NCBI RefSeq assembly: GCF_015277855.1
Contig: NZ_CP063812.1
Coordinates: 744,001-808,000 of the forward strand
Length of the DNA stretch: 64,000 nucleotides
Direction: 5' to 3'
DNA from: Microbacterium cremeum
Lineage (GTDB): Bacteria > Actinomycetota > Actinomycetes > Actinomycetales > Microbacteriaceae
The position numbers were made by a program, and so were the translations under genes. This document shows positions 1-64,000 of the stretch, in pieces (the stretch's first letter is position 1; each line of letters opens with the position of its first letter). The notes under the pieces are model-generated. The model had not been told where the DNA came from, did not search any database, and saw only the letters and a list, made by a program, of their open reading frames with translations.

Positions 1-3000
1 TCGACGCGCCGCACGGCAGCATCGGGCACCAGAGCCCGACGCACCAGAACCCCGACCCGGTGCGCAACCCGATCGAGATCGAGCTCGTCCACTACCTCCA
101 CCCCGACCCCGACTTCTGCCCGGGGAGCGCGCCGTGCGACAAGGCCCCCATCGTGACGCTCGACGCGGGCAAGGACGTGGTCGTCGACCTCACGTACTTC
201 CGTCGCACCGACACCGCCCTCGGCACTCCCGCGACCATCGTGATCGACCGCATCCGCGCCGGCGACGACGTCGACGTCGTGCTCAACGACTCCAAGAACG
301 GCAACGACCTGAGCGGCCTCGTGCTGGTCGTGGTCGACCTCTACGAGCCGGCGGCCACCTCCACCTACTACGGCTTCACGTTCCCGTCGACCTTCACGCC
401 CGCGATCAACGACGGCAACTCGATCCAGCGCGGCGACTGCGCCGGCCCCTACCCGGGCGACTGCGGCACCGGCTCGGGCCAGTACGAGACGCACTTCCGC
501 CCCGACGTGTCCAACGCCGATCTCGCGCACATCCTGCGCGCGCTCGGCACCGACAACGACGGCGAGATCGACTCGACGTACGACTTCACCGAGGTGCGCG
601 CCGGCGACGACATCGACATCTGCCACGTGACGACCGGCGGACAGGAGCCCAAGACCTGCTACACGACGTCGATCGACAGCGGCACGCACACCGTGACGGC
701 CGACACGACGCCCGACACGACGATCCACATCGTGATCAACACGGATGTCGCGTGGACCGGCGGCGGCCACACCGGGCCGGTCGACGACCCGGGCATGGCG
801 GTGAACGTCGCGCAGATCTTCCTCCGCACCAACGGCGACATCACGGCGACGGAACTCGCCGGCGACATGCTCGTCGGACACATCCACTCCACAAACGGCG
901 ACGTCGAGCTGCACTCGCCGATGCGGATCCTGGATGCCGACAGCCGGCCCACGATCGACGTCACGGGCATCAACATCACGATGTTCGCCGGTGAGGCGGG
1001 CGGTATCGGCGGCATCGGACTGCCGACGGACTGGCTCGAGATCAACACCGCCGTGCTCGACCCGACGTGGGACGACGTGAGCGACGGTGTGCTCAAGGCC
1101 TACGACCTCGACTCGAACGACGCCCAGACCGCGGGCATCTACCTCGACGAGCTCACCGGAGACATGCCGCTGTGGGAGATCTACACCGCGGGCAACTCGT
1201 CGACGGCGACCGGCAACGCCGGCCTGCGCACCGTGGACGGCTCGGTGCTCAACGCCAAGCTCGACGACACCGACAACATCCGCGCCGACTCGGTCGACAT
1301 CGACGCCAACGGCGGGTCGATCGGCCTGCAGTCCAAGGACGTCATGGTGGACTCGGGACGCGCGCCCCCGTTCGGCTGCACGTACACGAACTGCGGCAAC
1401 AACCCTGTGACCGGGGCATCCGACCCCGCACTCGCGTCCGCCGGCGACGACGTCGGGCTCGAGGCCACGGGCGGCATCTACTACACCGAGACCGACTCGT
1501 ACCTGCGGCTGGTGCTCGCGCACTCGCTCACCGGCAACATCCGGCTCACCGTCCGCGAGACGTCGCAGACCGACGAGGACCTGTATCTCATCCACAGCGG
1601 CACCGCCCGCTTCGCGGAATCCGGCACCCGGGGCCCGAACTCCGACGCCGACGCACCGCGCATCGTCCCGAACGGCACGATCTTCGCCGAGGTCGGCAGC
1701 GTCGAGCTCCGCGTCGGCGACGACGTCACGCTCCACCAGAACAGCCAGATCCTCGCGAACCTGTCGATCGACATCCGCGGCGACTTCGGCAACGCCGACA
1801 CCGGCGGCGGTGCGGGCGAGTACGGCACGTCGATGATCCTGCGCGGTCGCATCATCGCCGACTGCAACGTCACCGCCGGCGGCCCGGGCGACGAGCCGAT
1901 GGGCAGCTGCGCACCCTCGACCGCGAATCCCGTCGCCGGACGCCAGACGCACGTGTGGGGCGGCAGCGACGTCGACATCATCCAGCTCGGCGACCCGTCG
2001 GGGCTCGACACCGCGCAGCCCGGCTCGAAGACGACGTGGGGGAGCCCGGGCTACATCTTCCTCGGGTCGAAGACCACGATCCACGGCAACGCGACGCTCG
2101 CCTCCAACACCGCCGACGGCGAGGACCGCATCACGGTCTGGTACCTCCAGTCGATGGACGTCGTCACCAGCCCGACCGGCCTCCAGGAGGGCACCGCCGG
2201 CACGATCGGCAACGGCAACGGCGCCGGCCACGCGCTCAACCTCGACGGCCAGGGCGAGACCGACTACTACGCCGTGTACACCAACGGCAGCCACGGCAGC
2301 CTCCGCAACTACGTCATCAACGTGCTCGACTCCGGCCCCGCGAACCACGGCGTCGACGAGCTCGCGATCTACGGCTACGACAACACCGCCGCCGGCTACA
2401 ACGGCGCCGGCAAGCCGGTCGACGACATCTGGCTGCTGCGGGCGCTGAAGTGCATCGACAACGAGTCGCCGTTCACGCTTCTCGGCGGCATCCCGAGCGC
2501 GTGCGGCACGCCGACCGAGCAGGCCGACCACCCGGCATTCGTGGCTCTGCTGGCGGGCAACGGCACCGCCGGCGACGGCGGCGACGGCGGCCTCGGACTG
2601 TACCGCGACCGCATCGCCGGCAACGAGCCGAGCTGGATGGTCCAGCGCATCAACTACGACCGCGCGCTCAACGGACGCATCACCGTCTACGGCCAGGGCG
2701 GCAACGACGCCTTCTTCGTCGACGACACGCAGGCCACCATCACGCTCGACGGCGGTGCGGGCGACGATCAGTTCCAGATCGGCCAGATCTTCGGCACCCA
2801 GCGCGACGGCCAGTCGGCGCCCGACGGCGGTGCGCTCCTGCCGGCCGACACGTTCCCGTCGCTCATCCCGACGACCCGAGGGTGGCTGAGCCCCGGCACG
2901 CACGCGCCGCTGCTGGTCACCGGCGGCACCGGCAACGACCGGTTCACCGTGTACTCGAACCAGGCCGAGGTGCAGCTCAACGGCGACGACGACAACGACC

Positions 3001-6000
3001 TGTTCGTGGTGCGGGCCTTCGCGATCGCGGCGGTCTGCGACACCAGCGCCGACAACATCGCCGGCTGCGGCCTGCTCGACGTCGACTTCCGCCCCGCGGG
3101 CGGCCAGTTCCCGACCGCCGTCGGCGGCCAGTGCGTCATCGGCACCTACCAGGGCATCGCGAACTACATCCGCTACGACAACAACGGCGACGGCGTCTGC
3201 AACAACGCCGACGCGCACATGACCTTCACCCACGCACCCGGCTCGAACGTCGACCTCGACCACACGATGTGGGAGGACGACGTCATCCCGCTCGACGCGA
3301 ACGGCGTCGCCGTGCCCGTGATCGGCCTCGGATTCTCGACCGCACGGCCGCTCGACATCCGCGCCGGCGGCGGCGAGGACGAGGTCCAGTACAACGTCAA
3401 CGCGCCGGTCAACGTCGACGGCGGCACCGGGTTCGACAAGCTCGTCGTGCTCGGCACGGAGTTCGCCGACGACTTCGCGATCACCGACAAGGCCGTCTAC
3501 GGCGCCGGGCTCAACGTCAAGTACACGACCATCGAGGTGCTCGAGATCGACGGCCTCGAAGGCGACGACGAGTTCTTCGTCCTGTCGACCGCATTCGGCG
3601 TCGCCTACCGCGTGATCGGCGGCCTCGGTTCCGACCGCATCAACGTCGCCGGCGACGTCACCGCCGACATCGTGACGCGCGAGCTCGAGGGGCTCTCGGG
3701 TGCCGTCGACCACATCGTGACGGCGCCGAACGACCCCGGCTACAACGGTCTGCCCACCGACGGCGTGCCGTACAACGTCGCGACCGGCAACCAGGGCATC
3801 GTCGTCATCCGCGAGGCCACCGGCGGCACGAACGTCCGCGAGGGCGGCGGCACCGGACCGATCAAGAGCTACGCCTACTACGAGGTGTCGCTCGCGGTGT
3901 CGCCGACGGCGAACGTGTACGTCACCGTCTCGGCCGCGTGGTCGCCGTCGCAGGAGGCGAACGGCACCCTCATCAACCCGGCACCGCTGCCCAACGGCAT
4001 CGGCGACACCGTGTGGCTGTGCGTCGGCACCGCCGACGCGCAGTGCGACGAGGCATCCGAGTTCCAGCGCCACTACGTCGTCAACGGCCAGTTCGTCGAC
4101 GAGAACGGCCGGGCCGTCGTGCTCACCTACCTCGCCGGGTCGGCCGCTGGCCAATGGCAGCGCGTGTACCTGTGGGCGGTCGACGACACCCGCGCCGAGG
4201 GCGACCGGATCGTCGTCATCCAGCACTCCGTCATCTCGGCCGACGCCCGCTTCCACGGTGCGGCGGTGCGCCAGGTGAACGCGCTCGTCTACGACAACGA
4301 CACCCCGGGCGTCTACGCCGTGCCCGTGACTCCGGGCGGCACCGATCTCGACGGCCGCACGATCGTCATCGAGGGGTCGGCGCTCACCGAGCGCACCGAC
4401 GACATCCTGCTCTCGCTCGCGAAGGCCCCCAACGGCACCGACCGGGTGTGGGTGAAGATCTGGATGGATGCCGACAGCCAGCGCCTCGTGACGCTCGACC
4501 TGAGCGGCATCCCGTCGAACCCGCTCGACCCGCGCTGGGTCATGGTGGTCGACGCGACCGGCACGTGGTACTCGGTCTGGTTCGACGCCACCAACTGGGA
4601 CGACCCGGTGCGGATCGTCGTGCGTGCGCGCACCAACAGCGACCCCGGCGACCCGACCACCGCCGTCATCAGCTACACGCTCGACCTCACGCGCACGCTC
4701 CCGGCGGTCGCCGCGGCCTACCCGTTCCCGAACCTGCGCAGCGGCCTGCAGCGCACCGACGTGCTCGTCTACGACGACGAGACGCCGAACGTCGTGTCGA
4801 TCCCGACCGGCACCGACACGGTCATCCTCCCGTGCGGCAACCCGGTGCAGTGCAACGACGGCTACACGATCCGGCTCACCAAGGCCCCCAACGGCCAGGT
4901 GCAGATCGCGCTGGTGACCGACGGCCTCGCAGACGTCGTCTCGGTCGGCGGCGTCGCGGTCTCGCCGACGGACTACGCGGTCATCGGCGGCGACGTCCCG
5001 AGCCGCCGGTTCCTCGGCAACCTGACCTTCGCCGGCACCCTCATCACGCGGGCGAACGGCAGTGACCTCGGCAGCTTCCTCGACGAGGGCTTCGCGGCCG
5101 GGCAGCGCATCACGATCTCGTCGTGCGGACCCGCGATCTTCACGATCCAGTCCGTCTCGGCGTCGACGATCACCGTCACCTCGCCCGTGGGCGGCTGCGG
5201 CTCGGGCACCGGCGCGAGCATCAACATCCTCACGCGCGTCGGCACGTGGGACGGCGCCGCGACCATCCAGGCCGGGACCGCCACGACCGGCTGGCGGCTC
5301 GTGCGCGACCCGTCGGCGCCGGGATGGCTCACCGAGGGCTTCCTCGAAGGGCAGTGGGTGCAGATCTGCCAGGGCGGCACGTGCATCCGGGCCAAGATCG
5401 CGGTCATCCGCGGCACGAACGCCACGAAGGACAACATCCTCGAGCTGCGCCTGGAGGGCTCGGGCGACACGCTCGCCGCGTTCCTGTCGGGCGGCTCGTT
5501 CACCGTGGAGCGGATCGCCGCCGTCGTGCACTTCGCCGGCGACTGGGCCACCGAGAAGTACATCGAACTGCAGGCCGACACGTGGTTCACGCAGCCGATC
5601 CAGCGTCAGGGCGTCAAGGTCTTCCCGGCCAACACGCACCTGCTCTCGCGGCTGCGCGGACCGCTGGCGGTCGAGGGCGGCGTCACCGGTGCCGACCGCT
5701 CGCTCGAGCTCGGCCTGAAGCTGCCGGGCGAACAGGACGGACCGCTGTTCGCGATCGCCACGCAGGCGCCGGAGTCCAAGCAGATCGACGTCCTGACGAT
5801 CTACAACGACTCCAGCGTCGCGCACGGCCGCGGCGTCATGACCAAGACGGGCCTCACCGGCTTCGGCATGGCGAAGGACCTCGACTTCGGCGCGGCGTAC
5901 GGCGGGGACTCGGGTGAGACGTTCGGCGAGCCGCAGGTGTTCGCGGGCGGCATCGGGTTCGGTTCGGTGCAGTTCGTCGACGGCGTCTACCAGACGGATG

Positions 6001-9000
6001 CCGCGACCTCGACGATCGAGGTCGTCAACCTCCTGCTCGGCTCCGGCAACGACCGGCTCGACATCCAGGGCACGCTGCAGCCCGACGTGCCGGTGAAGCT
6101 CACAGGCACCGTCGTCCTGCAGACGCAGGGAGCCGGTGCAGGCCTTCCCGTCGGCACGACGCACCGCCTGTCGCGCCCGACGCCGTTCGACTTCAAGGCG
6201 CAGGGCTTCCTGATCGGCCAGACCGTCACGATCAGCGGGATGACGGGGCAGTTCCGCGTGGTGGGCTTCGGCGACGACTTCCCCGGAGACACGACCGACA
6301 ACACCGTCATGTACCTGCAGCTGCTGAGCGGAACGGCCGCCACCGGACAGGCATCCCGCATCGTGACCGCGGCGGACGTGCCCGTCACCTTCACGGGCGG
6401 CGTCACGATCACCGCGGTCGGCAGCGACGGCGGCACCATCACGCGCTCGAGCGGGAGCTGGATCGCCGACGGGTTCGTGGTCGGCCAGCTGCTGCGCATC
6501 CAGAACGTCGTCGGCCAATGGCGCATCGTCGGCGTCACCGCGACGACCCTGACGCTCGCGCGCGGCGACAGCCTCGCCGGCGTCGCAGGCGGCACGCGCA
6601 CGGTCTACGTCCCCGGCCCGCACGGCGGACTCACCACGGTCCACGGCGGCGGCAACGCCCCGATCCGCAACGAGTTCGAGATGAGCGTCACCGTCCCGGT
6701 CGCCGGTCCCGGCGTGCCGGCCGGCTCGGCGCTCGCCGTGACACGGCTCGACGGCCTGCCGTGGTCGTACACCGGCGCCCTCCCCGGCAGCGGGTACGTC
6801 GCCGGCAACCCGTACGGCGCCGGCTTCCAGCACATCCAGCTCGCCGGCGAGAGCTTCACGCGCCTCATCCTCGGCTTCGGCAATGCGCCGTGCCCCTTCG
6901 CCGACGCGTTCCCCGGCTGCGGCGTCGGCGCCATCATGTACCTCAGCGGTCCGCTGCTTCCCGGCGGCACGACGTTGACGCCCGGCATCCAGAACGTCTC
7001 GGTCCACGTCGCGAAGCCGCTCGAGGTGACCGCCGCGGGCCAGTTCACCGTCCGGCACAACTCGCTCACGCGCTCGTCCGGCTCGTTCCTGACCGACGGA
7101 TTCCGGGTGGGCATGCAGGTGCGCGTCAGCGGCCTCCCGGGCATCTACACCGTCGCCTCGCTGACCGCGACGGTCATGACGTTCGCCCACACCGCGCTGC
7201 AGCCCACCGTCAAGCTCGTGAACGGCATCGCGACCTGGTTCACGACCTTCCTCACCGTCAGCGCCCTCGACGGCGCCAAGGACGGCGGCCCGCGGATCGG
7301 CGGCGACATCATCACCGTCTGCAACCTCACCGCCCCCATCGACCCGGCCGACCCCGACTCGACGGACGGCCTGCGCACCGTGCCGTGCGACCAGGCGAAC
7401 ACCGCCGGACCGAACTCGCCGCTGGTCATCTACGGCGACACGTCCCAGGACGGCGTCTGGTACTCCGGTCGCACCGGCGACGTCCTCGGCATGGAGTTCG
7501 GCCCGAAGCCGTTCGACCCGTTCACGCACATCCCGGATGCCGAGAACGAGGACGACGAGTGGCTGTTCGGCCTCGCCGACCCGTACGACCACGCCGGCAA
7601 CGACATCATCGACGCCAGCGGCCTGTTCGCGAACATCGTGTGCAACGCGACGTGCAGCAACCTGCCGTCGGTCGGCATCACCGCCTACGGCGGCCTCGGC
7701 GACGACCTCATCATCGGCAGCCAGGCCGGCGACCACCTCGCCGGCGGCTCGGGCGACGACGAGATCCGCGGCATGCGCGGCGTGGACCACATCTACGGCG
7801 ACTCGGGCATCAACGTCGACATCTTCAGCCGCGTGCTCGAGATCGCCGTGACCGACCGCTCGCCGAAGCCCAGCGTCACCGGCGCCGGCTACCTCAACAA
7901 CGGCACCACGATCCAGCCCTACCCGTCGCCGGTGCGCGACGACCTCCTCGTCGCCGGCCGCGACCTGCTGTGGGGCGAGGACGACCCGGCTCGCGGCGCC
8001 ACGGTGCCCGCCGGCCCCGACCAGGCCTTCGACGACATCCTCTTCGGCGATCACGGGGTCGTGATCCAGAACGGCCCCAACGCCTGGAACACCGCCGACA
8101 CCAACGAGCCCGACGCGCGTCTGCAGAAGATCCAGACCACGGCGGTCTCGACGATCGTCTCGATCGAGAGCCGCAACCTGCAGCGCGGTGCCGACGACGC
8201 GATCTTCGGCGGTCTCGGGCGCGACGTCATCGTCGGCGGCGCCGGCCACGACCTCGGCGACGGCGACGCGGCCGACGACATCCTCTTCGGTGACAACGTG
8301 CACTTCGTCCGCACGCCGGGCGACTGGACGAACGGCCGGTTCCAGAGCCTGTGCGGCACCCTGCTCTACTCGCGCAGCGACATCCCCACCGCGGTGTGCC
8401 CGGGCATGCCCGCGCCGAGCGAGAACGACTCGGGGGTCCTGCTGACGAACGGCGTGCCCAGGCCCTACCGCGACCCAGACGGGGCGCCGTGGTGGGCCGA
8501 GTACGACGTCACCGAGCTGTGGCACACCTTCGCGATCGACGCGGGCACCGAGGGCGCCGGCAGCTTCGGCAACGACCACCTCGCCGGCGGCGCCGGTCAC
8601 GACCTGGTCTTCGGGCAGCTCGGCAACGACGTGCTCGAAGGCGACGGCGACGCCTACCTGGCCTTCGCGCGGGCCACCGACCAGGACCGCGACGGCGTGC
8701 AGAAGATCACCGTGCACGCCGGCGCGAGCCGCACCCCGCTCGGCTGCGTCGGGCCCGCCGGCGCCGTCGTGTGCGACTACACCGGCACGCTCGTCGTCGT
8801 GGGCTCCTTCGAAGCCGCGACGGACGGCGACGACTACCTCGAGGGCGGCGGCGGCAACGACCGCATCTTCGGCGGGCTCGGCCAGGACGACATCATCGGC
8901 GGATCGAGCGACTTCTTCAGCCTCGACCAGCAGACCGAGCGCCCCGACGGGCTGCCGACGCCGGCGGACTGGTACCAGCCCGGTGACGACCGCGGCGCCG

Positions 9001-12000
9001 ACATCATCTTCGGCGGCGCCGGCACCCGGATCGGCATCAACGACCAGACCAACGGCCCGACCGCGCCCGCCAGCACACCGACGACCGGCGGCTCGCTCGC
9101 CGACAACACCGCGACCGCCGACATGGACGCCCGCGACGCCGACACCATCGTCGGCGACAACGGCCGCATCATCCGCATCGTCGGCGTGAACGGCAACGAC
9201 GTCAACGGCAACGCGAACACCGGGCAGATCGGGGTCGCCCCCACGACCGGACCGAACTACGTGACCTTCGTGTACGACACCTACGGCGGCGCCGCAGCGG
9301 GCACGCTGCGCCTCGTCGTCCGCGGCGTGCACCTGCTCGACTACACCGTCGGCGGCCCCGACTACGTGCCGCAGAACTTCGGCCTCGGCGTGGGCGCAGA
9401 CTGCAACGGTTCGCCGACGCAGCCGACCTGCTCGCTCGTGCTCGACACGTCGACCGGCGCCTGGAAGCTCACCCAGATCGGCGGGCGCGACGAGGTGCAC
9501 GGCGAGACCGGCGACGACACGGTCTACGGCGGCGCCGACCACGACATGCTCTACGGCGACGCGCAGAACGACGACCTCATCGGCGGCTGGGGCAACGACT
9601 GGATCTCGGGCGGCACCGGTGACGACGGCATCCTCGGCGACGACGGCCGCATCTTCACGAGCCGCAACACCGGCTGCTCGGTGGCGTCCACCGTCGTCTG
9701 CACCGAGTACGCCGAGCCGCTGTACGGCGTCCGCCGCCTGCGGACCATCGACCCCGACACCAAGACGAGCCAGGGCGACGTGCTGAACGAGTACATCTAC
9801 ACGCCCGGGCAGGTGCAGACCGCCACGATCAACGTCGCCGGCGAGCTCGTCAAGTCCGTCGACCTCACCGTCTACAACCTCGGCCCCGACACCAACCAGA
9901 GCCAGAACCACGTGGCGAACCAGCCGACCTACGACGCCAACAACTCCGACGACATCATCTTCGGCGGCTGGGGCAACGACTGGATCCACGGCGGCGCCGG
10001 CGACGACGCCATCAGCGGCGCCGAGGCCATCGGAGTCGGCGGCACCGCCGGCTACGCGCAGCACTTCGACGCCGACGGCGACCCGGCCGGCCTCGAGTAC
10101 ATCGACTTCGCCCACCCGTGGAACCCCGGCGACGTGCTCCACTTCGGTGCCGACACCAACCCGTGGCACGCGAACAACCACAACGAGCTGCGGCTGGGCG
10201 AGTTCTACCTCTACAACGAGTACGACCCGCGGCGCACGATCCTCTTCAGCGCGGCGGGCGGCGTGTGGGGCTGCACGTCGTACTCCCCGAGCGGCCACAC
10301 CTGCACCGGAAGCGCCCCGATCGCGCAGTTCCCGCACCACTTCTTCCTGAACCACGAGGACCTGACCGGCAACCACGTCACCGCCTGCATCGCGGTCGAC
10401 AACAAGGGCAACTGCACGCAGACCACGACCACGCAGCCCTCCGACGGCAACGACGTGATCTTCGGCGACCTCGGCAACGACTGGCTCGTCGGCGGCACGG
10501 GTCAGGACACGCTGTGGGGCGGCTGGGGCAACGACCTGCACAACGCCGACGACGACCTGCACTCCGGATGCCTCGCCGCGACGCCGAACGGCACCTGCAC
10601 CCTCGCGGGCGACACGTGGCTGAACGACACCCCTGACGGCGTCAACTCGAGCTTCCAGGACCGCGTGTTCGGCGGCGCTGGGCTCGACATCCTGATCGGC
10701 AACACCGGCGGCGACCGGCTGATCGACTGGGTCGGCGAGTTCAACTCGTACCTCGTGCCCTTCTCGCCCTTCGGCATCGCGACGGTGAGCCGCCAGGTCG
10801 AGCCCCAGCTGCCGCAGTTCCTGTACGCGCTGAGCCGCAGCCAGGGCGTCGACCTCACGCGCTGGAGCGACGAAGGCACCGAGCAGATCCGCAACGGCGA
10901 GCCGTACGGCGAGCTCGGGCTCATCACGCAGCACGACCGCGGCCAGTGGCAGACGCAGACCGGCGGGCCGACCGACCCGCAGGCCGGCAACATCCCCGGC
11001 GGCCGGCGCGACACGCTGCGCGGCGCGGACTTCAACGACGGCACGCAGCAGGGCTTCGCGGTCGACTCCGGCGTCTTCACGGTGCAGCAGGGCGTCCTCA
11101 AGGTGACCGCGACCGACAGCTCGGGCGACGCGCTCGCGGTCTGGTACTCCGACGCCTACAAGAGCGTGTACTTCGAGCTGTCGGCGAAGATCTCGATGGA
11201 CAAGCCCACCGCCGGCTGGAAGGCGAACGCCTACGTCGTCTTCGACTACTTCGGGCCGCTCGACTTCAAGTTCGCCGGCATCGACCAGTCCACCAACAAG
11301 CTCGTCATCGGGCACCGCACGAGCTGGGGCTGGACGGCTCTCGCGCAGGGCACGGTGCCCGGCGGCGTCAAGGCCGGCACCTACTACGAGCTCAACGTCA
11401 TCGTGAACGGGCTCATCGTGACGGTGACGGTCGACGGGCGCAATGCGCTGTCGTACACGTTCGCGCCGCGCATCCTCGACGGGCAGCAGGTGGCGCTCAA
11501 CAAGGGGCTGACCGGCTTCGGCTCCGACCAGGCGCGCGGCCTCTTCGACAACATCGCCCTGACGGTCATCTCCCCGGCGATCACGATCGAACGCGCCGAG
11601 TTCTTCGAGGGCACCCCGCAGGTCGTGTGGTCGCCGCAGACGGGCACGTGGACGATCGCCGGCGGGCGCCTGCAGGGGGCGACGGATGCCTCCGGCACCG
11701 CGATCGCGCTGGTCGGCGTCCCCGCCGCCGGCGTGGTGCCGGTGTTCGAAGCGCTCAGCTACGTCGAGCTCGAGACCCGGCTCCGGGCGATCGGTCTCAC
11801 CGGGTTCGTCTTCGACTGGTATTCGGCATCCGATCACAAGTTCGTCGCGATCGACGCCGCCGGCCAGCGCGTCGTCATCGGGCACGTCTCGCGCGGCGTC
11901 CGCATCATCGACCGGTCCATCCCGTGGGCGCTCGTCGCCGGCTCCGAGCACGTCCTCAACCTCGTGCTGAAGGGGATGGTCGCAACGGTCACCCTCGACG

Positions 12001-12578
12001 GCCACGTGCTCGCGTCCTTCGCCTTCAACTCGCCGCTCGGCGACGGCCGGCAGGGCGTATTCGGCCTCGGCGCCGCGATCGTCGCGTCGTTCGACGAGTA
12101 CCGGCTCAAGACCGACGATGACGCGTACGCCGGGGTGCCGCCGCCCCCGCCGACCGTGTCCATCGCCGACGCGGTCGTCACCGAGGGTGCGGCCGGCACC
12201 ACCAGAACCGTCACGGTGACCGTCACACGGTCGTCGGGCGAGGGGGCGCTGTCCCTCGCGTGGGGCGTCGAAGCCGCCTACGCGGGGGACACGGCCACCT
12301 TCGGCAGCGATGTGCTGGGGCCTGTGAGCGGCACCGTCACGTTCGCTCCGGGTCAGACGTCGGTGTCGATCACCTTCACGGTGGTCGGCGACGACCTTTC
12401 CGAGCAGGACGAGAGTTTCGTCATCCGGCTCCTCCCGAACAGCGCGGTGAACTACCAGCGCACCGGGGGAGTGGTGACGATCGTGACCGACGACGCTTCC
12501 AGTGGAAGCGGCGGCGGCTCCGGCGGGTCGGGTTCGACTCCCCCGACGAACCCGACCCCGCCGGGCAAGAAGACGTGA
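1..12578 (+). CDS. Giant secreted calcium-binding repeat protein (5'-truncated by the window)
   Basis: The frame is open from base 3, so the true start lies upstream; the GTG at 60 is only the first start-like codon. The visible part exceeds 4,100 residues, ends at TGA 12576-12578, and shows no enzymatic motif. From nt 2,750 on, and densely from 7,690 to 10,720, it carries GD-rich motifs such as GGLGDDLIIG, GGSGDDEIRG and GGWGNDWI, the hemolysin-type calcium-binding signature. Five copies of a short GF-x2-GQ beta-like repeat lie between 5,050 and 7,190. Two related modules of about 180 residues (11,008-11,575 and 11,579-12,135) share FKFAGID/HKFVAID and VTVTVDG/ATVTLDG and look lectin or LamG-like. 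A Calx-beta domain (12,145-12,500) and a Gly/Ser/Pro-rich tail follow. There is no LPXTG motif and no C-terminal membrane helix. Likely an extracellular adhesin or matrix protein; function is inferred. Confidence 0.85.
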   Translation, partial: DAPHGSIGHQSPTHQNPDPVRNPIEIELVHYLHPDPDFCPGSAPCDKAPIVTLDAGKDVVVDLTYFRRTDTALGTPATIVIDRIRAGDDVDVVLNDSKNGNDLSGLVLVVVDLYEPAATSTYYGFTFPSTFTPAINDGNSIQRGDCAGPYPGDCGTGSGQYETHFRPDVSNADLAHILRALGTDNDGEIDSTYDFTEVRAGDDIDICHVTTGGQEPKTCYTTSIDSGTHTVTADTTPDTTIHIVINTDVAWTGGGHTGPVDDPGMAVNVAQIFLRTNGDITATELAGDMLVGHIHSTNGDVELHSPMRILDADSRPTIDVTGINITMFAGEAGGIGGIGLPTDWLEINTAVLDPTWDDVSDGVLKAYDLDSNDAQTAGIYLDELTGDMPLWEIYTAGNSSTATGNAGLRTVDGSVLNAKLDDTDNIRADSVDIDANGGSIGLQSKDVMVDSGRAPPFGCTYTNCGNNPVTGASDPALASAGDDVGLEATGGIYYTETDSYLRLVLAHSLTGNIRLTVRETSQTDEDLYLIHSGTARFAESGTRGPNSDADAPRIVPNGTIFAEVGSVELRVGDDVTLHQNSQILANLSIDIRGDFGNADTGGGAGEYGTSMILRGRIIADCNVTAGGPGDEPMGSCAPSTANPVAGRQTHVWGGSDVDIIQLGDPSGLDTAQPGSKTTWGSPGYIFLGSKTTIHGNATLASNTADGEDRITVWYLQSMDVVTSPTGLQEGTAGTIGNGNGAGHALNLDGQGETDYYAVYTNGSHGSLRNYVINVLDSGPANHGVDELAIYGYDNTAAGYNGAGKPVDDIWLLRALKCIDNESPFTLLGGIPSACGTPTEQADHPAFVALLAGNGTAGDGGDGGLGLYRDRIAGNEPSWMVQRINYDRALNGRITVYGQGGNDAFFVDDTQATITLDGGAGDDQFQIGQIFGTQRDGQSAPDGGALLPADTFPSLIPTTRGWLSPGTHAPLLVTGGTGNDRFTVYSNQAEVQLNGDDDNDLFVVRAFAIAAVCDTSADNIAGCGLLDVDFRPAGGQFPTAVGGQCVIGTYQGIANYIRYDNNGDGVCNNADAHMTFTHAPGSNVDLDHTMWEDDVIPLDANGVAVPVIGLGFSTARPLDIRAGGGEDEVQYNVNAPVNVDGGTGFDKLVVLGTEFADDFAITDKAVYGAGLNVKYTTIEVLEIDGLEGDDEFFVLSTAFGVAYRVIGGLGSDRINVAGDVTADIVTRELEGLSGAVDHIVTAPNDPGYNGLPTDGVPYNVATGNQGIVVIREATGGTNVREGGGTGPIKSYAYYEVSLAVSPTANVYVTVSAAWSPSQEANGTLINPAPLPNGIGDTVWLCVGTADAQCDEASEFQRHYVVNGQFVDENGRAVVLTYLAGSAAGQWQRVYLWAVDDTRAEGDRIVVIQHSVISADARFHGAAVRQVNALVYDNDTPGVYAVPVTPGGTDLDGRTIVIEGSALTERTDDILLSLAKAPNGTDRVWVKIWMDADSQRLVTLDLSGIPSNPLDPRWVMVVDATGTWYSVWFDATNWDDPVRIVVRARTNSDPGDPTTAVISYTLDLTRTLPAVAAAYPFPNLRSGLQRTDVLVYDDETPNVVSIPTGTDTVILPCGNPVQCNDGYTIRLTKAPNGQVQIALVTDGLADVVSVGGVAVSPTDYAVIGGDVPSRRFLGNLTFAGTLITRANGSDLGSFLDEGFAAGQRITISSCGPAIFTIQSVSASTITVTSPVGGCGSGTGASINILTRVGTWDGAATIQAGTATTGWRLVRDPSAPGWLTEGFLEGQWVQICQGGTCIRAKIAVIRGTNATKDNILELRLEGSGDTLAAFLSGGSFTVERIAAVVHFAGDWATEKYIELQADTWFTQPIQRQGVKVFPANTHLLSRLRGPLAVEGGVTGADRSLELGLKLPGEQDGPLFAIATQAPESKQIDVLTIYNDSSVAHGRGVMTKTGLTGFGMAKDLDFGAAYGGDSGETFGEPQVFAGGIGFGSVQFVDGVYQTDAATSTIEVVNLLLGSGNDRLDIQGTLQPDVPVKLTGTVVLQTQGAGAGLPVGTTHRLSRPTPFDFKAQGFLIGQTVTISGMTGQFRVVGFGDDFPGDTTDNTVMYLQLLSGTAATGQASRIVTAADVPVTFTGGVTITAVGSDGGTITRSSGSWIADGFVVGQLLRIQNVVGQWRIVGVTATTLTLARGDSLAGVAGGTRTVYVPGPHGGLTTVHGGGNAPIRNEFEMSVTVPVAGPGVPAGSALAVTRLDGLPWSYTGALPGSGYVAGNPYGAGFQHIQLAGESFTRLILGFGNAPCPFADAFPGCGVGAIMYLSGPLLPGGTTLTPGIQNVSVHVAKPLEVTAAGQFTVRHNSLTRSSGSFLTDGFRVGMQVRVSGLPGIYTVASLTATVMTFAHTALQPTVKLVNGIATWFTTFLTVSALDGAKDGGPRIGGDIITVCNLTAPIDPADPDSTDGLRTVPCDQANTAGPNSPLVIYGDTSQDGVWYSGRTGDVLGMEFGPKPFDPFTHIPDAENEDDEWLFGLADPYDHAGNDIIDASGLFANIVCNATCSNLPSVGITAYGGLGDDLIIGSQAGDHLAGGSGDDEIRGMRGVDHIYGDSGINVDIFSRVLEIAVTDRSPKPSVTGAGYLNNGTTIQPYPSPVRDDLLVAGRDLLWGEDDPARGATVPAGPDQAFDDILFGDHGVVIQNGPNAWNTADTNEPDARLQKIQTTAVSTIVSIESRNLQRGADDAIFGGLGRDVIVGGAGHDLGDGDAADDILFGDNVHFVRTPGDWTNGRFQSLCGTLLYSRSDIPTAVCPGMPAPSENDSGVLLTNGVPRPYRDPDGAPWWAEYDVTELWHTFAIDAGTEGAGSFGNDHLAGGAGHDLVFGQLGNDVLEGDGDAYLAFARATDQDRDGVQKITVHAGASRTPLGCVGPAGAVVCDYTGTLVVVGSFEAATDGDDYLEGGGGNDRIFGGLGQDDIIGGSSDFFSLDQQTERPDGLPTPADWYQPGDDRGADIIFGGAGTRIGINDQTNGPTAPASTPTTGGSLADNTATADMDARDADTIVGDNGRIIRIVGVNGNDVNGNANTGQIGVAPTTGPNYVTFVYDTYGGAAAGTLRLVVRGVHLLDYTVGGPDYVPQNFGLGVGADCNGSPTQPTCSLVLDTSTGAWKLTQIGGRDEVHGETGDDTVYGGADHDMLYGDAQNDDLIGGWGNDWISGGTGDDGILGDDGRIFTSRNTGCSVASTVVCTEYAEPLYGVRRLRTIDPDTKTSQGDVLNEYIYTPGQVQTATINVAGELVKSVDLTVYNLGPDTNQSQNHVANQPTYDANNSDDIIFGGWGNDWIHGGAGDDAISGAEAIGVGGTAGYAQHFDADGDPAGLEYIDFAHPWNPGDVLHFGADTNPWHANNHNELRLGEFYLYNEYDPRRTILFSAAGGVWGCTSYSPSGHTCTGSAPIAQFPHHFFLNHEDLTGNHVTACIAVDNKGNCTQTTTTQPSDGNDVIFGDLGNDWLVGGTGQDTLWGGWGNDLHNADDDLHSGCLAATPNGTCTLAGDTWLNDTPDGVNSSFQDRVFGGAGLDILIGNTGGDRLIDWVGEFNSYLVPFSPFGIATVSRQVEPQLPQFLYALSRSQGVDLTRWSDEGTEQIRNGEPYGELGLITQHDRGQWQTQTGGPTDPQAGNIPGGRRDTLRGADFNDGTQQGFAVDSGVFTVQQGVLKVTATDSSGDALAVWYSDAYKSVYFELSAKISMDKPTAGWKANAYVVFDYFGPLDFKFAGIDQSTNKLVIGHRTSWGWTALAQGTVPGGVKAGTYYELNVIVNGLIVTVTVDGRNALSYTFAPRILDGQQVALNKGLTGFGSDQARGLFDNIALTVISPAITIERAEFFEGTPQVVWSPQTGTWTIAGGRLQGATDASGTAIALVGVPAAGVVPVFEALSYVELETRLRAIGLTGFVFDWYSASDHKFVAIDAAGQRVVIGHVSRGVRIIDRSIPWALVAGSEHVLNLVLKGMVATVTLDGHVLASFAFNSPLGDGRQGVFGLGAAIVASFDEYRLKTDDDAYAGVPPPPPTVSIADAVVTEGAAGTTRTVTVTVTRSSGEGALSLAWGVEAAYAGDTATFGSDVLGPVSGTVTFAPGQTSVSITFTVVGDDLSEQDESFVIRLLPNSAVNYQRTGGVVTIVTDDASSGSGGGSGGSGSTPPTNPTPPGKKT

Positions 12579-12620
12579 GCCGCCGGGCGGCCCGCGTCAG
12601 CGCGTGCCGCCCGCGGGCTC
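12577..12620. terminator. Hairpin between convergent genes
   Basis: The arms GAGCCGCCGGGCGGC (12577-12591) and GCCGCCCGCGGGCTC (12606-12620) pair at 13 of 15 positions and overlap both convergent stop codons. There is no T tract, so this is a candidate bidirectional terminator only. Confidence 0.4.
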
Positions 12621-13100
12621 GAGCACGACGATCGGGGTCTCGCGCGAGCGTCGCGCTGCGTGGGCGTCGAGGTCGTCGCCGCCCTCGAGCGTGCGGTAGA
12701 CGTTCCACAGCCGTGCGCGCTCGCTGCCCTCGGCCTCGCGGGCGCGCACGCGGCGGTGGCCCTCGGGGAGGTCGACGGATGCCTCGGGGTGGGCCTTCAG
12801 GTTCAGCCACCACGCCGGCGGCGGGTCGCCCCAGCCGTTCATGGCCATCGTTACGAGGTTCGGACCGTCCTCGATGTACGCGACGATCGCCTGGCGGGGC
12901 TCACCCGATCGGCGGCCGACCGTGTGCAGGCGCATCATGCCCCACACCTTCGCGGACGGCGGGCGAAGTCCCATCCGCCCGCGCGAGACGTTGTAGATCG
13001 CGCGGTGCACGACCCAGGCGGTGCGGATGAACCAGCGCGGCGGAAGACGAGGGGAACTCGCGGGCGAGGATGCCGGAGTCTGCGGCGATTCGGTGCTCAC
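12597..13100 (-). CDS. DDN-like deazaflavin (F420)-dependent nitroreductase family protein
   Basis: A 167-residue protein with the compact split-barrel pattern of the deazaflavin-dependent nitroreductase/quinone reductase family. The core runs TVGRRSGEPRQAIVAYIED, then NGWGDPPPAWWLNLKAHPEA, which matches the family strand-turn that contacts F420. It probably moves hydride from reduced F420 to a quinone-like or nitro substrate at the membrane. The GTG at 13100 is preferred over an upstream in-frame start because a CATGAT hexamer sits exactly 6 bases before it. The gene converges on the giant secreted-protein gene. The substrate cannot be read from the sequence. Confidence 0.75.
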   Translation of the reverse strand: MSTESPQTPASSPASSPRLPPRWFIRTAWVVHRAIYNVSRGRMGLRPPSAKVWGMMRLHTVGRRSGEPRQAIVAYIEDGPNLVTMAMNGWGDPPPAWWLNLKAHPEASVDLPEGHRRVRAREAEGSERARLWNVYRTLEGGDDLDAHAARRSRETPIVVLEPAGGTR

Positions 13101-13106
13101 GTGCCG

Positions 13107-13112
13107 ATCATG
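13107..13112 (-). promoter_or_regulatory. -10 hexamer CATGAT of the DDN-like gene
   Basis: The hexamer ends 6 bases before the GTG start at 13100, which predicts a leaderless transcript. Confidence 0.45.
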
Positions 13113-13189
13113 ACGGTGTCGCGGTGCGCGCACAATCGGCCGATCGGCCGATCTTCGATGCGGGCGGGCCGGTTGAGGGGGCTCGCGCG

Positions 13190-13264
13190 TTCCGCAGGAG
13201 AAGGCGCCTTCCGCAGGCCGGGCTCGGGGGATCCGTCCTGTGGAGCGGGAGTTCTCCTGCGGAA
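13190..13264. repeat. 75-bp element bounded by a perfect 13-bp inverted repeat
   Basis: TTCCGCAGGAGAA (13190-13202) and TTCTCCTGCGGAA (13252-13264) are exact reverse complements 49 bases apart. The element lies between the YhgE stop and the DDN-like start, both on the minus strand. It could be a hairpin terminator or a small palindromic mobile repeat. Confidence 0.6.
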
Positions 13265-13267
13265 GCG

Positions 13268-15283
13268 CTACGCGGCGGCCGGTGCCGCCTCGAGCAGCGC
13301 GCGGGCCGACGTCGTGCGGCGGCGCGCGACCGCGAGCATCGTGGCCGCGAGGGCGACGAGCGTCCAGATGACGAGCCCGGCGAAGGCCGTGCCGATGCCG
13401 GAGCCCGCGGTGAGCGCGACGACCATGCCGTCATACGCCGGCGCGGTCGGCATGAATCCCGCGACCTCGCTCAGCGCTCCGGGCGCGGTCGACACGACGC
13501 CCGTCGCGACCGCGAGCACGCCGACGAGCGCGGCGATCCAGCGTCCTGCGCCCCCGAACACCGCGACGAGCGCCTGGTTCACCGCCGCGAACGCGATCCC
13601 GGCGACGACGCTGACCGCGGCGAACGCCGACCACTCCGCCCACGAGTACGACGCGGCCAGCTGCACCACGCCGGCGACGAGCAGGCCCTGCACGGCGCCG
13701 AGCGCCGCGGCGGGGAGGTACGAGCGCAGCGCGAGCAGCGCCGAGGGCGCCCGCGAGGTGAGCGCCCGCCGCGACACGGCCTGCAGTGCGATGAACGTGC
13801 CGAGCCCGCCGAACCACAGCGCGAGCGCCGCGAGCAGCGGCACCGCCGATGCGCCGAACAGCGACGTGCCCAGGCCGGTCGCCTCGACCGGGTCGGCGAC
13901 CACGGTGGCGAGATCGGTCGCCTCCTGGTCGGTGTACGAGGGGAGGGAGTCGGATGCCGTGGCCAGCCCGGTCGCCAGCTCCTGGTTGCCCGTCGCGAGC
14001 TCGGCGATGCCGTCCGCGAGGGTCGTCGCGCCGTCCGCCGCCTGTCCCGCGCCGGACGCGAGCTGCGACGCGCCGGAGGAGAGTCCTGCCGCACCCTCCT
14101 GGATGCCGGTCGCACCGCTCGCGAGCTGGGCTGCGCCGGTGGCGGACTGGTCGATGCCACCGGCGAGCTGGGTGAGGCCGCCGCCGAGGGCCGCGACGTT
14201 CGCGCCGATCTCGCGGAACTGCTTCGCGAACTCGGCGGTCGCCTTGGTGTCGAACGCACCGAGCGCGAGAGTGGTTCCCGAGGCCGCGGCATCCGCTCCC
14301 GTGGCGGCTGTCAGGAGCGTGTCGCAGTAGGACTGCGCCGCGCCGCTGGCGGCACACTGCTCGGCGAGGACGAGGACGCCCGCCGCTGCCTGAGCGGAGG
14401 CGGATGCCGCCCCGCTGACGCGGTCATCCACGATGCCGTTCTGCTCGAGCTGTGCGGCGCCGGCGTTCACGCCGTCGGCGAGCTGCTGCGCGCCGCCCGC
14501 CGCCTCGCGGGTCTTGTCCGCGATCGTCGCAAGCCCGGATTGCAGAGACGAGGCACCTCCTGCGAGCTGCCCTGCGCCACCCGCGAGCTGCGACGCTCCG
14601 CTCGCCAGCTGTGCCACGCCGTCGCCGAGCTGCGTGATGCCGGCGGGCAGCTCGGCAGCGCCGTCCGCCGCCTGCTGCGCGCCGTTGGCGAGCTGCTGCG
14701 CGCCGTCCGCGGCGGTGCCGAGCTCGTCGCCGAGGGTCGTGAACCCGAGGAGCACGTTCTCGAGGTACACGCTCGACAGCTCCGAGCCCATCGCCGAGGC
14801 GGCGGCGTTCGCGACCTGCGCCGTGATGGCGTCGTCGACGATCAGGCTGTCCGGCGGCGTCTGCACCTCGATCGTGGCCTTCTCGGGCACTTCGCCCGGC
14901 TGCGTCGAGGTCGCCGCGGCCGAGAAGTTCTCGGGGATCGTGACGACGGCGGCGTATGTGCCGTCGGCGAGACCGGATGCCGCGTCATCCGCATTCGAGA
15001 TGGTCCAGGTCAGGTTGCTGTCGAGCTCGTCCGAGCCTTCGACGAGGCCTGCGGTGAGCTGGCGGCCGAGCGGCACGGTCTGCCCGTCGATCGTGACCGG
15101 GTCGTCCTCGTTCACGACGGCGGCGGTCAGGCTGTCGAGCCGTTCGACCGGGTTGTAGAGCGCGGCGACGAGGACGCCGCCGATGACGACGGGCAGCAGC
15201 AGCACGCCGATGATCGTCAGCCACGTGACGGGGCGGCGGGAGCGGGCGCGCTCGATGGCGAGCGCGAAGCGGTTCGTGGTCAT
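13268..15283 (-). CDS. YhgE/Pip family membrane protein
   Basis: A 671-residue membrane protein. The N-terminal helix (TWLTIIGVLLLPVVIGGVLV, about 20-40) is followed by a large extracytoplasmic region full of heptads of the type QLASGA, QLAGGA and QLADGV, the hallmark of YhgE/Pip proteins, and then about five C-terminal helices of an ABC-2 permease-like unit. The family includes phage infection protein of lactococci and ESX/type VII-linked proteins; a transport role is likely but the cargo is unknown. The ATG at 15283 overlaps the TGA of the MMPL gene as ATGA, so the two are translationally coupled and probably act together under the divergent TetR regulator. Confidence 0.85.
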   Translation of the reverse strand: MTTNRFALAIERARSRRPVTWLTIIGVLLLPVVIGGVLVAALYNPVERLDSLTAAVVNEDDPVTIDGQTVPLGRQLTAGLVEGSDELDSNLTWTISNADDAASGLADGTYAAVVTIPENFSAAATSTQPGEVPEKATIEVQTPPDSLIVDDAITAQVANAAASAMGSELSSVYLENVLLGFTTLGDELGTAADGAQQLANGAQQAADGAAELPAGITQLGDGVAQLASGASQLAGGAGQLAGGASSLQSGLATIADKTREAAGGAQQLADGVNAGAAQLEQNGIVDDRVSGAASASAQAAAGVLVLAEQCAASGAAQSYCDTLLTAATGADAAASGTTLALGAFDTKATAEFAKQFREIGANVAALGGGLTQLAGGIDQSATGAAQLASGATGIQEGAAGLSSGASQLASGAGQAADGATTLADGIAELATGNQELATGLATASDSLPSYTDQEATDLATVVADPVEATGLGTSLFGASAVPLLAALALWFGGLGTFIALQAVSRRALTSRAPSALLALRSYLPAAALGAVQGLLVAGVVQLAASYSWAEWSAFAAVSVVAGIAFAAVNQALVAVFGGAGRWIAALVGVLAVATGVVSTAPGALSEVAGFMPTAPAYDGMVVALTAGSGIGTAFAGLVIWTLVALAATMLAVARRRTTSARALLEAAPAAA

Positions 15284-18200
15284 GCGGTCACCTCTGCGGT
15301 GGTGGGGGTCTGGGTGCGGCCGGCGCGCAGCGGCAGCGACATGATGCCGGAGCGATGCGCGTCGGCGAGGAGGGCCAGCGCAGCGCCCTCGGTGCGGGCG
15401 GTCACGACGAGGGTGAGTGCGGTGCCCGTGTCGCCGGAGCGGCTGCGCAGCTTCGCGGCGGCGTCCTGCAGCGCGGCGGCGGCCTGATCGCGCTCGGCGG
15501 CGTCGAGCGCGTCGATGCCGTCCACGACGACGACCGTCGCGCCGCCGGCGAGCGCCCGGCGCAGCGACTGCACGCGGTCGTCGGCGTCGCCGAGGAGTGC
15601 GAGCCCGACGTGCGCGCGCACCCACACCGCGCGCTCGGGCAGCAGGTGCCCGCCGACACGCAGCCTGCCGTCGCTGATCGGCACGCGGCCGGCGATCGCC
15701 AGCGCGAACGCCTGCGCCGCACGTGGGTCTCCGGTCGCCACGAGCGTGCCGCCGGGCTCCACGCGGAACGCGGCCTCCTCGAACAGGGCGACGTCACCGA
15801 CCGTCCGTCCGCCTTCGGCGCGCACGGCGACGCCGTCGCCGACGACGGCCGCCGTCGTCGCGGGCTCGGGCCAGTCCCGGAGCGACAGCTCGCGCTCCAC
15901 GGCTTCGCCCTCGATGTCGAAGTGGGGGAGCACCCGCTCGAGCCACCGGGGGATCCACCACGCCTTGTCGCCGAGCAGGGCCATCACCGCGGGAACGAGC
16001 GTCATGCGCACGAGGAACGCGTCGACGGCGATGCCGACGGCGAGCCCGAGTGCGATCGGCTTGATCGACGAGTCGCCTTCGGGGACGAACGCGGCGAACA
16101 CGGCGAACATGATGACGGCGGCGGCCGTGACGACACGCGCCGACGCCGTGAAGCCCGAGCGCACGGCCGCGAGCGCGATGTCGCGCGCGGAACGCGTCCG
16201 GTGCCCCGAGGCCGCGCGGCGCGCGTGGACGTAGTCCTCGCGCATGCGGCTGACCAGGAACACCTGGTAGTCCATCGCGAGTCCGAACAGCACGCCCATG
16301 AGGATGATCGGCATGAAGCTGATGACCGGGCCCGTGCGCGTCACGTGCAGCAACTCGGCGAACCATCCCCACTCGAACACTGCGGCGACCACGCCGAACG
16401 ACGCGGCCACCGAGAGGAGGTAGCCCAGCGCCGCCGTGATCGGCACCCAGATCGAGCGGAACACGATCATCAGCAGGATGAGCGACAGGCCGACGACGAA
16501 GATGCCGAACGGCAGCAGCGCCGCGCCCAGGCGATCCGAGATGTCGATGCCGACGGCCGTGAACCCCGTCACCTTGAGGTCGACGCCGTACTCGTCCTCG
16601 AGCTCCGGCGCGAGGGCCCGCAGCTCCCGCACGAGATCCGCCGTGGCGGGGTCGTCGGGCGCCGTCTCGGGCACGATCTGGAGGAGGCCCGTGTCGGCCG
16701 TCTCGTTCGGGGTCGCGAGCGCGATCTCCTTGACGCCCGGCACCTGCTCGATCTCGTCGGCGAGGTCGGCCATCAGCCCGAGGGGATCCGTCGACGTGAC
16801 GATCGTGCCCGTCATGATGAGCGGGCCGTTCGCGCCCGGGCCGAAGTGCTCGGCGGTGAGGTCGTACGCCTGACGCGCCTGGCTCGACTCGGGCTGCACG
16901 CCGGCGTTGGGCAGCGCCAGCGCGAGGCTCGCGGCGGGGATCGCCATGACCCCGAGGGTGACCACGACGGCGATGGTGGTGACGAGCGGGTGGGAGGTGA
17001 CGAGGTTCACCCACTTGTTCGTCTTCTTCGAGTGCAAGGGCTGCGTCGGCGGCGTTGTGGGGGCGTGATTCGGTTCGCGCGTCTCCGCGGCATCCGTCGG
17101 CGCTCCCGCGCGACCCGTGAGTCCTGCGGGGGCGAAGTCGCCCGCCGTGGGCTCTGCCGTGTGTCCGTCCGAGATCGCCGGTTCCTCGGGTTCGACGCGT
17201 TTCGTCTCGCTCTGCGCGCTCAACGACCGGGAGTCATCCGTCGTTGAGCGACCGCCCTTCGGTACGGCTCGTCCCTCGCTGCTCAGGAACCGCGGCGAGG
17301 GAGACGAAACGCCCTGGGTCTTCGAGGAGAGGCGGGGGAGAGGCATCCCCCGCCGCTTGCGGCCGTGGCCCCAGCCGGCCACGCGGGCCTTCGCGAACCC
17401 GAGCAGCGCGGGCGTCAGGGTGACCGCGACGACGACGGCGATCGCGACGGCGACCGCGGCGGCGACGCCCATGGTGGTCAGGAACGGGATGCCGGCGAAC
17501 CCGAGCCCGACGAGCGCGATCAGCACCGTGACGCCGGCGAACACGACGGCCGAGCCCGCAGTGCCGGTCGCGCGCGCGGCGGACTCCTCGGGGTCGACGC
17601 CCGCACGCACCTGGTCCTGATGTCGCGCGACGATGAAGAGGGCGTAGTCGATGCCGACCGCGAGGCCGAGCATGATCGCGAGCATCGGCGTGGTCGACGA
17701 GATCGACGCGAACGCGGTCGCGACGTAGATGAGGGCGATCGACAGCCCGACGCCGATGAGCGCCGACACCAGCGGGAACCATGCGACCGCGAACGAGCGG
17801 AACGTCACGATGAGCACGAAGAGGGCGATCAGCACGCCCACCGCCTCGATGAGCGACAGTGCCGGCACCGACGTCGAGAACAGGTCGCCGCCCATTGCGA
17901 CCTGCGACCCCTCGGGAAGCGACTCGCGCAGGTCGTCGGCGACGTCTTCGAGCGCCGCCTTCGTGTCGTCCGGCACGTCGGTCGCCTGGCCGTCGAACTG
18001 GAGACGGACGATGGCTGCGGACCCGTCATCCGCGACCATGCCGGTGACCATGTCGTCGAACGGGTCGGTCACCGCGATCACGCCGTCGAGGTCTTCGAGC
18101 TCGGCGACCGCGTCGGCGATACCTGACGCGTACGGGTCGACGTCGATCGCATCGCCGTCGTCGGCGACCACGACCAGCTGGGCGCTCGTGCCGCTCGCCT

Positions 18201-18393
18201 GCGGAAAGCTGCGGTCGAGCAGCTGGATGCCCTCCTGCGCCTCGGTGCCCGGGATCGAGAAGGAGTTGTCGGTGCCCTGCATGAACACCAGCGCGCCGCC
18301 GCCGGCGATGCCCAGCAGCAGCACCCACGTCACCAGCACCCGCCACGGGTGGCGGTACGACCAGCGGCCGAGCGCATACAGAAGAGTCGACAC
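15280..18393 (-). CDS. MMPL/RND-family exporter with a degenerate ABC ATPase-like C-terminal domain
   Basis: A 1,037-residue MMPL-type exporter. Two membrane halves carry the RND markers GIDYALFIVARH (about 245) and GLAMDYQVFLVSRMRED (about 700), so proton-driven export of a lipid or drug is likely. The cytoplasmic linker after the first half (about 355-455) contains SLSAQSETKR, encoded by a copy of the intergenic repeat at 17197-17313. Residues from about 830 form an extra domain that reads like a worn ABC ATPase: VEPGGTLVATGDPRAAQAF replaces a Walker A loop and lacks the GKS/T, and ATVVVVDGIDALD resembles Walker B. The GTG at 18393 has GGAGG five bases upstream. Transcription is probably controlled by the divergent TetR gene. 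Confidence 0.85.
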   Translation of the reverse strand: MSTLLYALGRWSYRHPWRVLVTWVLLLGIAGGGALVFMQGTDNSFSIPGTEAQEGIQLLDRSFPQASGTSAQLVVVADDGDAIDVDPYASGIADAVAELEDLDGVIAVTDPFDDMVTGMVADDGSAAIVRLQFDGQATDVPDDTKAALEDVADDLRESLPEGSQVAMGGDLFSTSVPALSLIEAVGVLIALFVLIVTFRSFAVAWFPLVSALIGVGLSIALIYVATAFASISSTTPMLAIMLGLAVGIDYALFIVARHQDQVRAGVDPEESAARATGTAGSAVVFAGVTVLIALVGLGFAGIPFLTTMGVAAAVAVAIAVVVAVTLTPALLGFAKARVAGWGHGRKRRGMPLPRLSSKTQGVSSPSPRFLSSEGRAVPKGGRSTTDDSRSLSAQSETKRVEPEEPAISDGHTAEPTAGDFAPAGLTGRAGAPTDAAETREPNHAPTTPPTQPLHSKKTNKWVNLVTSHPLVTTIAVVVTLGVMAIPAASLALALPNAGVQPESSQARQAYDLTAEHFGPGANGPLIMTGTIVTSTDPLGLMADLADEIEQVPGVKEIALATPNETADTGLLQIVPETAPDDPATADLVRELRALAPELEDEYGVDLKVTGFTAVGIDISDRLGAALLPFGIFVVGLSLILLMIVFRSIWVPITAALGYLLSVAASFGVVAAVFEWGWFAELLHVTRTGPVISFMPIILMGVLFGLAMDYQVFLVSRMREDYVHARRAASGHRTRSARDIALAAVRSGFTASARVVTAAAVIMFAVFAAFVPEGDSSIKPIALGLAVGIAVDAFLVRMTLVPAVMALLGDKAWWIPRWLERVLPHFDIEGEAVERELSLRDWPEPATTAAVVGDGVAVRAEGGRTVGDVALFEEAAFRVEPGGTLVATGDPRAAQAFALAIAGRVPISDGRLRVGGHLLPERAVWVRAHVGLALLGDADDRVQSLRRALAGGATVVVVDGIDALDAAERDQAAAALQDAAAKLRSRSGDTGTALTLVVTARTEGAALALLADAHRSGIMSLPLRAGRTQTPTTAEVTA
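17197..17313. repeat. Copy of the GAGACGAAAC repeat family inside the MMPL gene
   Basis: GCGTTTCGTCTCGC and CTCAACGACCGGG are followed by TCGTTGAGCGACC and GAGACGAAACGC, so two copies face each other. The insertion is in frame and falls in the cytoplasmic linker of the exporter. Confidence 0.8.
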
Positions 18394-18432
18394 AGCGCCT
18401 CCGATTTCACGGGTGAGAGGTTCCGGAACTGT

Positions 18433-18450
18433 CGATACAGCGCTGTATCG
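18433..18450. promoter_or_regulatory. TetR operator candidate 1, perfect 18-bp palindrome
   Basis: CGATACAGCGCTGTATCG is its own reverse complement. It lies between the divergent MMPL and TetR genes. Confidence 0.75.
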
Positions 18451-18466
18451 GATACATGAGTGTATC
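18451..18466. promoter_or_regulatory. TetR operator candidate 2
   Basis: GATACA-N4-TGTATC directly abuts operator 1 and repeats its half-sites, giving a tandem pair that could repress both directions. Confidence 0.7.
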
Positions 18467-18533
18467 GTAAGGCGGGTTACGGCCCCGAAACTGTGTACCT
18501 CGTGTGAGACTGGCCGAAAGGAGAAGTGGTCCC

Positions 18534-19175
18534 ATGACCGACGCCGTCGTCACTACGCGCCGCCGCGAGGCGACCCGGCAGAAGCTGCTGGATGCCGCGG
18601 CCCAGGTCTTCGCCGAGGTCGGGCTGGACGCGGCATCCGTCGAGGCGATCTGCGAACGCGCCGGATTCACGCGCGGCGCGTTCTACTCGAACTTCGAGAC
18701 CAAGGACGAGCTGTTCCTCGAGCTCGCCGCGAACGTCGCACGTGAGCGGGTCGAGTCGGTGCGCTCTCGCGTGGCCGAGCTCGAGCGGGCCGGCGTGTTC
18801 CGGGGTGCGGCCGACAGCGCGTTCGAGATCATCCAGCAGGTGCTCGACATCACGGCCGACGACCGCCTCGGCGTGCTGCTCATGAGCGAGATCCGCATCC
18901 ACGCGCTGCGCAGCGACACGCTCGCCGCGGCGTACCTCGCGCAGGACGACGAGATGCGCCGCAGCGTCGCGCAGATCATCGACGACATCGGCCGCGCGAA
19001 CGTGCTGCGTTTCCGGCTGCCCTCCGACGAGGCCGCGCGTCTCATGCTGACGGTGTGGGAGAGCTCGTCCGTGCGCGCCGCGATGGCGGGACTCGACTAC
19101 GACGAGATGTGCCGCTGCACCAACGCCGAGCTCGCCCGTGTCGCCGAGCTGATCATCGAGCCGCCCGCCGGCTGA
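18534..19175 (+). CDS. TetR/AcrR family transcriptional regulator
   Basis: A 213-residue regulator. The N-terminal helix-turn-helix is typical: RREATRQKLLDAAAQVFAE, then SVEAICERAGFTRGAFYSNF (about 8-55). The C-terminal ligand domain is not diagnostic. The ATG at 18534 is chosen over an upstream in-frame GTG because AAAGGAG lies about 10 bases before it and the HTH starts at the usual distance. It is divergent from the MMPL/YhgE operon, with two palindromes between them, so it most likely represses the exporter and itself. Confidence 0.9.
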   Translation: MTDAVVTTRRREATRQKLLDAAAQVFAEVGLDAASVEAICERAGFTRGAFYSNFETKDELFLELAANVARERVESVRSRVAELERAGVFRGAADSAFEIIQQVLDITADDRLGVLLMSEIRIHALRSDTLAAAYLAQDDEMRRSVAQIIDDIGRANVLRFRLPSDEAARLMLTVWESSSVRAAMAGLDYDEMCRCTNAELARVAELIIEPPAG

Positions 19176-19189
19176 GCGCCCCTCGCTCG

Positions 19190-19357
19190 TTGAGCGGGCT
19201 GTGTGCCCGGCCCTCTCTCGCTCGCTGAGCGAGCTGTACGGCCCCGGTCCTCTCTCGGTCGTTGAGCGAGCGAGCGCCAGCGAGCGAGACGAAACGCCCC
19301 GTCCCTCTCTCGGTCGTTGAGCGAGCGAGCGCCAGCGAGCGAGACGAAACGCCCCGG
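19190..19357. repeat. Cluster of the GGTCGTTGAGCGAGCG repeat family
   Basis: The spacer between convergent tetR and menC holds two degenerate copies and then two near-identical copies about 55 bp apart, each running GGTCGTTGAGCGAGCG to GAGCGAGACGAAACG. No gene is seen here. Confidence 0.85.
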
Positions 19358-19358
19358 C

Positions 19359-20360
19359 TCAGCGAGCGGCTTCGAGCTCGCCGTAGCAGCGCGCCACCCG
19401 CCCGAGCCACCAGTCGCGCCGGTCGACGGATGCCGCGTGCGCGTCCAGCAGCGCGGGTTCGGGGTCCACTCGACCCACTGCCAGTGCCCCGCGGTGCGGC
19501 TGGAGCGACGGCTCGGCGACGTCGGCGGTGAACAGCGACGCCGTCCCGAGCCCGCAGTCGTAGTCGAGGTCGGGGAGCGCGGCGGCGAGGGCGACGCCCA
19601 TCGCGAGCCCGACGGACGTGTCGAGCGCGCTCGAGACCACCGCGGGCAGTCCGGCCTCGGCGACGATGTCGAGCGCGCGCCGCGCGCCGCCGAGCGGCTG
19701 CGCCTTGATCACGAGCAGGTCCGCGGCTCCGGCGCGAGCCACCGCGAGCGGGTCGGCCGCCTTGCGCACGCTCTCGTCGGCGGCGATCGGGATGCCCATG
19801 TACTTCACGCGGCGCCGCAGCTCGGCGAGCTCGTCGACGCTCGCGCACGGCTGCTCGGCGTACTCGAGGTCGAACTCGGCGAGGGCATGCAGTGCGCGCT
19901 CGGCCTCGTCGACGTTCCAGGCGCCGTTCGCGTCGATGCGGATGCGCCCTTCTGGACCCATCGCCTCCCGCACGGCGCGCACGCGCTCGATGTCGTCGCC
20001 CAGCCGCTGCCCGGCCTCGGCGACCTTGACCTTCGTCGTACGGCAGCCGTCGAAGCGCGCGAGCACCGCCGACACCTCGGTCGCGGCCACCGCCGGCACC
20101 GTGGCGTTGACGCCGATGGACTCACGGCGGGCGGCGGGCTGCGGCATCCACCCCCAGTCGACGGCCGCGGCGAGCCACACCGAGGCTTCCGCGTCGTCGT
20201 ATTCGAGGAAGGGCGAGAACTCGGTCCAGCCCTCGGGTCCTTCGAACAGCACCGCCTCGCGCACGCCGACGCCGCGGAACCGCGTCGCGAGCGGCAGCGC
20301 GACCACGCGCGCGGTCTCGAGGATGTCGCCGAGCGGGGGCAGGCGTGCGTCGTTGCTCAC
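19359..20360 (-). CDS. menC: o-Succinylbenzoate synthase
   Basis: A 333-residue enolase-superfamily enzyme that dehydrates SHCHC to o-succinylbenzoate in menaquinone synthesis. The catalytic set is visible: KVKV (about 110-113), RIDANG (about 143), YAEQPC (about 167), AADES (about 192) and VIKAQ (about 215), which correspond to the two lysines, three metal ligands and the second-side lysine. The GTG at 20360 is supported by a CAGGAT hexamer ending 6 bases upstream, which predicts a leaderless message. It stands alone, away from the other men genes, divergent from a PadR gene. Confidence 0.92.
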   Translation of the reverse strand: MSNDARLPPLGDILETARVVALPLATRFRGVGVREAVLFEGPEGWTEFSPFLEYDDAEASVWLAAAVDWGWMPQPAARRESIGVNATVPAVAATEVSAVLARFDGCRTTKVKVAEAGQRLGDDIERVRAVREAMGPEGRIRIDANGAWNVDEAERALHALAEFDLEYAEQPCASVDELAELRRRVKYMGIPIAADESVRKAADPLAVARAGAADLLVIKAQPLGGARRALDIVAEAGLPAVVSSALDTSVGLAMGVALAAALPDLDYDCGLGTASLFTADVAEPSLQPHRGALAVGRVDPEPALLDAHAASVDRRDWWLGRVARCYGELEAAR

Positions 20361-20366
20361 GTCCCC

Positions 20367-20372
20367 ATCCTG
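20367..20372 (-). promoter_or_regulatory. -10 hexamer CAGGAT of menC
   Basis: Ends 6 bases before the GTG start of menC; leaderless promoter candidate. Confidence 0.5.
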
Positions 20373-20414
20373 CCGCTCCCGGGCGATTTCCCGGAGTCGA
20401 CCGGGCAGACTCCA

Positions 20415-20425
20415 TGTTCAGAACA
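20415..20425. promoter_or_regulatory. Operator candidate TGTTC-A-GAACA upstream of padR
   Basis: A perfect inverted repeat with a 1-base centre lies just upstream of the putative padR -35, between divergent menC and padR. It could be the PadR autoregulatory site. Confidence 0.45.
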
Positions 20426-20433
20426 ATGTGCAG

Positions 20434-20463
20434 TTGACGATAGTGTGTGCCGCACAGTAACGT
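20434..20463 (+). promoter_or_regulatory. Promoter of the first padR operon
   Basis: TTGACG (20434-20439) and TAACGT (20458-20463) are 18 bases apart. The -10 ends 7 bases before the ATG at 20471, so transcription should start at or next to the ATG. Confidence 0.6.
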
Positions 20464-20470
20464 GTGAAGC

Positions 20471-20806
20471 ATGAGCGAGACCGACATCCTCGAGACGCAC
20501 CTGCAGGAACTGCGGCGCGGCACCATCGTGCTGGCATGCCTGCGGCTGCTCGAGAAGCCGGGCTACGGGTACGGGCTGCTCGAAGAGCTGGGGCGGCGCG
20601 GCTTCCCCACCGACGCGAACACCCTCTACCCGCTGCTGCGGCGCCTCGAGAAGCAGGGGTTCCTGACGAGCGAGTGGAACACCGACGAGGCCCGGCCCCG
20701 GAAGTTCTACCGAACCAGCGACGCCGGCGTGCAGCTGGCCACCACGCTCACCGACGACTTCCATGCGATCGCCACGGCGATCGACGCACTTCCGGAGGAG
20801 AACTGA
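20471..20806 (+). CDS. PadR family transcriptional regulator
   Basis: An 111-residue PadR-type winged-helix protein: LRRGTIVLACLRLLEKPGYG, then NTLYPLLRRLEKQGFL (about 54-70) as the recognition region. Such small regulators usually repress membrane-protein genes on the same transcript. The next gene starts one base after its stop, so the two form an operon. The ATG lacks a Shine-Dalgarno and sits 7 bases after a -10 hexamer. Confidence 0.9.
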   Translation: MSETDILETHLQELRRGTIVLACLRLLEKPGYGYGLLEELGRRGFPTDANTLYPLLRRLEKQGFLTSEWNTDEARPRKFYRTSDAGVQLATTLTDDFHAIATAIDALPEEN

Positions 20807-20807
20807 C

Positions 20808-21824
20808 ATGACTGTGAAGACGACCCTGACCGACCGCTATGTCGACGCCGCGATGCGGACCGTTCCCGAGAAACAACGCGACGACCTCGCCGCGGAGCTC
20901 CGCGGCTCGATCGAGGATCAGATCGACGCCCGCATCGCCGACGGTGAGCAGAAGGATGCCGCGGAACGCGCGGTGCTGACCGAGCTCGGCGACCCCGACA
21001 AGCTCGCGGCGCAGTACACCGACCGACCGCTATGGCTCATCGGTCCGCGGTACTACCTCGAGTGGTGGCGCCTCCTGAAACTCCTGCTCTGGATCGTGCC
21101 GGTGTGCGCCGCGTTCGGCGTCTCTCTCGCGATGGCGCTGGGCGGCTCGTCGTTCGGAGAGATCGTCGGCGCGGTCGTGCCGCTGCTCATCGCGATCATC
21201 GTGCACCTGACGTTCTGGATCACGCTCGTCTTCGCGATCGTGGAGCGCTCGAACGCGAAGATCCCCGCCATGCCCTCGGTGACCGTGGCCACCCCGGGCG
21301 GGCGCAACCGGCTCACGGCGCGAGGGTTCATGGAGGAATGGACCCCCGACATGCTCCCCGAGCCCCGTCCGCGCGGCGTGGGCTTCGGAGACATGGTGGC
21401 CTCGCTCGTGTTCCTCGCGATCATGGTCGGGGTCGTGCTGTGGGACCAGTTCGTCGGATTCATCCCGTCAGAGCCGGGGCTGTCGTTCCTCGATCCTGGG
21501 CTCTGGCCGTGGTGGATCACCGGCCTGTTCGTGGTCATGGCGCTCGAGGCGGCACTGGCGGTGGTCGTCTACGCCGTCGGGCGCTGGACCATCGCGCTCG
21601 CCGTGGTCAACGGCATCCTCAATCTCGTCATCATGGTGCCTGCGCTGTGGCTGCTGTTCGAAGGCCGCCTGATCAACCCGGCGTACTTCCCGACCATCCT
21701 CGGCGGCGACGGTGCCCAGGTGGAGGCCATCGTCTCGGTGGCCGCCGGTTTCGTGATCGTCGGGGTGGCGGCGTGGGACACCGTGGACGCGGCGCTCAAG
21801 GCCGTGCGGGACCGCCGAGAGTGA
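20808..21824 (+). CDS. HAAS-domain (permease prefix-like) membrane protein
   Basis: A 338-residue protein. The N-terminus (about 5-70; AAMRTVPEKQRDDLAAELRG and AVLTELGDPDKLAAQY) matches the HAAS/permease-prefix helical domain that typically follows padR genes. Six or more hydrophobic helices follow (for example LLLWIVPVCAAFGVSLAMAL). The ATG at 20808 has GGAGGAG 8 bases upstream and starts just after the padR stop. Its role is probably signalling or sensing with the PadR partner; no transported substrate can be named. Confidence 0.75.
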   Translation: MTVKTTLTDRYVDAAMRTVPEKQRDDLAAELRGSIEDQIDARIADGEQKDAAERAVLTELGDPDKLAAQYTDRPLWLIGPRYYLEWWRLLKLLLWIVPVCAAFGVSLAMALGGSSFGEIVGAVVPLLIAIIVHLTFWITLVFAIVERSNAKIPAMPSVTVATPGGRNRLTARGFMEEWTPDMLPEPRPRGVGFGDMVASLVFLAIMVGVVLWDQFVGFIPSEPGLSFLDPGLWPWWITGLFVVMALEAALAVVVYAVGRWTIALAVVNGILNLVIMVPALWLLFEGRLINPAYFPTILGGDGAQVEAIVSVAAGFVIVGVAAWDTVDAALKAVRDRRE

Positions 21825-21874
21825 CGGCTCGTCCGTCACGGTGCGGGACCGAGCCGACCGTCTTCCGCCGCCCA

Positions 21875-21880
21875 TAGGCT
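21875..21880 (+). promoter_or_regulatory. -10 hexamer TAGGCT of the LLM oxidoreductase gene
   Basis: Ends 6 bases before the ATG at 21887; leaderless promoter candidate. Confidence 0.55.
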
Positions 21881-21886
21881 TTCCCC

Positions 21887-22687
21887 ATGCCTCTTCTCGA
21901 CACTCCCGTTCGCCTGGGCGTGCAGCTGCAGCCCCAGCATGCCCCGTACGCCGCGTTCCGCGATGCCGTCCGCCGCCTGGAAGACATGGGCGTAGACATC
22001 CTCTTCAACTGGGACCACTTCTTCCCGCTGTCGGGCGACCCCGACGGACTCCACTTCGAGTCGTGGACGATGCTCGCCGCGTGGGCGGAGCAGACGGAGC
22101 GGGTCGAGTTCGGGGCGCTGGTCAACTGCAACAGCTACCGCAACCCCGACCTGCAGGCCGACATGGCCCGTACCGTGGACCACATCTCGGCGAAGGGCGG
22201 CGCCGAGGGCCGCTTCATCTTCGCGACCGGCGCCGGATGGTTCGCGCGGGACTACGAGGAGTACGGCTACGAGTTCGGCACCGCGGGCTCGCGCCTGGAC
22301 GACCTCGCGACCGGCCTCGAGCGCATCGAGGCGCGGTGGGCGAGGCTCAACCCCACCCCGACGCGCGAGATCCCGGTCATGATCGGCGGCAAGGGCGAGC
22401 AGAAGACGCTGCGGCTGGTCGCGCGTCACGCCGACATCTGGCACAGCTTCGTGCGACCCGAGGAGCTGCCGCACAAGCTCGACGTCATCGAGCGGTGGGC
22501 GGAGCGCGAGCAGCGCGACACGTCCGACCTCGTCATCTCGAACGAGCTGCACCAGCGCGGCGAGGACCACGCCGACGAGCTCCACGCCGCCGGCGTGCGC
22601 CTGTTCACGCTCGCCTTCCACGGCCCGGACTGGGACTACGACCTCGTCGCCCGGTGGCTGCGCTGGCGCGACGCCAAGAACGCCTGA
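21887..22687 (+). CDS. LLM-class flavin/F420-dependent oxidoreductase
   Basis: A 266-residue luciferase-like TIM-barrel protein. Family features include the N-terminal strand VRLGVQLQPQ, FNWDHFFPLSGDP (about 45), TGAGWFARDYEEYGYEFG (about 113-130) and IPVMIGGKGEQKTLRLVARH (about 163). Actinobacterial members often use F420 rather than FMN, and WDHFFP resembles that subgroup, but the cofactor is inferred. It is a single gene with a TAGGCT hexamer 6 bases before the ATG. It is followed by a long repeat array, so it is not part of an operon with metH. Confidence 0.85.
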   Translation: MPLLDTPVRLGVQLQPQHAPYAAFRDAVRRLEDMGVDILFNWDHFFPLSGDPDGLHFESWTMLAAWAEQTERVEFGALVNCNSYRNPDLQADMARTVDHISAKGGAEGRFIFATGAGWFARDYEEYGYEFGTAGSRLDDLATGLERIEARWARLNPTPTREIPVMIGGKGEQKTLRLVARHADIWHSFVRPEELPHKLDVIERWAEREQRDTSDLVISNELHQRGEDHADELHAAGVRLFTLAFHGPDWDYDLVARWLRWRDAKNA

Positions 22688-22709
22688 CCCCCACGACCCC
22701 GACGCCGCC

Positions 22710-22818
22710 TCGTGCTCGGGTGGCGCGCGTTCGGGTGGCGCGGCGGTTCGGGTGGCGCGGTCGCGCGGCGGTGCGGGTGGCGCGGCGGTTCGGGTGGCGC
22801 GGCGGTTCGGGTGGCGCA
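22710..22818. repeat. Short tandem repeats of GTTCGGGTGGCGCGG
   Basis: Several imperfect copies of GTTCGGGTGGCGCGG lead into the longer array. They look like slippage products of its first 15 bases. Confidence 0.7.
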
Positions 22819-23760
22819 ACACGCGGAATGTCCGGGCGGATGCCGCGTGTCGTGCCACGTGAAGCGTTCGGCCCGTGCTGGGGCCGCGGCCGGGCGTGGT
22901 GCTCGCCGACGAGACGTCGTGATTCGGGTGGCGCGACACGCGGAATGACCGGGCGGATGCCGCGTGTCGTGCCACGTGAAGCGTTCGGCGTGCGGGGTGC
23001 CGGGTGTTCGGGTGGCGCAACACGCGGAATCGCCGGACGGATGCCGCGTGTCGTGCCACGTGAAGCGTTCGGCCCGTGCTGGGGCCGCGGCCGGGCGTGG
23101 TGCTCGCCGACGAGACGTCGTGGTTCGGGTGGCGCAACACGCGGAATGTCCGGGCGGATGCCGCGTGTCGTGCCACGTGAAGCGTTCGGCGTGCGGGGTG
23201 CCGGGCGTTCGGGTGGCGCAACACGCGGAATGACCGGGCGGATGCCGCGTGTCGTGCCACATGAAGCGCTCGGCCCGTGCTGGGGCCGCGGCCGGGCGTG
23301 GTGCTCGCGACGAGACGTCGTGATTCGGGTGGCGCAACACGCGGAATGGCCGGGCGGATGCCGCGTGTCGTGCCACGTGAAGCGTTCGGCGTGCGGGGTG
23401 CCTGGCGTTCGGGTGGCGCGACACGCGGAATGACCGGGCGGATGCCGCGTGTCGTGTCACGTGAAGCGTTCGGCCCGTGCTGGGGCCGCGGCCGGGCGTG
23501 GTGCTCGCCGACGAGACGTCGTGGTTCGTGTGGCGCGACACGCGGAATGGCCGGGCGGATGCCGCGTGTCGTGCCACGTGAAGCGTTCGGCGTGCGGGGT
23601 GCCGGGCGTTCGGGTGGCGCGACACGCGGAATGACCGGGCGGATGCCGCGTGTCGTGCCACGTGAAGCGTTCGGCGTGCGGGGTGCCCGGCGTTCGGGTG
23701 GCGCGACACGCGGAATGACCGGGCGGATGCCGCGTGTCGTGCCACATGAAGCGCTCGGCC
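22808..23760. repeat. Ten-unit array of alternating 116-bp and 85-bp repeats
   Basis: Ten cores (near 22808, 22925, 23011, 23126, 23210, 23325, 23410, 23526, 23610 and 23694) share GGGTGGCGCRACACGCGGAA and GATGCCGCGTGTCGTGCCAC. After each core comes either a long tail (GTGCTGGGGCCGCGGCCGGG to GACGAGACGTCGTG) or a short tail (GTGCGGGGTGCCGGGCG), in the order long-short four times and then short. Each core can fold CGACACGCGG against CCGCGTGTCG with a 16-base loop. Long reading frames here are artefacts of the period. No gene is seen between 22688 and 23924. Confidence 0.9.
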
Positions 23761-23880
23761 GGCCCCGATCCCGGCGACGCCCCGGCCCCGACCCCCCCGG
23801 CCCCGACCCCGACGGCCCCGCCCCGACGGCCCCGGCCCCGACGGCCCCGGCCCCGACGCCCCCGGCGAGTCACGGGCGGT
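23759..23880. repeat. CCCCGAC/GGCCCCG microrepeat tract
   Basis: A low-complexity run of GGCCCCGAC and GGCCCCGCC units lies directly upstream of the metH promoter. Confidence 0.75.
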
Positions 23881-23911
23881 CACGGACGGCGGGCCGGGCG
23901 GATGCCGCGAC

Positions 23912-23917
23912 TAAACT
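23912..23917 (+). promoter_or_regulatory. -10 hexamer TAAACT of metH
   Basis: Ends 7 bases before the GTG at 23925; leaderless promoter candidate. There is no room for a 5'-leader riboswitch. Confidence 0.55.
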
Positions 23918-23924
23918 CGCGCGG

Positions 23925-26900
23925 GTGACCGCCGCTCCGTCCGCACCCCGTTTCGCCCTCGACATCGACGGCGTGCCGCGGCCCGAGCGTGCTCAGGCGC
24001 TGCTGGACGCGGTCCATGGACGCGTCGTCGTCGCCGACGGCGCGATGGGCACGATGCTGCAGCAGCACGACCTCTCGATCGCCGAGGACTTCGCCGGCCT
24101 CGAGGGGTGCAACGAGATCCTCAACGTCACGCGGCCCGACGTCGTCGGAGCCATCCACGACGCGTACCTCGGTGTCGGCGTCGACGCCGTCGAGACGAAC
24201 ACCTTCGGCGCGAACTGGTCGAACCTCGGGGACTACGGCATCGACGACCGCATCGCCGAGCTCGCTTCCGCCGGTGCGCGCATCGCGCGTGAGCGGGTCG
24301 AGGCGGCCGAATCCGCCGACGGCCGCATGCGGTGGGTCCTGGGGTCGATGGGACCCGGCACGAAGCTCCCCAGCCTCGGGCACACCACCTACGACCACCT
24401 CAAGCAGACGTTCGCGCTGCAGGCCGAGGGGCTCATCGACGGCGGCGCCGACGCGTTCCTCGTCGAGACCTCGCAGGACCTGCTGCAGACCAAGGCGGCG
24501 ATCAACGGCTGCCGGCAGGCGATCGTGAGTCGCGGCATCCGTCTGCCGATCTTCGTCGAGGTCACGGTCGAGACCACCGGCACGATGCTGATGGGCTCCG
24601 AGATCGGCGCCGCGCTCACGGCCCTCGAGCCGCTCGGCGTCGACGCGATCGGGCTCAACTGCGCGACCGGCCCGACCGAGATGAGCGAGCACCTGCGGCA
24701 CCTGTCCAAGCACGCCTCGGTGCCGATCGCATGCATGCCGAACGCCGGACTGCCGGTGCTCACCGCCGACGGCGCGCACTATCCGCTGTCGCCCGCCGAG
24801 CTCGCGACGGCGCACGAGCAGTTCGTGCGCGAGTTCGGGCTGGGCCTGGTGGGCGGATGCTGCGGCACGACGCCCGAGCACCTAACCGCGGTCGTCGAGC
24901 GCCTCCAGCCGTCCCGGAGCCCCCGGTCGTCGAGCGAGCGCAGCGAGACCGAGCGCACCGCCGACCCCGGAGTCGCGTCGCTCTACCAGCACGTGCCCTT
25001 CCAGCAGGATGCCTCGTACCTCGCGATCGGCGAGCGCACCAACGCGAACGGCTCGAAGGCGTTCCGCGAGGCGATGCTCGAGGAGCGGTGGGACGACTGC
25101 GTCGAGATCGCGCGCAACCAGATCCGCGTCGGCGCGCACCTGCTCGACGTGTGCGTGGACTACGTCGGACGCGACGGCGCGGCCGACGTGCGCGAGGTCG
25201 TCTCGCGTCTCGCGTCGGCTTCGACTCTGCCGCTCGTCGTGGACTCGACCGAGCCGGCCGTGATCCGCGCCGGCCTCGAGCTCATCGGCGGACGCCCCGT
25301 GGTGAACTCGGTGAACTACGAGGACGGCGACGGGCCGGCATCCCGGTTCGGTCGCATCATGCCGCTCGTGAAGGAGCACGGCACCGCCGTCATCGCCCTG
25401 ACGATCGACGAGCACGGCCAGGCCCGCACGACCGAGGGCAAGGTGCGCATCGCCTCGCGGCTCGTCGACGAGCTGACCGGCAGGTGGGGCCTGCGGGTCG
25501 AGGACATCATCGTCGATTGCCTGACGTTCCCGATCGCGACCGGTCAGGAGGAGACCCGCCGCGACGCGATCGAGACGATCGAGGCGATCCGGCAGATCAG
25601 CGCGAAGTACCCCGGCATCAACACCACGCTCGGCGTCTCGAACGTGTCGTTCGGGCTCAACCCGGCGGCGCGCAGCGTGCTGAATTCGGCGTTCCTGCAC
25701 GAGGCGGTCGAGGCGGGTCTGACGTCGGCGATCGTGGATGCCGCGAAGATCGTGCCGCTCGCCTCGATCTCGGACGAGCAGCGCCAGGTCGCCCTCGACC
25801 TGGTGTGGGACCGCCGCGAGTACGATGCCGACGGCAACATCACGTACGACCCGCTGGCGCGCATGCTCGACCTGTTCGCGGGCGTCGACACCGCGGCGCT
25901 GCGCGACCAGCGCGCGGCCGAGCTCGCCGCGCTCCCCGTCGGCGAGCGGCTGGAGCGCCGCATCATCGACGGCGAGGGCAAGGGACTCGAGGCCGACCTC
26001 GATCTCGCACGCGCCGGCGGGCTCACGCCCCTGCAGATCATCAACGACCACCTGCTCGAGGGCATGAAGGTGGTGGGCGAGCGGTTCGGCGCGGGCGAGA
26101 TGCAGCTGCCGTTCGTGCTGCAGTCCGCCGAGGTCATGAAGACGGCGGTCGCTCTGCTCGAACCGCACATGGAGAAGTCGGATGCCTCGGGCAAGGGCCG
26201 CATCGTGCTCGCGACCGTCCGCGGCGACGTGCACGACATCGGCAAGAACCTCGTCGACATCATCCTCACCAACAACGGCTACGACGTCATCAACCTCGGT
26301 ATCAAGCAGCCGATCGCCGACATCATCGCGGCGGCCGAAGAGCACGACGCCGACGTCATCGGCATGTCGGGTCTGCTGGTGAAGTCGACGGTCGTGATGA
26401 AGGAGAACCTCCAGGAGCTGCAGTCCCGCGGCCTCGCGAAGAAGTGGCCGGTGATCCTCGGCGGCGCCGCCCTCACGCGCGCCTACGTCGAGGACGACCT
26501 CGCCTCGCTGTTCGACGGCGAGGTCCGGTACGCGCGCGACGCGTTCGAGGGCCTCGCGCTCATGGAGCCTCTCGTCGCGATCGCACGCGGCGCCGATCCG
26601 GCCTCGGTCGGGCTCCCCGCCCTGAAGAAGCGCCGGCATGCCGCGGGCTCGAAGCTCACGCTCACCGAACCCGAAGCCATGCCGGCGCGCTCGGACGTGG
26701 CATCCGGCAATCCCGTGCCGTCGCCGCCGTTCTGGGGCACGCGCATCGTGCGCGGCATCGCGCTGCACGACTACGCCGCATTCCTCGACGAGCGCGCGAC
26801 GTTCATGGGGCAGTGGGGGCTCAAGCCCGGCCGCGGCGAGGACGGGCTGAGCTACGAGCAGCTGGTCGAGGCCGAAGGGCGCCCGCGGCTGCGGTACTGG

Positions 26901-27575
26901 CTCGACCGGATCCTCGCCGAGGGCATGCTCGACGCCTCGGTCGCGTACGGGTACTTCCCCGTGGTGTCGGAGGGCGACGACGTCGTCGTGCTGCACCACG
27001 GCGACGACCCGACCGGCGCGCTCGGTGCGGCCGGGCTGCTCGCACCCGACGGCGGGTCGGGCGACGCGCCCGGAGCCGACCGCCTGCGCTTCCACTTCCC
27101 GCGCCAGCGCCGCGACCGGCACCTGTGCCTCGCAGACTTCGTGCGCTCGCGCGAGTCGGGCCAGGTCGACGTGCTCCCGGTGCAGCTCGTGACCGCCGGC
27201 GCGCACATCGACTCGGTGACCGCGAAGCTCTTCGCCGAAGACCGGTACCGCGACTACTACGAGCTCAACGGGCTCGTGATGCAGCTGACCGAGGCGCTCG
27301 CCGAGTTCTGGCACGCGCGCATCCGCTCCGAGCTCGGGTTCGCCGGCGAAGACCCCGCCGACACGGCCGGTCTCTTCAAGCTTGAGTACCGCGGCGCCCG
27401 CTTCTCGCTCGGCTACCCCGCGTGCCCCGACATGGAGGACCGCCGCAAGGTCGTCGAGCTCCTGCGCCCCGAGCGCATGGGCGTCGAACTCAGCGAGGAG
27501 CTGCAGCTGCACCCCGAGCAGTCCACCGACGCCTTCGTCTTCCACCACCCCGAAGCGAAGTACTTCTCGGTCTGA
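23925..27575 (+). CDS. metH: Cobalamin-dependent methionine synthase
   Basis: A 1,216-residue enzyme that methylates homocysteine with methyl-tetrahydrofolate via cobalamin. All modules are present. The homocysteine domain has the zinc cysteines in GLNCATGP (about 243) and GGCCGTTPEH (about 310). Pterin and cap domains follow. The B12 domain has GDVHDIGKN (about 766) carrying the axial histidine. The C-terminal SAM reactivation domain has GYPACPD (about 1,162). The GTG at 23925 is chosen because a -10 hexamer lies 7 bases before it and the length is then normal; upstream codons lie in repeat DNA. The linker after the homocysteine domain (about 328-345, SPRSSSERSETERTAD) is encoded by a copy of the intergenic repeat family. 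Confidence 0.96.
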   Translation: MTAAPSAPRFALDIDGVPRPERAQALLDAVHGRVVVADGAMGTMLQQHDLSIAEDFAGLEGCNEILNVTRPDVVGAIHDAYLGVGVDAVETNTFGANWSNLGDYGIDDRIAELASAGARIARERVEAAESADGRMRWVLGSMGPGTKLPSLGHTTYDHLKQTFALQAEGLIDGGADAFLVETSQDLLQTKAAINGCRQAIVSRGIRLPIFVEVTVETTGTMLMGSEIGAALTALEPLGVDAIGLNCATGPTEMSEHLRHLSKHASVPIACMPNAGLPVLTADGAHYPLSPAELATAHEQFVREFGLGLVGGCCGTTPEHLTAVVERLQPSRSPRSSSERSETERTADPGVASLYQHVPFQQDASYLAIGERTNANGSKAFREAMLEERWDDCVEIARNQIRVGAHLLDVCVDYVGRDGAADVREVVSRLASASTLPLVVDSTEPAVIRAGLELIGGRPVVNSVNYEDGDGPASRFGRIMPLVKEHGTAVIALTIDEHGQARTTEGKVRIASRLVDELTGRWGLRVEDIIVDCLTFPIATGQEETRRDAIETIEAIRQISAKYPGINTTLGVSNVSFGLNPAARSVLNSAFLHEAVEAGLTSAIVDAAKIVPLASISDEQRQVALDLVWDRREYDADGNITYDPLARMLDLFAGVDTAALRDQRAAELAALPVGERLERRIIDGEGKGLEADLDLARAGGLTPLQIINDHLLEGMKVVGERFGAGEMQLPFVLQSAEVMKTAVALLEPHMEKSDASGKGRIVLATVRGDVHDIGKNLVDIILTNNGYDVINLGIKQPIADIIAAAEEHDADVIGMSGLLVKSTVVMKENLQELQSRGLAKKWPVILGGAALTRAYVEDDLASLFDGEVRYARDAFEGLALMEPLVAIARGADPASVGLPALKKRRHAAGSKLTLTEPEAMPARSDVASGNPVPSPPFWGTRIVRGIALHDYAAFLDERATFMGQWGLKPGRGEDGLSYEQLVEAEGRPRLRYWLDRILAEGMLDASVAYGYFPVVSEGDDVVVLHHGDDPTGALGAAGLLAPDGGSGDAPGADRLRFHFPRQRRDRHLCLADFVRSRESGQVDVLPVQLVTAGAHIDSVTAKLFAEDRYRDYYELNGLVMQLTEALAEFWHARIRSELGFAGEDPADTAGLFKLEYRGARFSLGYPACPDMEDRRKVVELLRPERMGVELSEELQLHPEQSTDAFVFHHPEAKYFSV
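24917..24955. repeat. Repeat-family copy inside metH
   Basis: GGTCGTCGAGCGAGCG followed by CAGCGAGACCGAGCG matches the intergenic consensus at most positions. It is in frame in the linker between the homocysteine and pterin domains. Confidence 0.75.
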
Positions 27576-27613
27576 CCTCGTGCCGCACCTGTCGCGAGAT
27601 CACCCGATACGGT

Positions 27614-27642
27614 GACGGATGCCGCGGGCCGCGGCATCCGTC
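27614..27642. terminator. Hairpin between convergent metH and membrane-protein genes
   Basis: GACGGATGCCGCGG and CCGCGGCATCCGTC form a perfect 14-bp inverted repeat with a nominal 1-base centre, so about 3-5 bases would be unpaired. It lies between two convergent stops. There is no U tract. Confidence 0.6.
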
Positions 27643-28063
27643 ATCCGGCGTCGATCCGCACCGTGACGTTCGGCGGCAGCGTCCCGCCGACCCACGCCTC
27701 CGGCGAGGACGCGAAGAACGCCCAGAAACTGAGGCCGGCGACCGCGAGCGGGATCACCCACATCGCCGTCGCCGCGCGCGAGAGGATCCGCCGGATCACG
27801 ACGATGTCGGTCGCCTTCGACGTCCGTCCGAGCGAGACGACGAACACCACCGCCATCGCGAGCCACACCAGCGGCGACGGGTTCAGCACGGCGGTGTAGC
27901 AGACCGCGTCCGCGGCGGCGTCGGGGGCGAGGCATCCGCCCGAGCTTCCTCGGGCGAACAGACCGTAGAGCACCGCCCACAGCAGTCCCCGCCTCGCGAG
28001 CGCGTGGATCTCCGGCACGTAGTGCCCGATCAGCGGCGCGGGTGCCACGATCGTCGTCGTCAT
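27641..28063 (-). CDS. Small membrane protein of unknown function
   Basis: A 140-residue protein with about three hydrophobic helices: LLWAVLYGLFARG, LVWLAMAVVFVVSLG and MWVIPLAVAGLSFWAFFA. No family is recognised. The ATG at 28063 is preceded by GGAAGGG, so translation probably uses a Shine-Dalgarno. It lies 28 bases downstream of the fused ECF transporter gene on the same strand and is probably cotranscribed with it. A functional link to vitamin uptake is possible but not shown. Confidence 0.6.
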   Translation of the reverse strand: MTTTIVAPAPLIGHYVPEIHALARRGLLWAVLYGLFARGSSGGCLAPDAAADAVCYTAVLNPSPLVWLAMAVVFVVSLGRTSKATDIVVIRRILSRAATAMWVIPLAVAGLSFWAFFASSPEAWVGGTLPPNVTVRIDAG

Positions 28064-28091
28064 GTGGTGCCCTTCCGTGTCGGCTCGAGTG

Positions 28092-31000
28092 TCACTGTAA
28101 GGCCGCGGCGCGCTGCGGCGCCAGCGCCCGGTGCGGCCGGGTGAGCGGCTTCGCGCGGCGCAGCGCGGCGAGCACGGCACGGCCGATGACGAGGATGCCG
28201 GCGACCGAGGTGATCGCGCGGAGCGTGTCCCACGTGAGCGTCGAGGTCACGAGCGAGTACAGCACGAAGCTCGTGAGGTTCGTGCCGATCGGGCCGCCGG
28301 GAGCGTACGAGATGCCGGTGCCGTACCCGACCGCGAACGGCCAGAACCAGAGGTTCATCAGCAGCCCGAACGCGTACGATGCGGCGACGCCGTAGACGCA
28401 CAGCATCGCGATCTCGGCCGCGGGGCCGATGCGGCGGGGGAGGAGGCCTGCGACGGCGCCGACCCACGCGCACGCGAACATCTGGAAAGGGGTCCAGGGT
28501 CCGAAGGTCCCGGTGATCAGGGTCGACAAGGCGATCGTCGCCATCCCGAGCAGCAGCCCGAACCGTGCGCCGAACGCGCGCCCGGCGAGGATCAGCAGGA
28601 TGAAGACCGCCTCCACGCCGCCCACCCCGGTGCTCGCGATGCGCACGGCCGCGCCGATCGCGGCGAGCGTGCCGAGGAGCGCCAGGAGATGAGCGCTGCG
28701 CACCGTGTCGTCGAGGGTCGCGACGACCACCAGTGCGGCGAGCGGCGCGAGCGCGAGCGCGACCACCGGGACGGCCGCGTGGGCCTGCTCGGGCACGGCG
28801 GACGCCACGAGCGGCCAGCAGAAGGCCGCGAGGGCGACGAGGTTGGCCGCCGCCAGCGCGAACGGCGACAGCCGGCCGGCGGCGACCGGCGCGCGGGTGT
28901 GCCATAACTCCGCCTCGACCTGGGGTGTGCGCGCCCTCTCCGCCGTGCGTCCACGCGCCGCGCGCGCGTCAGGCGGAGTAAGTGACCGGCTGCTGACGGA
29001 TGCCGCGTCTGCCGCGTCCCACGGTGGCCCCGCCGCCACCCGCTCGCGTGGCGCCGCCCCCGCCCGCGGTGGCGAGACCGCCCGCGGTGGCGAGACCGCG
29101 CGCGGGGGCGAGTCCGCGCGCGGGGGCGAGACCGCCCGCGGGGCGGCGCCCGCCCGGTCCGGCGCGGTCCACAACTCCTCCTGAGCCCGGCGCGGGTCCG
29201 AGCGGGAGCCGGTGACACGGGGGATGACGTGTGATTCAGGCGGAGTTGTGGCACGCGGCGCCGCGGTGCCCGCGGCCGGGAGCATCCCCGCCTCCATTCG
29301 CAGCGCGCGGTCGGCGAGGGCGGCGGCCTCGGGCTCGTGCGAGGCGACGAGCACGGCGGTTCCGGTGCCGGCCAGCCCGCGGAGAGCCCGCCACACCAAG
29401 CCGCGCGCGGCCGGGTCGAGACCTCGGGTCGGCTCGTCCACGAGCAGCACGGCCGGGTCGCCCGCGAGCTGGATCGCGAGCGCCAGGCACCGCCGCTCGC
29501 CGACGGAGAGATCACGCGGATGCCGCGCCAGGCGCGCCGCGAACTCGGGGCCGGCGGGGTCGAGCCCGAGGAACCCGGCGAACCGCGCCGCAGTCACCCC
29601 CGCCGCCGCAGCCCCGAGCTGACGGCGTCCGTGGAGATGAGGATCACGGTGAGGGAAGCGCTCGTCGTCCCGGCGCAGCTCGCCACCCGAGTGGGCGCGC
29701 CGCGCGAGCTCCCTCGGCTTCGCGGCGCGGCGGTCGGCGCGTCGGCACTCCGCGGCGACGGTGTCGTACACGAACAGGTCGTCCGAGGCATCCGGAACCA
29801 AAGCCACGCGCCCCGCGGCATCGACGTGCCCTGCCCGCGAGGGAAGCGCCAGCGCCGCGAGCAGGCTCGACTTGCCGGCGCCGTTCGGTCCCGCGAGCAC
29901 CGCGATCTCGCCCGCGAACAGCTCGAGCGTCGCGTTGTCGACCGCGACGACGTCCCGGTGTCGTACCGTGACCGCCGCGGCGCGGAGGGCGGGCTCGCCT
30001 TGCGGCGACCGGCTCGGGGCCGCACGCAGACGGTGCGCCGCGCGCACCTCCGCCTCGTCCGGGGCCTCGACCACGGTGCCGTCCTCGTCCGGGGCCTCGA
30101 CCACGGTTCCGTCCTCGACCCGCAGCCGCAGGTCCGCGTACGGCGCGATCGGCTCGACGCGATGCTCGGCGACCACGACGCACAGGCCGGCCTCGTGCGC
30201 GAGCCGATCGAGCAGTCCCGCCACCCGGACGCGGGCGTCGGCGTCGAGGTCGGCCAGCGGCTCGTCCACGAGCAGCAGGATCGGGTGCTCGACGATCGCG
30301 GCGGCGATCGCGACTAGCGTCGCCTCGCCGGCGGAGAGCCCGCGGGTGGGCCGGTCGAGCAGCTCCGCGATGCCCACGCGCGACGCCGTCTCGGCGACGC
30401 GGGCGCCGACGATCACGGGTGCGACCCCCCGCAGTTCCAGCGCCAGGCCGATCTCATCGCGCACGCGATCGGTCGCGAAGGCGTCGCGCGGATGCTGCAG
30501 CACGACGCCGACGCGCTGCGCGAGGTCGCGCGGCGGGACCGCACCGCGGTCGTGCCCGACCACGCGCAGCGAGCCGACGGCCCAGCCGCCGTCGACATGC
30601 TCGTGCAGCCCGGCGAGGGCCCGCAGCACGGTGGATTTCCCCGAGCCCGTGGCCCCCGACAGCAGTGTGAGCGAGCCCGGTTCGAGCGTCAGCGACGGCA
30701 CGTCGACGACGGGCGCGGCATCCGTCGTGCCGCCGTACCCGAGTGCGACCCCGTGCGCCTCGACTGCCGCGCGGCAGTCGCCGTCGAGCCCGCGCCCGGC
30801 GAAGCCGCGCAGTTCGAGGGCGGCGGCGACGTTTCCGGCCCGCTCGAGGGTGCGCTGCAGCAGCGGCATCAGCATCCGCACCCCGCCGCGCTCACCGCGC
30901 AGACGCTGGGCGAACCGCACCGCCCGGGCGCCGTCGGCGAGTGACGGGAGCGTCGCCCACGCGATCGCGAGGGTGCGGGCGAGTCCGCGCAGCGGTCCGC

Positions 31001-31301
31001 GGCGCGACGCGCGGGCCAGCAGGCGCGCGACGTCGACGAGCGAGTTCACGAGCCCGAACGCGACGATGCCCAGAGCGATCGGCAGGGCGCTCGCGGCGGC
31101 ATCCGCCAGCCCGTCCGTCGTGACGGGGCCGAGCATCACGACGTGCGCGAACGGCGGCGGCAGGCGCAGCTCGGGCAGCGCCAGCAGCACCGCTCCGTCG
31201 CCGTCGGCGCCGTGGAAGAGGACGCGGTATACGACCCGGACCACCACGAACCCCGCGGCGAGCACCGCCGCGGCGCGCAGGGGACCGGGCCGGAACGTCA
31301 T
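28092..31301 (-). CDS. Single-polypeptide ECF-type vitamin/metal transporter (T-A-A-S fusion)
   Basis: A 1,069-residue fusion of a whole energy-coupling factor importer. Residues 1 to about 175 are an EcfT-like membrane unit ending in ALELRGFAGRG, which resembles the coupling ARG motif. The first ATPase has Walker A GATGSGKST (about 217), LSAGEAT (about 320) and LLLVDEPLADLD (about 345). The second has GPNGAGKSS (about 472), LSVGERR (about 600) and VLLVDEPTRGLD (about 624), with about 35-40 extra Arg/His-rich residues before its signature. A repeat-derived Pro/Arg linker (about 690-800) leads to a multi-helix S component (about 805-1,069) with FGPWTPFQMFACAWVGA. The ATG at 31301 lies one base after the lipoprotein stop. 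The ligand is not readable. Confidence 0.85.
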   Translation of the reverse strand: MTFRPGPLRAAAVLAAGFVVVRVVYRVLFHGADGDGAVLLALPELRLPPPFAHVVMLGPVTTDGLADAAASALPIALGIVAFGLVNSLVDVARLLARASRRGPLRGLARTLAIAWATLPSLADGARAVRFAQRLRGERGGVRMLMPLLQRTLERAGNVAAALELRGFAGRGLDGDCRAAVEAHGVALGYGGTTDAAPVVDVPSLTLEPGSLTLLSGATGSGKSTVLRALAGLHEHVDGGWAVGSLRVVGHDRGAVPPRDLAQRVGVVLQHPRDAFATDRVRDEIGLALELRGVAPVIVGARVAETASRVGIAELLDRPTRGLSAGEATLVAIAAAIVEHPILLLVDEPLADLDADARVRVAGLLDRLAHEAGLCVVVAEHRVEPIAPYADLRLRVEDGTVVEAPDEDGTVVEAPDEAEVRAAHRLRAAPSRSPQGEPALRAAAVTVRHRDVVAVDNATLELFAGEIAVLAGPNGAGKSSLLAALALPSRAGHVDAAGRVALVPDASDDLFVYDTVAAECRRADRRAAKPRELARRAHSGGELRRDDERFPHRDPHLHGRRQLGAAAAGVTAARFAGFLGLDPAGPEFAARLARHPRDLSVGERRCLALAIQLAGDPAVLLVDEPTRGLDPAARGLVWRALRGLAGTGTAVLVASHEPEAAALADRALRMEAGMLPAAGTAAPRATTPPESHVIPRVTGSRSDPRRAQEELWTAPDRAGAAPRAVSPPRADSPPRAVSPPRAVSPPRAGAAPRERVAAGPPWDAADAASVSSRSLTPPDARAARGRTAERARTPQVEAELWHTRAPVAAGRLSPFALAAANLVALAAFCWPLVASAVPEQAHAAVPVVALALAPLAALVVVATLDDTVRSAHLLALLGTLAAIGAAVRIASTGVGGVEAVFILLILAGRAFGARFGLLLGMATIALSTLITGTFGPWTPFQMFACAWVGAVAGLLPRRIGPAAEIAMLCVYGVAASYAFGLLMNLWFWPFAVGYGTGISYAPGGPIGTNLTSFVLYSLVTSTLTWDTLRAITSVAGILVIGRAVLAALRRAKPLTRPHRALAPQRAAALQ
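29062..29133. repeat. Four 18-bp tandem repeats in the ECF linker
   Basis: Units of the form GCCCGCGGTGGCGAGACC encode six-residue repeats (AVSPPR type) between the second ATPase and the S component. Confidence 0.8.
30061..30120. repeat. 30-bp direct duplication inside the ECF gene
   Basis: Two copies beginning GGGGCCTCGACCACGG encode a doubled EDGTVVEAPD after the first ATPase domain. Confidence 0.85.
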
Positions 31302-31302
31302 G

Positions 31303-31851
31303 TCACGTCGTCGGCGCGGCGGGCTCGCCGTGCAGGGTGAACAGCAGCTCGACGGCGTCGCCCGGCTCGAGCTGCAGGGTCGACAGGCCCTCCTGCGCGT
31401 ACCCCCACTCGCCGCCGGCGGGCTTGACCCACAGCGACCAGTACGCGAACGCGGCGGGCATCGCCGCGCACGTCTCGAAGTAGTCCGAGCCGTCCTCGGC
31501 GGGGATCGCGGTGTCTTCGGCGGGCACGCCGTTGACGCGACACACGACCTGGTCGCCGTACTCCTCGGTGCCCTCGGTCTCGACGCCGGCGAGCGCCAGG
31601 GCATCCGCGGCGCCGATGGTCTCGTCGGCGATGACGCACGTCTCCTGCGATTCGCCCTCGAACGCCGACGCGTCGACGACGACCGTGACGCCCGAGTCGC
31701 CCGTGCACGCGGCGTCGGTCGTGACCGACAGGCTCGACTCGCCTGTCGCCGTCGGGCTCGGCGTGGGCGCGGGGGAGGCGCACGCGGCGATCGAGAGCAG
31801 CAGGACGACGGATGCCGCGGCGGCGGCGAGAGAGCGAAGCTTCGAGGTCAC
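31303..31851 (-). CDS. Lipoprotein next to the fused ECF transporter (DUF4430-like)
   Basis: A 182-residue secreted lipoprotein. The signal peptide ends in the lipobox SIAAC, with the modified cysteine near residue 24. The C-terminal part (YWSLWVKPAGGEWGYAQEG to LEPGDAVELLF) resembles the transcobalamin-like/DUF4430 domain that often sits beside ECF transporters; this is from memory of the family. Four or more cysteines follow the lipobox. The GTG at 31851 is chosen because TACCCT ends 6 bases before it and the signal peptide then starts at the proper distance. It is cotranscribed with the transporter and may capture or hold its ligand. Confidence 0.7.
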   Translation of the reverse strand: MTSKLRSLAAAAASVVLLLSIAACASPAPTPSPTATGESSLSVTTDAACTGDSGVTVVVDASAFEGESQETCVIADETIGAADALALAGVETEGTEEYGDQVVCRVNGVPAEDTAIPAEDGSDYFETCAAMPAAFAYWSLWVKPAGGEWGYAQEGLSTLQLEPGDAVELLFTLHGEPAAPTT

Positions 31852-31857
31852 CGATCC

Positions 31858-31863
31858 AGGGTA
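31858..31863 (-). promoter_or_regulatory. -10 hexamer TACCCT of the lipoprotein/ECF operon
   Basis: Ends 6 bases before the GTG at 31851; leaderless promoter candidate. Confidence 0.5.
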
Positions 31864-31915
31864 GGCGCCGGCCCCTTGTACGCGTGGCCAGATGACGCTG
31901 TCTGTCGCGTCGCCG

Positions 31916-31921
31916 TAGGCT
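31916..31921 (+). promoter_or_regulatory. -10 hexamer TAGGCT of menB
   Basis: Ends 6 bases before the GTG at 31928. A weak ATGACG -35 lies 18 bases upstream. Confidence 0.55.
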
Positions 31922-31927
31922 GGCCGG

Positions 31928-32842
<915 letters not shown>

Positions 32843-32856
32843 TGCGTGCGGACGCT

Positions 32857-32928
32857 ACTCCTGAGACCCTGGCGGCCCTGGGCCGGCAGAGTCCCATCGG
32901 GGGCGGGGTCGCCGCGGATCTCAGGAGT
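32857..32928. repeat. 72-bp element bounded by a perfect 10-bp inverted repeat between menB and menE
   Basis: ACTCCTGAGA (32857-32866) and TCTCAGGAGT (32919-32928) are exact reverse complements with 52 bases between them. It could be a hairpin that limits read-through into menE or a small palindromic repeat. Confidence 0.6.
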
Positions 32929-32939
32929 CGTGAACACCT

Positions 32940-34154
32940 ATGAGGCTCGAGCCCGTCCTCGGCGACGACCCGCGCGAGATCCTGCGGGGCCTCCGCGGTG
33001 CGCTGCACGGCGCCGGCCCCGCGCTCGCGCTGGGGCTGGTCGGCGATCTCCCCGGGGAGGTGCGGGCAGGCACCGCCGTCGTGGTCACCACGTCGGGGTC
33101 GACCGGGGTGCCCAAGAGCGTCGTCCTCAGCCGCGATGCCCTGACCGCGAGCGCGCTGGCGACCACCGACCGCATCGGCGACGGCGCGTGGCTGCTGGCG
33201 CTGCCGGCGAGCTACGTCGCGGGACTCCAGGTGCTGGTGCGCTCGCTCGTCGCCGACCGCGAGCCCGCGATCCTCTCGGGCGCCTTCACCCCGCAGGCGT
33301 TCGCCGCGGCCGCGCTCATGATGGTGTCGACCGAGCACGGTGAGCGCGTTCCGACCTTCACGTCACTCGTGCCCGCCCAGCTCTCGAAGCTCCTCGACGC
33401 CGCGGAGCACGACTCGGCGGTGGCGGCCGCGCTGCGCTCGTTCGAGACGATCCTGGTGGGCGGCCAGGCGCTCCCGGCCGCGATGCTCGAGCGCGCCGAG
33501 GCCGCGGGTGTCCGCGTCGTGCGCACGTACGGCTCCACCGAGACCAGCGGCGGCTGCGTGTACGACGGGGTTCCGCTGCGCGGCGTGCGCGTGCGCATCG
33601 AGCGCGGCGAGGTGCAGGTGGCCGGTCCGGTGCTCGCCGACGGGTACCTCGGTGATGCGGAGCTGACGGTGTCCACGGCCCCGGCGCTCGCTGTCGGCGT
33701 GCCGGGCGGAGCCGTCGGCAGCGTCAGGCCGGCCGCGTTCTTCCGCGATGCCGACGGCACGCGGTGGTATCGCACCGGCGACGCCGGGCTCTTCGACGAC
33801 GGCGTGCTGCGGGTGCGGGGCCGCATCGACAACGTCATCGTCTCGGGCGGCGTCAACGTCTCGCTCGACCGCGTCGAGCGCATCGTCCGTACGATCCCGG
33901 GACTCGACGAGGCCGTCGTGGTCGGGGTTCCCGACGCGCGGTGGGGCGAGGCATCCGTCATCGTCGCCAGCCGCGGCGAGGCCCTTCGCCGCAGCGAGGC
34001 CGTGCAGCTCGAAGAGGCCCGCGCCGCCGTGCAGCACGAGATCGGACCGCACGCTCGCCCGTCGCGCCTCGTGCTGGTGGACGAGCTCGAGACGCTGCCC
34101 TCGGGCAAGCCCGACCGCGAGGCCATCCGCCGCGCGGTGCTCGCCCTGCATTGA
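32940..34154 (+). CDS. menE: o-Succinylbenzoate-CoA ligase
   Basis: A 404-residue acyl-adenylating enzyme that activates o-succinylbenzoate with ATP and CoA. It shows the adenylate-binding loop TTSGSTGVPKSVVLS (about 50), YGSTETSGG (about 197), YRTGDAG (about 279) and the C-terminal catalytic lysine motif SGKPDREAIRR (about 388). It is shorter than the E. coli enzyme because the N-terminal subdomain is reduced, as in other actinobacteria. It is probably cotranscribed with menB. Confidence 0.93.
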   Translation: MRLEPVLGDDPREILRGLRGALHGAGPALALGLVGDLPGEVRAGTAVVVTTSGSTGVPKSVVLSRDALTASALATTDRIGDGAWLLALPASYVAGLQVLVRSLVADREPAILSGAFTPQAFAAAALMMVSTEHGERVPTFTSLVPAQLSKLLDAAEHDSAVAAALRSFETILVGGQALPAAMLERAEAAGVRVVRTYGSTETSGGCVYDGVPLRGVRVRIERGEVQVAGPVLADGYLGDAELTVSTAPALAVGVPGGAVGSVRPAAFFRDADGTRWYRTGDAGLFDDGVLRVRGRIDNVIVSGGVNVSLDRVERIVRTIPGLDEAVVVGVPDARWGEASVIVASRGEALRRSEAVQLEEARAAVQHEIGPHARPSRLVLVDELETLPSGKPDREAIRRAVLALH

Positions 34155-34173
34155 CGTCACGCCGGCCGGCGAC

Positions 34174-34557
34174 TCAGGACTGCGGGGACGGACCCGTCTG
34201 CACGACGCAGAACCGATTGCCCTCGGTGTCTTCGAGCACGACCCAGTCGGCGTCGTCGGGGTAGTCGTCCCAGTCGACGTCGCGTGCGCCGAGTCCGCGC
34301 AGCCGCTCGATCTCGGCGGCTTGGTCGTCGGCGTAGAGGTCGAGGTGGATGCGGGGCGGGTAGTGCTGCGGATACCCCGTCACCGACAGCGCGAGGCTGG
34401 CGCCCGGCGCCGCCCAGTTCGCCTTGCCGGGCGGATCGAGGATCACCCACTCCTCGCTCGGCTCGCTGCGGTTCACGTACCCGAGGGCCGCGCGCCAGAA
34501 GGCGCCAGCACGGTCGATGTCTTCGACGGTCAGCACGATCGATCCGATGCTCAGCAT
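34174..34557 (-). CDS. VOC (glyoxalase/bleomycin resistance) superfamily protein
   Basis: A 127-residue single VOC domain: IGSIVLTVEDIDRAGAFWRA at the N-terminus, IHLDLYADD in the middle and WVVLEDTEGNRFCVVQTG at the end. These are the usual metal-ligand positions of the fold (H and E), though a catalytic function cannot be assigned. The ATG at 34557 is preferred over an ATG three codons upstream because CAGGAT ends 7 bases before it. It is divergent from menA and convergent with menE. Confidence 0.8.
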   Translation of the reverse strand: MLSIGSIVLTVEDIDRAGAFWRAALGYVNRSEPSEEWVILDPPGKANWAAPGASLALSVTGYPQHYPPRIHLDLYADDQAAEIERLRGLGARDVDWDDYPDDADWVVLEDTEGNRFCVVQTGPSPQS

Positions 34558-34564
34558 GGCGTCC

Positions 34565-34570
34565 ATCCTG
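34565..34570 (-). promoter_or_regulatory. -10 hexamer CAGGAT of the VOC gene
   Basis: Ends 7 bases before the ATG at 34557; it overlaps the alternative upstream ATG and so argues against that start. Confidence 0.45.
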
Positions 34571-34614
34571 GGCCGGGCGTCCGACATCGGCCACGGGCTC
34601 GCGCGGCAGGCGCC

Positions 34615-34620
34615 TATGAT
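34615..34620 (+). promoter_or_regulatory. -10 hexamer TATGAT of menA
   Basis: Ends 8 bases before the GTG at 34629; leader of at most one or two bases. Confidence 0.55.
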
Positions 34621-34628
34621 GTGCATTC

Positions 34629-35609
34629 GTGGCAGGAACCTCCAGCAAGAAGCGCAAGAACGCCGGCCCGAAGAAGAAGGCGTCGCGTGGCAACCCGCAG
34701 AAGGTGCGCGAACCGCGCGATCCCGCGCGCGTGGCCCCGGCGACGGCGCGCGACTGGATCGCTGCCGCTCGGCTGCGGACGCTCCCGCTCGCGATCACCC
34801 CGGTGCTGATCGGCACCGGGGCGGCGATCCTCGCGGCGGATCTCTTCCACTGGGTGATCGCGCTGTTCTGTCTCATCGTGTCGGTGTCGTTGCAGATCGG
34901 CGTCAACTACGCCAACGACTACAGCGACGGCATCCGGGGCACCGACGACCACCGGGTCGGACCCGCGCGTCTCACGGCGTCGCGCCGGGCCAAGCCTCGC
35001 ACGGTGCTCCTGGTCGCACTGGCGTTCTTCGCGCTCGCGGCGCTCGCGGGCCTGGCGATCACGATCCGCACGCAGCAGTGGTGGCTCATCGCCGTCGGCG
35101 CCGTGTGCCTCCTCGCCGCGTGGTTCTACACCGGCGGCAAGCGACCGTACGGGTACTACGGCCTCGGCGAGCTGTTCGTGTTCGTCTTCTTCGGGCTCGT
35201 CGCGACGCTCGGCACCACGTGGGTGCAGGCCTTCATCCTGCCCCAGGAGGCGTGGTTCGGGGGTGTCGGGGCGGGCCTCCTCGCGTGCGCGGTGCTGCTG
35301 GCGAACAACCTGCGCGACATCGACCAGGACCGCGCCGCCCGCAAGCGCACGCTGACGGTGCTGATCGGCCGCACCGCGACGCGCTGGCTGTTCACGGTGT
35401 TCGTGCTCGCGGCGTTCGGCATCGCGGTCTTCCTCGCGCTGTTCTACCCGATCGCGTGGCTGACGCTGCTCGCACTGCTGGCCGGGCTCCCGGCGATCCT
35501 GATCGTGTGGACCTACCGCGACCCGAAGGAGCTCGTCGTCGCCCTCGGCCTCACGTCGCTGACCTCGGTCGCCTACGGCGCGTTCCTCATGTGGGCGTTC
35601 ATCGGCTGA
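34629..35609 (+). CDS. menA: 1,4-Dihydroxy-2-naphthoate polyprenyltransferase
   Basis: A 326-residue UbiA-superfamily membrane enzyme that attaches the polyprenyl chain to dihydroxynaphthoate. The two Asp-rich motifs are clear: NYANDYSDGIRGTD (about 94-107) and NNLRDIDQDRAARKRTL (about 225-241). About eight to nine hydrophobic helices are present. A Lys/Arg-rich cytoplasmic tail of about 35 residues precedes the first helix, longer than in many MenA proteins. The GTG start follows TATGAT by 8 bases. Confidence 0.95.
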   Translation: MAGTSSKKRKNAGPKKKASRGNPQKVREPRDPARVAPATARDWIAAARLRTLPLAITPVLIGTGAAILAADLFHWVIALFCLIVSVSLQIGVNYANDYSDGIRGTDDHRVGPARLTASRRAKPRTVLLVALAFFALAALAGLAITIRTQQWWLIAVGAVCLLAAWFYTGGKRPYGYYGLGELFVFVFFGLVATLGTTWVQAFILPQEAWFGGVGAGLLACAVLLANNLRDIDQDRAARKRTLTVLIGRTATRWLFTVFVLAAFGIAVFLALFYPIAWLTLLALLAGLPAILIVWTYRDPKELVVALGLTSLTSVAYGAFLMWAFIG

Positions 35610-35628
35610 TCCCCCCGCCGTCCCGCCG

Positions 35629-35702
35629 TCGCCTCCGCGGCCTCGCGGGTCTCGCGGGCCTCGCGGGCCTCGCGGACTCGGGGCCTCGCGGCCTCGCGGC
35701 CG
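35629..35702. repeat. CTCGCGGGC microrepeat tract
   Basis: About eight consecutive CTCGCGGGC or CTCGCGG-like units follow the menA stop. Confidence 0.75.
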
Positions 35703-35704
35703 GT

Positions 35705-36218
35705 GAGGTTGAGAAACCATGCGCAGGTTGAGAAACCACGGTTTGGGGCGTGCCTCAACCTATATGTGGTTTCTCAACCTCGAGCGGGGTGGGTGGGCGC
35801 TTAGCGCGGGCGGCGGATGCCTCGGCCCGGCGCCCCGGAGCTTGAGAAACCGCGCGCCGGTCGAGGCGTCACGCGGAGGTTGAGAAACCATGCGCAGGTT
35901 GAGAAACCACGGTTTGGGGCGTGCCTCAACCTATATGTGGTTTCTCAACCTCGAGCGGGGTGGGTGGGCGCTTAGCGCGGGCGGCGGATGCCTCGGCCCG
36001 GCGCCCTGGAGCTTGAGAAACCGCGCGCCGGTCGAGGCGTCACACGGAGGTTGAGAAACCATGCGCAGGTTGAGGAACCACGCGGAGGTTGAGGAACCAC
36101 GCGGAGGTTGAGAAACCACCGCTGGGGGGTGTGCCTCAACCTACATGTGGTTTCTCAGGCTTGAGCGGGTGCGGAGGCAGGCCTCGCGGGCGACGGATGC
36201 TGCGGGCCGGCGCCGGAG
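35705..36218. repeat. 171-bp tandem repeat, two good copies and one diverged copy
   Basis: Copies start at 35705, 35876 and 36047, exactly 171 bases apart. Each begins GAGGTTGAGAAACCATGCGC and contains CCTCAACCTATATGTGG with TTTCTCAACC, so internal inverted repeats of GGTTGAGAAACC and GGTTTCTCAACC can pair. The third copy has extra GAGGTTGAGGAACCACGCG units. No gene is seen between 35610 and 36238. Confidence 0.9.
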
Positions 36219-36238
36219 CGCGGTCCGAGGCGCAGGGG

Positions 36239-36529
36239 TCAGGGGCGGTCGGGCTCGTCCGACGCGGCGGCGTCGGCCGCGGCATCCTCGGCCTCTTCGT
36301 CGCTGACGGCGGTGCGCGACTGGGTGCGGCGCTCGGCGAGGCCCGCTGTCACGTCGTCGAGCGGCTTGCGCAGGAACAGGATCGACAGGCTCAGCCCGAT
36401 GAGCGCGGCGAAGATCGCGGCGAGCCAGTAGTACGTCTGCATGACCGGGAACAGCATCAGGACGCCGAACGGCACGAGGAACGCCAGCAGCCGCAGCACC
36501 GAGTAGACGATGGCAGAGCGTGCTTTCAC
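36239..36529 (-). CDS. DUF4229-type small membrane protein
   Basis: A 96-residue protein with two helices (AIVYSVLRLLAFLVPFGVLM and YYWLAAIFAALIGLSLSILF) and the basic-acidic tail RKPLDDVTAGLAERR typical of DUF4229 actinobacterial proteins. Function is unknown. The GTG at 36529 lies 6 bases after TAGGAT. It is divergent from the next gene. Confidence 0.75.
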   Translation of the reverse strand: MKARSAIVYSVLRLLAFLVPFGVLMLFPVMQTYYWLAAIFAALIGLSLSILFLRKPLDDVTAGLAERRTQSRTAVSDEEAEDAAADAAASDEPDRP

Positions 36530-36535
36530 CCGACA

Positions 36536-36541
36536 ATCCTA
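36536..36541 (-). promoter_or_regulatory. -10 hexamer TAGGAT of the DUF4229 gene
   Basis: Ends 6 bases before the GTG at 36529; leaderless promoter candidate. Confidence 0.55.
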
Positions 36542-36618
36542 CGTTCCCGGTGCGGGTGCCCCGGGCTTCGGTTCGGTCACGAGACGCTCGCCGGCGCCCG
36601 CGCAGGCCCTGCCGCGCC

Positions 36619-36624
36619 TAGGAT
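36619..36624 (+). promoter_or_regulatory. -10 hexamer TAGGAT of the PLDc_N/menD operon
   Basis: Ends 6 bases before the ATG at 36631; probably drives both the small membrane gene and menD. Confidence 0.55.
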
Positions 36625-36630
36625 GGATGA

Positions 36631-37119
36631 ATGGCGAGGGGACTGTTGATACTGGCCCTGGTGGCGGCCATCTTCTGGGTCTTCACCATCGTCGACTGCG
36701 CCGTGCAGCCCCCGTCGCGTCACCGCGGCGTGAGCAAGCCGGTGTGGATCCTCATCGTCGTGCTGCTGCCGGTGCTCGGCGGCATCATGTGGCTCGTGGT
36801 GGGTCGCACCCGCAAGTCCGCCGTGGTCGCACGCCGCGCGCCCGACGACGATCCCGAGTTCCTCGGACGCATCGGCACGATCAGCGACCAGGACGAGCGC
36901 ATCCGCCGCCTCGAAGAGGAGCTCGCGCAGCTCGACGCCGAAGACGACGACCCGCGTCACCTCCCCGACAGCGGTTCCGTGGCATCGGCCGAAGCGCCCG
37001 CCGACGCGGCGACCACCGCCGACGACGACGCGCCGAACTCGACCCCGCGCGCCGAGCCTCCGGCCCACCCGGCGGACGGCGAGGACGACACCCGCGGTCA
37101 GCGCGGAGCCGTCGGCTGA
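36631..37119 (+). CDS. PLD-nuclease N-terminal (PLDc_N) domain membrane protein
   Basis: A 162-residue protein. The first helix (LLILALVAAIFWVFTIVDCA), the turn PPSRHRGVSKPVWI and the second helix (LIVVLLPVLGGIMWLVVG) followed by RTRK form the PLDc_N module found in many actinobacterial membrane proteins. An acidic, disordered C-terminal tail of about 90 residues includes the coil RIRRLEEELAQLDAEDDD. menD starts one base after its stop, so the two are cotranscribed. Function is unknown. Confidence 0.8.
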   Translation: MARGLLILALVAAIFWVFTIVDCAVQPPSRHRGVSKPVWILIVVLLPVLGGIMWLVVGRTRKSAVVARRAPDDDPEFLGRIGTISDQDERIRRLEEELAQLDAEDDDPRHLPDSGSVASAEAPADAATTADDDAPNSTPRAEPPAHPADGEDDTRGQRGAVG

Positions 37120-37120
37120 C

Positions 37121-39418
37121 GTGACGGCCGCGACCGGCGCCGACGCGAGCGGCGCGAACCCCGAGGGTGCGCCCGGTGCGCCGGGGGACCCGGCACCGCT
37201 CGAGGGCGCTCCGGCGACCGACCCGAACGTGACCGACCCCGAGGGTGCGCCCGGTGCGCCGGGGGACCCGGCACCGCTCGAGGGCGCTCCGGCGACCGAC
37301 CCGAACGCGACCGACCCCGAAGGTGCGGCCGGCTCGCCGACGGGTCCGGCACCGCTCGACGGCGATCCGGCGACCGACCCGAACGCGACCGACCCCGAAG
37401 GTGCGCCCGGCGCGCCGGGGGGTGCGGCACCGCTAGACGGTGCTCCGGCGACCGACGCGGCAGCGGCGCTGCTCTGCCGGCTGGTCGAGCTGGGCGTGCG
37501 GCACGTCGTGCTGAGCCCCGGGTCGCGATCCCAGGCGCCCGCCCTCGTCGCGGCCGAGCTCGAGCGGCGCGGCGCGCTGCGCCTGCACGTGCGCATCGAC
37601 GAGCGGGTCGCCGGTTTCACCGCCCTCGGCATCGGACGGGAGACACGGATGCCGGCGGCCGTGGTCTGCACGTCGGGCACCGCGGTCGCCAACCTGCTGC
37701 CGGCGGCGCTCGAAGCGCACCACTCGGGGGTTCCGCTGCTGCTGCTGACCGCGGACCGCCCGCCCGAGCTACGGGGCGTGGGCGCGAATCAGACCACGCG
37801 ACAGCCGGGCATGTTCGCGCCGAACATGCGGTTCGAGGCAGACCTCCCCGTGCCCGAGACCCTGGACCCCGACGGCGACTCCGAGCAGAGCGCCATGCTG
37901 CGCGCCGTCGCCGAGGAGGCGGTCGCCGCCGCTCTCGGCTCGGGCCTGCGCTCGCCAGGGCCGGTGCACCTCAACCTGCCCTACCGCGAGCCGCTGTCGG
38001 GTGCGCTCCCGGCCTGGATCGGGGTACCCGCGCCGTCGTCCGGCGCGACCGCCGACGACGATCCCGACGCGACTTCGTCGGACGCGCACGGCGGAGCGGC
38101 GGACGCGCACGGCGGAGCGGCCGACCCGCGAGCGGCCGACCCGCGAGCGGCCGAGCTCCGCGCGGCCGCCGGCGACCACCCCGACGCACCTTCGTCGGAC
38201 GCGCACACTGCCGGCGATCACCACGCCGACGCGCCGTCGTCGGAGGCGCACGCCGGAGTGGCCGGCCCGCCCGCGGCCGAGACGGCGTGGGGGGCATCCG
38301 GTGCGCTCTATCAAGGCGGTGGCGGGATCGGCGAGGCCGATGTCGCGGCTGAGCCCGACGGAGATCCGCTCGTGCTCGTGCGCGGGCCGCGAACGGTCGT
38401 GCTCGCCGGGGCGGATGCCGGTCCCGACGCCGAAGCGCTCGCCCATGCGGGCGGCTGGCCGCTCATCGCGGAGATCGTCAGCGGCGCCCGGTTCGGGCGA
38501 CACCTCGTGCACGGCTACCGCGAGCTGCTGCGCGATCCCCGGCTCGGCGGCCGGATCGAGCGGGTGGTGGCGCTCGGACACCCCACGCTCAGCCGTGAGA
38601 CGGCGGCCCTGCTCGCCGACCCGCAGGTCGAGGTGATCGCGCTTCGTGGTCCGGGCGAGCCGCTCAACCTCAATGGCACGACCGCCGCCGTCGACGCGGT
38701 CGCGGTGGCGCCGGGCGACCCCGATCGCGAATGGCTGGGCGACTGGATGCGGGCCTCGCGCGCGGCATCCGTCGATCTGGCGCCCGCCGCTCCCGACGCC
38801 GACGGGCTCGCGTCGGCGGTGCCGGGGGAGCGTCTCGGGGCGATCGCGAACGAGCTCGCGGCGATCCGCGCACCTCTGGACCGCGCCGCCGTGGTCGACG
38901 CGGTGTGGCGGGCGACCTGGCCGCACGACCGGCTCGTGTTCGGCTCGTCGCGGCTCGTACGCGTGGCCGACGCGGTGCTTGCGGGCAAGAAGGTGCCGGT
39001 GCACGCGAACCGCGGTCTCGCGGGCATCGACGGCACGGTCGCCACGGCGACGGGGATCGCGGTCGCGAGCCAGTCCGACGGACGCCCGGGCGTGACCCGC
39101 GTGCTGCTCGGCGACCTCGCGCTGCTGCACGACGCCGGAGCGCTGCTGCTGCCGCCGGACGAGGACGAGCCGCGGCTGCAGGTGGTCGTCGGCAACGACG
39201 GCGGCGGCACGATCTTCGACGGACTCGAGGTGGCGGCCGTCGCCGGCCGTGACGCGCGGGATCGCGTGCTGTACACGCCGCAGGCCGTGGAGCTCGAGCA
39301 GCTCGCGCTCGCGTACGGCTGGGAGCATCACCGCGTCACGACGCGCGCGGCGCTCGACCAGGTGCTGACCTCGCCGGTGCGCGGTCGCCAGCTCATCGAG
39401 GTCCCGCTCAACCGCTGA
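37121..39418 (+). CDS. menD: 2-Succinyl-5-enolpyruvyl-6-hydroxy-3-cyclohexene-1-carboxylate synthase with repeat expansions
   Basis: A 765-residue ThDP enzyme joining isochorismate and 2-oxoglutarate; the usual length is about 560-590. The core starts near residue 112 with HVVLSPGSRSQAPALVAAEL, followed by IDERVAGFTALGIGR with the conserved Glu and TSGTAVANLLPAALEAHHSG. The C-terminal ThDP-Mg motif is GDLALLHD to GNDGGGTIF. Two stretches are extra: an N-terminal part made of four 26-residue units (37160-37471) and an Asp/Ala/His-rich insertion between domains I and II (38030-38310). The frame stays open through both. The GTG at 37121 follows the previous stop by one base; a later start near the core is possible. 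Confidence 0.92.
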   Translation: MTAATGADASGANPEGAPGAPGDPAPLEGAPATDPNVTDPEGAPGAPGDPAPLEGAPATDPNATDPEGAAGSPTGPAPLDGDPATDPNATDPEGAPGAPGGAAPLDGAPATDAAAALLCRLVELGVRHVVLSPGSRSQAPALVAAELERRGALRLHVRIDERVAGFTALGIGRETRMPAAVVCTSGTAVANLLPAALEAHHSGVPLLLLTADRPPELRGVGANQTTRQPGMFAPNMRFEADLPVPETLDPDGDSEQSAMLRAVAEEAVAAALGSGLRSPGPVHLNLPYREPLSGALPAWIGVPAPSSGATADDDPDATSSDAHGGAADAHGGAADPRAADPRAAELRAAAGDHPDAPSSDAHTAGDHHADAPSSEAHAGVAGPPAAETAWGASGALYQGGGGIGEADVAAEPDGDPLVLVRGPRTVVLAGADAGPDAEALAHAGGWPLIAEIVSGARFGRHLVHGYRELLRDPRLGGRIERVVALGHPTLSRETAALLADPQVEVIALRGPGEPLNLNGTTAAVDAVAVAPGDPDREWLGDWMRASRAASVDLAPAAPDADGLASAVPGERLGAIANELAAIRAPLDRAAVVDAVWRATWPHDRLVFGSSRLVRVADAVLAGKKVPVHANRGLAGIDGTVATATGIAVASQSDGRPGVTRVLLGDLALLHDAGALLLPPDEDEPRLQVVVGNDGGGTIFDGLEVAAVAGRDARDRVLYTPQAVELEQLALAYGWEHHRVTTRAALDQVLTSPVRGRQLIEVPLNR
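37160..37471. repeat. Four 78-bp tandem repeats encoding the MenD N-terminal extension
   Basis: Units start at 37160, 37238, 37316 and 37394. Each encodes PEGAPGAPGDPAPLEGAPAT-like sequence of 26 residues. The first two are almost identical. Confidence 0.9.
38080..38151. repeat. 21-bp and 15-bp tandem repeats inside menD
   Basis: Two copies of GACGCGCACGGCGGAGCGGC-like units are followed by two copies of CGACCCGCGAGCGGC, giving DAHGGAADAHGGAA and DPRAADPRAA in the interdomain insertion. Confidence 0.85.
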
Positions 39419-39420
39419 AC

Positions 39421-39585
39421 CCCGCGCCCGGACCCCCGCCCCCGCGCGCTGAACCCCGCGCCCGGACCTCTGCCCCCGGGCCGCCCCCGCCCCGGCCCCC
39501 GCGCTGAACCCCGCGCTGACCCCCGCCCCACTCCTCCGCTCCGCGCCCGGACCACGCCCCACGCTCGACGGCGCGGGCGCGGGGC
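39421..39585. repeat. C-rich tract with repeated GCTGAACCCCGCG
   Basis: The spacer between menD and the PPK2 gene is a low-complexity C-rich run with at least three GCTGAACCCCGCG or GCTGACCCCCG units. It copies the end of menD (CGCTGAACCCCGCGCCCGGA). Confidence 0.7.
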
Positions 39586-39588
39586 CGC

Positions 39589-39594
39589 CATGAT
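39589..39594 (+). promoter_or_regulatory. -10 hexamer CATGAT of the PPK2 gene
   Basis: Ends 6 bases before the ATG at 39601; leaderless promoter candidate. Confidence 0.5.
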
Positions 39595-39600
39595 GGCTCC

Positions 39601-40464
39601 ATGATCGCCAAGAGCCAGAGGCACTGGACCGGAGACGTGCAAGACCTGCTGCGTGCCGGGGACGGGTTCGCGCTCGCCGACGTCGACCCGCGCGCGACTC
39701 CGGGATACGAGCAGGACAAGGTGCAGGCCGCCGAAGATCTCGAGGCGGGGGTCGCGCAGCTCAGCGAGTACCAGGAGCGCCTGTACGCCCGCAGCCGCGT
39801 CGATGCCACGCACGCCTCCGTCCTGCTGGTGCTGCAGGCGATGGACTCGGCCGGCAAGGGCGGCATCATCCGCCACGTCGTCGGAGCCGTCGATCCGCAG
39901 GGCATCGACCTGGCGGCGTTCAAGAAGCCGACGCCCGAAGAGCTCGAGCACGATTTCCTGTGGCGCATCGAGCGCCGCCTGCCCGAGCCCGGCATCATCG
40001 GGGTCTTCGACCGCTCGCACTACGAGGACGTCCTGATCGGCCGCGTGCGCCGGCTCGCGCCGGCCGACGAGATCGAGCGCCGGTACGGGGCGATCAACGA
40101 GTTCGAGAAGCGCGTGACGGATGCCGGGACCCGCGTCGTGAAAGTCATGCTGCACATCTCGCCCGAGGAGCAGAAGGAGCGGCTCATGGAGCGGCTCGAC
40201 CGCCCCGACAAGCACTGGAAGTACAACCCGGGCGACGTCGACGAGCGCGAGCTCTGGCCGCAGTACATGGCCGCGTACCAGACGGTGTTCGAGCGCACCT
40301 CGACCACGTATGCGCCGTGGTACGTCGTGCCCGCCGACCGCAAGTGGTACGCGCGGCTCGCGGTGCAGCACCTGCTGCTCGAGGCGCTCGAAGACATCGA
40401 CCCGCAGTGGCCCGCGGCGACCTTCGACGTCGCCGTCGAGAAGCAGCGCCTCGCCGCGAGCTGA
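39601..40464 (+). CDS. ppk2: PPK2-family polyphosphate kinase
   Basis: A 287-residue PPK2-family kinase that transfers phosphate between polyphosphate and a nucleotide. Walker A is AMDSAGKGGIIRH (about 80-92), Walker B is GVFDRSHYEDVLIGRV (about 134-149), and the lid-arginine region is RLMERLDRPDKHWKYNPGD (about 198-216). Length and motifs suit the one-domain class; whether it uses NMP or NDP cannot be decided by eye. CATGAT ends 6 bases before the ATG. Confidence 0.92.
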   Translation: MIAKSQRHWTGDVQDLLRAGDGFALADVDPRATPGYEQDKVQAAEDLEAGVAQLSEYQERLYARSRVDATHASVLLVLQAMDSAGKGGIIRHVVGAVDPQGIDLAAFKKPTPEELEHDFLWRIERRLPEPGIIGVFDRSHYEDVLIGRVRRLAPADEIERRYGAINEFEKRVTDAGTRVVKVMLHISPEEQKERLMERLDRPDKHWKYNPGDVDERELWPQYMAAYQTVFERTSTTYAPWYVVPADRKWYARLAVQHLLLEALEDIDPQWPAATFDVAVEKQRLAAS

Positions 40465-40470
40465 CGCCGC

Positions 40471-41232
40471 CTACGGCACGATGCCGCGCGCTGCCCACGC
40501 GGTCGCGGCGACGTCGAACGGCCCGGCGGGCAGCAGTTCGGCGCACCGCGCGCGGACGCGCTCGCGATCCTCGGGTGACAGGGCGGCGAGCTGGCGGCCG
40601 GCGGGGGCGACGCCGAGCGTGTACGGCTCCCACCACTGGTCGAAGCCGGCGTGGCCGACGGTGACGCCGAGCTCGGTCTCGCTCACGTCCACGCAGCCGG
40701 CGCCGCGCAGCAGGTGCGCGAGATCGCCGCGGCGCGCGCCGACCCGATCGGTCTCATCGTCGACGCCGTCGACGGTCGCCGTCAGGGCGTCGAAGAACGT
40801 GCTCTGCGGTGCCCGGTGCCCGGCGAAGTCCCACACGCACGCGGCGATCACGCCGCCAGGCCGCGTGACGCGCAGCATCTCGCGGGCGCCGGCTGCGGCA
40901 TCCGTCATGAAGTGCACCACCAGTTCGGCGAGCGCCGCCGAGAAGAGGCCGTCGTCGAAGGGGAGGGCTTCGGCGGTGCCGTGGCGGATGTCGGCCCACG
41001 GGAAGCGCGCGCTGGTGGCCGCCACGAACGACGCGGACGGGTCGACTCCCGCGACCTCGGTCTCACCGCAGCGCCGCGCGAGCACGGCTGTCAGTGCTCC
41101 GGTGCCGCACCCGACGTCCAGCGCCCTCCCGCCCGCGGGTGGGGCGACCCACTCGACGAACAGCTCGGCGAGCGGCTGCGAGAAGCGGCCCATGAAGCGG
41201 TCGTACGAGTCCGCGGCGACGTCGAACGTCAT
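40471..41232 (-). CDS. Class I SAM-dependent methyltransferase
   Basis: A 253-residue methyltransferase. The SAM-binding motif I is ALDVGCGTGALTAVLARR (about 37-54), then the acidic loop VAGVDPSASF, motif III ALPFDDGLFSAALAELVVHF and VTRPGGVIAACVWDF. Substrate unknown. The ATG at 41232 is chosen over an upstream in-frame start because TACACT ends exactly 6 bases before it and the protein then begins right at the methyltransferase N-terminus. It is divergent from the second PadR gene and convergent with PPK2. Confidence 0.85.
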   Translation of the reverse strand: MTFDVAADSYDRFMGRFSQPLAELFVEWVAPPAGGRALDVGCGTGALTAVLARRCGETEVAGVDPSASFVAATSARFPWADIRHGTAEALPFDDGLFSAALAELVVHFMTDAAAGAREMLRVTRPGGVIAACVWDFAGHRAPQSTFFDALTATVDGVDDETDRVGARRGDLAHLLRGAGCVDVSETELGVTVGHAGFDQWWEPYTLGVAPAGRQLAALSPEDRERVRARCAELLPAGPFDVAATAWAARGIVP

Positions 41233-41238
41233 GCCGCG

Positions 41239-41244
41239 AGTGTA
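41239..41244 (-). promoter_or_regulatory. -10 hexamer TACACT of the methyltransferase gene
   Basis: Ends 6 bases before the ATG at 41232; leaderless promoter candidate. Confidence 0.5.
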
Positions 41245-41281
41245 CGCGCGAGCTATTGACGCGGTATAGATACCTGATGCG

Positions 41282-41293
41282 TCAAGTACTTGA
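41282..41293. promoter_or_regulatory. Operator candidate TCAAGTACTTGA upstream of the second padR
   Basis: A perfect 12-bp palindrome. AGTACTT recurs at 41302-41308, and GTAT-AG-ATAC sits just upstream, so PadR could bind here and repress itself and the exporter. Confidence 0.6.
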
Positions 41294-41298
41294 TGTGA

Positions 41299-41304
41299 TA
41301 CAGT
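41299..41304 (+). promoter_or_regulatory. -10 hexamer TACAGT of the second padR operon
   Basis: Ends 7 bases before the ATG at 41312 and lies next to the palindrome, a layout suited to repression. Confidence 0.5.
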
Positions 41305-41311
41305 ACTTGCC

Positions 41312-41713
41312 ATGACACAGGATGACGCCTTCGCGGCCGACCTGCTGCGCGGCCATACCGACACGATCGTGCTCGGGCTGCTGCGCCACGGCGACGCGTA
41401 CGGCTTCGAGATCTACAAGGCCATCCGCGATGCGACCGGCGGCGAGCACGAGATCAAAGAGGCCACGCTCTACGCGACGTACCGCCGCCTCGAGAAGGAC
41501 GGGCTCGTCGAGTCCTACTGGGGCGACGAGACGCAGGGCGGCCGCCGCAAGTACTACCGCATCACCGATGCCGGCCGCGCGGTCTTCCGCAGCAACGTCG
41601 CGGCCTGGGTCGCGACGCGGCGCATCATCGACTCCCTCCTGGACGTCAAGGGCGCGGACGTCAAGGGCGCAGCCACCAAGAGCACAGACGTGAAGGGCAT
41701 GCAGGACCAATGA
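41312..41713 (+). CDS. PadR family transcriptional regulator
   Basis: A 133-residue winged-helix regulator: LRGHTDTIVLGLLRHGDAYG, then EATLYATYRRLEKDGLVESY (about 50-70) as recognition helix and wing. Its C-terminus has the short repeat DVKGADVKGAATKSTDVKG, absent from the first PadR in the window. Its stop overlaps the next start as ATGA. The palindrome upstream suggests autoregulation. Confidence 0.9.
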   Translation: MTQDDAFAADLLRGHTDTIVLGLLRHGDAYGFEIYKAIRDATGGEHEIKEATLYATYRRLEKDGLVESYWGDETQGGRRKYYRITDAGRAVFRSNVAAWVATRRIIDSLLDVKGADVKGAATKSTDVKGMQDQ

Positions 41714-42648
41714 CCGAGAACACCCACATTCATCGCCTCCTCGACGAGGCCTTCCAGGGCGTCGAGATGACGTCCGACGCGCAAGACCTGAAGGAGGAGG
41801 TGCGCGCCAACCTGATGGCGCGCGCGGCCGAGCTCGAGACGACCGGGCTGACGTCGACGGATGCCGCGATCGAGGCCGTCGCCGAGCTGGGCGATGTGCG
41901 CGACCTCCTGTCGGACGAGGGGGCGGATGCCGCGACCCGCGGCGCACCGTCGGCCCGAGGCGCCGCGCGAGGCGCCGACTACGCCGCCCAGTATCAGCGG
42001 TACCGTGTCCGGCCCCAGCCGGGGTTCGTCGTTCGGGCGGTGATCTGGGCGGGCGTGGCCGTGCTCGGCATCACGCTCTGCGTCCTCAGCGCGGTGGGCG
42101 TCTTGCCCATCGTCCTCGGCGGTCAGATCGCCTTCCTCGGCTTCGCGTCGACGGCGCTCGGGCTCCTCGTGGGCGACTCCCTCTCGCAGGAGACGACGAC
42201 GAACCATCCGATGCCGCAGCAGCGCGCGGGCGGCTATGCCCTCGCGACGTTCCTCGGCGCGTTCGGCCTGGGCGTCGGCGGACTGGTGTGGGCCGGGTCG
42301 ATGCCGGTGTGGGGGATCGTCTTCGTGGCGCTCGGCGTGATCGCGGCGATCCTGCTGTTCGCCTTCCTCGGCGCCACCCAGACCAACCGCCACAAGGCCT
42401 GGACGCGGCACGCGCACGCGCAGGAGCCGCCGAACCGGTTCGAGCGCGAGCCCGAGGCCGCCGCACGCTTCGGCATCTACACCGTGGCCATCTGGATCCT
42501 GGCGTTCGCCGCGATCGCGGTGCTCGTGTTCACCGTCGGCTGGTGGTGGGCGCCGGTGGCCTTCGCCGTCGCTTTCGCGCTGTGGATGCTCGTGCTGGCG
42601 CGCATGCTCTTCGGCACCGACAAGAAGTCCGACGCCACCGCTCGCTGA
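41710..42648 (+). CDS. HAAS-domain (permease prefix-like) membrane protein
   Basis: A 312-residue protein coupled to padR by an ATGA overlap. The first 75 residues form the helical HAAS/permease-prefix domain (LLDEAFQGVEMTSDAQDLKE and IEAVAELGDVRDLLSDEG). About six membrane helices follow, for example VIWAGVAVLGITLCVLSAVG. It is the second padR-HAAS pair in the window and here precedes an ABC exporter, so it is probably part of that system's control. Ligand and mechanism unknown. Confidence 0.75.
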   Translation: MTENTHIHRLLDEAFQGVEMTSDAQDLKEEVRANLMARAAELETTGLTSTDAAIEAVAELGDVRDLLSDEGADAATRGAPSARGAARGADYAAQYQRYRVRPQPGFVVRAVIWAGVAVLGITLCVLSAVGVLPIVLGGQIAFLGFASTALGLLVGDSLSQETTTNHPMPQQRAGGYALATFLGAFGLGVGGLVWAGSMPVWGIVFVALGVIAAILLFAFLGATQTNRHKAWTRHAHAQEPPNRFEREPEAAARFGIYTVAIWILAFAAIAVLVFTVGWWWAPVAFAVAFALWMLVLARMLFGTDKKSDATAR

Positions 42649-42758
42649 GCGAGCGAGGTGAGACGCGCCACGCCTCGAGCCTCTCGTCCCGCTCGTTCCC
42701 CGCCCGCTCCCTCGACGATCGGGCACTCGACTCCACTCGAAGGAAGGGATGCTTCGCC

Positions 42759-43775
42759 ATGCCTGAGAACACCCTCCGCGACGACCACGCGATCGTCGCC
42801 CGCGACCTCGTGAAGGTCTACCCCGGACGGGGCCGCAAGCCCGCCGTCCGAGCCTTGGACGGCGTCGGATTCTCGGTGCCGGCGGGCCGCGTGTTCGGCC
42901 TGCTCGGTCCGAACGGCGCGGGCAAGTCCACCACCACCAAGATCCTCACGACGCTGTCGCGTCCGACGAGCGGCACCGCCGTCGTCGCGGGGCACGATGT
43001 CGCCGCCGACCCGGGGTCGGTGCGCGCGTCGATCGGATACGTGTCGCAGGGCACGAGCACCGACCCGCTGCTCACCGCACGCGAGAACCTCGAGATCGCG
43101 GCGCGCCTGCGGGGCGTGGCCGCCGGCGAGGCGCGGAGCCGCGCGATGCGCCTGCTCGGCGAATTCGGGCTGGCCGAGGCATCCGCTCGTCCCGTCAGCA
43201 GGTTCTCGGGGGGAATGCGCCGGCGCCTCGACGTCGCGGCGGCCCTCGTGCACCGCCCGCGCGTGCTGTTCCTCGACGAGCCCACCACGGGCCTCGACCC
43301 CGAGGCGCGCGCCGCGATGTGGGCCGAGATCCGCAGGCTCTCGGGCGAGGAGGCGCTCACGGTGGTGCTCACGACGCACTACATGGAGGAGGCCGACCGC
43401 CTCGCCGACGAGCTGCTGCTCGTCAACCGTGGGCGCGCCGTCGTGCAGGGCACGCCGGCCGAGCTCAAGGCGAGGCTGCACGGCGACTCGCTGCGCGTGA
43501 GCCTCGTCGAGCCCGACCCCGCCGCCGTGCGCGCCGCGGTCGCGGGCATCGCGGGGCTGCGCGATGTCGTGGTCGAGGCATCGGGCGTCGACGGCGTGCT
43601 CGCCGCCCGCACCGACGACGCGTCGGCGGCCGTCGGCGCGGTCATCGCCGCGCTGGATGCCGCGGGCGTGCGCTACGGGCAGGTCGCGGCATCCCACCCC
43701 ACCCTCGACGACGTGTACCTGCACTTCGTCGGCCACACCTTCGGCGACGCCTCGACGACAGGAGCCGCAGCATGA
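42759..43775 (+). CDS. Daunorubicin-resistance (DrrA) type ABC exporter ATPase
   Basis: A 338-residue ABC ATPase. Walker A is GLLGPNGAGKSTTTKIL (about 46-62), the Q-loop is GYVSQGTSTDPLLTAREN, the signature is FSGGMRRRLDVAAAL (about 149) and Walker B is VLFLDEPTTGLDPEAR (about 168). The C-terminal extension of about 85 residues is typical of DrrA-family proteins. The ATG at 42759 has GGAAGGG about 10 bases upstream. The next gene overlaps by ATGA, so the two form an exporter for a drug or lipid, probably repressed by the upstream PadR. Confidence 0.92.
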   Translation: MPENTLRDDHAIVARDLVKVYPGRGRKPAVRALDGVGFSVPAGRVFGLLGPNGAGKSTTTKILTTLSRPTSGTAVVAGHDVAADPGSVRASIGYVSQGTSTDPLLTARENLEIAARLRGVAAGEARSRAMRLLGEFGLAEASARPVSRFSGGMRRRLDVAAALVHRPRVLFLDEPTTGLDPEARAAMWAEIRRLSGEEALTVVLTTHYMEEADRLADELLLVNRGRAVVQGTPAELKARLHGDSLRVSLVEPDPAAVRAAVAGIAGLRDVVVEASGVDGVLAARTDDASAAVGAVIAALDAAGVRYGQVAASHPTLDDVYLHFVGHTFGDASTTGAAA

Positions 43776-44602
43776 CGACGCTCACCCTCTCGCCGGCCCT
43801 CGCCCCCGCGCGCGCAGGATGGTTCACCCAGACCGGGCAGGTGCTGCGTCGCTGGCTCCTCGCGTCGCTGCGGCAGGCCTGGGGTCCGGTCATGTCGCTG
43901 ATCCAGCCCGTCATCTGGATCGTGCTGTTCGGGCAGGTGTTCGCGTCGCTGGGCGCGCTCCCGCAGTTCGGCGCGTCGGCGGGCACCGGAACCGGAGGCT
44001 ACATCGACTACCTCGTGCCCGGCATCCTCATGATGACCGTGCTGTACTCGGGGGCGTGGGCGGGTACCGGCTTCATCGACGACATGAACTCGGGAGTGAT
44101 GGACCAGTACCTGACCTCGCCGGTGCGGCGGTCGGCCCTCATCACGGGCCAGCTCGCGCAGCAGCTCGTGCTGAACCTCGCGCAGTCGCTCGTGGTGCTC
44201 GGCATCGGATGGCTGGCGGGGGCCCGCTACCCGGGCGGCTTCGGCGGCATGCTCGCCGCGCTCGGCGTCGCCACCGTGCTCGCGACGGTGTTCTGCTGCG
44301 CATCCACCGCCGTGGCCCTGATCGCCCGCAGCCAGATCGCGCTCATCAGCCTCTCGCAGCTCATCGTGCTGCCCGCGACCTTCCTGTCGACGACCATGAT
44401 GCCCGCCGGCCTTCTGCCGCCGTGGGTGCAGGACGTTGCTCGCTGGAACCCGATGACGTGGGCGGTCGAGCTCGGGCGCGGCGGGCTCTCGGGGGACTAT
44501 CCGGCAGCAGGATGGTGGGAGCTCTCGGGTCTGGTCGTGCTCGCGGGTCTCGCATTCCTGTGGGCGGTGCGGTCGATCAGGGCCTACCAGCGCTCGGTGT
44601 GA
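43772..44602 (+). CDS. ABC-2 type permease (DrrB-like)
   Basis: A 276-residue ABC-2 permease with six helices. Typical stretches are VMSLIQPVIWIVLFGQVFA (about 40), YLVPGILMMTVLYSGAW (about 87), GVMDQYLTSPVRRSALITG (about 110) and PATFLSTTMMPAGLLPPWVQ (about 205), the last being the usual exporter motif near the fifth helix. It overlaps the ATPase gene by ATGA and completes a two-gene exporter. Confidence 0.9.
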   Translation: MTTLTLSPALAPARAGWFTQTGQVLRRWLLASLRQAWGPVMSLIQPVIWIVLFGQVFASLGALPQFGASAGTGTGGYIDYLVPGILMMTVLYSGAWAGTGFIDDMNSGVMDQYLTSPVRRSALITGQLAQQLVLNLAQSLVVLGIGWLAGARYPGGFGGMLAALGVATVLATVFCCASTAVALIARSQIALISLSQLIVLPATFLSTTMMPAGLLPPWVQDVARWNPMTWAVELGRGGLSGDYPAAGWWELSGLVVLAGLAFLWAVRSIRAYQRSV

Positions 44603-44611
44603 ACCCGGTCC

Positions 44612-44667
44612 GGCGAGCGGTGCACGTATTTGTTGGGAAAAACCACCAAATACTTGCGCCGCTCGCC
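44612..44667. terminator. Long imperfect hairpin between the exporter operon and lacI
   Basis: Arms of 22 bases (44612-44633 and 44646-44667, GGCGAGCGG...GTATTTG against CAAATAC...CCGCTCGCC) pair at 19 Watson-Crick positions plus one G-T, with loop TGGGAAAAACCA. It may end the exporter transcript or be a regulator site; GTATTTG-N14-CAAATAC is its AT-rich heart. There is no U tract. Confidence 0.55.
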
Positions 44668-44687
44668 CGCGTGTGTCTACCATGTCG

Positions 44688-44713
44688 TCGAAGCGTTTCG
44701 CGAAGCGCTTCGA
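44688..44713. promoter_or_regulatory. Two overlapping LacI-type operators upstream of lacI
   Basis: TCGAAGCGTTTCGC (44688-44701) and GCGAAGCGCTTCGA (44700-44713) match the palindrome at 45838 with a few changes each, 12 bases centre to centre. Autoregulation is likely. Confidence 0.7.
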
Positions 44714-44778
44714 CTCCCTGATTCGAACGGGGAGTCGCCGCAGCCGGCAAGGCAGCCGAGGCGAACGACGGAGTGGAC

Positions 44779-45801
44779 ATGGTGAAGATCAACGAGGTGG
44801 CCGAGGCCGCCGGCGTCTCGATCAGCACGGTGTCGTACGCGCTCAGCGGCAAGCGCCCGATCTCGCCGGCGACGCGCGAGCGCATCGAGCGCGCGGTCCG
44901 CGAGCTCGGCTACAGCCCCAACGCCGGAGCCCGCATGCTGGCGGGGAGCCGTACGCACATCTTCGCCCTCACCGAGCCGCTCCGGCGCGACACGCACGCA
45001 CCGACCCACATGTCGTTCGTGCTGGCGACCACCGTCGCCGCGCGGCGCAGCGAGTACGACATCCTGCTCCTGACCGAGGAGGACGCCTCGGCGGGGATGG
45101 CGCGCGTCGCCGGGAGCGGGCTCGTCGACGCGATCCTCGTGCTCGACGTCGCCCCCGACGACGAGCGGGTCGCGCTCGCACGGTCGATCGAGACCCCCAC
45201 GGTCTTCATCGGCGTCCCTGACGACCACGAGGGGCTCGTGTGCGTCGACCTCGACTTCGACGCGGCCGCGGCGCTCGCCGTCGACCGGATCGCCGACGCG
45301 GGCCATCGGTCGGTCGGGCTCGTCGGTCAGTCGCAGGTCGCGTACGAGAAGTCGAACTTCCCCCCGCGCGTGCGGCGGGCGTTCGAGCGCCGCGCAGACG
45401 AGCGCGGCGTCGCGCACGCCTTCCGCGTCTCGGGGGACCGCCTCCCGAGTGCCGAGACGACGCGCGCGGCGGTCGCCGACCTCCTCGACGGCGGTGCGAC
45501 GGCCCTCCTCGTGCATGCCGCCGACGACGTCCACGCCGTGGTGCTGGCCGAACTGGACGAGCGGGGGATGTCGGTCCCCGCAGACGTGTCGGTCGTCTCG
45601 GTCGCGGCGTCGTTCGACACGTCGCGGCTGACGCACCCGGTCGACGTGATCCCGCTCGATCCCGAGCCGTCGTGCGACCTCGCCGTCGCCCTCGCGGTGC
45701 GCAGCCTCACCCCGGAGCGCCCCGAGCCGGGACTGCACCTCATCCCGCCCGCCTATATCGATCGCGGCACGGTGGCACCCCCGCCGGCGTCCGCGGACTG
45801 A
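44779..45801 (+). CDS. LacI family transcriptional regulator of the glycoside operon
   Basis: A 340-residue LacI-type repressor. The N-terminal DNA-binding part is KINEVAEAAGVSISTVSYAL, then GKRPISPATRERIERAVREL and the hinge GYSPNAGARMLAGSRT (about 1-60). A periplasmic-binding-protein-like sugar domain follows, with GHRSVGLVGQ and VPADVSVVSVAASFDTS. The ATG at 44779 is favoured over the in-frame GTG at 44773 because GGAG then lies 5 bases upstream. Palindromes with CGAAGCGCTTCG lie before this gene and before the binding-protein gene, so it probably represses both until an oligosaccharide binds. Confidence 0.92.
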   Translation: MVKINEVAEAAGVSISTVSYALSGKRPISPATRERIERAVRELGYSPNAGARMLAGSRTHIFALTEPLRRDTHAPTHMSFVLATTVAARRSEYDILLLTEEDASAGMARVAGSGLVDAILVLDVAPDDERVALARSIETPTVFIGVPDDHEGLVCVDLDFDAAAALAVDRIADAGHRSVGLVGQSQVAYEKSNFPPRVRRAFERRADERGVAHAFRVSGDRLPSAETTRAAVADLLDGGATALLVHAADDVHAVVLAELDERGMSVPADVSVVSVAASFDTSRLTHPVDVIPLDPEPSCDLAVALAVRSLTPERPEPGLHLIPPAYIDRGTVAPPPASAD

Positions 45802-45837
45802 ACCCTCCCACCCGACGGCGCTTCCGCATACCCGCTA

Positions 45838-45851
45838 TCGAAGCGCTTCGA
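45838..45851. promoter_or_regulatory. LacI operator, perfect palindrome TCGAAGCGCTTCGA
   Basis: Lies between lacI and the binding-protein gene, about 58 bases before the ATG at 45909. Confidence 0.8.
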
Positions 45852-45908
45852 CAATTTCACATCGACCCCCCGCTCCCCGTCATGGGGATCAAGAAAGGAG
45901 TGCCGACG

Positions 45909-47213
45909 ATGGCACGCACCACCACCAGAAGGACCCTCGCGGTCGTCGGCACGCTGTCGGCCGCCGCCCTCGCCCTCGCCGCCTGCTCGGGCGGACCCGG
46001 CGACTCGGAGCAGGACGCGAACACCCTCACGCTGTGGCACTACGAGGGTGAGGACAGCGCCATGGGCAAGGCCTGGGACGAGGCCATCCGGATCTTCGAG
46101 GAAGAGACCGGCGCGACGGTCGAGTTCGAGGCGAAGGGCTTCGAGCAGATCCGCTCGACGGCGAGCCAGGTACTCAACTCCGACGAGGCACCCGACCTGC
46201 TCGAGTACAACAAGGGCAACGCGACCGCAGGCCTCCTGGCGAGCCAGGGCCTGCTCTCGAGCCTCGACGACGCCGTCGGCGAGTACGGCTGGGACGACCT
46301 GCTCGCCCCGTCGCTGCAGACCACCGCGCGGTACGACGAGGACGGCATCATGGGCTCGGGCTCGTGGTACGGCATCCCGAACTACGGCGAGTTCGTCACG
46401 GTCTACTACAACGAGGACATGTTCGAGGCCGCGGGCCTGGAGGTCCCCACCACGTACGACGAGTTCGTGGACGTGCTCGACGCCTTGGTCGCCCAGGGCA
46501 TCACGCCGCTCGCCGAGGCCGGGGCGGAGTACCCGCTCGGACAGCTGTGGTATCAGCTCGCGCTGTCGCAGGCCGATCGCCAGTTCGTCAACGACTACCA
46601 GCTCTACGAGAACCCCGTCGACTGGCAGGGCGACGAGATCGGCTACGCGACCGAGACGCTCAAGGAGTACGTCGACGCGGGATACCTCTCGCCGGACGTG
46701 TCGGGCATGAAGGCCGAGGACGCAGGCACCGCCTTCATCGCCGGCGACTACCCGATGTTCGTGTCGGGCAGCTGGTGGTACGGCCGCTTCGCCACCGAGA
46801 TCACCGGCTTCGAGTGGGGTATCTTCCCGTTCCCCGGCGCGGACCTCAGCCTCGGCTCGTCGGGCAACCTCTGGGTCGTCCCCGAGAACGCGAAGAACAA
46901 GGACCTCGCGTACGAGTTCATCGACATCACGATGCGTCCCGAGATCCAGGCGATCATCGGCAACAACGGCGGCGTGCCGGTCGCCGCCGACCCCGCCGAC
47001 ATCACCGACCCGAAGAGCCAGGAGCTCATCGCCGCGTTCAACGCGATCACCGAGCAGGACGGGCTGTCTTTCTACCCCGACTGGCCGACGCCGACGTTCT
47101 ACGACGCGCTGGTGGCCGAGCTCCAGGAGCTCGTCAACGGCACGAAGCAGCCCGCCGACGTGCAGACCTCGCTCGGCGACGAGTACGACTCGTACGTCTC
47201 GAGCATCCGCTGA
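45909..47213 (+). CDS. Extracellular sugar-binding lipoprotein of an ABC importer
   Basis: A 434-residue family 1 solute-binding protein. The signal peptide ends in the lipobox ALAAC, with Cys 26 as the anchor. The mature part starts NTLTLWHYEGEDSAM and continues with PDLLEYNKGNA, YGIPNYGEFVTVYYNEDMFE and FVSGSWWYGRF, the usual cluster-B features with an aromatic-rich sugar site. The ATG at 45909 follows AAAGGAG by 8 bases. With two permeases and two glycosidases downstream it probably binds beta-glucan-linked xylosyl oligosaccharides; this is inferred from YicI. Confidence 0.93.
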   Translation: MARTTTRRTLAVVGTLSAAALALAACSGGPGDSEQDANTLTLWHYEGEDSAMGKAWDEAIRIFEEETGATVEFEAKGFEQIRSTASQVLNSDEAPDLLEYNKGNATAGLLASQGLLSSLDDAVGEYGWDDLLAPSLQTTARYDEDGIMGSGSWYGIPNYGEFVTVYYNEDMFEAAGLEVPTTYDEFVDVLDALVAQGITPLAEAGAEYPLGQLWYQLALSQADRQFVNDYQLYENPVDWQGDEIGYATETLKEYVDAGYLSPDVSGMKAEDAGTAFIAGDYPMFVSGSWWYGRFATEITGFEWGIFPFPGADLSLGSSGNLWVVPENAKNKDLAYEFIDITMRPEIQAIIGNNGGVPVAADPADITDPKSQELIAAFNAITEQDGLSFYPDWPTPTFYDALVAELQELVNGTKQPADVQTSLGDEYDSYVSSIR

Positions 47214-47218
47214 CGGAC

Positions 47219-47253
47219 GCGGGAGGATGCCGCGGGCCGCGGCATCCTCCCGC
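47219..47253 (+). terminator. 17-bp perfect hairpin between binding-protein and permease genes
   Basis: GCGGGAGGATGCCGCGG and CCGCGGCATCCTCCCGC flank a nominal single-base centre. There is no U tract, and the permease follows 35 bases later, so it more likely protects the upstream mRNA or attenuates than fully terminates. Confidence 0.65.
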
Positions 47254-47288
47254 TCCACGGCCCCGACACCCCACGTGAGGAACCGGTC

Positions 47289-48272
47289 ATGACCGCAGTC
47301 CCCTTCGTCCGCCCTGCGCGGTCGCGACGGGCCAGCCTCCCTCCCGAGGAGCCGCTCATCCCGCAGCGCGGCCGCGGCGGCTCGGGCGGCTACTGGCTCT
47401 ACCTGATCCCCGGTCTCGTGCTGCTGACCGCCGTCATCGTGATCCCGCTGGTGTGGAACGTCTACCTGACGTTCACCGAGTACCGCGGCATCCGTCCCCC
47501 GGTGTGGATCGGCCTCGAGAACTGGGTCGAGCTGTTCCAGGACGCGAAGTTCTGGACCTCGTTCATCAACTCGGTCTGGATGATCGTGGCGATGGTCGTC
47601 GTGCCGACGCTCATCGGACTGCTGCTGGCCGCGTTCCTGTTCGACATCATCGGCACGAAGTTCGGCGGCCGCACCGCGAGCTTCCTGCGCGCGTCGTACT
47701 ACCTCCCGCAGATCCTCCCCGCGGCGATCGCGGGCATCGTGATCGGCTGGATCCTGCGCCCCGAGGACGGTGCGCTCAACGAGATCCTGACGAACATCGG
47801 CCTCGGAAACCTCGCGCACAACTGGCTCGGCAGTCCCGACACGGCACTGGCGAGCATCATGGTGGTTCTGGTCTGGATCCAGATCGGGTACCCCGTCGTG
47901 ATCTTCATGGCGGCGCTGCAGCGCGTCGACCCGGAGCTGTACGAGGCCGCCGAGCTCGACGGCGCGAACTGGTGGCAGCGGTTCCGCGCGATCACCGTGC
48001 CGAGCATCCGCCCCGAGGTCTACGTCGTGACCCTCACGTGCACGATCGCGGCGCTCAAGGTCTTCGGCCCCGTCTACGTCCTGACGCGCGGCGGCCCCGG
48101 CACCTCGACGATCGTGCCGGCCTACTACGCGTACAGCGAGTTCTTCCAGGCCCAGCAGGTCGGCTACGGCGCGACCATCGCGACGGCCCTGACGGTCGTC
48201 ATCGCAATCGTGGCCGTCTTCTTCATCCGGGCGCAGAACGCCTCGGAGCGCAAGGAAAGGGCAGGTCTCTGA
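47289..48272 (+). CDS. ABC sugar permease, MalF-type
   Basis: A 327-residue membrane permease with six helices. The coupling motif EAAELDGANWWQRFRAITVP (about 218-237) contacts the ATPase. Its first helix is YLIPGLVLLTAVIVIPLVWN. The stop overlaps the start of the second permease (TGATG), so the pair is translationally coupled. No ATPase gene is in the operon; a shared MsiK-type ATPase elsewhere is expected. Confidence 0.93.
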   Translation: MTAVPFVRPARSRRASLPPEEPLIPQRGRGGSGGYWLYLIPGLVLLTAVIVIPLVWNVYLTFTEYRGIRPPVWIGLENWVELFQDAKFWTSFINSVWMIVAMVVVPTLIGLLLAAFLFDIIGTKFGGRTASFLRASYYLPQILPAAIAGIVIGWILRPEDGALNEILTNIGLGNLAHNWLGSPDTALASIMVVLVWIQIGYPVVIFMAALQRVDPELYEAAELDGANWWQRFRAITVPSIRPEVYVVTLTCTIAALKVFGPVYVLTRGGPGTSTIVPAYYAYSEFFQAQQVGYGATIATALTVVIAIVAVFFIRAQNASERKERAGL

Positions 48273-49171
48273 TGGTCGCCCCCGCTGTCCTCACCGACAC
48301 CACCACCGCGCCCGCGCCCGTGCGCCGGCCGCGCGCGAACACGCGCAAGCGCCCCGGCGGCGTGGACTGGCTCGTGCTCGCCTTCGCGATCGTGGCCGCG
48401 ATCCTCATCGTCGCGCCGTTCTACCTGATCGTCGTGAACTCGTTCAAGTCGCCCGCCGACTATTCCAACAGCGGTCCGCTGAGCCTGCCGACGTCGTTCT
48501 ACACCGACGGCCTCGTCGCGTTCTGGAACCGCGTGAACTTCCCCGAGAAGGTGTGGAACTCGTTCTTCATCGCGGGGATGACGGCAGTGCTGGCGGTGCT
48601 CATCTCGGTGCTCAACGCCTTCGCCATCGGCATCGGGCGCGTGAAGGGCCGCACCTGGATCGTGCTGCTGTTCCTGCTGGCGAACCTGCTGCCGCAGGAG
48701 GCGCTGCTGTACCCGCTGTACTTCATGGCCAAGGCGGTGGGCCTCTACAACAACGTGTGGTCGGTGATCATCATCTTCACCGTCATCCAGGCGGCGTTCG
48801 GCACGTATCTGCTGTCGGCGGTGTACGGCACGTTCCCCAAGGAGGTGCTGGAGGCCGCGGCGATGGACGGCGCGTCGCGCTGGCAGATCCTGTGGCGCGT
48901 CATCTTCCCGATCAGCCGCCCGACGCTGTCGGTGCTGCTCATCTTCTTCTTCATCTGGACGTGGAACGAGTTCCTCATCCCGCTGACGTTCCTGGTGTCG
49001 AACTCGACGCAGACGGTGCCGGTCGCGATCAGCGTGCTGCAGGGGGACCGGCTCATGGACGTCACCACCACCAGCGCGTCGGCACTGCTGGGCCTCATCC
49101 CGACGCTGCTGTTCTTCCTCATCTTCCAGCGCACACTCACACGCGGCATCACGGCAGGAGCGGTCAAGTAA
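48272..49171 (+). CDS. ABC sugar permease, MalG-type
   Basis: A 299-residue permease with six helices and the coupling motif EAAAMDGASRWQILWRVIFP (about 193-212). Its first helix is VLAFAIVAAILIVAPFYLIV and its last part ends RTLTRGITAGAVK, usual for MalG-like proteins. It forms the membrane pore with the MalF-type partner. The GH31 gene starts directly after its stop. Confidence 0.93.
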   Translation: MVAPAVLTDTTTAPAPVRRPRANTRKRPGGVDWLVLAFAIVAAILIVAPFYLIVVNSFKSPADYSNSGPLSLPTSFYTDGLVAFWNRVNFPEKVWNSFFIAGMTAVLAVLISVLNAFAIGIGRVKGRTWIVLLFLLANLLPQEALLYPLYFMAKAVGLYNNVWSVIIIFTVIQAAFGTYLLSAVYGTFPKEVLEAAAMDGASRWQILWRVIFPISRPTLSVLLIFFFIWTWNEFLIPLTFLVSNSTQTVPVAISVLQGDRLMDVTTTSASALLGLIPTLLFFLIFQRTLTRGITAGAVK

Positions 49172-51409
49172 ATGAAGTTCACCGACGGGTTCTGGCAGCT
49201 CCGACCGGGCGTCACCGCGCTGTACGCGCAGGAGGCGTACGACATCGAGGCGACGGATGCCACCGCCGACGGCCCCGGTCTCGTGGTCACGGCGCCCACG
49301 AGCGTCATCTCCCAGCGCGGAGACACGCTCAACCGCCCCGTGCTGACGGTCACGCTGTCGTCGCCGCTGGAGGGCGTGGTGCGCGTGCGGATCTCGCACC
49401 ACCGCGGACGGGCGTGGCACGGCGGGTTCGGCCTGCCCGGTGCCGTCGACGGCGGAGCGGGCGAGGCATCCGTCGCCGTCGACGGCGGGGTGCTCGCGAC
49501 CGGACCGCTGACGGCGCGCGTCGCGCCCGGCGCGCCCTGGTCGCTGTCGTTCGAACAGGACGGGGTGCGGCTCACCGGCAGCGGCCGCAAGGCGCAGGGC
49601 TACATCCAGCTGGCGCAGGCGACGGATGCCGCGCACGGCGTCGCCGGGAACGCTCGCGGCGGCCTCGGCGCACCGCGGTCGGCGACCTACGTCCACGAGC
49701 AGCTCGACCTCGGGGTGGGCGAGCTCGTCTACGGCCTCGGCGAGCGCTTCGGTCCGCTCGTCAAGAACGGGCAGACGGTCGAGATCTGGAACGCCGACGG
49801 CGGGACCTCGAGCGAGCAGGCCTACAAGAACGTGCCGTTCTACCTCTCCAGCCGCGGGTACGGCGTGCTGGTCAACGACCCGGGCCACGTCTCGTTCGAG
49901 GTCGGCTCGGAAGCGGTCGAGCGCGTGCAGTTCTCGGTCGCGGGCGAGGAGCTCGAGTACTTCGTGATCGCGGGTCCCACCCCGAAGGACGTCCTGACGC
50001 GCTACACGGCGCTCACCGGGCGGCCGCCGGTCGTGCCGGCGTGGTCGTACGGGCTGTGGCTCTCGACATCGTTCACGACGGACTACGACGAGGCGACCGT
50101 CACGTCGTTCATCGACGAGATGGCCCGGCACGAGCTGCCGGTGTCGGTGTTCCACTTCGACTGCTTCTGGATGCGCGAGTTCAACTGGTGCGACTTCGAG
50201 TGGGATCCGCGGGTGTTCCCCGAACCGTCGGCCATGCTGGCGCGGCTGCACGAGAAGGACCTGCGCGTGTGCGTGTGGATCAACCCGTACATCGGGCAGC
50301 GCTCGCCGCTGTTCGACGAGGCCGCGTCGCAGGGATTCCTCGTGAAGCGCCCCGACGGGTCGGTGTGGCAGTGGGACCTGTGGCAGGCCGGCATGGGCCT
50401 GGTCGACTTCACCAACCCCGAGGCGACGGCGTGGTACCAGTCGAAGCTGCGCGCCCTCGTCGATCAGGGCGTCGACTGCTTCAAGACCGACTTCGGCGAG
50501 CGGATCCCGCTCGACGTCGCCTACTTCGACGGCTCGGACCCCGAGCGCATGCACAACCTCTACACGCAGCTCTACAACCAGGCGGTGTACGACGTGCTGG
50601 TCGAGGCGCGCGGCGAAGGGGAGGCGGTGCTGTTCGCGCGCTCGGCGACCGCGGGCGGCCAGACCATGCCGGTGCACTGGGGTGGCGATTCCACCTCGAC
50701 GTTCGAGTCGATGGCCGAGACGCTGCGCGGCGGGCTGTCGCTCGCGTTCTCGGGCTTCGCGCACTGGAGCCATGACATCGGCGGCTTCGAGGGAACGCCG
50801 GATGCCACGGTGTTCAAGCGGTGGACCGCCTTCGGTCTGCTCGGCTCGCACTCCCGCTTCCACGGCTCGGGCTCGTACCGCGTGCCGTGGGCCTTCGACG
50901 AGGAGGCCGTCGAGGTCACGCGCGTCTTCACGCACCTCAAGATGCACCTGATGCCGTACCTGTTCCAGACGGGGGTGGATGCCGCCGCCACCGGCCTGCC
51001 GACGCTGCGGCCGATGCAGCTCGAGTTCCCCGACGACCCCGCGGTCGCGTACCTCGACCAGCAGTACATGCTCGGCCGCGACCTCCTGGTCGCGCCCGTC
51101 CTCTCGGCATCCGGAGACGTCGAGTTCTACCTGCCGGCGGGCACCTGGACGAATCTGCTCACCGGCGAGGAGGTCCAGGGCGGCTCGTGGCGGCGTGAGA
51201 ACCACGGCTTCACCTCGCTGCCGCTGTACGTGCGGCCGGGGGCGGTCATCCCCTGGGGTGCGCGCAGCGACCGACCCGACTACGACTACCTCGACGGCCT
51301 GCGGCTGCGGGTCTTCCCGGGCGGAGAGGGCGAGGCATCCGTCACCGTCACGAACCCCGACGGGCGCTCGCAGTCCTTTAGGGTGAATCTCTCGGAGGTG
51401 ACCAGATGA
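49172..51409 (+). CDS. yicI: Alpha-xylosidase, GH31 family
   Basis: A 745-residue GH31 enzyme that removes alpha-linked xylose from xyloglucan oligosaccharides such as isoprimeverose. It resembles E. coli YicI in length and motifs: the nucleophile motif [11 protein letters not shown] (Asp near 440), [12 protein letters not shown] (acid/base Asp near 506) and [19 protein letters not shown] (about 328-346), which belongs to the alpha-xylosidase subgroup. There is no signal peptide, so it acts on imported sugar. Its stop overlaps the next start as ATGA, which suggests joint cleavage of alpha-xylosyl-beta-glucosides with the GH1 enzyme. Confidence 0.93.
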
Positions 51410-52890
51410 CGACACCCTCTCGCCGGTCGTTGCGCGAGCAGAACGAGACGGCACGCCCTGGACCGCAGGGGAACCCCGACTACCGCGACGCCGGTCTGGT
51501 GTTCCCTCCCGGGTTCACGTTCGGGTCGGCGACGGCCGCGTACCAGGTGGAGGGCGCGTTCGACGAGGACGGCCGGGGCCCGTCGATCTGGGACACCTTC
51601 TCGAAGACGCCCGGCAAGGTGTGGAACGGCGACACCGGCGATGTCGCATGTGACCACTACCACCGCTGGGAGAGCGACCTCGACCTCATGAAGGAGCTCG
51701 GCCTGGGCGCCTACCGGTTCTCGATCGCGTGGCCGCGCATCCAGCCGACGGGAACCGGTGCGGTGAATCAGGCCGGCGTCGACTTCTACTCGCGTCTCGT
51801 CGACGGGCTGCTCGAGCGCGGCATCCGCCCGGTCGCGACGCTATATCACTGGGACCTGCCGCAGGCGCTGGAGGATGCCGGGGGCTGGCCCTCGCGTGCG
51901 ACCGCCGACGCGTTCGAGCGCTACGCCGAGATCATGGGTGCGGCGCTCGGCGACCGCGTGCACACCTGGACGACGCTCAACGAGCCGTGGTGCTCGGCCT
52001 ACCTCGGCTACGGCCAGGGCGGGCACGCGCCGGGCCGCCACGAGCCCGCCGCCGCGCTGGCCGCGGTGCACCACCTGAACCTCGCCCACGGGCGGGCCGT
52101 CCAGGCGCTCCGGGCGACCTCGACCGGCGACCCGCAGTACTCGGTGACGCTCAACTTCCACGTGCTGCGCGGCCTCGGCGACGGCGCGGACGAGGCGATG
52201 CGCCGCATCGACGGCCTCGCGAACCGTGCGTTCACGCACCCCCTGCTGCGCGGCGAGTACCCGGCCGATCTGCTCGAGGACACGGCATCCGTCACCGACT
52301 GGTCGTTCGTGCAGGACGGCGACCTCGCCGCGATCCACCAGCCGATCGACGTGCTCGGCGTCAACTACTACTCGACCGCGACCGTGCGGCTGTGGGACGG
52401 CGTGTCGCCGAAGCAGATGAACGACGGGCACAAGGGCGCCGCCGGCGGCACCGCGTGGCCGGGCAGCGACCAGGTCGTCGAGTTCGTCGAGCAGCCCGGG
52501 CCCTACACCGCCATGGGCTGGAACATCGCGCCCGAGGGTCTCGAAGAGCTGCTGGTGTCGCTGTCGGAGCAGTTCCCGGCGCAGCCGCTCATGGTGACCG
52601 AGAACGGCGCCGCGTTCGACGACGTCGTGGCCGAGGACGGATCGGTGCCCGACCCCGAGCGGCTCGACTACCTCCGCCGGCATTTCACGGCCGCGCACCG
52701 GGCGATCCAGCGCGGTGTCGACCTGCGGGGATACTTCGTGTGGTCGCTCCTCGACAACTTCGAGTGGGGTTACGGGTACGCGAAGCGCTTCGGCATCGTG
52801 CGCGTCGACTTCGACACGCTCGACCGCACCGTGAAAGACAGCGGGCTCTGGTACGGGCAGCTGGCCCGCACGGGCGTCGTCCCCGGCTGA
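51406..52890 (+). CDS. Beta-glucosidase, GH1 family
   Basis: A 494-residue GH1 enzyme with both catalytic glutamates in place: [12 protein letters not shown] (acid/base, about 191) and [12 protein letters not shown] (nucleophile, about 400). The aglycone region [18 protein letters not shown] near the end is typical of GH1. The first 30 residues are an extra basic tail with no signal peptide, so the enzyme is cytoplasmic. It is coupled by ATGA to the alpha-xylosidase and should cut the beta-glucosyl backbone after xylose removal. Confidence 0.94.
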
Positions 52891-52901
52891 CGGGTGCGGC
52901 G

Positions 52902-53193
52902 CGTTTCGTCTCGGTCGCTGCGCTCCCTCGCTCAACGACCGGGTTGCGGTCGCTGCGCTTCCGTCGCTCAACGACCGGGTTGCGGTCGCTGCGCTTCCGT
53001 CGCTCAACGGCCGGGTTGCGGTCGCTGCGCTTCCGTCGCTCAACGGCCGGGTTGCGGTCGTTGCGCTTCCGTCGCTCAACGGCCGGGTTGCGTTCGTTGC
53101 GCTTCCGTCGCTCAACGGCCGGGTTGCGGTCGTTGCGCTTCGTTGCTCGACGGCCGGGTTGCGTTCGTTGAGCGAGCGAAGCGAGACGAAACG
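52902..53193. repeat. Seven 36-bp tandem units ended by one inverted copy
   Basis: Units of GGTCGCTGCGCTTCCGTC + GCTCAACGGCCGGGTTGC run from 52913 to 53162. GTTTCGTCTC precedes them, and GTTCGTTGAGCGAGCG with AGCGAGACGAAACG closes the block in the opposite orientation. The 325-base gap between the GH1 and DUF885 genes is filled by this array plus the DUF885 promoter. Confidence 0.9.
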
Positions 53194-53203
53194 CGCCGCC
53201 GCC

Positions 53204-53209
53204 TAGGCT
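53204..53209 (+). promoter_or_regulatory. -10 hexamer TAGGCT of the DUF885 gene
   Basis: Ends 6 bases before the GTG at 53216. Its upstream region is the repeat array, so the repeat may supply the -35 region. Confidence 0.5.
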
Positions 53210-53215
53210 GAATCG

Positions 53216-54877
53216 GTGAGCGTTCCCGACCCCGTCCGCGTCGTCGCCGACGCCTACGTCCGCGAGCTGGCCCAGCACGAACCCGATGCCGCCATGGCCC
53301 TGGGCGTCGACGGGCCGCCGCTGCCCGACCTGTCGCCGGAGTGGCTGCAGCGCAGGTACGAGCTGCAGGGCGAGACCCTCGCCGCGCTGCGGGCCGCCGC
53401 GCCCGGCGACGAGGTGCTGCGCGCCGCGCTCGGCGAACGCCTCGAACGCGAGCGGCTGCTCTTCGACACCGGGTTCACGTCGCGCCTCGTCGCGGGCCTC
53501 GCGACGCCCGTGCACCTGGTGCGGTACGCGTTCGAGGGCTTGACGGTGACGCCGGATGCCGCGGGCGCGGCGCTCGTGCGCCGGCTCGAGGCGGCGCCCG
53601 CCGCGGTGCGCCAGTACATCGCCGCCCTGCGGTGGTCGCGCGATCACGCCGACCGCTTCACGGGCACCGGCGTCGCGCCCGTGCGCCAGCTCGACACCCT
53701 CGCCGCGCAGGTCGAGTCGTGGGTGGCCGCGGACTGGTTCGGCTCGGTACCGGTCGCGCCGGGCGTCTCGGACTCCGACACCGCGCGCGTGCGCGCCGCC
53801 GCCGATGAGACGGCCGCGGCACTCGCCGAGCTGGCCGTGGTGCTGCGAGACGAGCTGCGGCCGGTCGCACCGGCGGCCGACGGCGTGGGCGAGGCGGTCT
53901 ACCCGGAGCTCGCGGCCGCGATGCTCGGCGCCCGCATCGACATCGGCGACACGTATGCGTACGGCTGGGCCGAGCTCGAGCGGCTCGTAGCCGAGTCCCG
54001 CGCGCTCGCGGTGGAGCTCGGCGGCACGGGAGACGATCCGGTGCGGGCCGCGGCCGCCGCGCTCGATGCCGACCCACGGTTCCGGCTCGACGGCGTCGAC
54101 GCGATCCGCACGTGGCTCACCGCACGGGTGGCCGAGTCGATCGACGCGGTCGCGCCGGCGTTCGACCTGCCCGACTCGGTGCGCGACGTCGAATGCCTCG
54201 TCTCGGAGGCGGCCTCGGGCGTGGTCTACTACACGCCGGGCGCGCCCGACGGGTCGATACCCGGCCGCGTGGTCTGGACCATCCCGAGCGGCGTGCCGGT
54301 CGCCGCGAGCTGGCAGGAGGTGACGAGCGTCCACCACGAGGGCGTGCCCGGGCACCATCTGCAGTTCGTGCTCACCGCCGCCGACCCGCAACTGCACGCC
54401 TGGCAGCGGCACCTCTGCCACATCCACGGGTACGCCGAGGGGTGGGCGCACTACGCCGAGCAGCTCGCCGACGAGCTCGGGCTCATCCGGGACCCGGCGG
54501 AGCGGCTGGGGCTGCTCCTCGGCCAGATCTGGCGGTCGGTGCGCATCGTCGCCGACATCGGGCTGCACACCGGGCGACCGATTCCGCCGAACGCGTTCGC
54601 GGCCGAGGGGGAGTGGACGCCGGAGCTCGCGCGCCGCCTGCTCGTCGAGCTCGCGCTCGTCGAACCCGCGCTCGCCGGATTCGAGGTCGACCGCTACCTC
54701 GGCTGGCCGGGGCAGGCGCTCGCGTTCAAGGTCGGGGCGCGGCTGTGGCTCGAGGCGCGCGCCGCGCGCGAGCGCCGGCTCGGCGGTGCGTTCTCGCTCC
54801 GCGACTTCCACCGCGACGCCCTCGCGCTCGGTCCGATGGGCCTCGACCCGCTGCGGTCGCTGCTCAACGGCCGCTGA
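53216..54877 (+). CDS. DUF885 family, putative zinc carboxypeptidase-like protein
   Basis: A 553-residue protein of the DUF885 family. It carries SVHHEGVPGHHLQFV (about 371-385), an HExxPGHH-type metal motif, and HGYAEGWAHYAEQLADELG (about 403-421), which probably supplies the third ligand. No signal peptide is visible, so it acts in the cytoplasm. Substrate unknown, perhaps peptides. The GTG start is fixed by TAGGCT 6 bases upstream. It stands alone between two repeat arrays. Confidence 0.85.
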   Translation: MSVPDPVRVVADAYVRELAQHEPDAAMALGVDGPPLPDLSPEWLQRRYELQGETLAALRAAAPGDEVLRAALGERLERERLLFDTGFTSRLVAGLATPVHLVRYAFEGLTVTPDAAGAALVRRLEAAPAAVRQYIAALRWSRDHADRFTGTGVAPVRQLDTLAAQVESWVAADWFGSVPVAPGVSDSDTARVRAAADETAAALAELAVVLRDELRPVAPAADGVGEAVYPELAAAMLGARIDIGDTYAYGWAELERLVAESRALAVELGGTGDDPVRAAAAALDADPRFRLDGVDAIRTWLTARVAESIDAVAPAFDLPDSVRDVECLVSEAASGVVYYTPGAPDGSIPGRVVWTIPSGVPVAASWQEVTSVHHEGVPGHHLQFVLTAADPQLHAWQRHLCHIHGYAEGWAHYAEQLADELGLIRDPAERLGLLLGQIWRSVRIVADIGLHTGRPIPPNAFAAEGEWTPELARRLLVELALVEPALAGFEVDRYLGWPGQALAFKVGARLWLEARAARERRLGGAFSLRDFHRDALALGPMGLDPLRSLLNGR

Positions 54878-54893
54878 GTCTGTGCGGGCCGGG

Positions 54894-55272
54894 GCGTTTC
54901 GTCTCGCTCGCTGGCGCTCGCTCGCTCAACGACCGGAGGCCGCCGCTGGCGCTCGCTCGCTCAACGACCGACAGTAGCCCGGGGCGTTTCGTCTCGCTCA
55001 ACGACCGAGAGCAGCCTGGGGCGTTTCGTCTCGCTCGCTGGCGCTCGCTCGCTCAACGACCGGAGGCCGCCGCGGGCGTATCGTCTCGCTCAACGACCGA
55101 AGGGCCCGGGGCGTTTCGTCTCGCTCGCTGGCGCTCGCTCGCTCAACGACCGGAGGCCGCCGCTGGCGCTCGCTCGCTCAACGAACGGCAGCAGCCCCCG
55201 GGTGTGTTTCGTCGCGCTCGGCGACCGGCAGCAGCCCCCGGTCGTTGAGCGAGCGAAGCGAGACGAAACGCC
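54894..55272. repeat. Array of the GAGACGAAAC family with a terminal inverted copy
   Basis: About six copies of GCGTTTCGTCTCGCTCG or CTGGCGCTCGCTCGCTC with AACGACCG run in one direction, and one copy (GGTCGTTGAGCGAGCG, AGCGAGACGAAACG) closes the block in reverse. It fills the 400-base gap between the convergent DUF885 and amidohydrolase genes. No gene is seen. Confidence 0.9.
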
Positions 55273-55278
55273 CCGAGC

Positions 55279-56520
55279 CTACGGACGACCGCAGCCGCGG
55301 TCATCGCGCACGACGACCCCGGCCTTCATCACGAGCTCGAGCGTGCGCAGCGCCCCGATCCCGGCCGTCGGGTCTTCGCGCATCGCGACGAGATCCGCGG
55401 CGAGGCCGGGGCGCAGCATCCCGTACCGCTCTTCGTCGCCGAGCCACCGCGCCGGCGCCGCGGTCGCCGCGCGGACGAGGTCATGCCCGGTCAGGCCGCC
55501 GGCCTCCATGTGCTCGAGCTCTCGCACGATCGCGGTCGTCCCCTCGAACGCCCAGTACGGCGGCATGTCGCTGCCCAGCAGCACCTCGACGCCGGCGTCG
55601 AGGGCGTACCGGAACGACTCCCGGTGGCGTTCGCCGGCCCCGAGCGAGCGCTCCTGCATCCACGGCGGCACGCCGAGGTCGTCGAAGAACGCCGACGCGC
55701 GTGTGACGACGAGCGTCGGCACGAGCGCCGTGCCGTGCTCCGCCATGAGCCGCGCGACGTCGGGCGTCAGCTCGTAGCCGTGTTCGACGCAGTCCAGGCC
55801 GAGCTCGACCGCCTCGGCGATGACCGGCGCCGGACCGGCGTGCGCGGTGACCTTGCGTCCCCACGCGTGCGCGGTCGTGATCGCGGCCGCCATCTCGTCG
55901 CGGGTCAGCTGCGCGGTGGTGATCTGCTCGTGCTCGCCGGCGATGCCGCCCGAGATCATGAGCTTGACGAGGTCCGCGCCGAGCGCGATCTGACCGCGCA
56001 CGCCACGGGCGAAGGCGTCCGCGCCGTCGCACTCGACCGTGTCGTCGGTGTCGTGCCCGTGCCCGCCGGTGCAGCACAGCGCGCGTCCCGCCGTCCGGAT
56101 CCGCGGTCCGGGCACGAGCCCGGCTTCGATCGCGCGCCGCAGTGCGAAGTCGGCCCCGGACTTCTCGGCCACGCACCGCACGGTCGTGACGCCGGCGAGC
56201 AGCGTCCGGCGTGCGGCATCCGCCATGTACAGCGCCAGGTCGTGCGGCCCGAGCGCGCTCACGGCGTCGCCGCCGGGACCGGGCAGCGACAGCGAGAAGT
56301 GGTTGTGCATGTTGACGAGCCCGGGCATCACGAAGGCACCGTCGAGGTCGATCACCTCCGTCGAGGACGGGACGGATGCCTCCGCCGCGACCTCCGCGAT
56401 CACGCCCTCCTCGATCACGAGGGCGAGTCCCTCCTGCGGCTCCGGCGTGACGCCGTCGACGAGCCGCAGGTTCGTGAGCACCGCGCTCCCGCGCGTCGGC
56501 AGCGACGAGGGCGCGTTCAT
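55279..56520 (-). CDS. Amidohydrolase (imidazolonepropionase-like)
   Basis: A 413-residue amidohydrolase-superfamily enzyme. Metal-site motifs are GLVNMHNHFSL (HxH, about 68-78), LVKLMISGGIAG (probable bridging Lys, about 183), VTAHAGPAPV (His, about 215), CVEHGYEL (His, about 238) and LLGSDMPP (catalytic Asp, about 317). The C-terminal GLAADLVAMREDPTAG is usual for the Xaa-Pro dipeptidase/imidazolonepropionase-like group. It overlaps menF by ATGA and is cotranscribed with it. A menaquinone role is not implied by the chemistry; the substrate is unknown. Confidence 0.85.
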   Translation of the reverse strand: MNAPSSLPTRGSAVLTNLRLVDGVTPEPQEGLALVIEEGVIAEVAAEASVPSSTEVIDLDGAFVMPGLVNMHNHFSLSLPGPGGDAVSALGPHDLALYMADAARRTLLAGVTTVRCVAEKSGADFALRRAIEAGLVPGPRIRTAGRALCCTGGHGHDTDDTVECDGADAFARGVRGQIALGADLVKLMISGGIAGEHEQITTAQLTRDEMAAAITTAHAWGRKVTAHAGPAPVIAEAVELGLDCVEHGYELTPDVARLMAEHGTALVPTLVVTRASAFFDDLGVPPWMQERSLGAGERHRESFRYALDAGVEVLLGSDMPPYWAFEGTTAIVRELEHMEAGGLTGHDLVRAATAAPARWLGDEERYGMLRPGLAADLVAMREDPTAGIGALRTLELVMKAGVVVRDDRGCGRP

Positions 56521-57812
56521 GCGATGGCATCCACGATCGGCCTGAACTTGACACGGGTCTCGAGCAGTTCGGTCTCGGGGTCGCTCGCGGCGACGATGCC
56601 GGCGCCCGCGTGCGCGACGACGGGGATCGTGTCACGGAACTCCGCGTACCCGCGCGTCGGCCCGGCGCCGATCTGCGCGCAGCGCAGCGCGATGGCCCAC
56701 TCGCCGTCGCCGTCGCCGTCGACCCAGCCCACCGGTCCGGCGTAGCGGCCGCGGTCGAACGGCTCGAGCCGGCGGATCGCCTCGACCGCGGCATCCGTCG
56801 GCGTGCCCGCGACCGCCGCAGTCGGGTGCAGCGCCGCCACGAGGTCGAGCGACGACGCGTGGTCGGCGATCTCTCCCGCGACATCGGTCGCGAGGTGCCA
56901 CAGGTTGGGCAGCTCGAGCGTGAACGGCTCGGCGTCGGCGCGCAGCCCGGTCACGTGCGGGCCGAGCGTGTCGAGCACGCTCTGCACGGCGTAGCGGTGC
57001 TCCTCGATGTCCTTCGCGCTGTGCGCGAGGGTCGCGGATGCCTCGACATCGTCGGCCGCGTCGGTTCCGCGCGGGATCGTGCCGGCCAGCACGCGCGCGG
57101 TCACCGCGCCGCGCGAGACGGTCACGAGGGTCTCGGGGCTCGCTCCGATGAGCCCGTCCACGGCGTACGTCCAGGTGTCGGGGTAGTCGTGGGCGAGCGC
57201 GCGGACGAGCCGTCGCAGGTCGGCGCCGGCGGGGATCGTGCCCACCAGGTCGCGGGCGAGCACGACCTTCTCGAGCTCGCCGCGTGCGATGGCGTCGACG
57301 GCGGCGCGCACGGCGACCTGGTACCCGGCGGGATCGAGCGCGCCCGGTCCCAGGGTGCCCGACCAGTACGGCCCGTACGGGATGGGCTCGAGCTCGGGCG
57401 CTTCGAGGTCGGATTCCGAGCGGATGCGGGTGACCCACGAGCGTCCCTCGTGCCGGCCCACGACCAGCTGCGGGACGACGAGCCGGCTCGTCGCCGTCGA
57501 CCGGGCGTCGAACGCGAGCGTGCCGAAAGCGACCAGGCCGGTGCCGGGGAGATCCACCGGGTCGTCGACCACGGCGCCCTCGGCCAGCCACCGCCAGCTG
57601 TCGGCGGGCGACGGCATCCGTTCCCGGTCGAATCCGGGCGGCAGCGCCGGGCCGTTCTCGTAGCCGCCGACGGTGCCGACCCCGACGATGCCGTCGCCGC
57701 GGCGCAGCCACGCCAGCGGCGCGGCCGGGGAGGTGAACGCGAGGAGGTCGTCGACGGGCTCGATCTCGCGGGTCTCGACCACCAGCTGAGGCGGGCGGTG
57801 CGAAGATGTCAC
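56517..57812 (-). CDS. menF: Isochorismate synthase
   Basis: A 431-residue chorismate-binding enzyme that opens the menaquinone pathway by isomerising chorismate. Motifs are ELEKVVLARDLVG (general base Lys, about 180), IGASPETLVTVSRG (about 218-231), LAGTIPRGTD, SAKDIEEHRYAVQ, LHPTAAVAGTP (about 325) and WAIALRCAQI near the end. It could be named EntC or DhbC by similarity, but no siderophore genes are nearby and many men genes are. The GTG at 57812 follows TAGGCT by 6 bases. Confidence 0.92.
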   Translation of the reverse strand: MTSSHRPPQLVVETREIEPVDDLLAFTSPAAPLAWLRRGDGIVGVGTVGGYENGPALPPGFDRERMPSPADSWRWLAEGAVVDDPVDLPGTGLVAFGTLAFDARSTATSRLVVPQLVVGRHEGRSWVTRIRSESDLEAPELEPIPYGPYWSGTLGPGALDPAGYQVAVRAAVDAIARGELEKVVLARDLVGTIPAGADLRRLVRALAHDYPDTWTYAVDGLIGASPETLVTVSRGAVTARVLAGTIPRGTDAADDVEASATLAHSAKDIEEHRYAVQSVLDTLGPHVTGLRADAEPFTLELPNLWHLATDVAGEIADHASSLDLVAALHPTAAVAGTPTDAAVEAIRRLEPFDRGRYAGPVGWVDGDGDGEWAIALRCAQIGAGPTRGYAEFRDTIPVVAHAGAGIVAASDPETELLETRVKFRPIVDAIA

Positions 57813-57818
57813 CCTTCC

Positions 57819-57828
57819 AGCCTAGACT
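57819..57828. promoter_or_regulatory. Overlapping divergent -10 elements of menF and the DUF402 gene
   Basis: TAGGCT (57824 to 57819, minus) and TAGACT (57823-57828, plus) share two bases in the sequence AGCCTAGACT. Each lies exactly 6 bases from a GTG start (57812 minus, 57835 plus). Confidence 0.65.
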
Positions 57829-57834
57829 CGCCGG

Positions 57835-58386
57835 GTGACCGACGACGCCGTCTCAGATCGCCCGCAGCCGGGCACTGCGGTGCAGTTCCGCTGGCGCAAA
57901 TGGGACGGCAGTCCGCACTGGGTCAACGACGCCATCTACCTCGGCCGCGACCGCTGGGGCGATTGGCTGGGCCAGCCTGCGGGCTGGGCCAACGTGCGGC
58001 CCGGTCTGTCGTTCCCGGCCGAAGTCGACAACGTGACGCTGCTGCCGCCGTCGGGCGACCACGCCGTGACCGTGCACGCCCTGCCGCATCGTGTGCGCGT
58101 GTACATCGACATCGCCTGGGACATCCGCTGGGAGGAGCGCGCGCCCACCGGGATCGACATGGACCTCGACGTCGTCAAGGCCATCGACGGCCGCGGGCTC
58201 TACATCGACGACCGCGACGAGTGGGACGAGCACCGCGCCGCCCACGGCTACCCGCCCGAGGTCGTCGAGCGGCTCGAGGCGCTCGCCGTCGACCTCGAGC
58301 GCAGGGTCGGCGCCGGCGAGGCGCCCTTCGACGATGCGACGCCGGATGCCTGGCTCGCGCGGCTTTCCGCCCTCGCGGCAGCCTGA
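57835..58386 (+). CDS. DUF402-family protein (FomD/nucleoside phosphatase-like)
   Basis: A 183-residue protein with the DUF402 pattern: FRWRKWDGSPHWVNDAIYLG at the start, RVYIDIAWDIRWE, IDMDLDVVKAIDGRGLYIDD (about 104-123) and a DEWDEH acidic cluster for metal binding. Some DUF402 members hydrolyse nucleoside diphosphates, and others are FomD-like. The GTG start shares its promoter region with menF and the two are divergent. Confidence 0.8.
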   Translation: MTDDAVSDRPQPGTAVQFRWRKWDGSPHWVNDAIYLGRDRWGDWLGQPAGWANVRPGLSFPAEVDNVTLLPPSGDHAVTVHALPHRVRVYIDIAWDIRWEERAPTGIDMDLDVVKAIDGRGLYIDDRDEWDEHRAAHGYPPEVVERLEALAVDLERRVGAGEAPFDDATPDAWLARLSALAAA

Positions 58387-58412
58387 CCCGCGGTCGCAGC
58401 GAGCCCGCGGCC

Positions 58413-58418
58413 TAGACT
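58413..58418 (+). promoter_or_regulatory. -10 hexamer TAGACT of menG
   Basis: Ends 7 bases before the GTG at 58426; leaderless promoter candidate. Confidence 0.55.
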
Positions 58419-58425
58419 CGAAGCC

Positions 58426-59169
58426 GTGGCATCCGACCCCTCCGCTCACGAGCCGAACCGCGCCGACCTCCATAAGGACCCGTCGCGCGTGAGCGGCATG
58501 TTCGACCAGGTCGCGGCCGGGTACGACCGCACCAACACGGTCCTGAGCATGGGCAACGACCGGTTCTGGCGTGCGGCCACGACCCGCGCCGTGAGCCCGA
58601 GGCGCGGACAGCGCATCCTCGATCTGGCCGCAGGCACCGGCGCCTCGAGCGTCGCCCTCGCCCGCAGCGGCGCGTACGTCGTCGCGGCCGACTTCTCGCC
58701 CGGCATGATCGCGGAGGGCACGCGCCGTCATCGCGGCATCCCGAATCTGTCGTTCGTCGAGGCCGACGCCACCGCGCTGCCGTTCGGCGACGAGGAGTTC
58801 GACGCGGTCACGATCTCGTTCGGGCTGCGCAACGTCGTCGAGCCCGAGAAGGCGCTGCGCGAGATGCTGCGGGTGACCAAGCCCGGCGGGCGCCTCGTCG
58901 TCTGCGAGTTCTCGCACCCGCCGTCGAAGACGTTCCGCGGCCTCTACCGCTTCTACAACGACCGCGTGCTGCCGGTCGTCGCGAAGACCGTGAGCTCGAA
59001 CGCCGACGCCTACGACTACCTCAACGAGTCGATCCGCGACTGGCCCGACCAGCCGACGCTCTCGGCATGGATCCGCGAGGCGGGCTGGAGCGACGTCGCC
59101 TACCGCAACCTCTCGATGGGCATCGTCGCCCTGCATCGCGGCACCAAGCCGGCGAGTTCCGGTCGTTGA
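58426..59169 (+). CDS. menG: Demethylmenaquinone methyltransferase
   Basis: A 247-residue UbiE/MenG-type methyltransferase that completes menaquinone. Signature stretches are [20 protein letters not shown] (about 26-45), [19 protein letters not shown] (motif I, about 65), [16 protein letters not shown] (about 124-139), [16 protein letters not shown] and [14 protein letters not shown] at the end. The GTG at 58426 is fixed by TAGACT. The octaprenyl-type synthase gene follows after a repeat. Confidence 0.95.
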
Positions 59170-59262
59170 GCGAGCGGGTGCCAGCGAGCGAGGCGAATCG
59201 CAGAGAGCCGACGCGGAGGCCATGGCGTTTCGTCTCGCTTCGCTCGCTCAACGACCGGGACC
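59160..59262. repeat. Two facing copies of the GAGACGAAAC family
   Basis: GGTCGTTGAGCGAGCGGG opens the spacer and GCGTTTCGTCTCGC with TCGCTCAACGACCGGG closes it in reverse. The first copy overlaps the menG stop codon, which lies inside GGTCGTTGAG. Confidence 0.85.
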
Positions 59263-59272
59263 GGACCCCCGA

Positions 59273-59278
59273 TAGGCT
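59273..59278 (+). promoter_or_regulatory. -10 hexamer TAGGCT of the polyprenyl synthase gene
   Basis: Ends 6 bases before the GTG at 59285; leaderless promoter candidate. Confidence 0.55.
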
Positions 59279-59284
59279 GGGCAC

Positions 59285-60340
59285 GTGACTCCGACCGCGC
59301 CGGGCTCGCATATCGCGGGCAACCTGGGCCTTTCCGACCGCGTCTTCGCTGGGCCGCGTTCGCGCAGGCTCCAGTCGACGGTCGAGGCCGGTCTCAAGCG
59401 CGTCGACAGTGCCCTGGAACGCGAGCTGCGCGTGACCGACGCGCTCGCCGACGCCACCAGCCGCTACCTCTACGAGGCGGGCGGCAAGCGCGTGCGCCCG
59501 ATGCTCGCGCTGCTGACGGCGCAGCTGGGCGACGGCATCACCGACGAGGTCATCGAAGGGGCCACGGCGCTCGAGATGACCCATCTCGGCTCGCTGTATC
59601 ACGACGACGTGATGGATGCCGCCGACAAGCGCCGCGGGGTTCCCAGCGCCCATGCGGTGTGGGGCAACAGCGTCGCGATCCTCACCGGCGACCTGCTGTT
59701 CTCCCGGGCGAGCCAGATCATGGCCCGCCACGGCGAACGTGCGATCCACCTCCAGGCCGACACGTTCGAGCGGCTGGTGCTCGGGCAGATGCACGAGACG
59801 GTCGGCCCCGGCGAAGGCGACGACCCGGCGGAGTTCTACCTCGAGGTGCTGTCCGACAAGACCGGCTCGCTCATCGCCGCAGCGGCGCAGGCCGGCATCA
59901 TCTTCTCGAACGGGCCGGAAGAGCTCGAGCAGCCGATGATGACGTTCGGCGAGAAGGCCGGCGTCGCCTTCCAGCTGCTCGACGACGTCATCGACCTGTC
60001 GGCCGACCCCGACGAGACCGGAAAGGTGCCCGGCACCGACCTGCGCGCCGGCGTCCCCACCATGCCGTACCTCGTGCTCGGTCAGCGGACGGACGACGCG
60101 TCCCGAGAGCTCCGTGCCCGCATCGACGACGGCGTCGCGCGCATCGCCGACGGCGCCGACCCGGCCATCCTCGACGAGCCGCTCGCGCGTCTGCGCGAGC
60201 ACGAGGCCACCGCGGCCACCCGCGAGCTGGCCCGCGCGTGGTCGCAGGAGGCCATCGATGCCCTCGCGCCGCTGCCCGACGGGCCCGTGCGCGAAGGGCT
60301 GACGCGTTTCGCCCAAGCCGTCGCCGACCGCTCCAGTTAG
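59285..60340 (+). CDS. Long-chain polyprenyl diphosphate synthase
   Basis: A 351-residue trans-isoprenyl diphosphate synthase. The first Asp-rich motif is LYHDDVMDAADKRRG (about 104-118), the second is FQLLDDVIDLSADPDETGK (about 229-247), and GGKRVRPMLALLTA lies near residue 60. Its place between menG and the reductase suggests it makes the menaquinone side chain; chain length cannot be read by eye. Start GTG, 6 bases after TAGGCT. Confidence 0.92.
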   Translation: MTPTAPGSHIAGNLGLSDRVFAGPRSRRLQSTVEAGLKRVDSALERELRVTDALADATSRYLYEAGGKRVRPMLALLTAQLGDGITDEVIEGATALEMTHLGSLYHDDVMDAADKRRGVPSAHAVWGNSVAILTGDLLFSRASQIMARHGERAIHLQADTFERLVLGQMHETVGPGEGDDPAEFYLEVLSDKTGSLIAAAAQAGIIFSNGPEELEQPMMTFGEKAGVAFQLLDDVIDLSADPDETGKVPGTDLRAGVPTMPYLVLGQRTDDASRELRARIDDGVARIADGADPAILDEPLARLREHEATAATRELARAWSQEAIDALAPLPDGPVREGLTRFAQAVADRSS

Positions 60341-60344
60341 CCGC

Positions 60345-60382
60345 ACCCGCGTCTCGTCTCGCTGCGCTCGTTCAACGACCGG
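60345..60382. repeat. Single copy of the GAGACGAAAC family
   Basis: CGTCTCGTCTCGCTGCGCTC and GTTCAACGACCGGG lie just before the Shine-Dalgarno of the reductase gene. Confidence 0.8.
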
Positions 60383-60414
60383 GCCGTGACGACCGGGGAA
60401 CCGAAAGGACCCAC

Positions 60415-61788
60415 ATGACCAAGCTCCGGCTGGCGATCGTCGGTGCAGGACCGGCGGGCATCTACGCCGCCGACATCCTGCTGAAGGCCGAGCGCAAGTT
60501 CGACGTCTCGATCGATCTCTTCGAGCAGCTGCCGGCGCCGTACGGGCTCGTCCGGTACGGCGTCGCGCCCGACCACCCGCGCATCAAGGGCATCATCACG
60601 GCGCTGCGCGAGGTGCTCGACCGCGGCGACATCCGGCTCTTCGGCAACGTCCGCTTCGGTGAGGACATCTCCCTCGAAGACCTCAAGCGCCACTACCACG
60701 CCGTGATCTTCGCGACGGGGGCGATCCGCGACTCCGATCTCGACATCCCCGGCATCGACGCCGCCGGATCGTACGGGGCCGCGGACTTCGTCAGCTGGTT
60801 CGACGGCCACCCCGACGTTCCCCGCGAGTGGCCGCTGGATGCGGCATCCGTCGCCGTCATCGGCAACGGCAACGTCGCGCTCGACATCTCCCGCATGCTG
60901 GCCAAGCACGCCGACGACCTGCTGCCCACCGAGATCCCCGACAACGTCTACGAGGGGCTCGCCGCCTCGAAGGTCACCGACGTGCACGTGTTCGGCCGTC
61001 GTGGCCCCGCGAACGTCAAGTTCACGCCGCTCGAACTGCGCGAACTCGGCGAGCTGCGCGACGTCGACATGGTCGTCTACGACGAGGACTTCGACTACGA
61101 CGAGGCCTCGCGCGCCGCGATCGCCAGCAACAAGCAGGTCATGGTCATCGACCGCGTGCTGCAGTCGTGGCGCAAGCGCGACTCCGTCAACAACGCCGGC
61201 GGCACCGCGTCGCGGCGTCTGCACCTGCACTTCTACGCCAAGCCGCTCGAAGTGAAGACGGATGCCGAGGGCCGGGTGTCGTCGTTCGTGTACGAGCGCA
61301 CGCGTCCCGACGGCGAGGGCGGCGTGGTCGGCACCGGTGAGATCCGCGAGGTGCCGATCCAGGCGCTGTACCGTGCGGTCGGCTACTTCGGCTCGCCGCT
61401 GCCGGGCGTGCCGTTCGACATGCGGCACGGCGTGATCCCCAACCGCGAGGGGCAGGTGCTGAGCACGGACTCCAACCAGCGCGTGAACGGCGTCTACGCG
61501 ACCGGCTGGATCAAGCGCGGGCCGGTCGGCCTCATCGGCCACACCAAGTCCGACGCGATGGAGACCATCCGCCACCTCATCAACGACCAGGGCACGTGGT
61601 GGCAGCCGGCGGACCCGTCCGAGAAGGCGATCCCCGAACTGCTGGCGTCCCGCGGCGTCGCGTGGACCGACCTCGAGGGGTGGCACCGGCTCGACGAGCA
61701 CGAGATGGCCCTGGGCGCACCGAGCGAGCGGGCTCGCATCAAGGTCGTGCCGCGCGAGGACATGGTGAGCATCTCCCGCGGCGAGTGA
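60415..61788 (+). CDS. FprA-type ferredoxin-NADP reductase
   Basis: A 457-residue flavoprotein close in size to mycobacterial FprA (adrenodoxin reductase-like). FAD binding: RLAIVGAGPAGIYAADILL (about 4-22). Family motif: PYGLVRYGVAPDHPRIKGI (about 42-60). NADP binding: VAVIGNGNVALDISRMLAK (about 145-163) and HVFGRRGPANVKFT. C-terminal FAD contact: YATGWIKRGPVGLIGHTKSD (about 361-380). It should pass electrons between NADPH and ferredoxin. The ATG at 60415 has GAAAGGA about 6 bases upstream. Confidence 0.93.
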   Translation: MTKLRLAIVGAGPAGIYAADILLKAERKFDVSIDLFEQLPAPYGLVRYGVAPDHPRIKGIITALREVLDRGDIRLFGNVRFGEDISLEDLKRHYHAVIFATGAIRDSDLDIPGIDAAGSYGAADFVSWFDGHPDVPREWPLDAASVAVIGNGNVALDISRMLAKHADDLLPTEIPDNVYEGLAASKVTDVHVFGRRGPANVKFTPLELRELGELRDVDMVVYDEDFDYDEASRAAIASNKQVMVIDRVLQSWRKRDSVNNAGGTASRRLHLHFYAKPLEVKTDAEGRVSSFVYERTRPDGEGGVVGTGEIREVPIQALYRAVGYFGSPLPGVPFDMRHGVIPNREGQVLSTDSNQRVNGVYATGWIKRGPVGLIGHTKSDAMETIRHLINDQGTWWQPADPSEKAIPELLASRGVAWTDLEGWHRLDEHEMALGAPSERARIKVVPREDMVSISRGE

Positions 61789-61799
61789 GTTCGCGCACG

Positions 61800-61805
61800 T
61801 AGGCT
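61800..61805 (+). promoter_or_regulatory. -10 hexamer TAGGCT of the alpha/beta hydrolase gene
   Basis: Ends 6 bases before the ATG at 61812; leaderless promoter candidate. Confidence 0.55.
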
Positions 61806-61811
61806 GAGGCC

Positions 61812-62810
61812 ATGGCCGGGCAGCTCCGACAATGGGTCCCAGATGTCCTCGGGGCTCCGTTCGAGCAGCTGACCTTGCCGCTCGGGGTCGACGACGAGGC
61901 CGGGCCTGTCGTCGCGACTCTGGTGCGCACCATCCCGAACCCTCTCACGTCGCTGTTCGCGCCGCTGCGCGACGTCGACGTGCTGGCGGTGCACGGCTGG
62001 TCGGACTATTTCTTCCAGCGCGAGGTGGCGCAGTTCTGGACGCGGCGCGGTGCGCGCTTCTACGCCCTCGACCTGCGCCGGTACGGGCGCAGCCTGCGCG
62101 ACGGTGACGCGCCGGGCTACATCGACGACCTCGACGACTACGACGCCGACATCGAGGCGGCGCTCGAGGCGATGGGGCAGACGGATGCCGGCACCCGGCG
62201 CCGGCTGGTGCTCCTCGGTCATTCGACCGGCGGTCTGACACTGACGCTGTGGGCGGACCGGCACCCGGGGCGCGCCGCCGCGCTCGTGCTCAACAGCCCG
62301 TGGCTCGAGTTGCAGCTCGGTGCGATCGGCCGCCAGGCGCTCGCGCCTCTCGTCGAGATGCGCGCGCGGCTGGACCCGCGCGGGTCGCAGCCGGCGGTCG
62401 ATCTCGGCTTCTACACGCGCGCCCAGGCCGAGATCGGCACCCTTCCGGCGGGGGAGGAGCAGGCGGCGTGGCGTCCCGAGCGCGGCTTCCCGACGGCGCC
62501 GGGCTGGCTCGCCGCGGTGCTGGACGGCCATCGCCGCGTCGCCGGCGGCGTCGAAGTCGGCTGTCCTGCGTTCGTGCTGCTCTCGGCCGAGTCGACCCCG
62601 CCGCTCGCGTGGCGGGACTCCATGACGTCGACCGACTCGGTACTGTGGGTCGACGACATCGCGCGGGCGGCCACGCGCATCGGGCGCCTCGTGACCATCG
62701 CGCGCATCGAGGGTGCGATCCACGACGTGTTCCTCTCGCGTCCCGGACCCCGTGCAGCGGCGTTCACGACGCTCGCGGAGTGGCTCGACGGCTACGTCGC
62801 ACGCGGCTGA
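61812..62810 (+). CDS. Alpha/beta hydrolase (lysophospholipase-like)
   Basis: A 332-residue alpha/beta hydrolase. The oxyanion region is DVLAVHGWSDYFFQREVAQF (about 56-75), the nucleophile elbow is LVLLGHSTGGLTLTLWADR (Ser about 138), an acid is likely in the STPPLAWRDS/DSVLWVDDI region, and His is in IEGAIHDVFLSRPG (about 303). It resembles the monoacylglycerol lipase-like serine hydrolases. It lies next to menaquinone genes but is longer than MenH and lacks its typical GHSMGG, so it is not called menH. Confidence 0.8.
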   Translation: MAGQLRQWVPDVLGAPFEQLTLPLGVDDEAGPVVATLVRTIPNPLTSLFAPLRDVDVLAVHGWSDYFFQREVAQFWTRRGARFYALDLRRYGRSLRDGDAPGYIDDLDDYDADIEAALEAMGQTDAGTRRRLVLLGHSTGGLTLTLWADRHPGRAAALVLNSPWLELQLGAIGRQALAPLVEMRARLDPRGSQPAVDLGFYTRAQAEIGTLPAGEEQAAWRPERGFPTAPGWLAAVLDGHRRVAGGVEVGCPAFVLLSAESTPPLAWRDSMTSTDSVLWVDDIARAATRIGRLVTIARIEGAIHDVFLSRPGPRAAAFTTLAEWLDGYVARG

Positions 62811-62814
62811 CAAA

Positions 62815-62834
62815 TGTCCCCCGAAGAGGGGACA
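62815..62834. terminator. Hairpin after the hydrolase gene
   Basis: TGTCCCC-CGAAGA-GGGGACA forms a perfect 7-bp stem starting 4 bases after the stop. There is no U tract, so it may end the hydrolase mRNA weakly. Confidence 0.45.
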
Positions 62835-62856
62835 GCGATGGTTCTACCAATCGGGA

Positions 62857-62862
62857 TACACT
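62857..62862 (+). promoter_or_regulatory. -10 hexamer TACACT of the candidate small RNA
   Basis: The hexamer ends 7 bases before the first base of hairpin 1 (62870). No convincing -35 is seen. Confidence 0.35.
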
Positions 62863-62869
62863 TCTACAC

Positions 62870-63010
62870 GAGGTGTCCCCAGCGCCTCACGGGAAGGCCC
62901 TCCCCAAGATCCTTCCCAGATCACGTCGTCAGGTGCCGTTCGCCGGGGGGTGGACGAGCGAATTATCGACGACGACAGGCCCCGGGTGTCCCCAGCACCC
63001 GGGGCCTTTT
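62870..63010 (+). ncRNA. Candidate small RNA with three C-rich hairpin loops
   Basis: About 141 nt with no credible reading frame. Hairpin 1 (62870-62888) is GAGGTG/CGCCTC with loop TCCCCAG. Hairpin 2 (62891-62917) is GGGAAGG/CCTTCCC with loop CCCTCCCCAAGAT. Hairpin 3 (62978-63006) is GGCCCCGGGTG/CACCCGGGGCC with the same loop TCCCCAG, followed by TTTT. The three TCCCCA loops could pair with G-rich ribosome-binding sites. The plan resembles actinobacterial 6C-type RNAs, which expose C-rich loops, but the loops here have four C in a row, not six, so it is not called 6C. A G-rich run (62944-62950) could pair with a loop. Confidence 0.5.
62978..63010 (+). terminator. Strong intrinsic terminator
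   Basis: Perfect 11-bp GC stem GGCCCCGGGTG/CACCCGGGGCC, 7-base loop TCCCCAG, then TTTT. It is the only terminator here with a T tract among the hairpins noted in the window. Confidence 0.85.
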
Positions 63011-63084
63011 CGTTGCCCGCGAGGTGTGAGAAACGCGGATGCCTCGAGCGGGCATTCTGCGGACCGGGGGCGGAGCTTCAACCG

Positions 63085-64000
63085 ATGACGATCCCGCGAA
63101 CGCTCCGCTCTCCTGGTGCGATCAGCCCTGACGCCCCTTGTAGCCCGCTCGCCCCATGGCGCGCGGCTCGCCTAGCGCGCGCGGCTCGCCCCAGCGCCCA
63201 CCGGTCGCCACGCCCCGCGCCGGCCAGCCGCTGCGCCGGGGTCAGCGCATGCGACCTGCCACACCTCGCGATCGCGAACGATCCGCACTCGTCGGTCATC
63301 TGCGTCGTCGATGCGGTGCACCTGGGGGACGACCTCCGCGACGGCAGGCCGCTCATCGGATCCGTGAGGCCGGGCGATGACAGGGGCGACTTCGGATCGC
63401 GCGCGCGCCAAGCGATCTCGTACCTCGAGTGCGCGACGCTGATCACCTTCGTGAACTGGGAATCGACGCCCACCGCGGAACTGTCGATCCTCATGGCGAT
63501 CACCTCCCATCTCAATCCGACGGCACGGGTCCGTCTCTCCCGCGGGCCCGCAGAAGACGTCCATGCCCTGCTCGCGGCTGGGCGGAGCGCGCCCCCGCTG
63601 CTCGAGCGGGCCGGGTGGGTCCACGCCCTCAACGATGAGCACGGTCCCGACATGACCGATCGCCGCGTGACGACGTCGCGGTACGAGCAGCCGCGGCCGT
63701 TCCACCCAGGCCGACTGTCGACGGTGTTGGACGAACTCGATTCCGGTCGACTGGGGGACCATCCTCCGGTCGGCCGGCTTCTGTCGCCTCGCGACCCGTG
63801 CCGGCGTCCTCGCGCGCTGGAACCATGTCGGCTCGGCGATCTGGATCGACCCGATCGCCGCGGATGTGGAGACCGCGACGACGGCGCAAGACCTGCCGTT
63901 CACGGGCCTCGACCTCGACGTGTACGGAATTCGCGACGCGCTCGACACCGCCGCGATCACAGATGACGAGCTCGCCGCCGGTCCTGTGGCCTGGAGCCGT
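63085..64000 (+). pseudogene. CobW/G3E GTPase-like protein, frameshifted and lacking its P-loop end
   Basis: From about 63,270 the frame reads SSVICVVDAVHLGDDLRDGR, then ATLITFVNWEST and DRRVTTSRYEQPRPFHPGRL, which match the end of the CobW GTPase part and the start of the CobW C-terminal domain (metal chaperone family). At 63753-63757 a run of five G breaks the frame. With four G the next frame continues as RSAGFCRLATRAGVLARWNH and SAIWIDPIAAD, again CobW-like, open to the window end. No Walker A motif is found upstream; 63085-63260 is low-complexity with repeated GCGCGCGGCTCGCC, so the 5' part looks lost or degenerate and the start is uncertain. Confidence 0.6.

Follow-up and report, generated by a model that had tools for sequence, protein, structure and literature searches.

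A probable small RNA with C-rich hairpin loops beside a conserved palindrome in Microbacterium cremeum

Positions 62868-63010 of a 64,000-nucleotide stretch of the Microbacterium cremeum chromosome (the window, that is, the whole stretch analysed; positions 744001-808000 of the 3.98-Mb chromosome C1) probably form the gene of a ~140-nt small regulatory RNA with C-rich loops. We consider it likely that this RNA is a trans-acting, multi-copy C-loop sRNA of Microbacterium, probably activated through a neighbouring palindromic operator and acting by loop pairing. The features of the region are as follows.

60415..61788, forward strand: gene of a pyridine nucleotide-disulphide reductase, further upstream, FprA-like (Pfam PF07992, E 1.4e-8); its start (60415) was placed by analogy with a relative genome (G019).
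61812..62810, forward strand: alpha/beta hydrolase gene (Hydrolase_4; Pfam PF12146, E 4.9e-19), upstream of the RNA.
62815..62834, no strand assigned: palindromic operator TGTCCCCCGAAGAGGGGACA, TGTCCCC-N6-GGGGACA, 20 bp with 7-bp arms and a 6-base centre.
62839..62849, no strand assigned: second partial dyad TGGTTCTACCA, between operator and -10, matched by eye.
62857..62862, forward strand: -10-like hexamer TACACT, 22 nt past the operator, with no good -35.
62868..63010, forward strand: small RNA gene, an inferred transcript starting at about 62868 (fold z -4.7, homologues, no conserved ORF).
62870-62888, forward strand: hairpin 1 (SL1), stem GAGGTG/CGCCTC, loop TCCCCAG, from the sequence and the fold.
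62891-62917, forward strand: hairpin 2 (SL2), stem GGGAAGG/CCTTCCC enclosing CCCTCCCCAAGAT, with CCTCCCCAAG in the loop, from the sequence, the fold and relatives.
62924-62971, forward strand: hairpin 3, a long imperfect stem with a GGGG apical loop, from the predicted fold.
62978-63006, forward strand: terminator hairpin, 11-bp stem GGCCCCGGGTG/CACCCGGGGCC, loop TCCCCAG, then TTTT at 63007-63010.

An initial annotation of this DNA had placed a structured small RNA at 62815..63010. Its extent holds from ~62868 onwards, and the part from 62815 to about 62867 is to be read as promoter and operator DNA. The three hairpins showing TCCCCA that it described, two of them with an identical TCCCCAG loop, are found when the sequence is read and recur in other species; the terminator with its TTTT is equally present, and TACACT does lie 7 bases before the first stem, which begins at 62870. 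A fourth hairpin, that with the GGGG loop at 62924-62971, had been overlooked, as had the genus-wide operator and neighbouring RNAs with a complementary motif. In folding calculations, none of 200 shuffles was as stable as 62865-63015 (z = -4.7), and the same was true of 62811-63015 (z = -5.7; 0/200). According to structure prediction and covariation, the C-rich motif of the window RNA lies in apical loops. The loop 9-mer GTCCCCAGC taken alone is not enriched in the genome of M. cremeum (34 matches vs 35 for the reversed control). The GGGG apical loop of hairpin 3 (62945-62948), identical in 4/7 aligned rows, could pair with the C loops of the window RNA itself; GCCGTTCGCCGGGGGGTGGAC of the same hairpin is also the same in 4/7 aligned rows.

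This copy of the RNA is intergenic and non-coding, with an intrinsic terminator. In agreement with the initial annotation, which had seen no protein-coding explanation, the orthologues contain no conserved ORF: the longest sense ORFs of five of them have 63, 43, 27, 43 and 0 codons. Because of these lengths, and because the 71-codon frame at 62814-63029 begins at the operator, a small ORF was rejected as an explanation. No clean gene was found at 63100-64000, which separates the RNA from DUF520, the following gene just past the window end, and the forward frame 62713-63963 has no Pfam match.

A DNA search with the window RNA gave matches in 10/58 genomes (its own included), all of the same genus. 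Three relatives match over almost the full query length (G019 and G028 at 84-85%, G017 at 70%); the match in G012 is partial, two matches are limited to the terminator-like end, and those in four further genomes to 21-25 bases at the palindrome. From predicted folds and our own reading, 15 RNAs share one plan, namely the operator, about 20-22 nt, a TANNNT hexamer, hairpins whose loops resemble TCCCCAG and, at the end, a GC-rich hairpin that often has TCCCCAA or TCCCCAG in its loop. These RNAs, hereafter C-type, are found in two or more genomic contexts, next to the hydrolase gene or next to argA-like and radA-like genes, and in other species further copies lie upstream of the operators of cspA type. 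The composite pattern GGGGACA-N20..23-TANNNT-N5..35-TCCCCAG was found in 65/345 genus genomes, that of M. cremeum included (73 matches, some of which look like chance; reversed control 1/345), and this strict form is missing from the other 280/345. M. cremeum has a second C-type RNA near C1:1274866, with no exact operator there. At two loci (G012:C3:1531122-1531308 and G520:C1:1093551-1093738), two C-type RNAs stand divergently back to back, each with an operator-like site.

Covariation in relatives, which the initial annotation had named as a check on the RNA, is observed: the stems co-vary around a constant loop. Stems of at least 4 bp flank 59/67 TCCCCAG motifs from 36 C-type loci, vs 14/65 in the background, and the loop stays constant while the stems vary (22 different 5-bp stems). 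Among 42 distinct flanks, stem positions 1-4 are paired in 38, 41, 36 and 40 cases, the maxima of 2000 shuffles being 36, 37, 29 and 34; positions 5 and 6 are paired in 28/42 each (shuffle maxima 30 and 27). The loop core has a mean unpaired probability of 0.94 (66 motifs), vs 0.32 over the transcript. In an alignment of seven sequences (A1), SL1 and the terminator are 96.6% paired, and 3/17 of their pairs have changed on both sides, a number matched by 2/500 shuffles; further pair types are no more numerous than in shuffles (328/500). The hairpin 1 stem by itself is 100% paired in A1, with 2 pairs changed on both sides. A strict scan for terminators with a T-tail was passed by only 8/36 C-type loci, and by 2/36 in the antisense direction.

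The operator pattern occurs in 124/149 genus genomes (that of M. cremeum included), with 1-5 sites per positive genome and none in the reversed control. Its centre has 6 bases at all 21 sites of 9/10 genomes, though 3-12 bases were allowed in the search. The stricter form TGTCCCCCNNNNGGGGGACA is present in 7/10 genus members vs 2/238 other genomes in a sample of the order. In a collection of 84,980 species it occurs in at least 115 stretches; among the matches listed, 46 belong to Microbacterium, 4 to Microbacteriaceae and 65 to scattered other taxa. The last were taken to be there by chance and served as the control, in which TCCCCAG lies beside the palindrome on 2/110 sides vs 20/204 genus sides, and CTGGGGA, the exact complement of the TCCCCAG loop, on 3/110 vs 35/204. 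Near C1:2988397 (L028:2794-2985), M. cremeum also has five CCCCC-N4-GGGGGAC palindromes in series, spaced 34-54 bp, near the gene of a small protein that looks secreted and has no Pfam match.

At 104 operator sites, the recurring neighbours are genes that we take, from their sequences, to be cold-shock protein (23), argC (9) and CsbD-like (5), which suggests a regulon for stress or growth. When the 461 proteins encoded near these sites were clustered and the 45 commonest families inspected by eye, no regulator was recognised, TetR excepted; TetR neighbours were seen at 4/104 sites at a median distance of 836 bp, and one was confirmed as TetR. The gap from operator to -10 was counted at 36 loci with 20-23 allowed: it is 20 in 2, 21 in 11, 22 in 23 and 23 in 0. 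A dyad like TTGGT-N3-ACCAA, as at 62839..62849, marks one subtype of C-type promoters and also precedes the second copy near C1:1274866; it is possibly the site of a second regulator.

The relation between palindrome and promoter was analysed on each side of the operator. The first set held 101 sites (202 sides), in which some genomes and loci were not chosen by the palindrome alone: ten genomes had been picked for matching the window RNA or the palindrome, and some loci had been taken around RNA matches. As this set thus held genomes chosen for matching the window, the count was repeated on a strictest set with the palindrome alone as bait (87 loci and 88 hits, 2 of them dropped near a locus end, giving 81 distinct sites and 162 sides). 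Near-identical flanks were removed, and all counts are uncorrected for species relatedness. In the 101-site set, TA dinucleotides show peaks at particular spacings from the operator, where they are followed by T as sixth base more often than the background of 0.21. At +21/22, 18/23 TA sides are TANNNT (p=7e-9), and TCCCCA follows on 15 of these 18. At +18, 22 sides carry TANNNT and 18 of them a run of six C. At +2/3, 14/19 TA sides have T as sixth base (p=1.3e-6), and these 14 show CTGGGG in 11 cases (at 20-75 nt) and TCCCCA in 2. At +8-10 there are 19 TANNNT sides (CTGGGG 6, six C 3), and at +14 there are 3, all with CTGGGG. The remaining 129 sides have CTGGGG 7 times, TCCCCA once and six C 7 times; the frequencies in random windows of the M. 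cremeum genome are about 1.0% for CTGGGG, 0.6% for TCCCCA and 0.6% for six C.

In the strictest set, TANNNT is found at +20-23 on 10/19 TA sides (p=2e-3), with TCCCCA on 7/10 and CTGGGG on 2, and at +18 on 21/23, with six-C hairpins on 18/21. It is found on 8/13 TA sides at +2/3 (p=1.7e-3; CTGGGG 5/8, TCCCCA 2), on 18/22 at +8-10 (p=2e-9; CTGGGG 6/18) and on 3/4 at +14 (CTGGGG 3), so that CTGGGG lies on 14/29 sides when these three classes are pooled. The other 105 sides have CTGGGG 6 times, TCCCCA once and six C 6 times. The spacing between palindrome and -10 is linked to the kind of RNA that follows, and this link holds in the strictest set, where it is less sharp for the +2/3 class. Since TANNNT sits at preferred distances from the palindrome, the readings of the latter as a repeat element or as an RNA hairpin are disfavoured.

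If the hexamer is assigned to -12 to -7, the centre of the operator falls near -44 in the C-type class, at -40.5 in the six-C class and at about -25 in the +2/3 class. From general promoter knowledge, the first two positions are activator-like, and we infer such a position for C-type and six-C promoters; in the +2/3 class, the operator would lie between -35 and -10. A putative regulator, presumably a dimer, would bind the 20-bp palindrome. Because the window RNA has its operator centre near -44, a position open to activators, this regulator would probably switch the RNA on. The ~140-nt transcript would then show UCCCCAG in its hairpin loops, as folding and covariation indicate, and these loops may pair with CUGGGGA or with other GGGG-bearing RNAs, as those of sX13 and 6C do.

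Part of the target pool may, more speculatively, consist of RNAs with CUGGGGA that adjoin the operator (G-type) and that would titrate the sRNA or be silenced by it. The pattern GGGGACA-N2..14-TANNNT-N5..35-CTGGGGA was found in 30/345 genomes (34 matches; reversed control 4/345). The left end TGTCC of the operator, which the pattern does not demand, is present in 29/30 listed loci (27 with TGTCCCC), and 12 of the 30 genomes contain the C-type pattern as well (Fisher p 0.005, uncorrected for relatedness). The genome of M. cremeum has no exact match to this CTGGGGA composite pattern; its G-type candidate, which carries three CTGGGG motifs, follows the operator at C1:70723. In a model that does not cover kissing loops, cofolding of the window RNA with this candidate was not better than with shuffles (-3.1 vs -3.7 +/- 3.1 kcal/mol). 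The second copy gave -9.5 vs -2.6 +/- 3.2 kcal/mol under the same model, one shuffle reaching -12.9. At two pairs of loci (L017/L260 and L074/L245), a G-type and a C-type RNA seem to converge on a common terminator-like hairpin.

The accessibility of the motif in G-type RNAs is intermediate (0.52-0.57 vs a transcript mean of 0.34); it mostly lies outside closed 7-nt loops (13/70 vs 11/65 in the background), and the terminator scan does not favour the G direction (2/33 sense vs 3/33 antisense). At nine cspA-type loci, moreover, the CTGGGG-like sequence beside the operator mostly comes from reading a C-type RNA, encoded on the cspA strand, in reverse. The assumption that every CTGGGGA beside an operator marks a G-type RNA was therefore partly withdrawn, and the motif was counted only on sides with a TANNNT of their own. 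As a consequence of the weak motif exposure, the terminator scan and the cspA antisense, the G-type class is supported mainly by its promoters. At cspA-type loci such as L116, L149, L166 and L196, one strand carries in succession a further C-type RNA, preceded by a separate -10-like box, the operator, a short RNA with a CTCCCCCC hairpin and the cold-shock gene. One possible role of this six-C hairpin is that of a cspA leader or attenuator.

The cspA-type loci and the terminator scan are also what speaks for taking the G-type RNAs as mere antisense readings of C-type genes, a genuine possibility that we nevertheless find doubtful. Antisense readings would not account for the hexamers of the +2/3 sides in the 101-site set (sixth base T in 14/19, CTGGGG in 11/14), an argument that is weaker in the strictest set (8/13 and 5/8 at +2/3, 18/22 with CTGGGG on 6/18 at +8-10). 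In view of that set, slightly more weight was given to antisense readings and slightly less to the two-geometry scheme set out below. The complementarity being symmetric, the C-loop RNA might conversely be a sponge and the CUGGGGA RNAs the active regulators of UCCCCAG-bearing mRNAs, in line with the intermediate accessibility of their motif. However, exposure is higher in the C-type loops (core 0.94), whose structure is also constrained, whereas G-type stems are background-like, and this inversion of roles appears quite improbable.

Identical 7-nt loops repeated on variable stems, in more than one copy per genome in M. cremeum and elsewhere, would equally suit a decoy sequestering an RNA-binding protein specific for UCCCCAG loops, in the manner of CsrB/RsmZ. 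The recurrence of the exact complement CTGGGGA beside the same operator is, however, predicted by pairing and not by a decoy, which makes the latter improbable. Finally, the palindrome begins 4 nt past the hydrolase stop codon and a terminator closes the region, as if there were no separate RNA and the hairpins and a bidirectional terminator belonged to the 3' UTR of the hydrolase gene. This is highly improbable given RNAs of the same plan after the operator beside argA-like and radA-like genes, and given TANNNT at the preferred operator distance.

Pairing of exposed loops was also at the core of the initial annotation, which had proposed a riboregulator masking GGGGA ribosome-binding sites. 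A structured sRNA with exposed C-rich loops agrees with our results; masking gained little support from 334 predicted starts, drawn from 464 kb (about 12%) of the M. cremeum genome. In this sample, biased as the starts were picked by AGGAGG score, CTGGGGA occurs 0 times and TGGGGA 3 times at -30..+10, and GGGGA occurs 16 times at -30..-6 vs 8 times at -60..-31. Loop pairing was therefore kept as the proposed mechanism; the CUGGGGA RNAs beside the operator would be the best-matching candidate targets. Beyond this, it can tentatively be proposed that one genus-specific regulator uses one operator in two geometries, turning C-loop RNAs on (operator centre near -40 to -44) and CUGGGGA RNAs off (operator over the core promoter), so that a single signal would flip the ratio of sRNA to anti-sRNA across a stress regulon including cspA; taken as a whole, this scheme is rather unlikely. 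MerR-like operators lie between -35 and -10, and MerR-like control at G-type promoters, a candidate reading, would reverse the sign of control there.

A genus-wide operator whose distance to the -10 tracks the kind of RNA would suit the study of loop-loop regulation and of sRNA antagonism in high-GC Gram-positives, which are not known to have Hfq. It would also explain conserved intergenic palindromes beside cspA-, argC- and CsbD-like genes. Among the matches listed from the open-licence papers of PubMed Central, often a small share of all matches, none described an sRNA of this sort or such an operator for Microbacterium; as these papers alone were covered, this is weak evidence of novelty.

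Comparison with Rfam gave no family at its gathering cut-off in the 64-kb window, and 11 related loci gave three tRNAs only at gathering and no sRNA family. At E<=10, positions 62700-63150 have 11 matches, the best being sX11 (20.8 bits vs a cut-off of 70) and none being 6C (RF01066, gathering 47 bits), which is also absent at E<=0.001 from the whole M. cremeum genome; the remark of the initial annotation that the RNA recalls 6C without equalling it is thus borne out. With sX13 (RF02232), the window RNA scores 17.3 bits vs a gathering cut-off of 50 (E 0.54) and is not a member. Five other genus genomes (L079, L080, L081, L083, L084) have 6C matches at E<=0.001, three of them over the cut-off, and the operator pattern was not found within these five loci. 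LhrC of Listeria and the UCCC-motif sRNAs of S. aureus belong to another phylum than Microbacterium.

As far as the consulted parts of these papers go, 6C (B11 in M. tuberculosis) is an actinobacterial sRNA with C-rich hairpin loops (PMC4046766, PMC8628891). The window RNA is likewise actinobacterial with C-rich loops; 6C has two stem-loops with about six consecutive C, and the window RNA three loops with runs of 4 C. From the excerpts of its description, sX13 of Xanthomonas has three stable stems capped by C-rich loops (4C/5C), is Hfq-independent and targets G-rich motifs near starts (PMC3771888). With its three C-rich loops it is the nearest known sRNA in working principle, although those excerpts describe neither such an operator nor a complementary partner RNA (PMC3771888). 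LhrC and the S. aureus sRNAs, likened here by description rather than by sequence comparison, are multi-copy, with redundant UCCC sites and one regulator for all copies, and the portions of the source used mention no mirror RNA under the same operator (PMC4132741). Target binding by C-rich loops or UCCC motifs is reported for 6C and LhrC in the same partial sources. Known sRNA/sponge pairs, to the extent that the excerpted accounts cover them, likewise include an RNA whose complementarity may let it titrate an sRNA; unlike in these, both kinds of RNA here adjoin one operator with different promoter geometry, and titration would be the corresponding role of the CUGGGGA RNAs. Outside both Rfam families tested (6C and sX13), the window RNA thus appears to fit the C-rich-loop (UCCC) kind of trans-acting sRNA.
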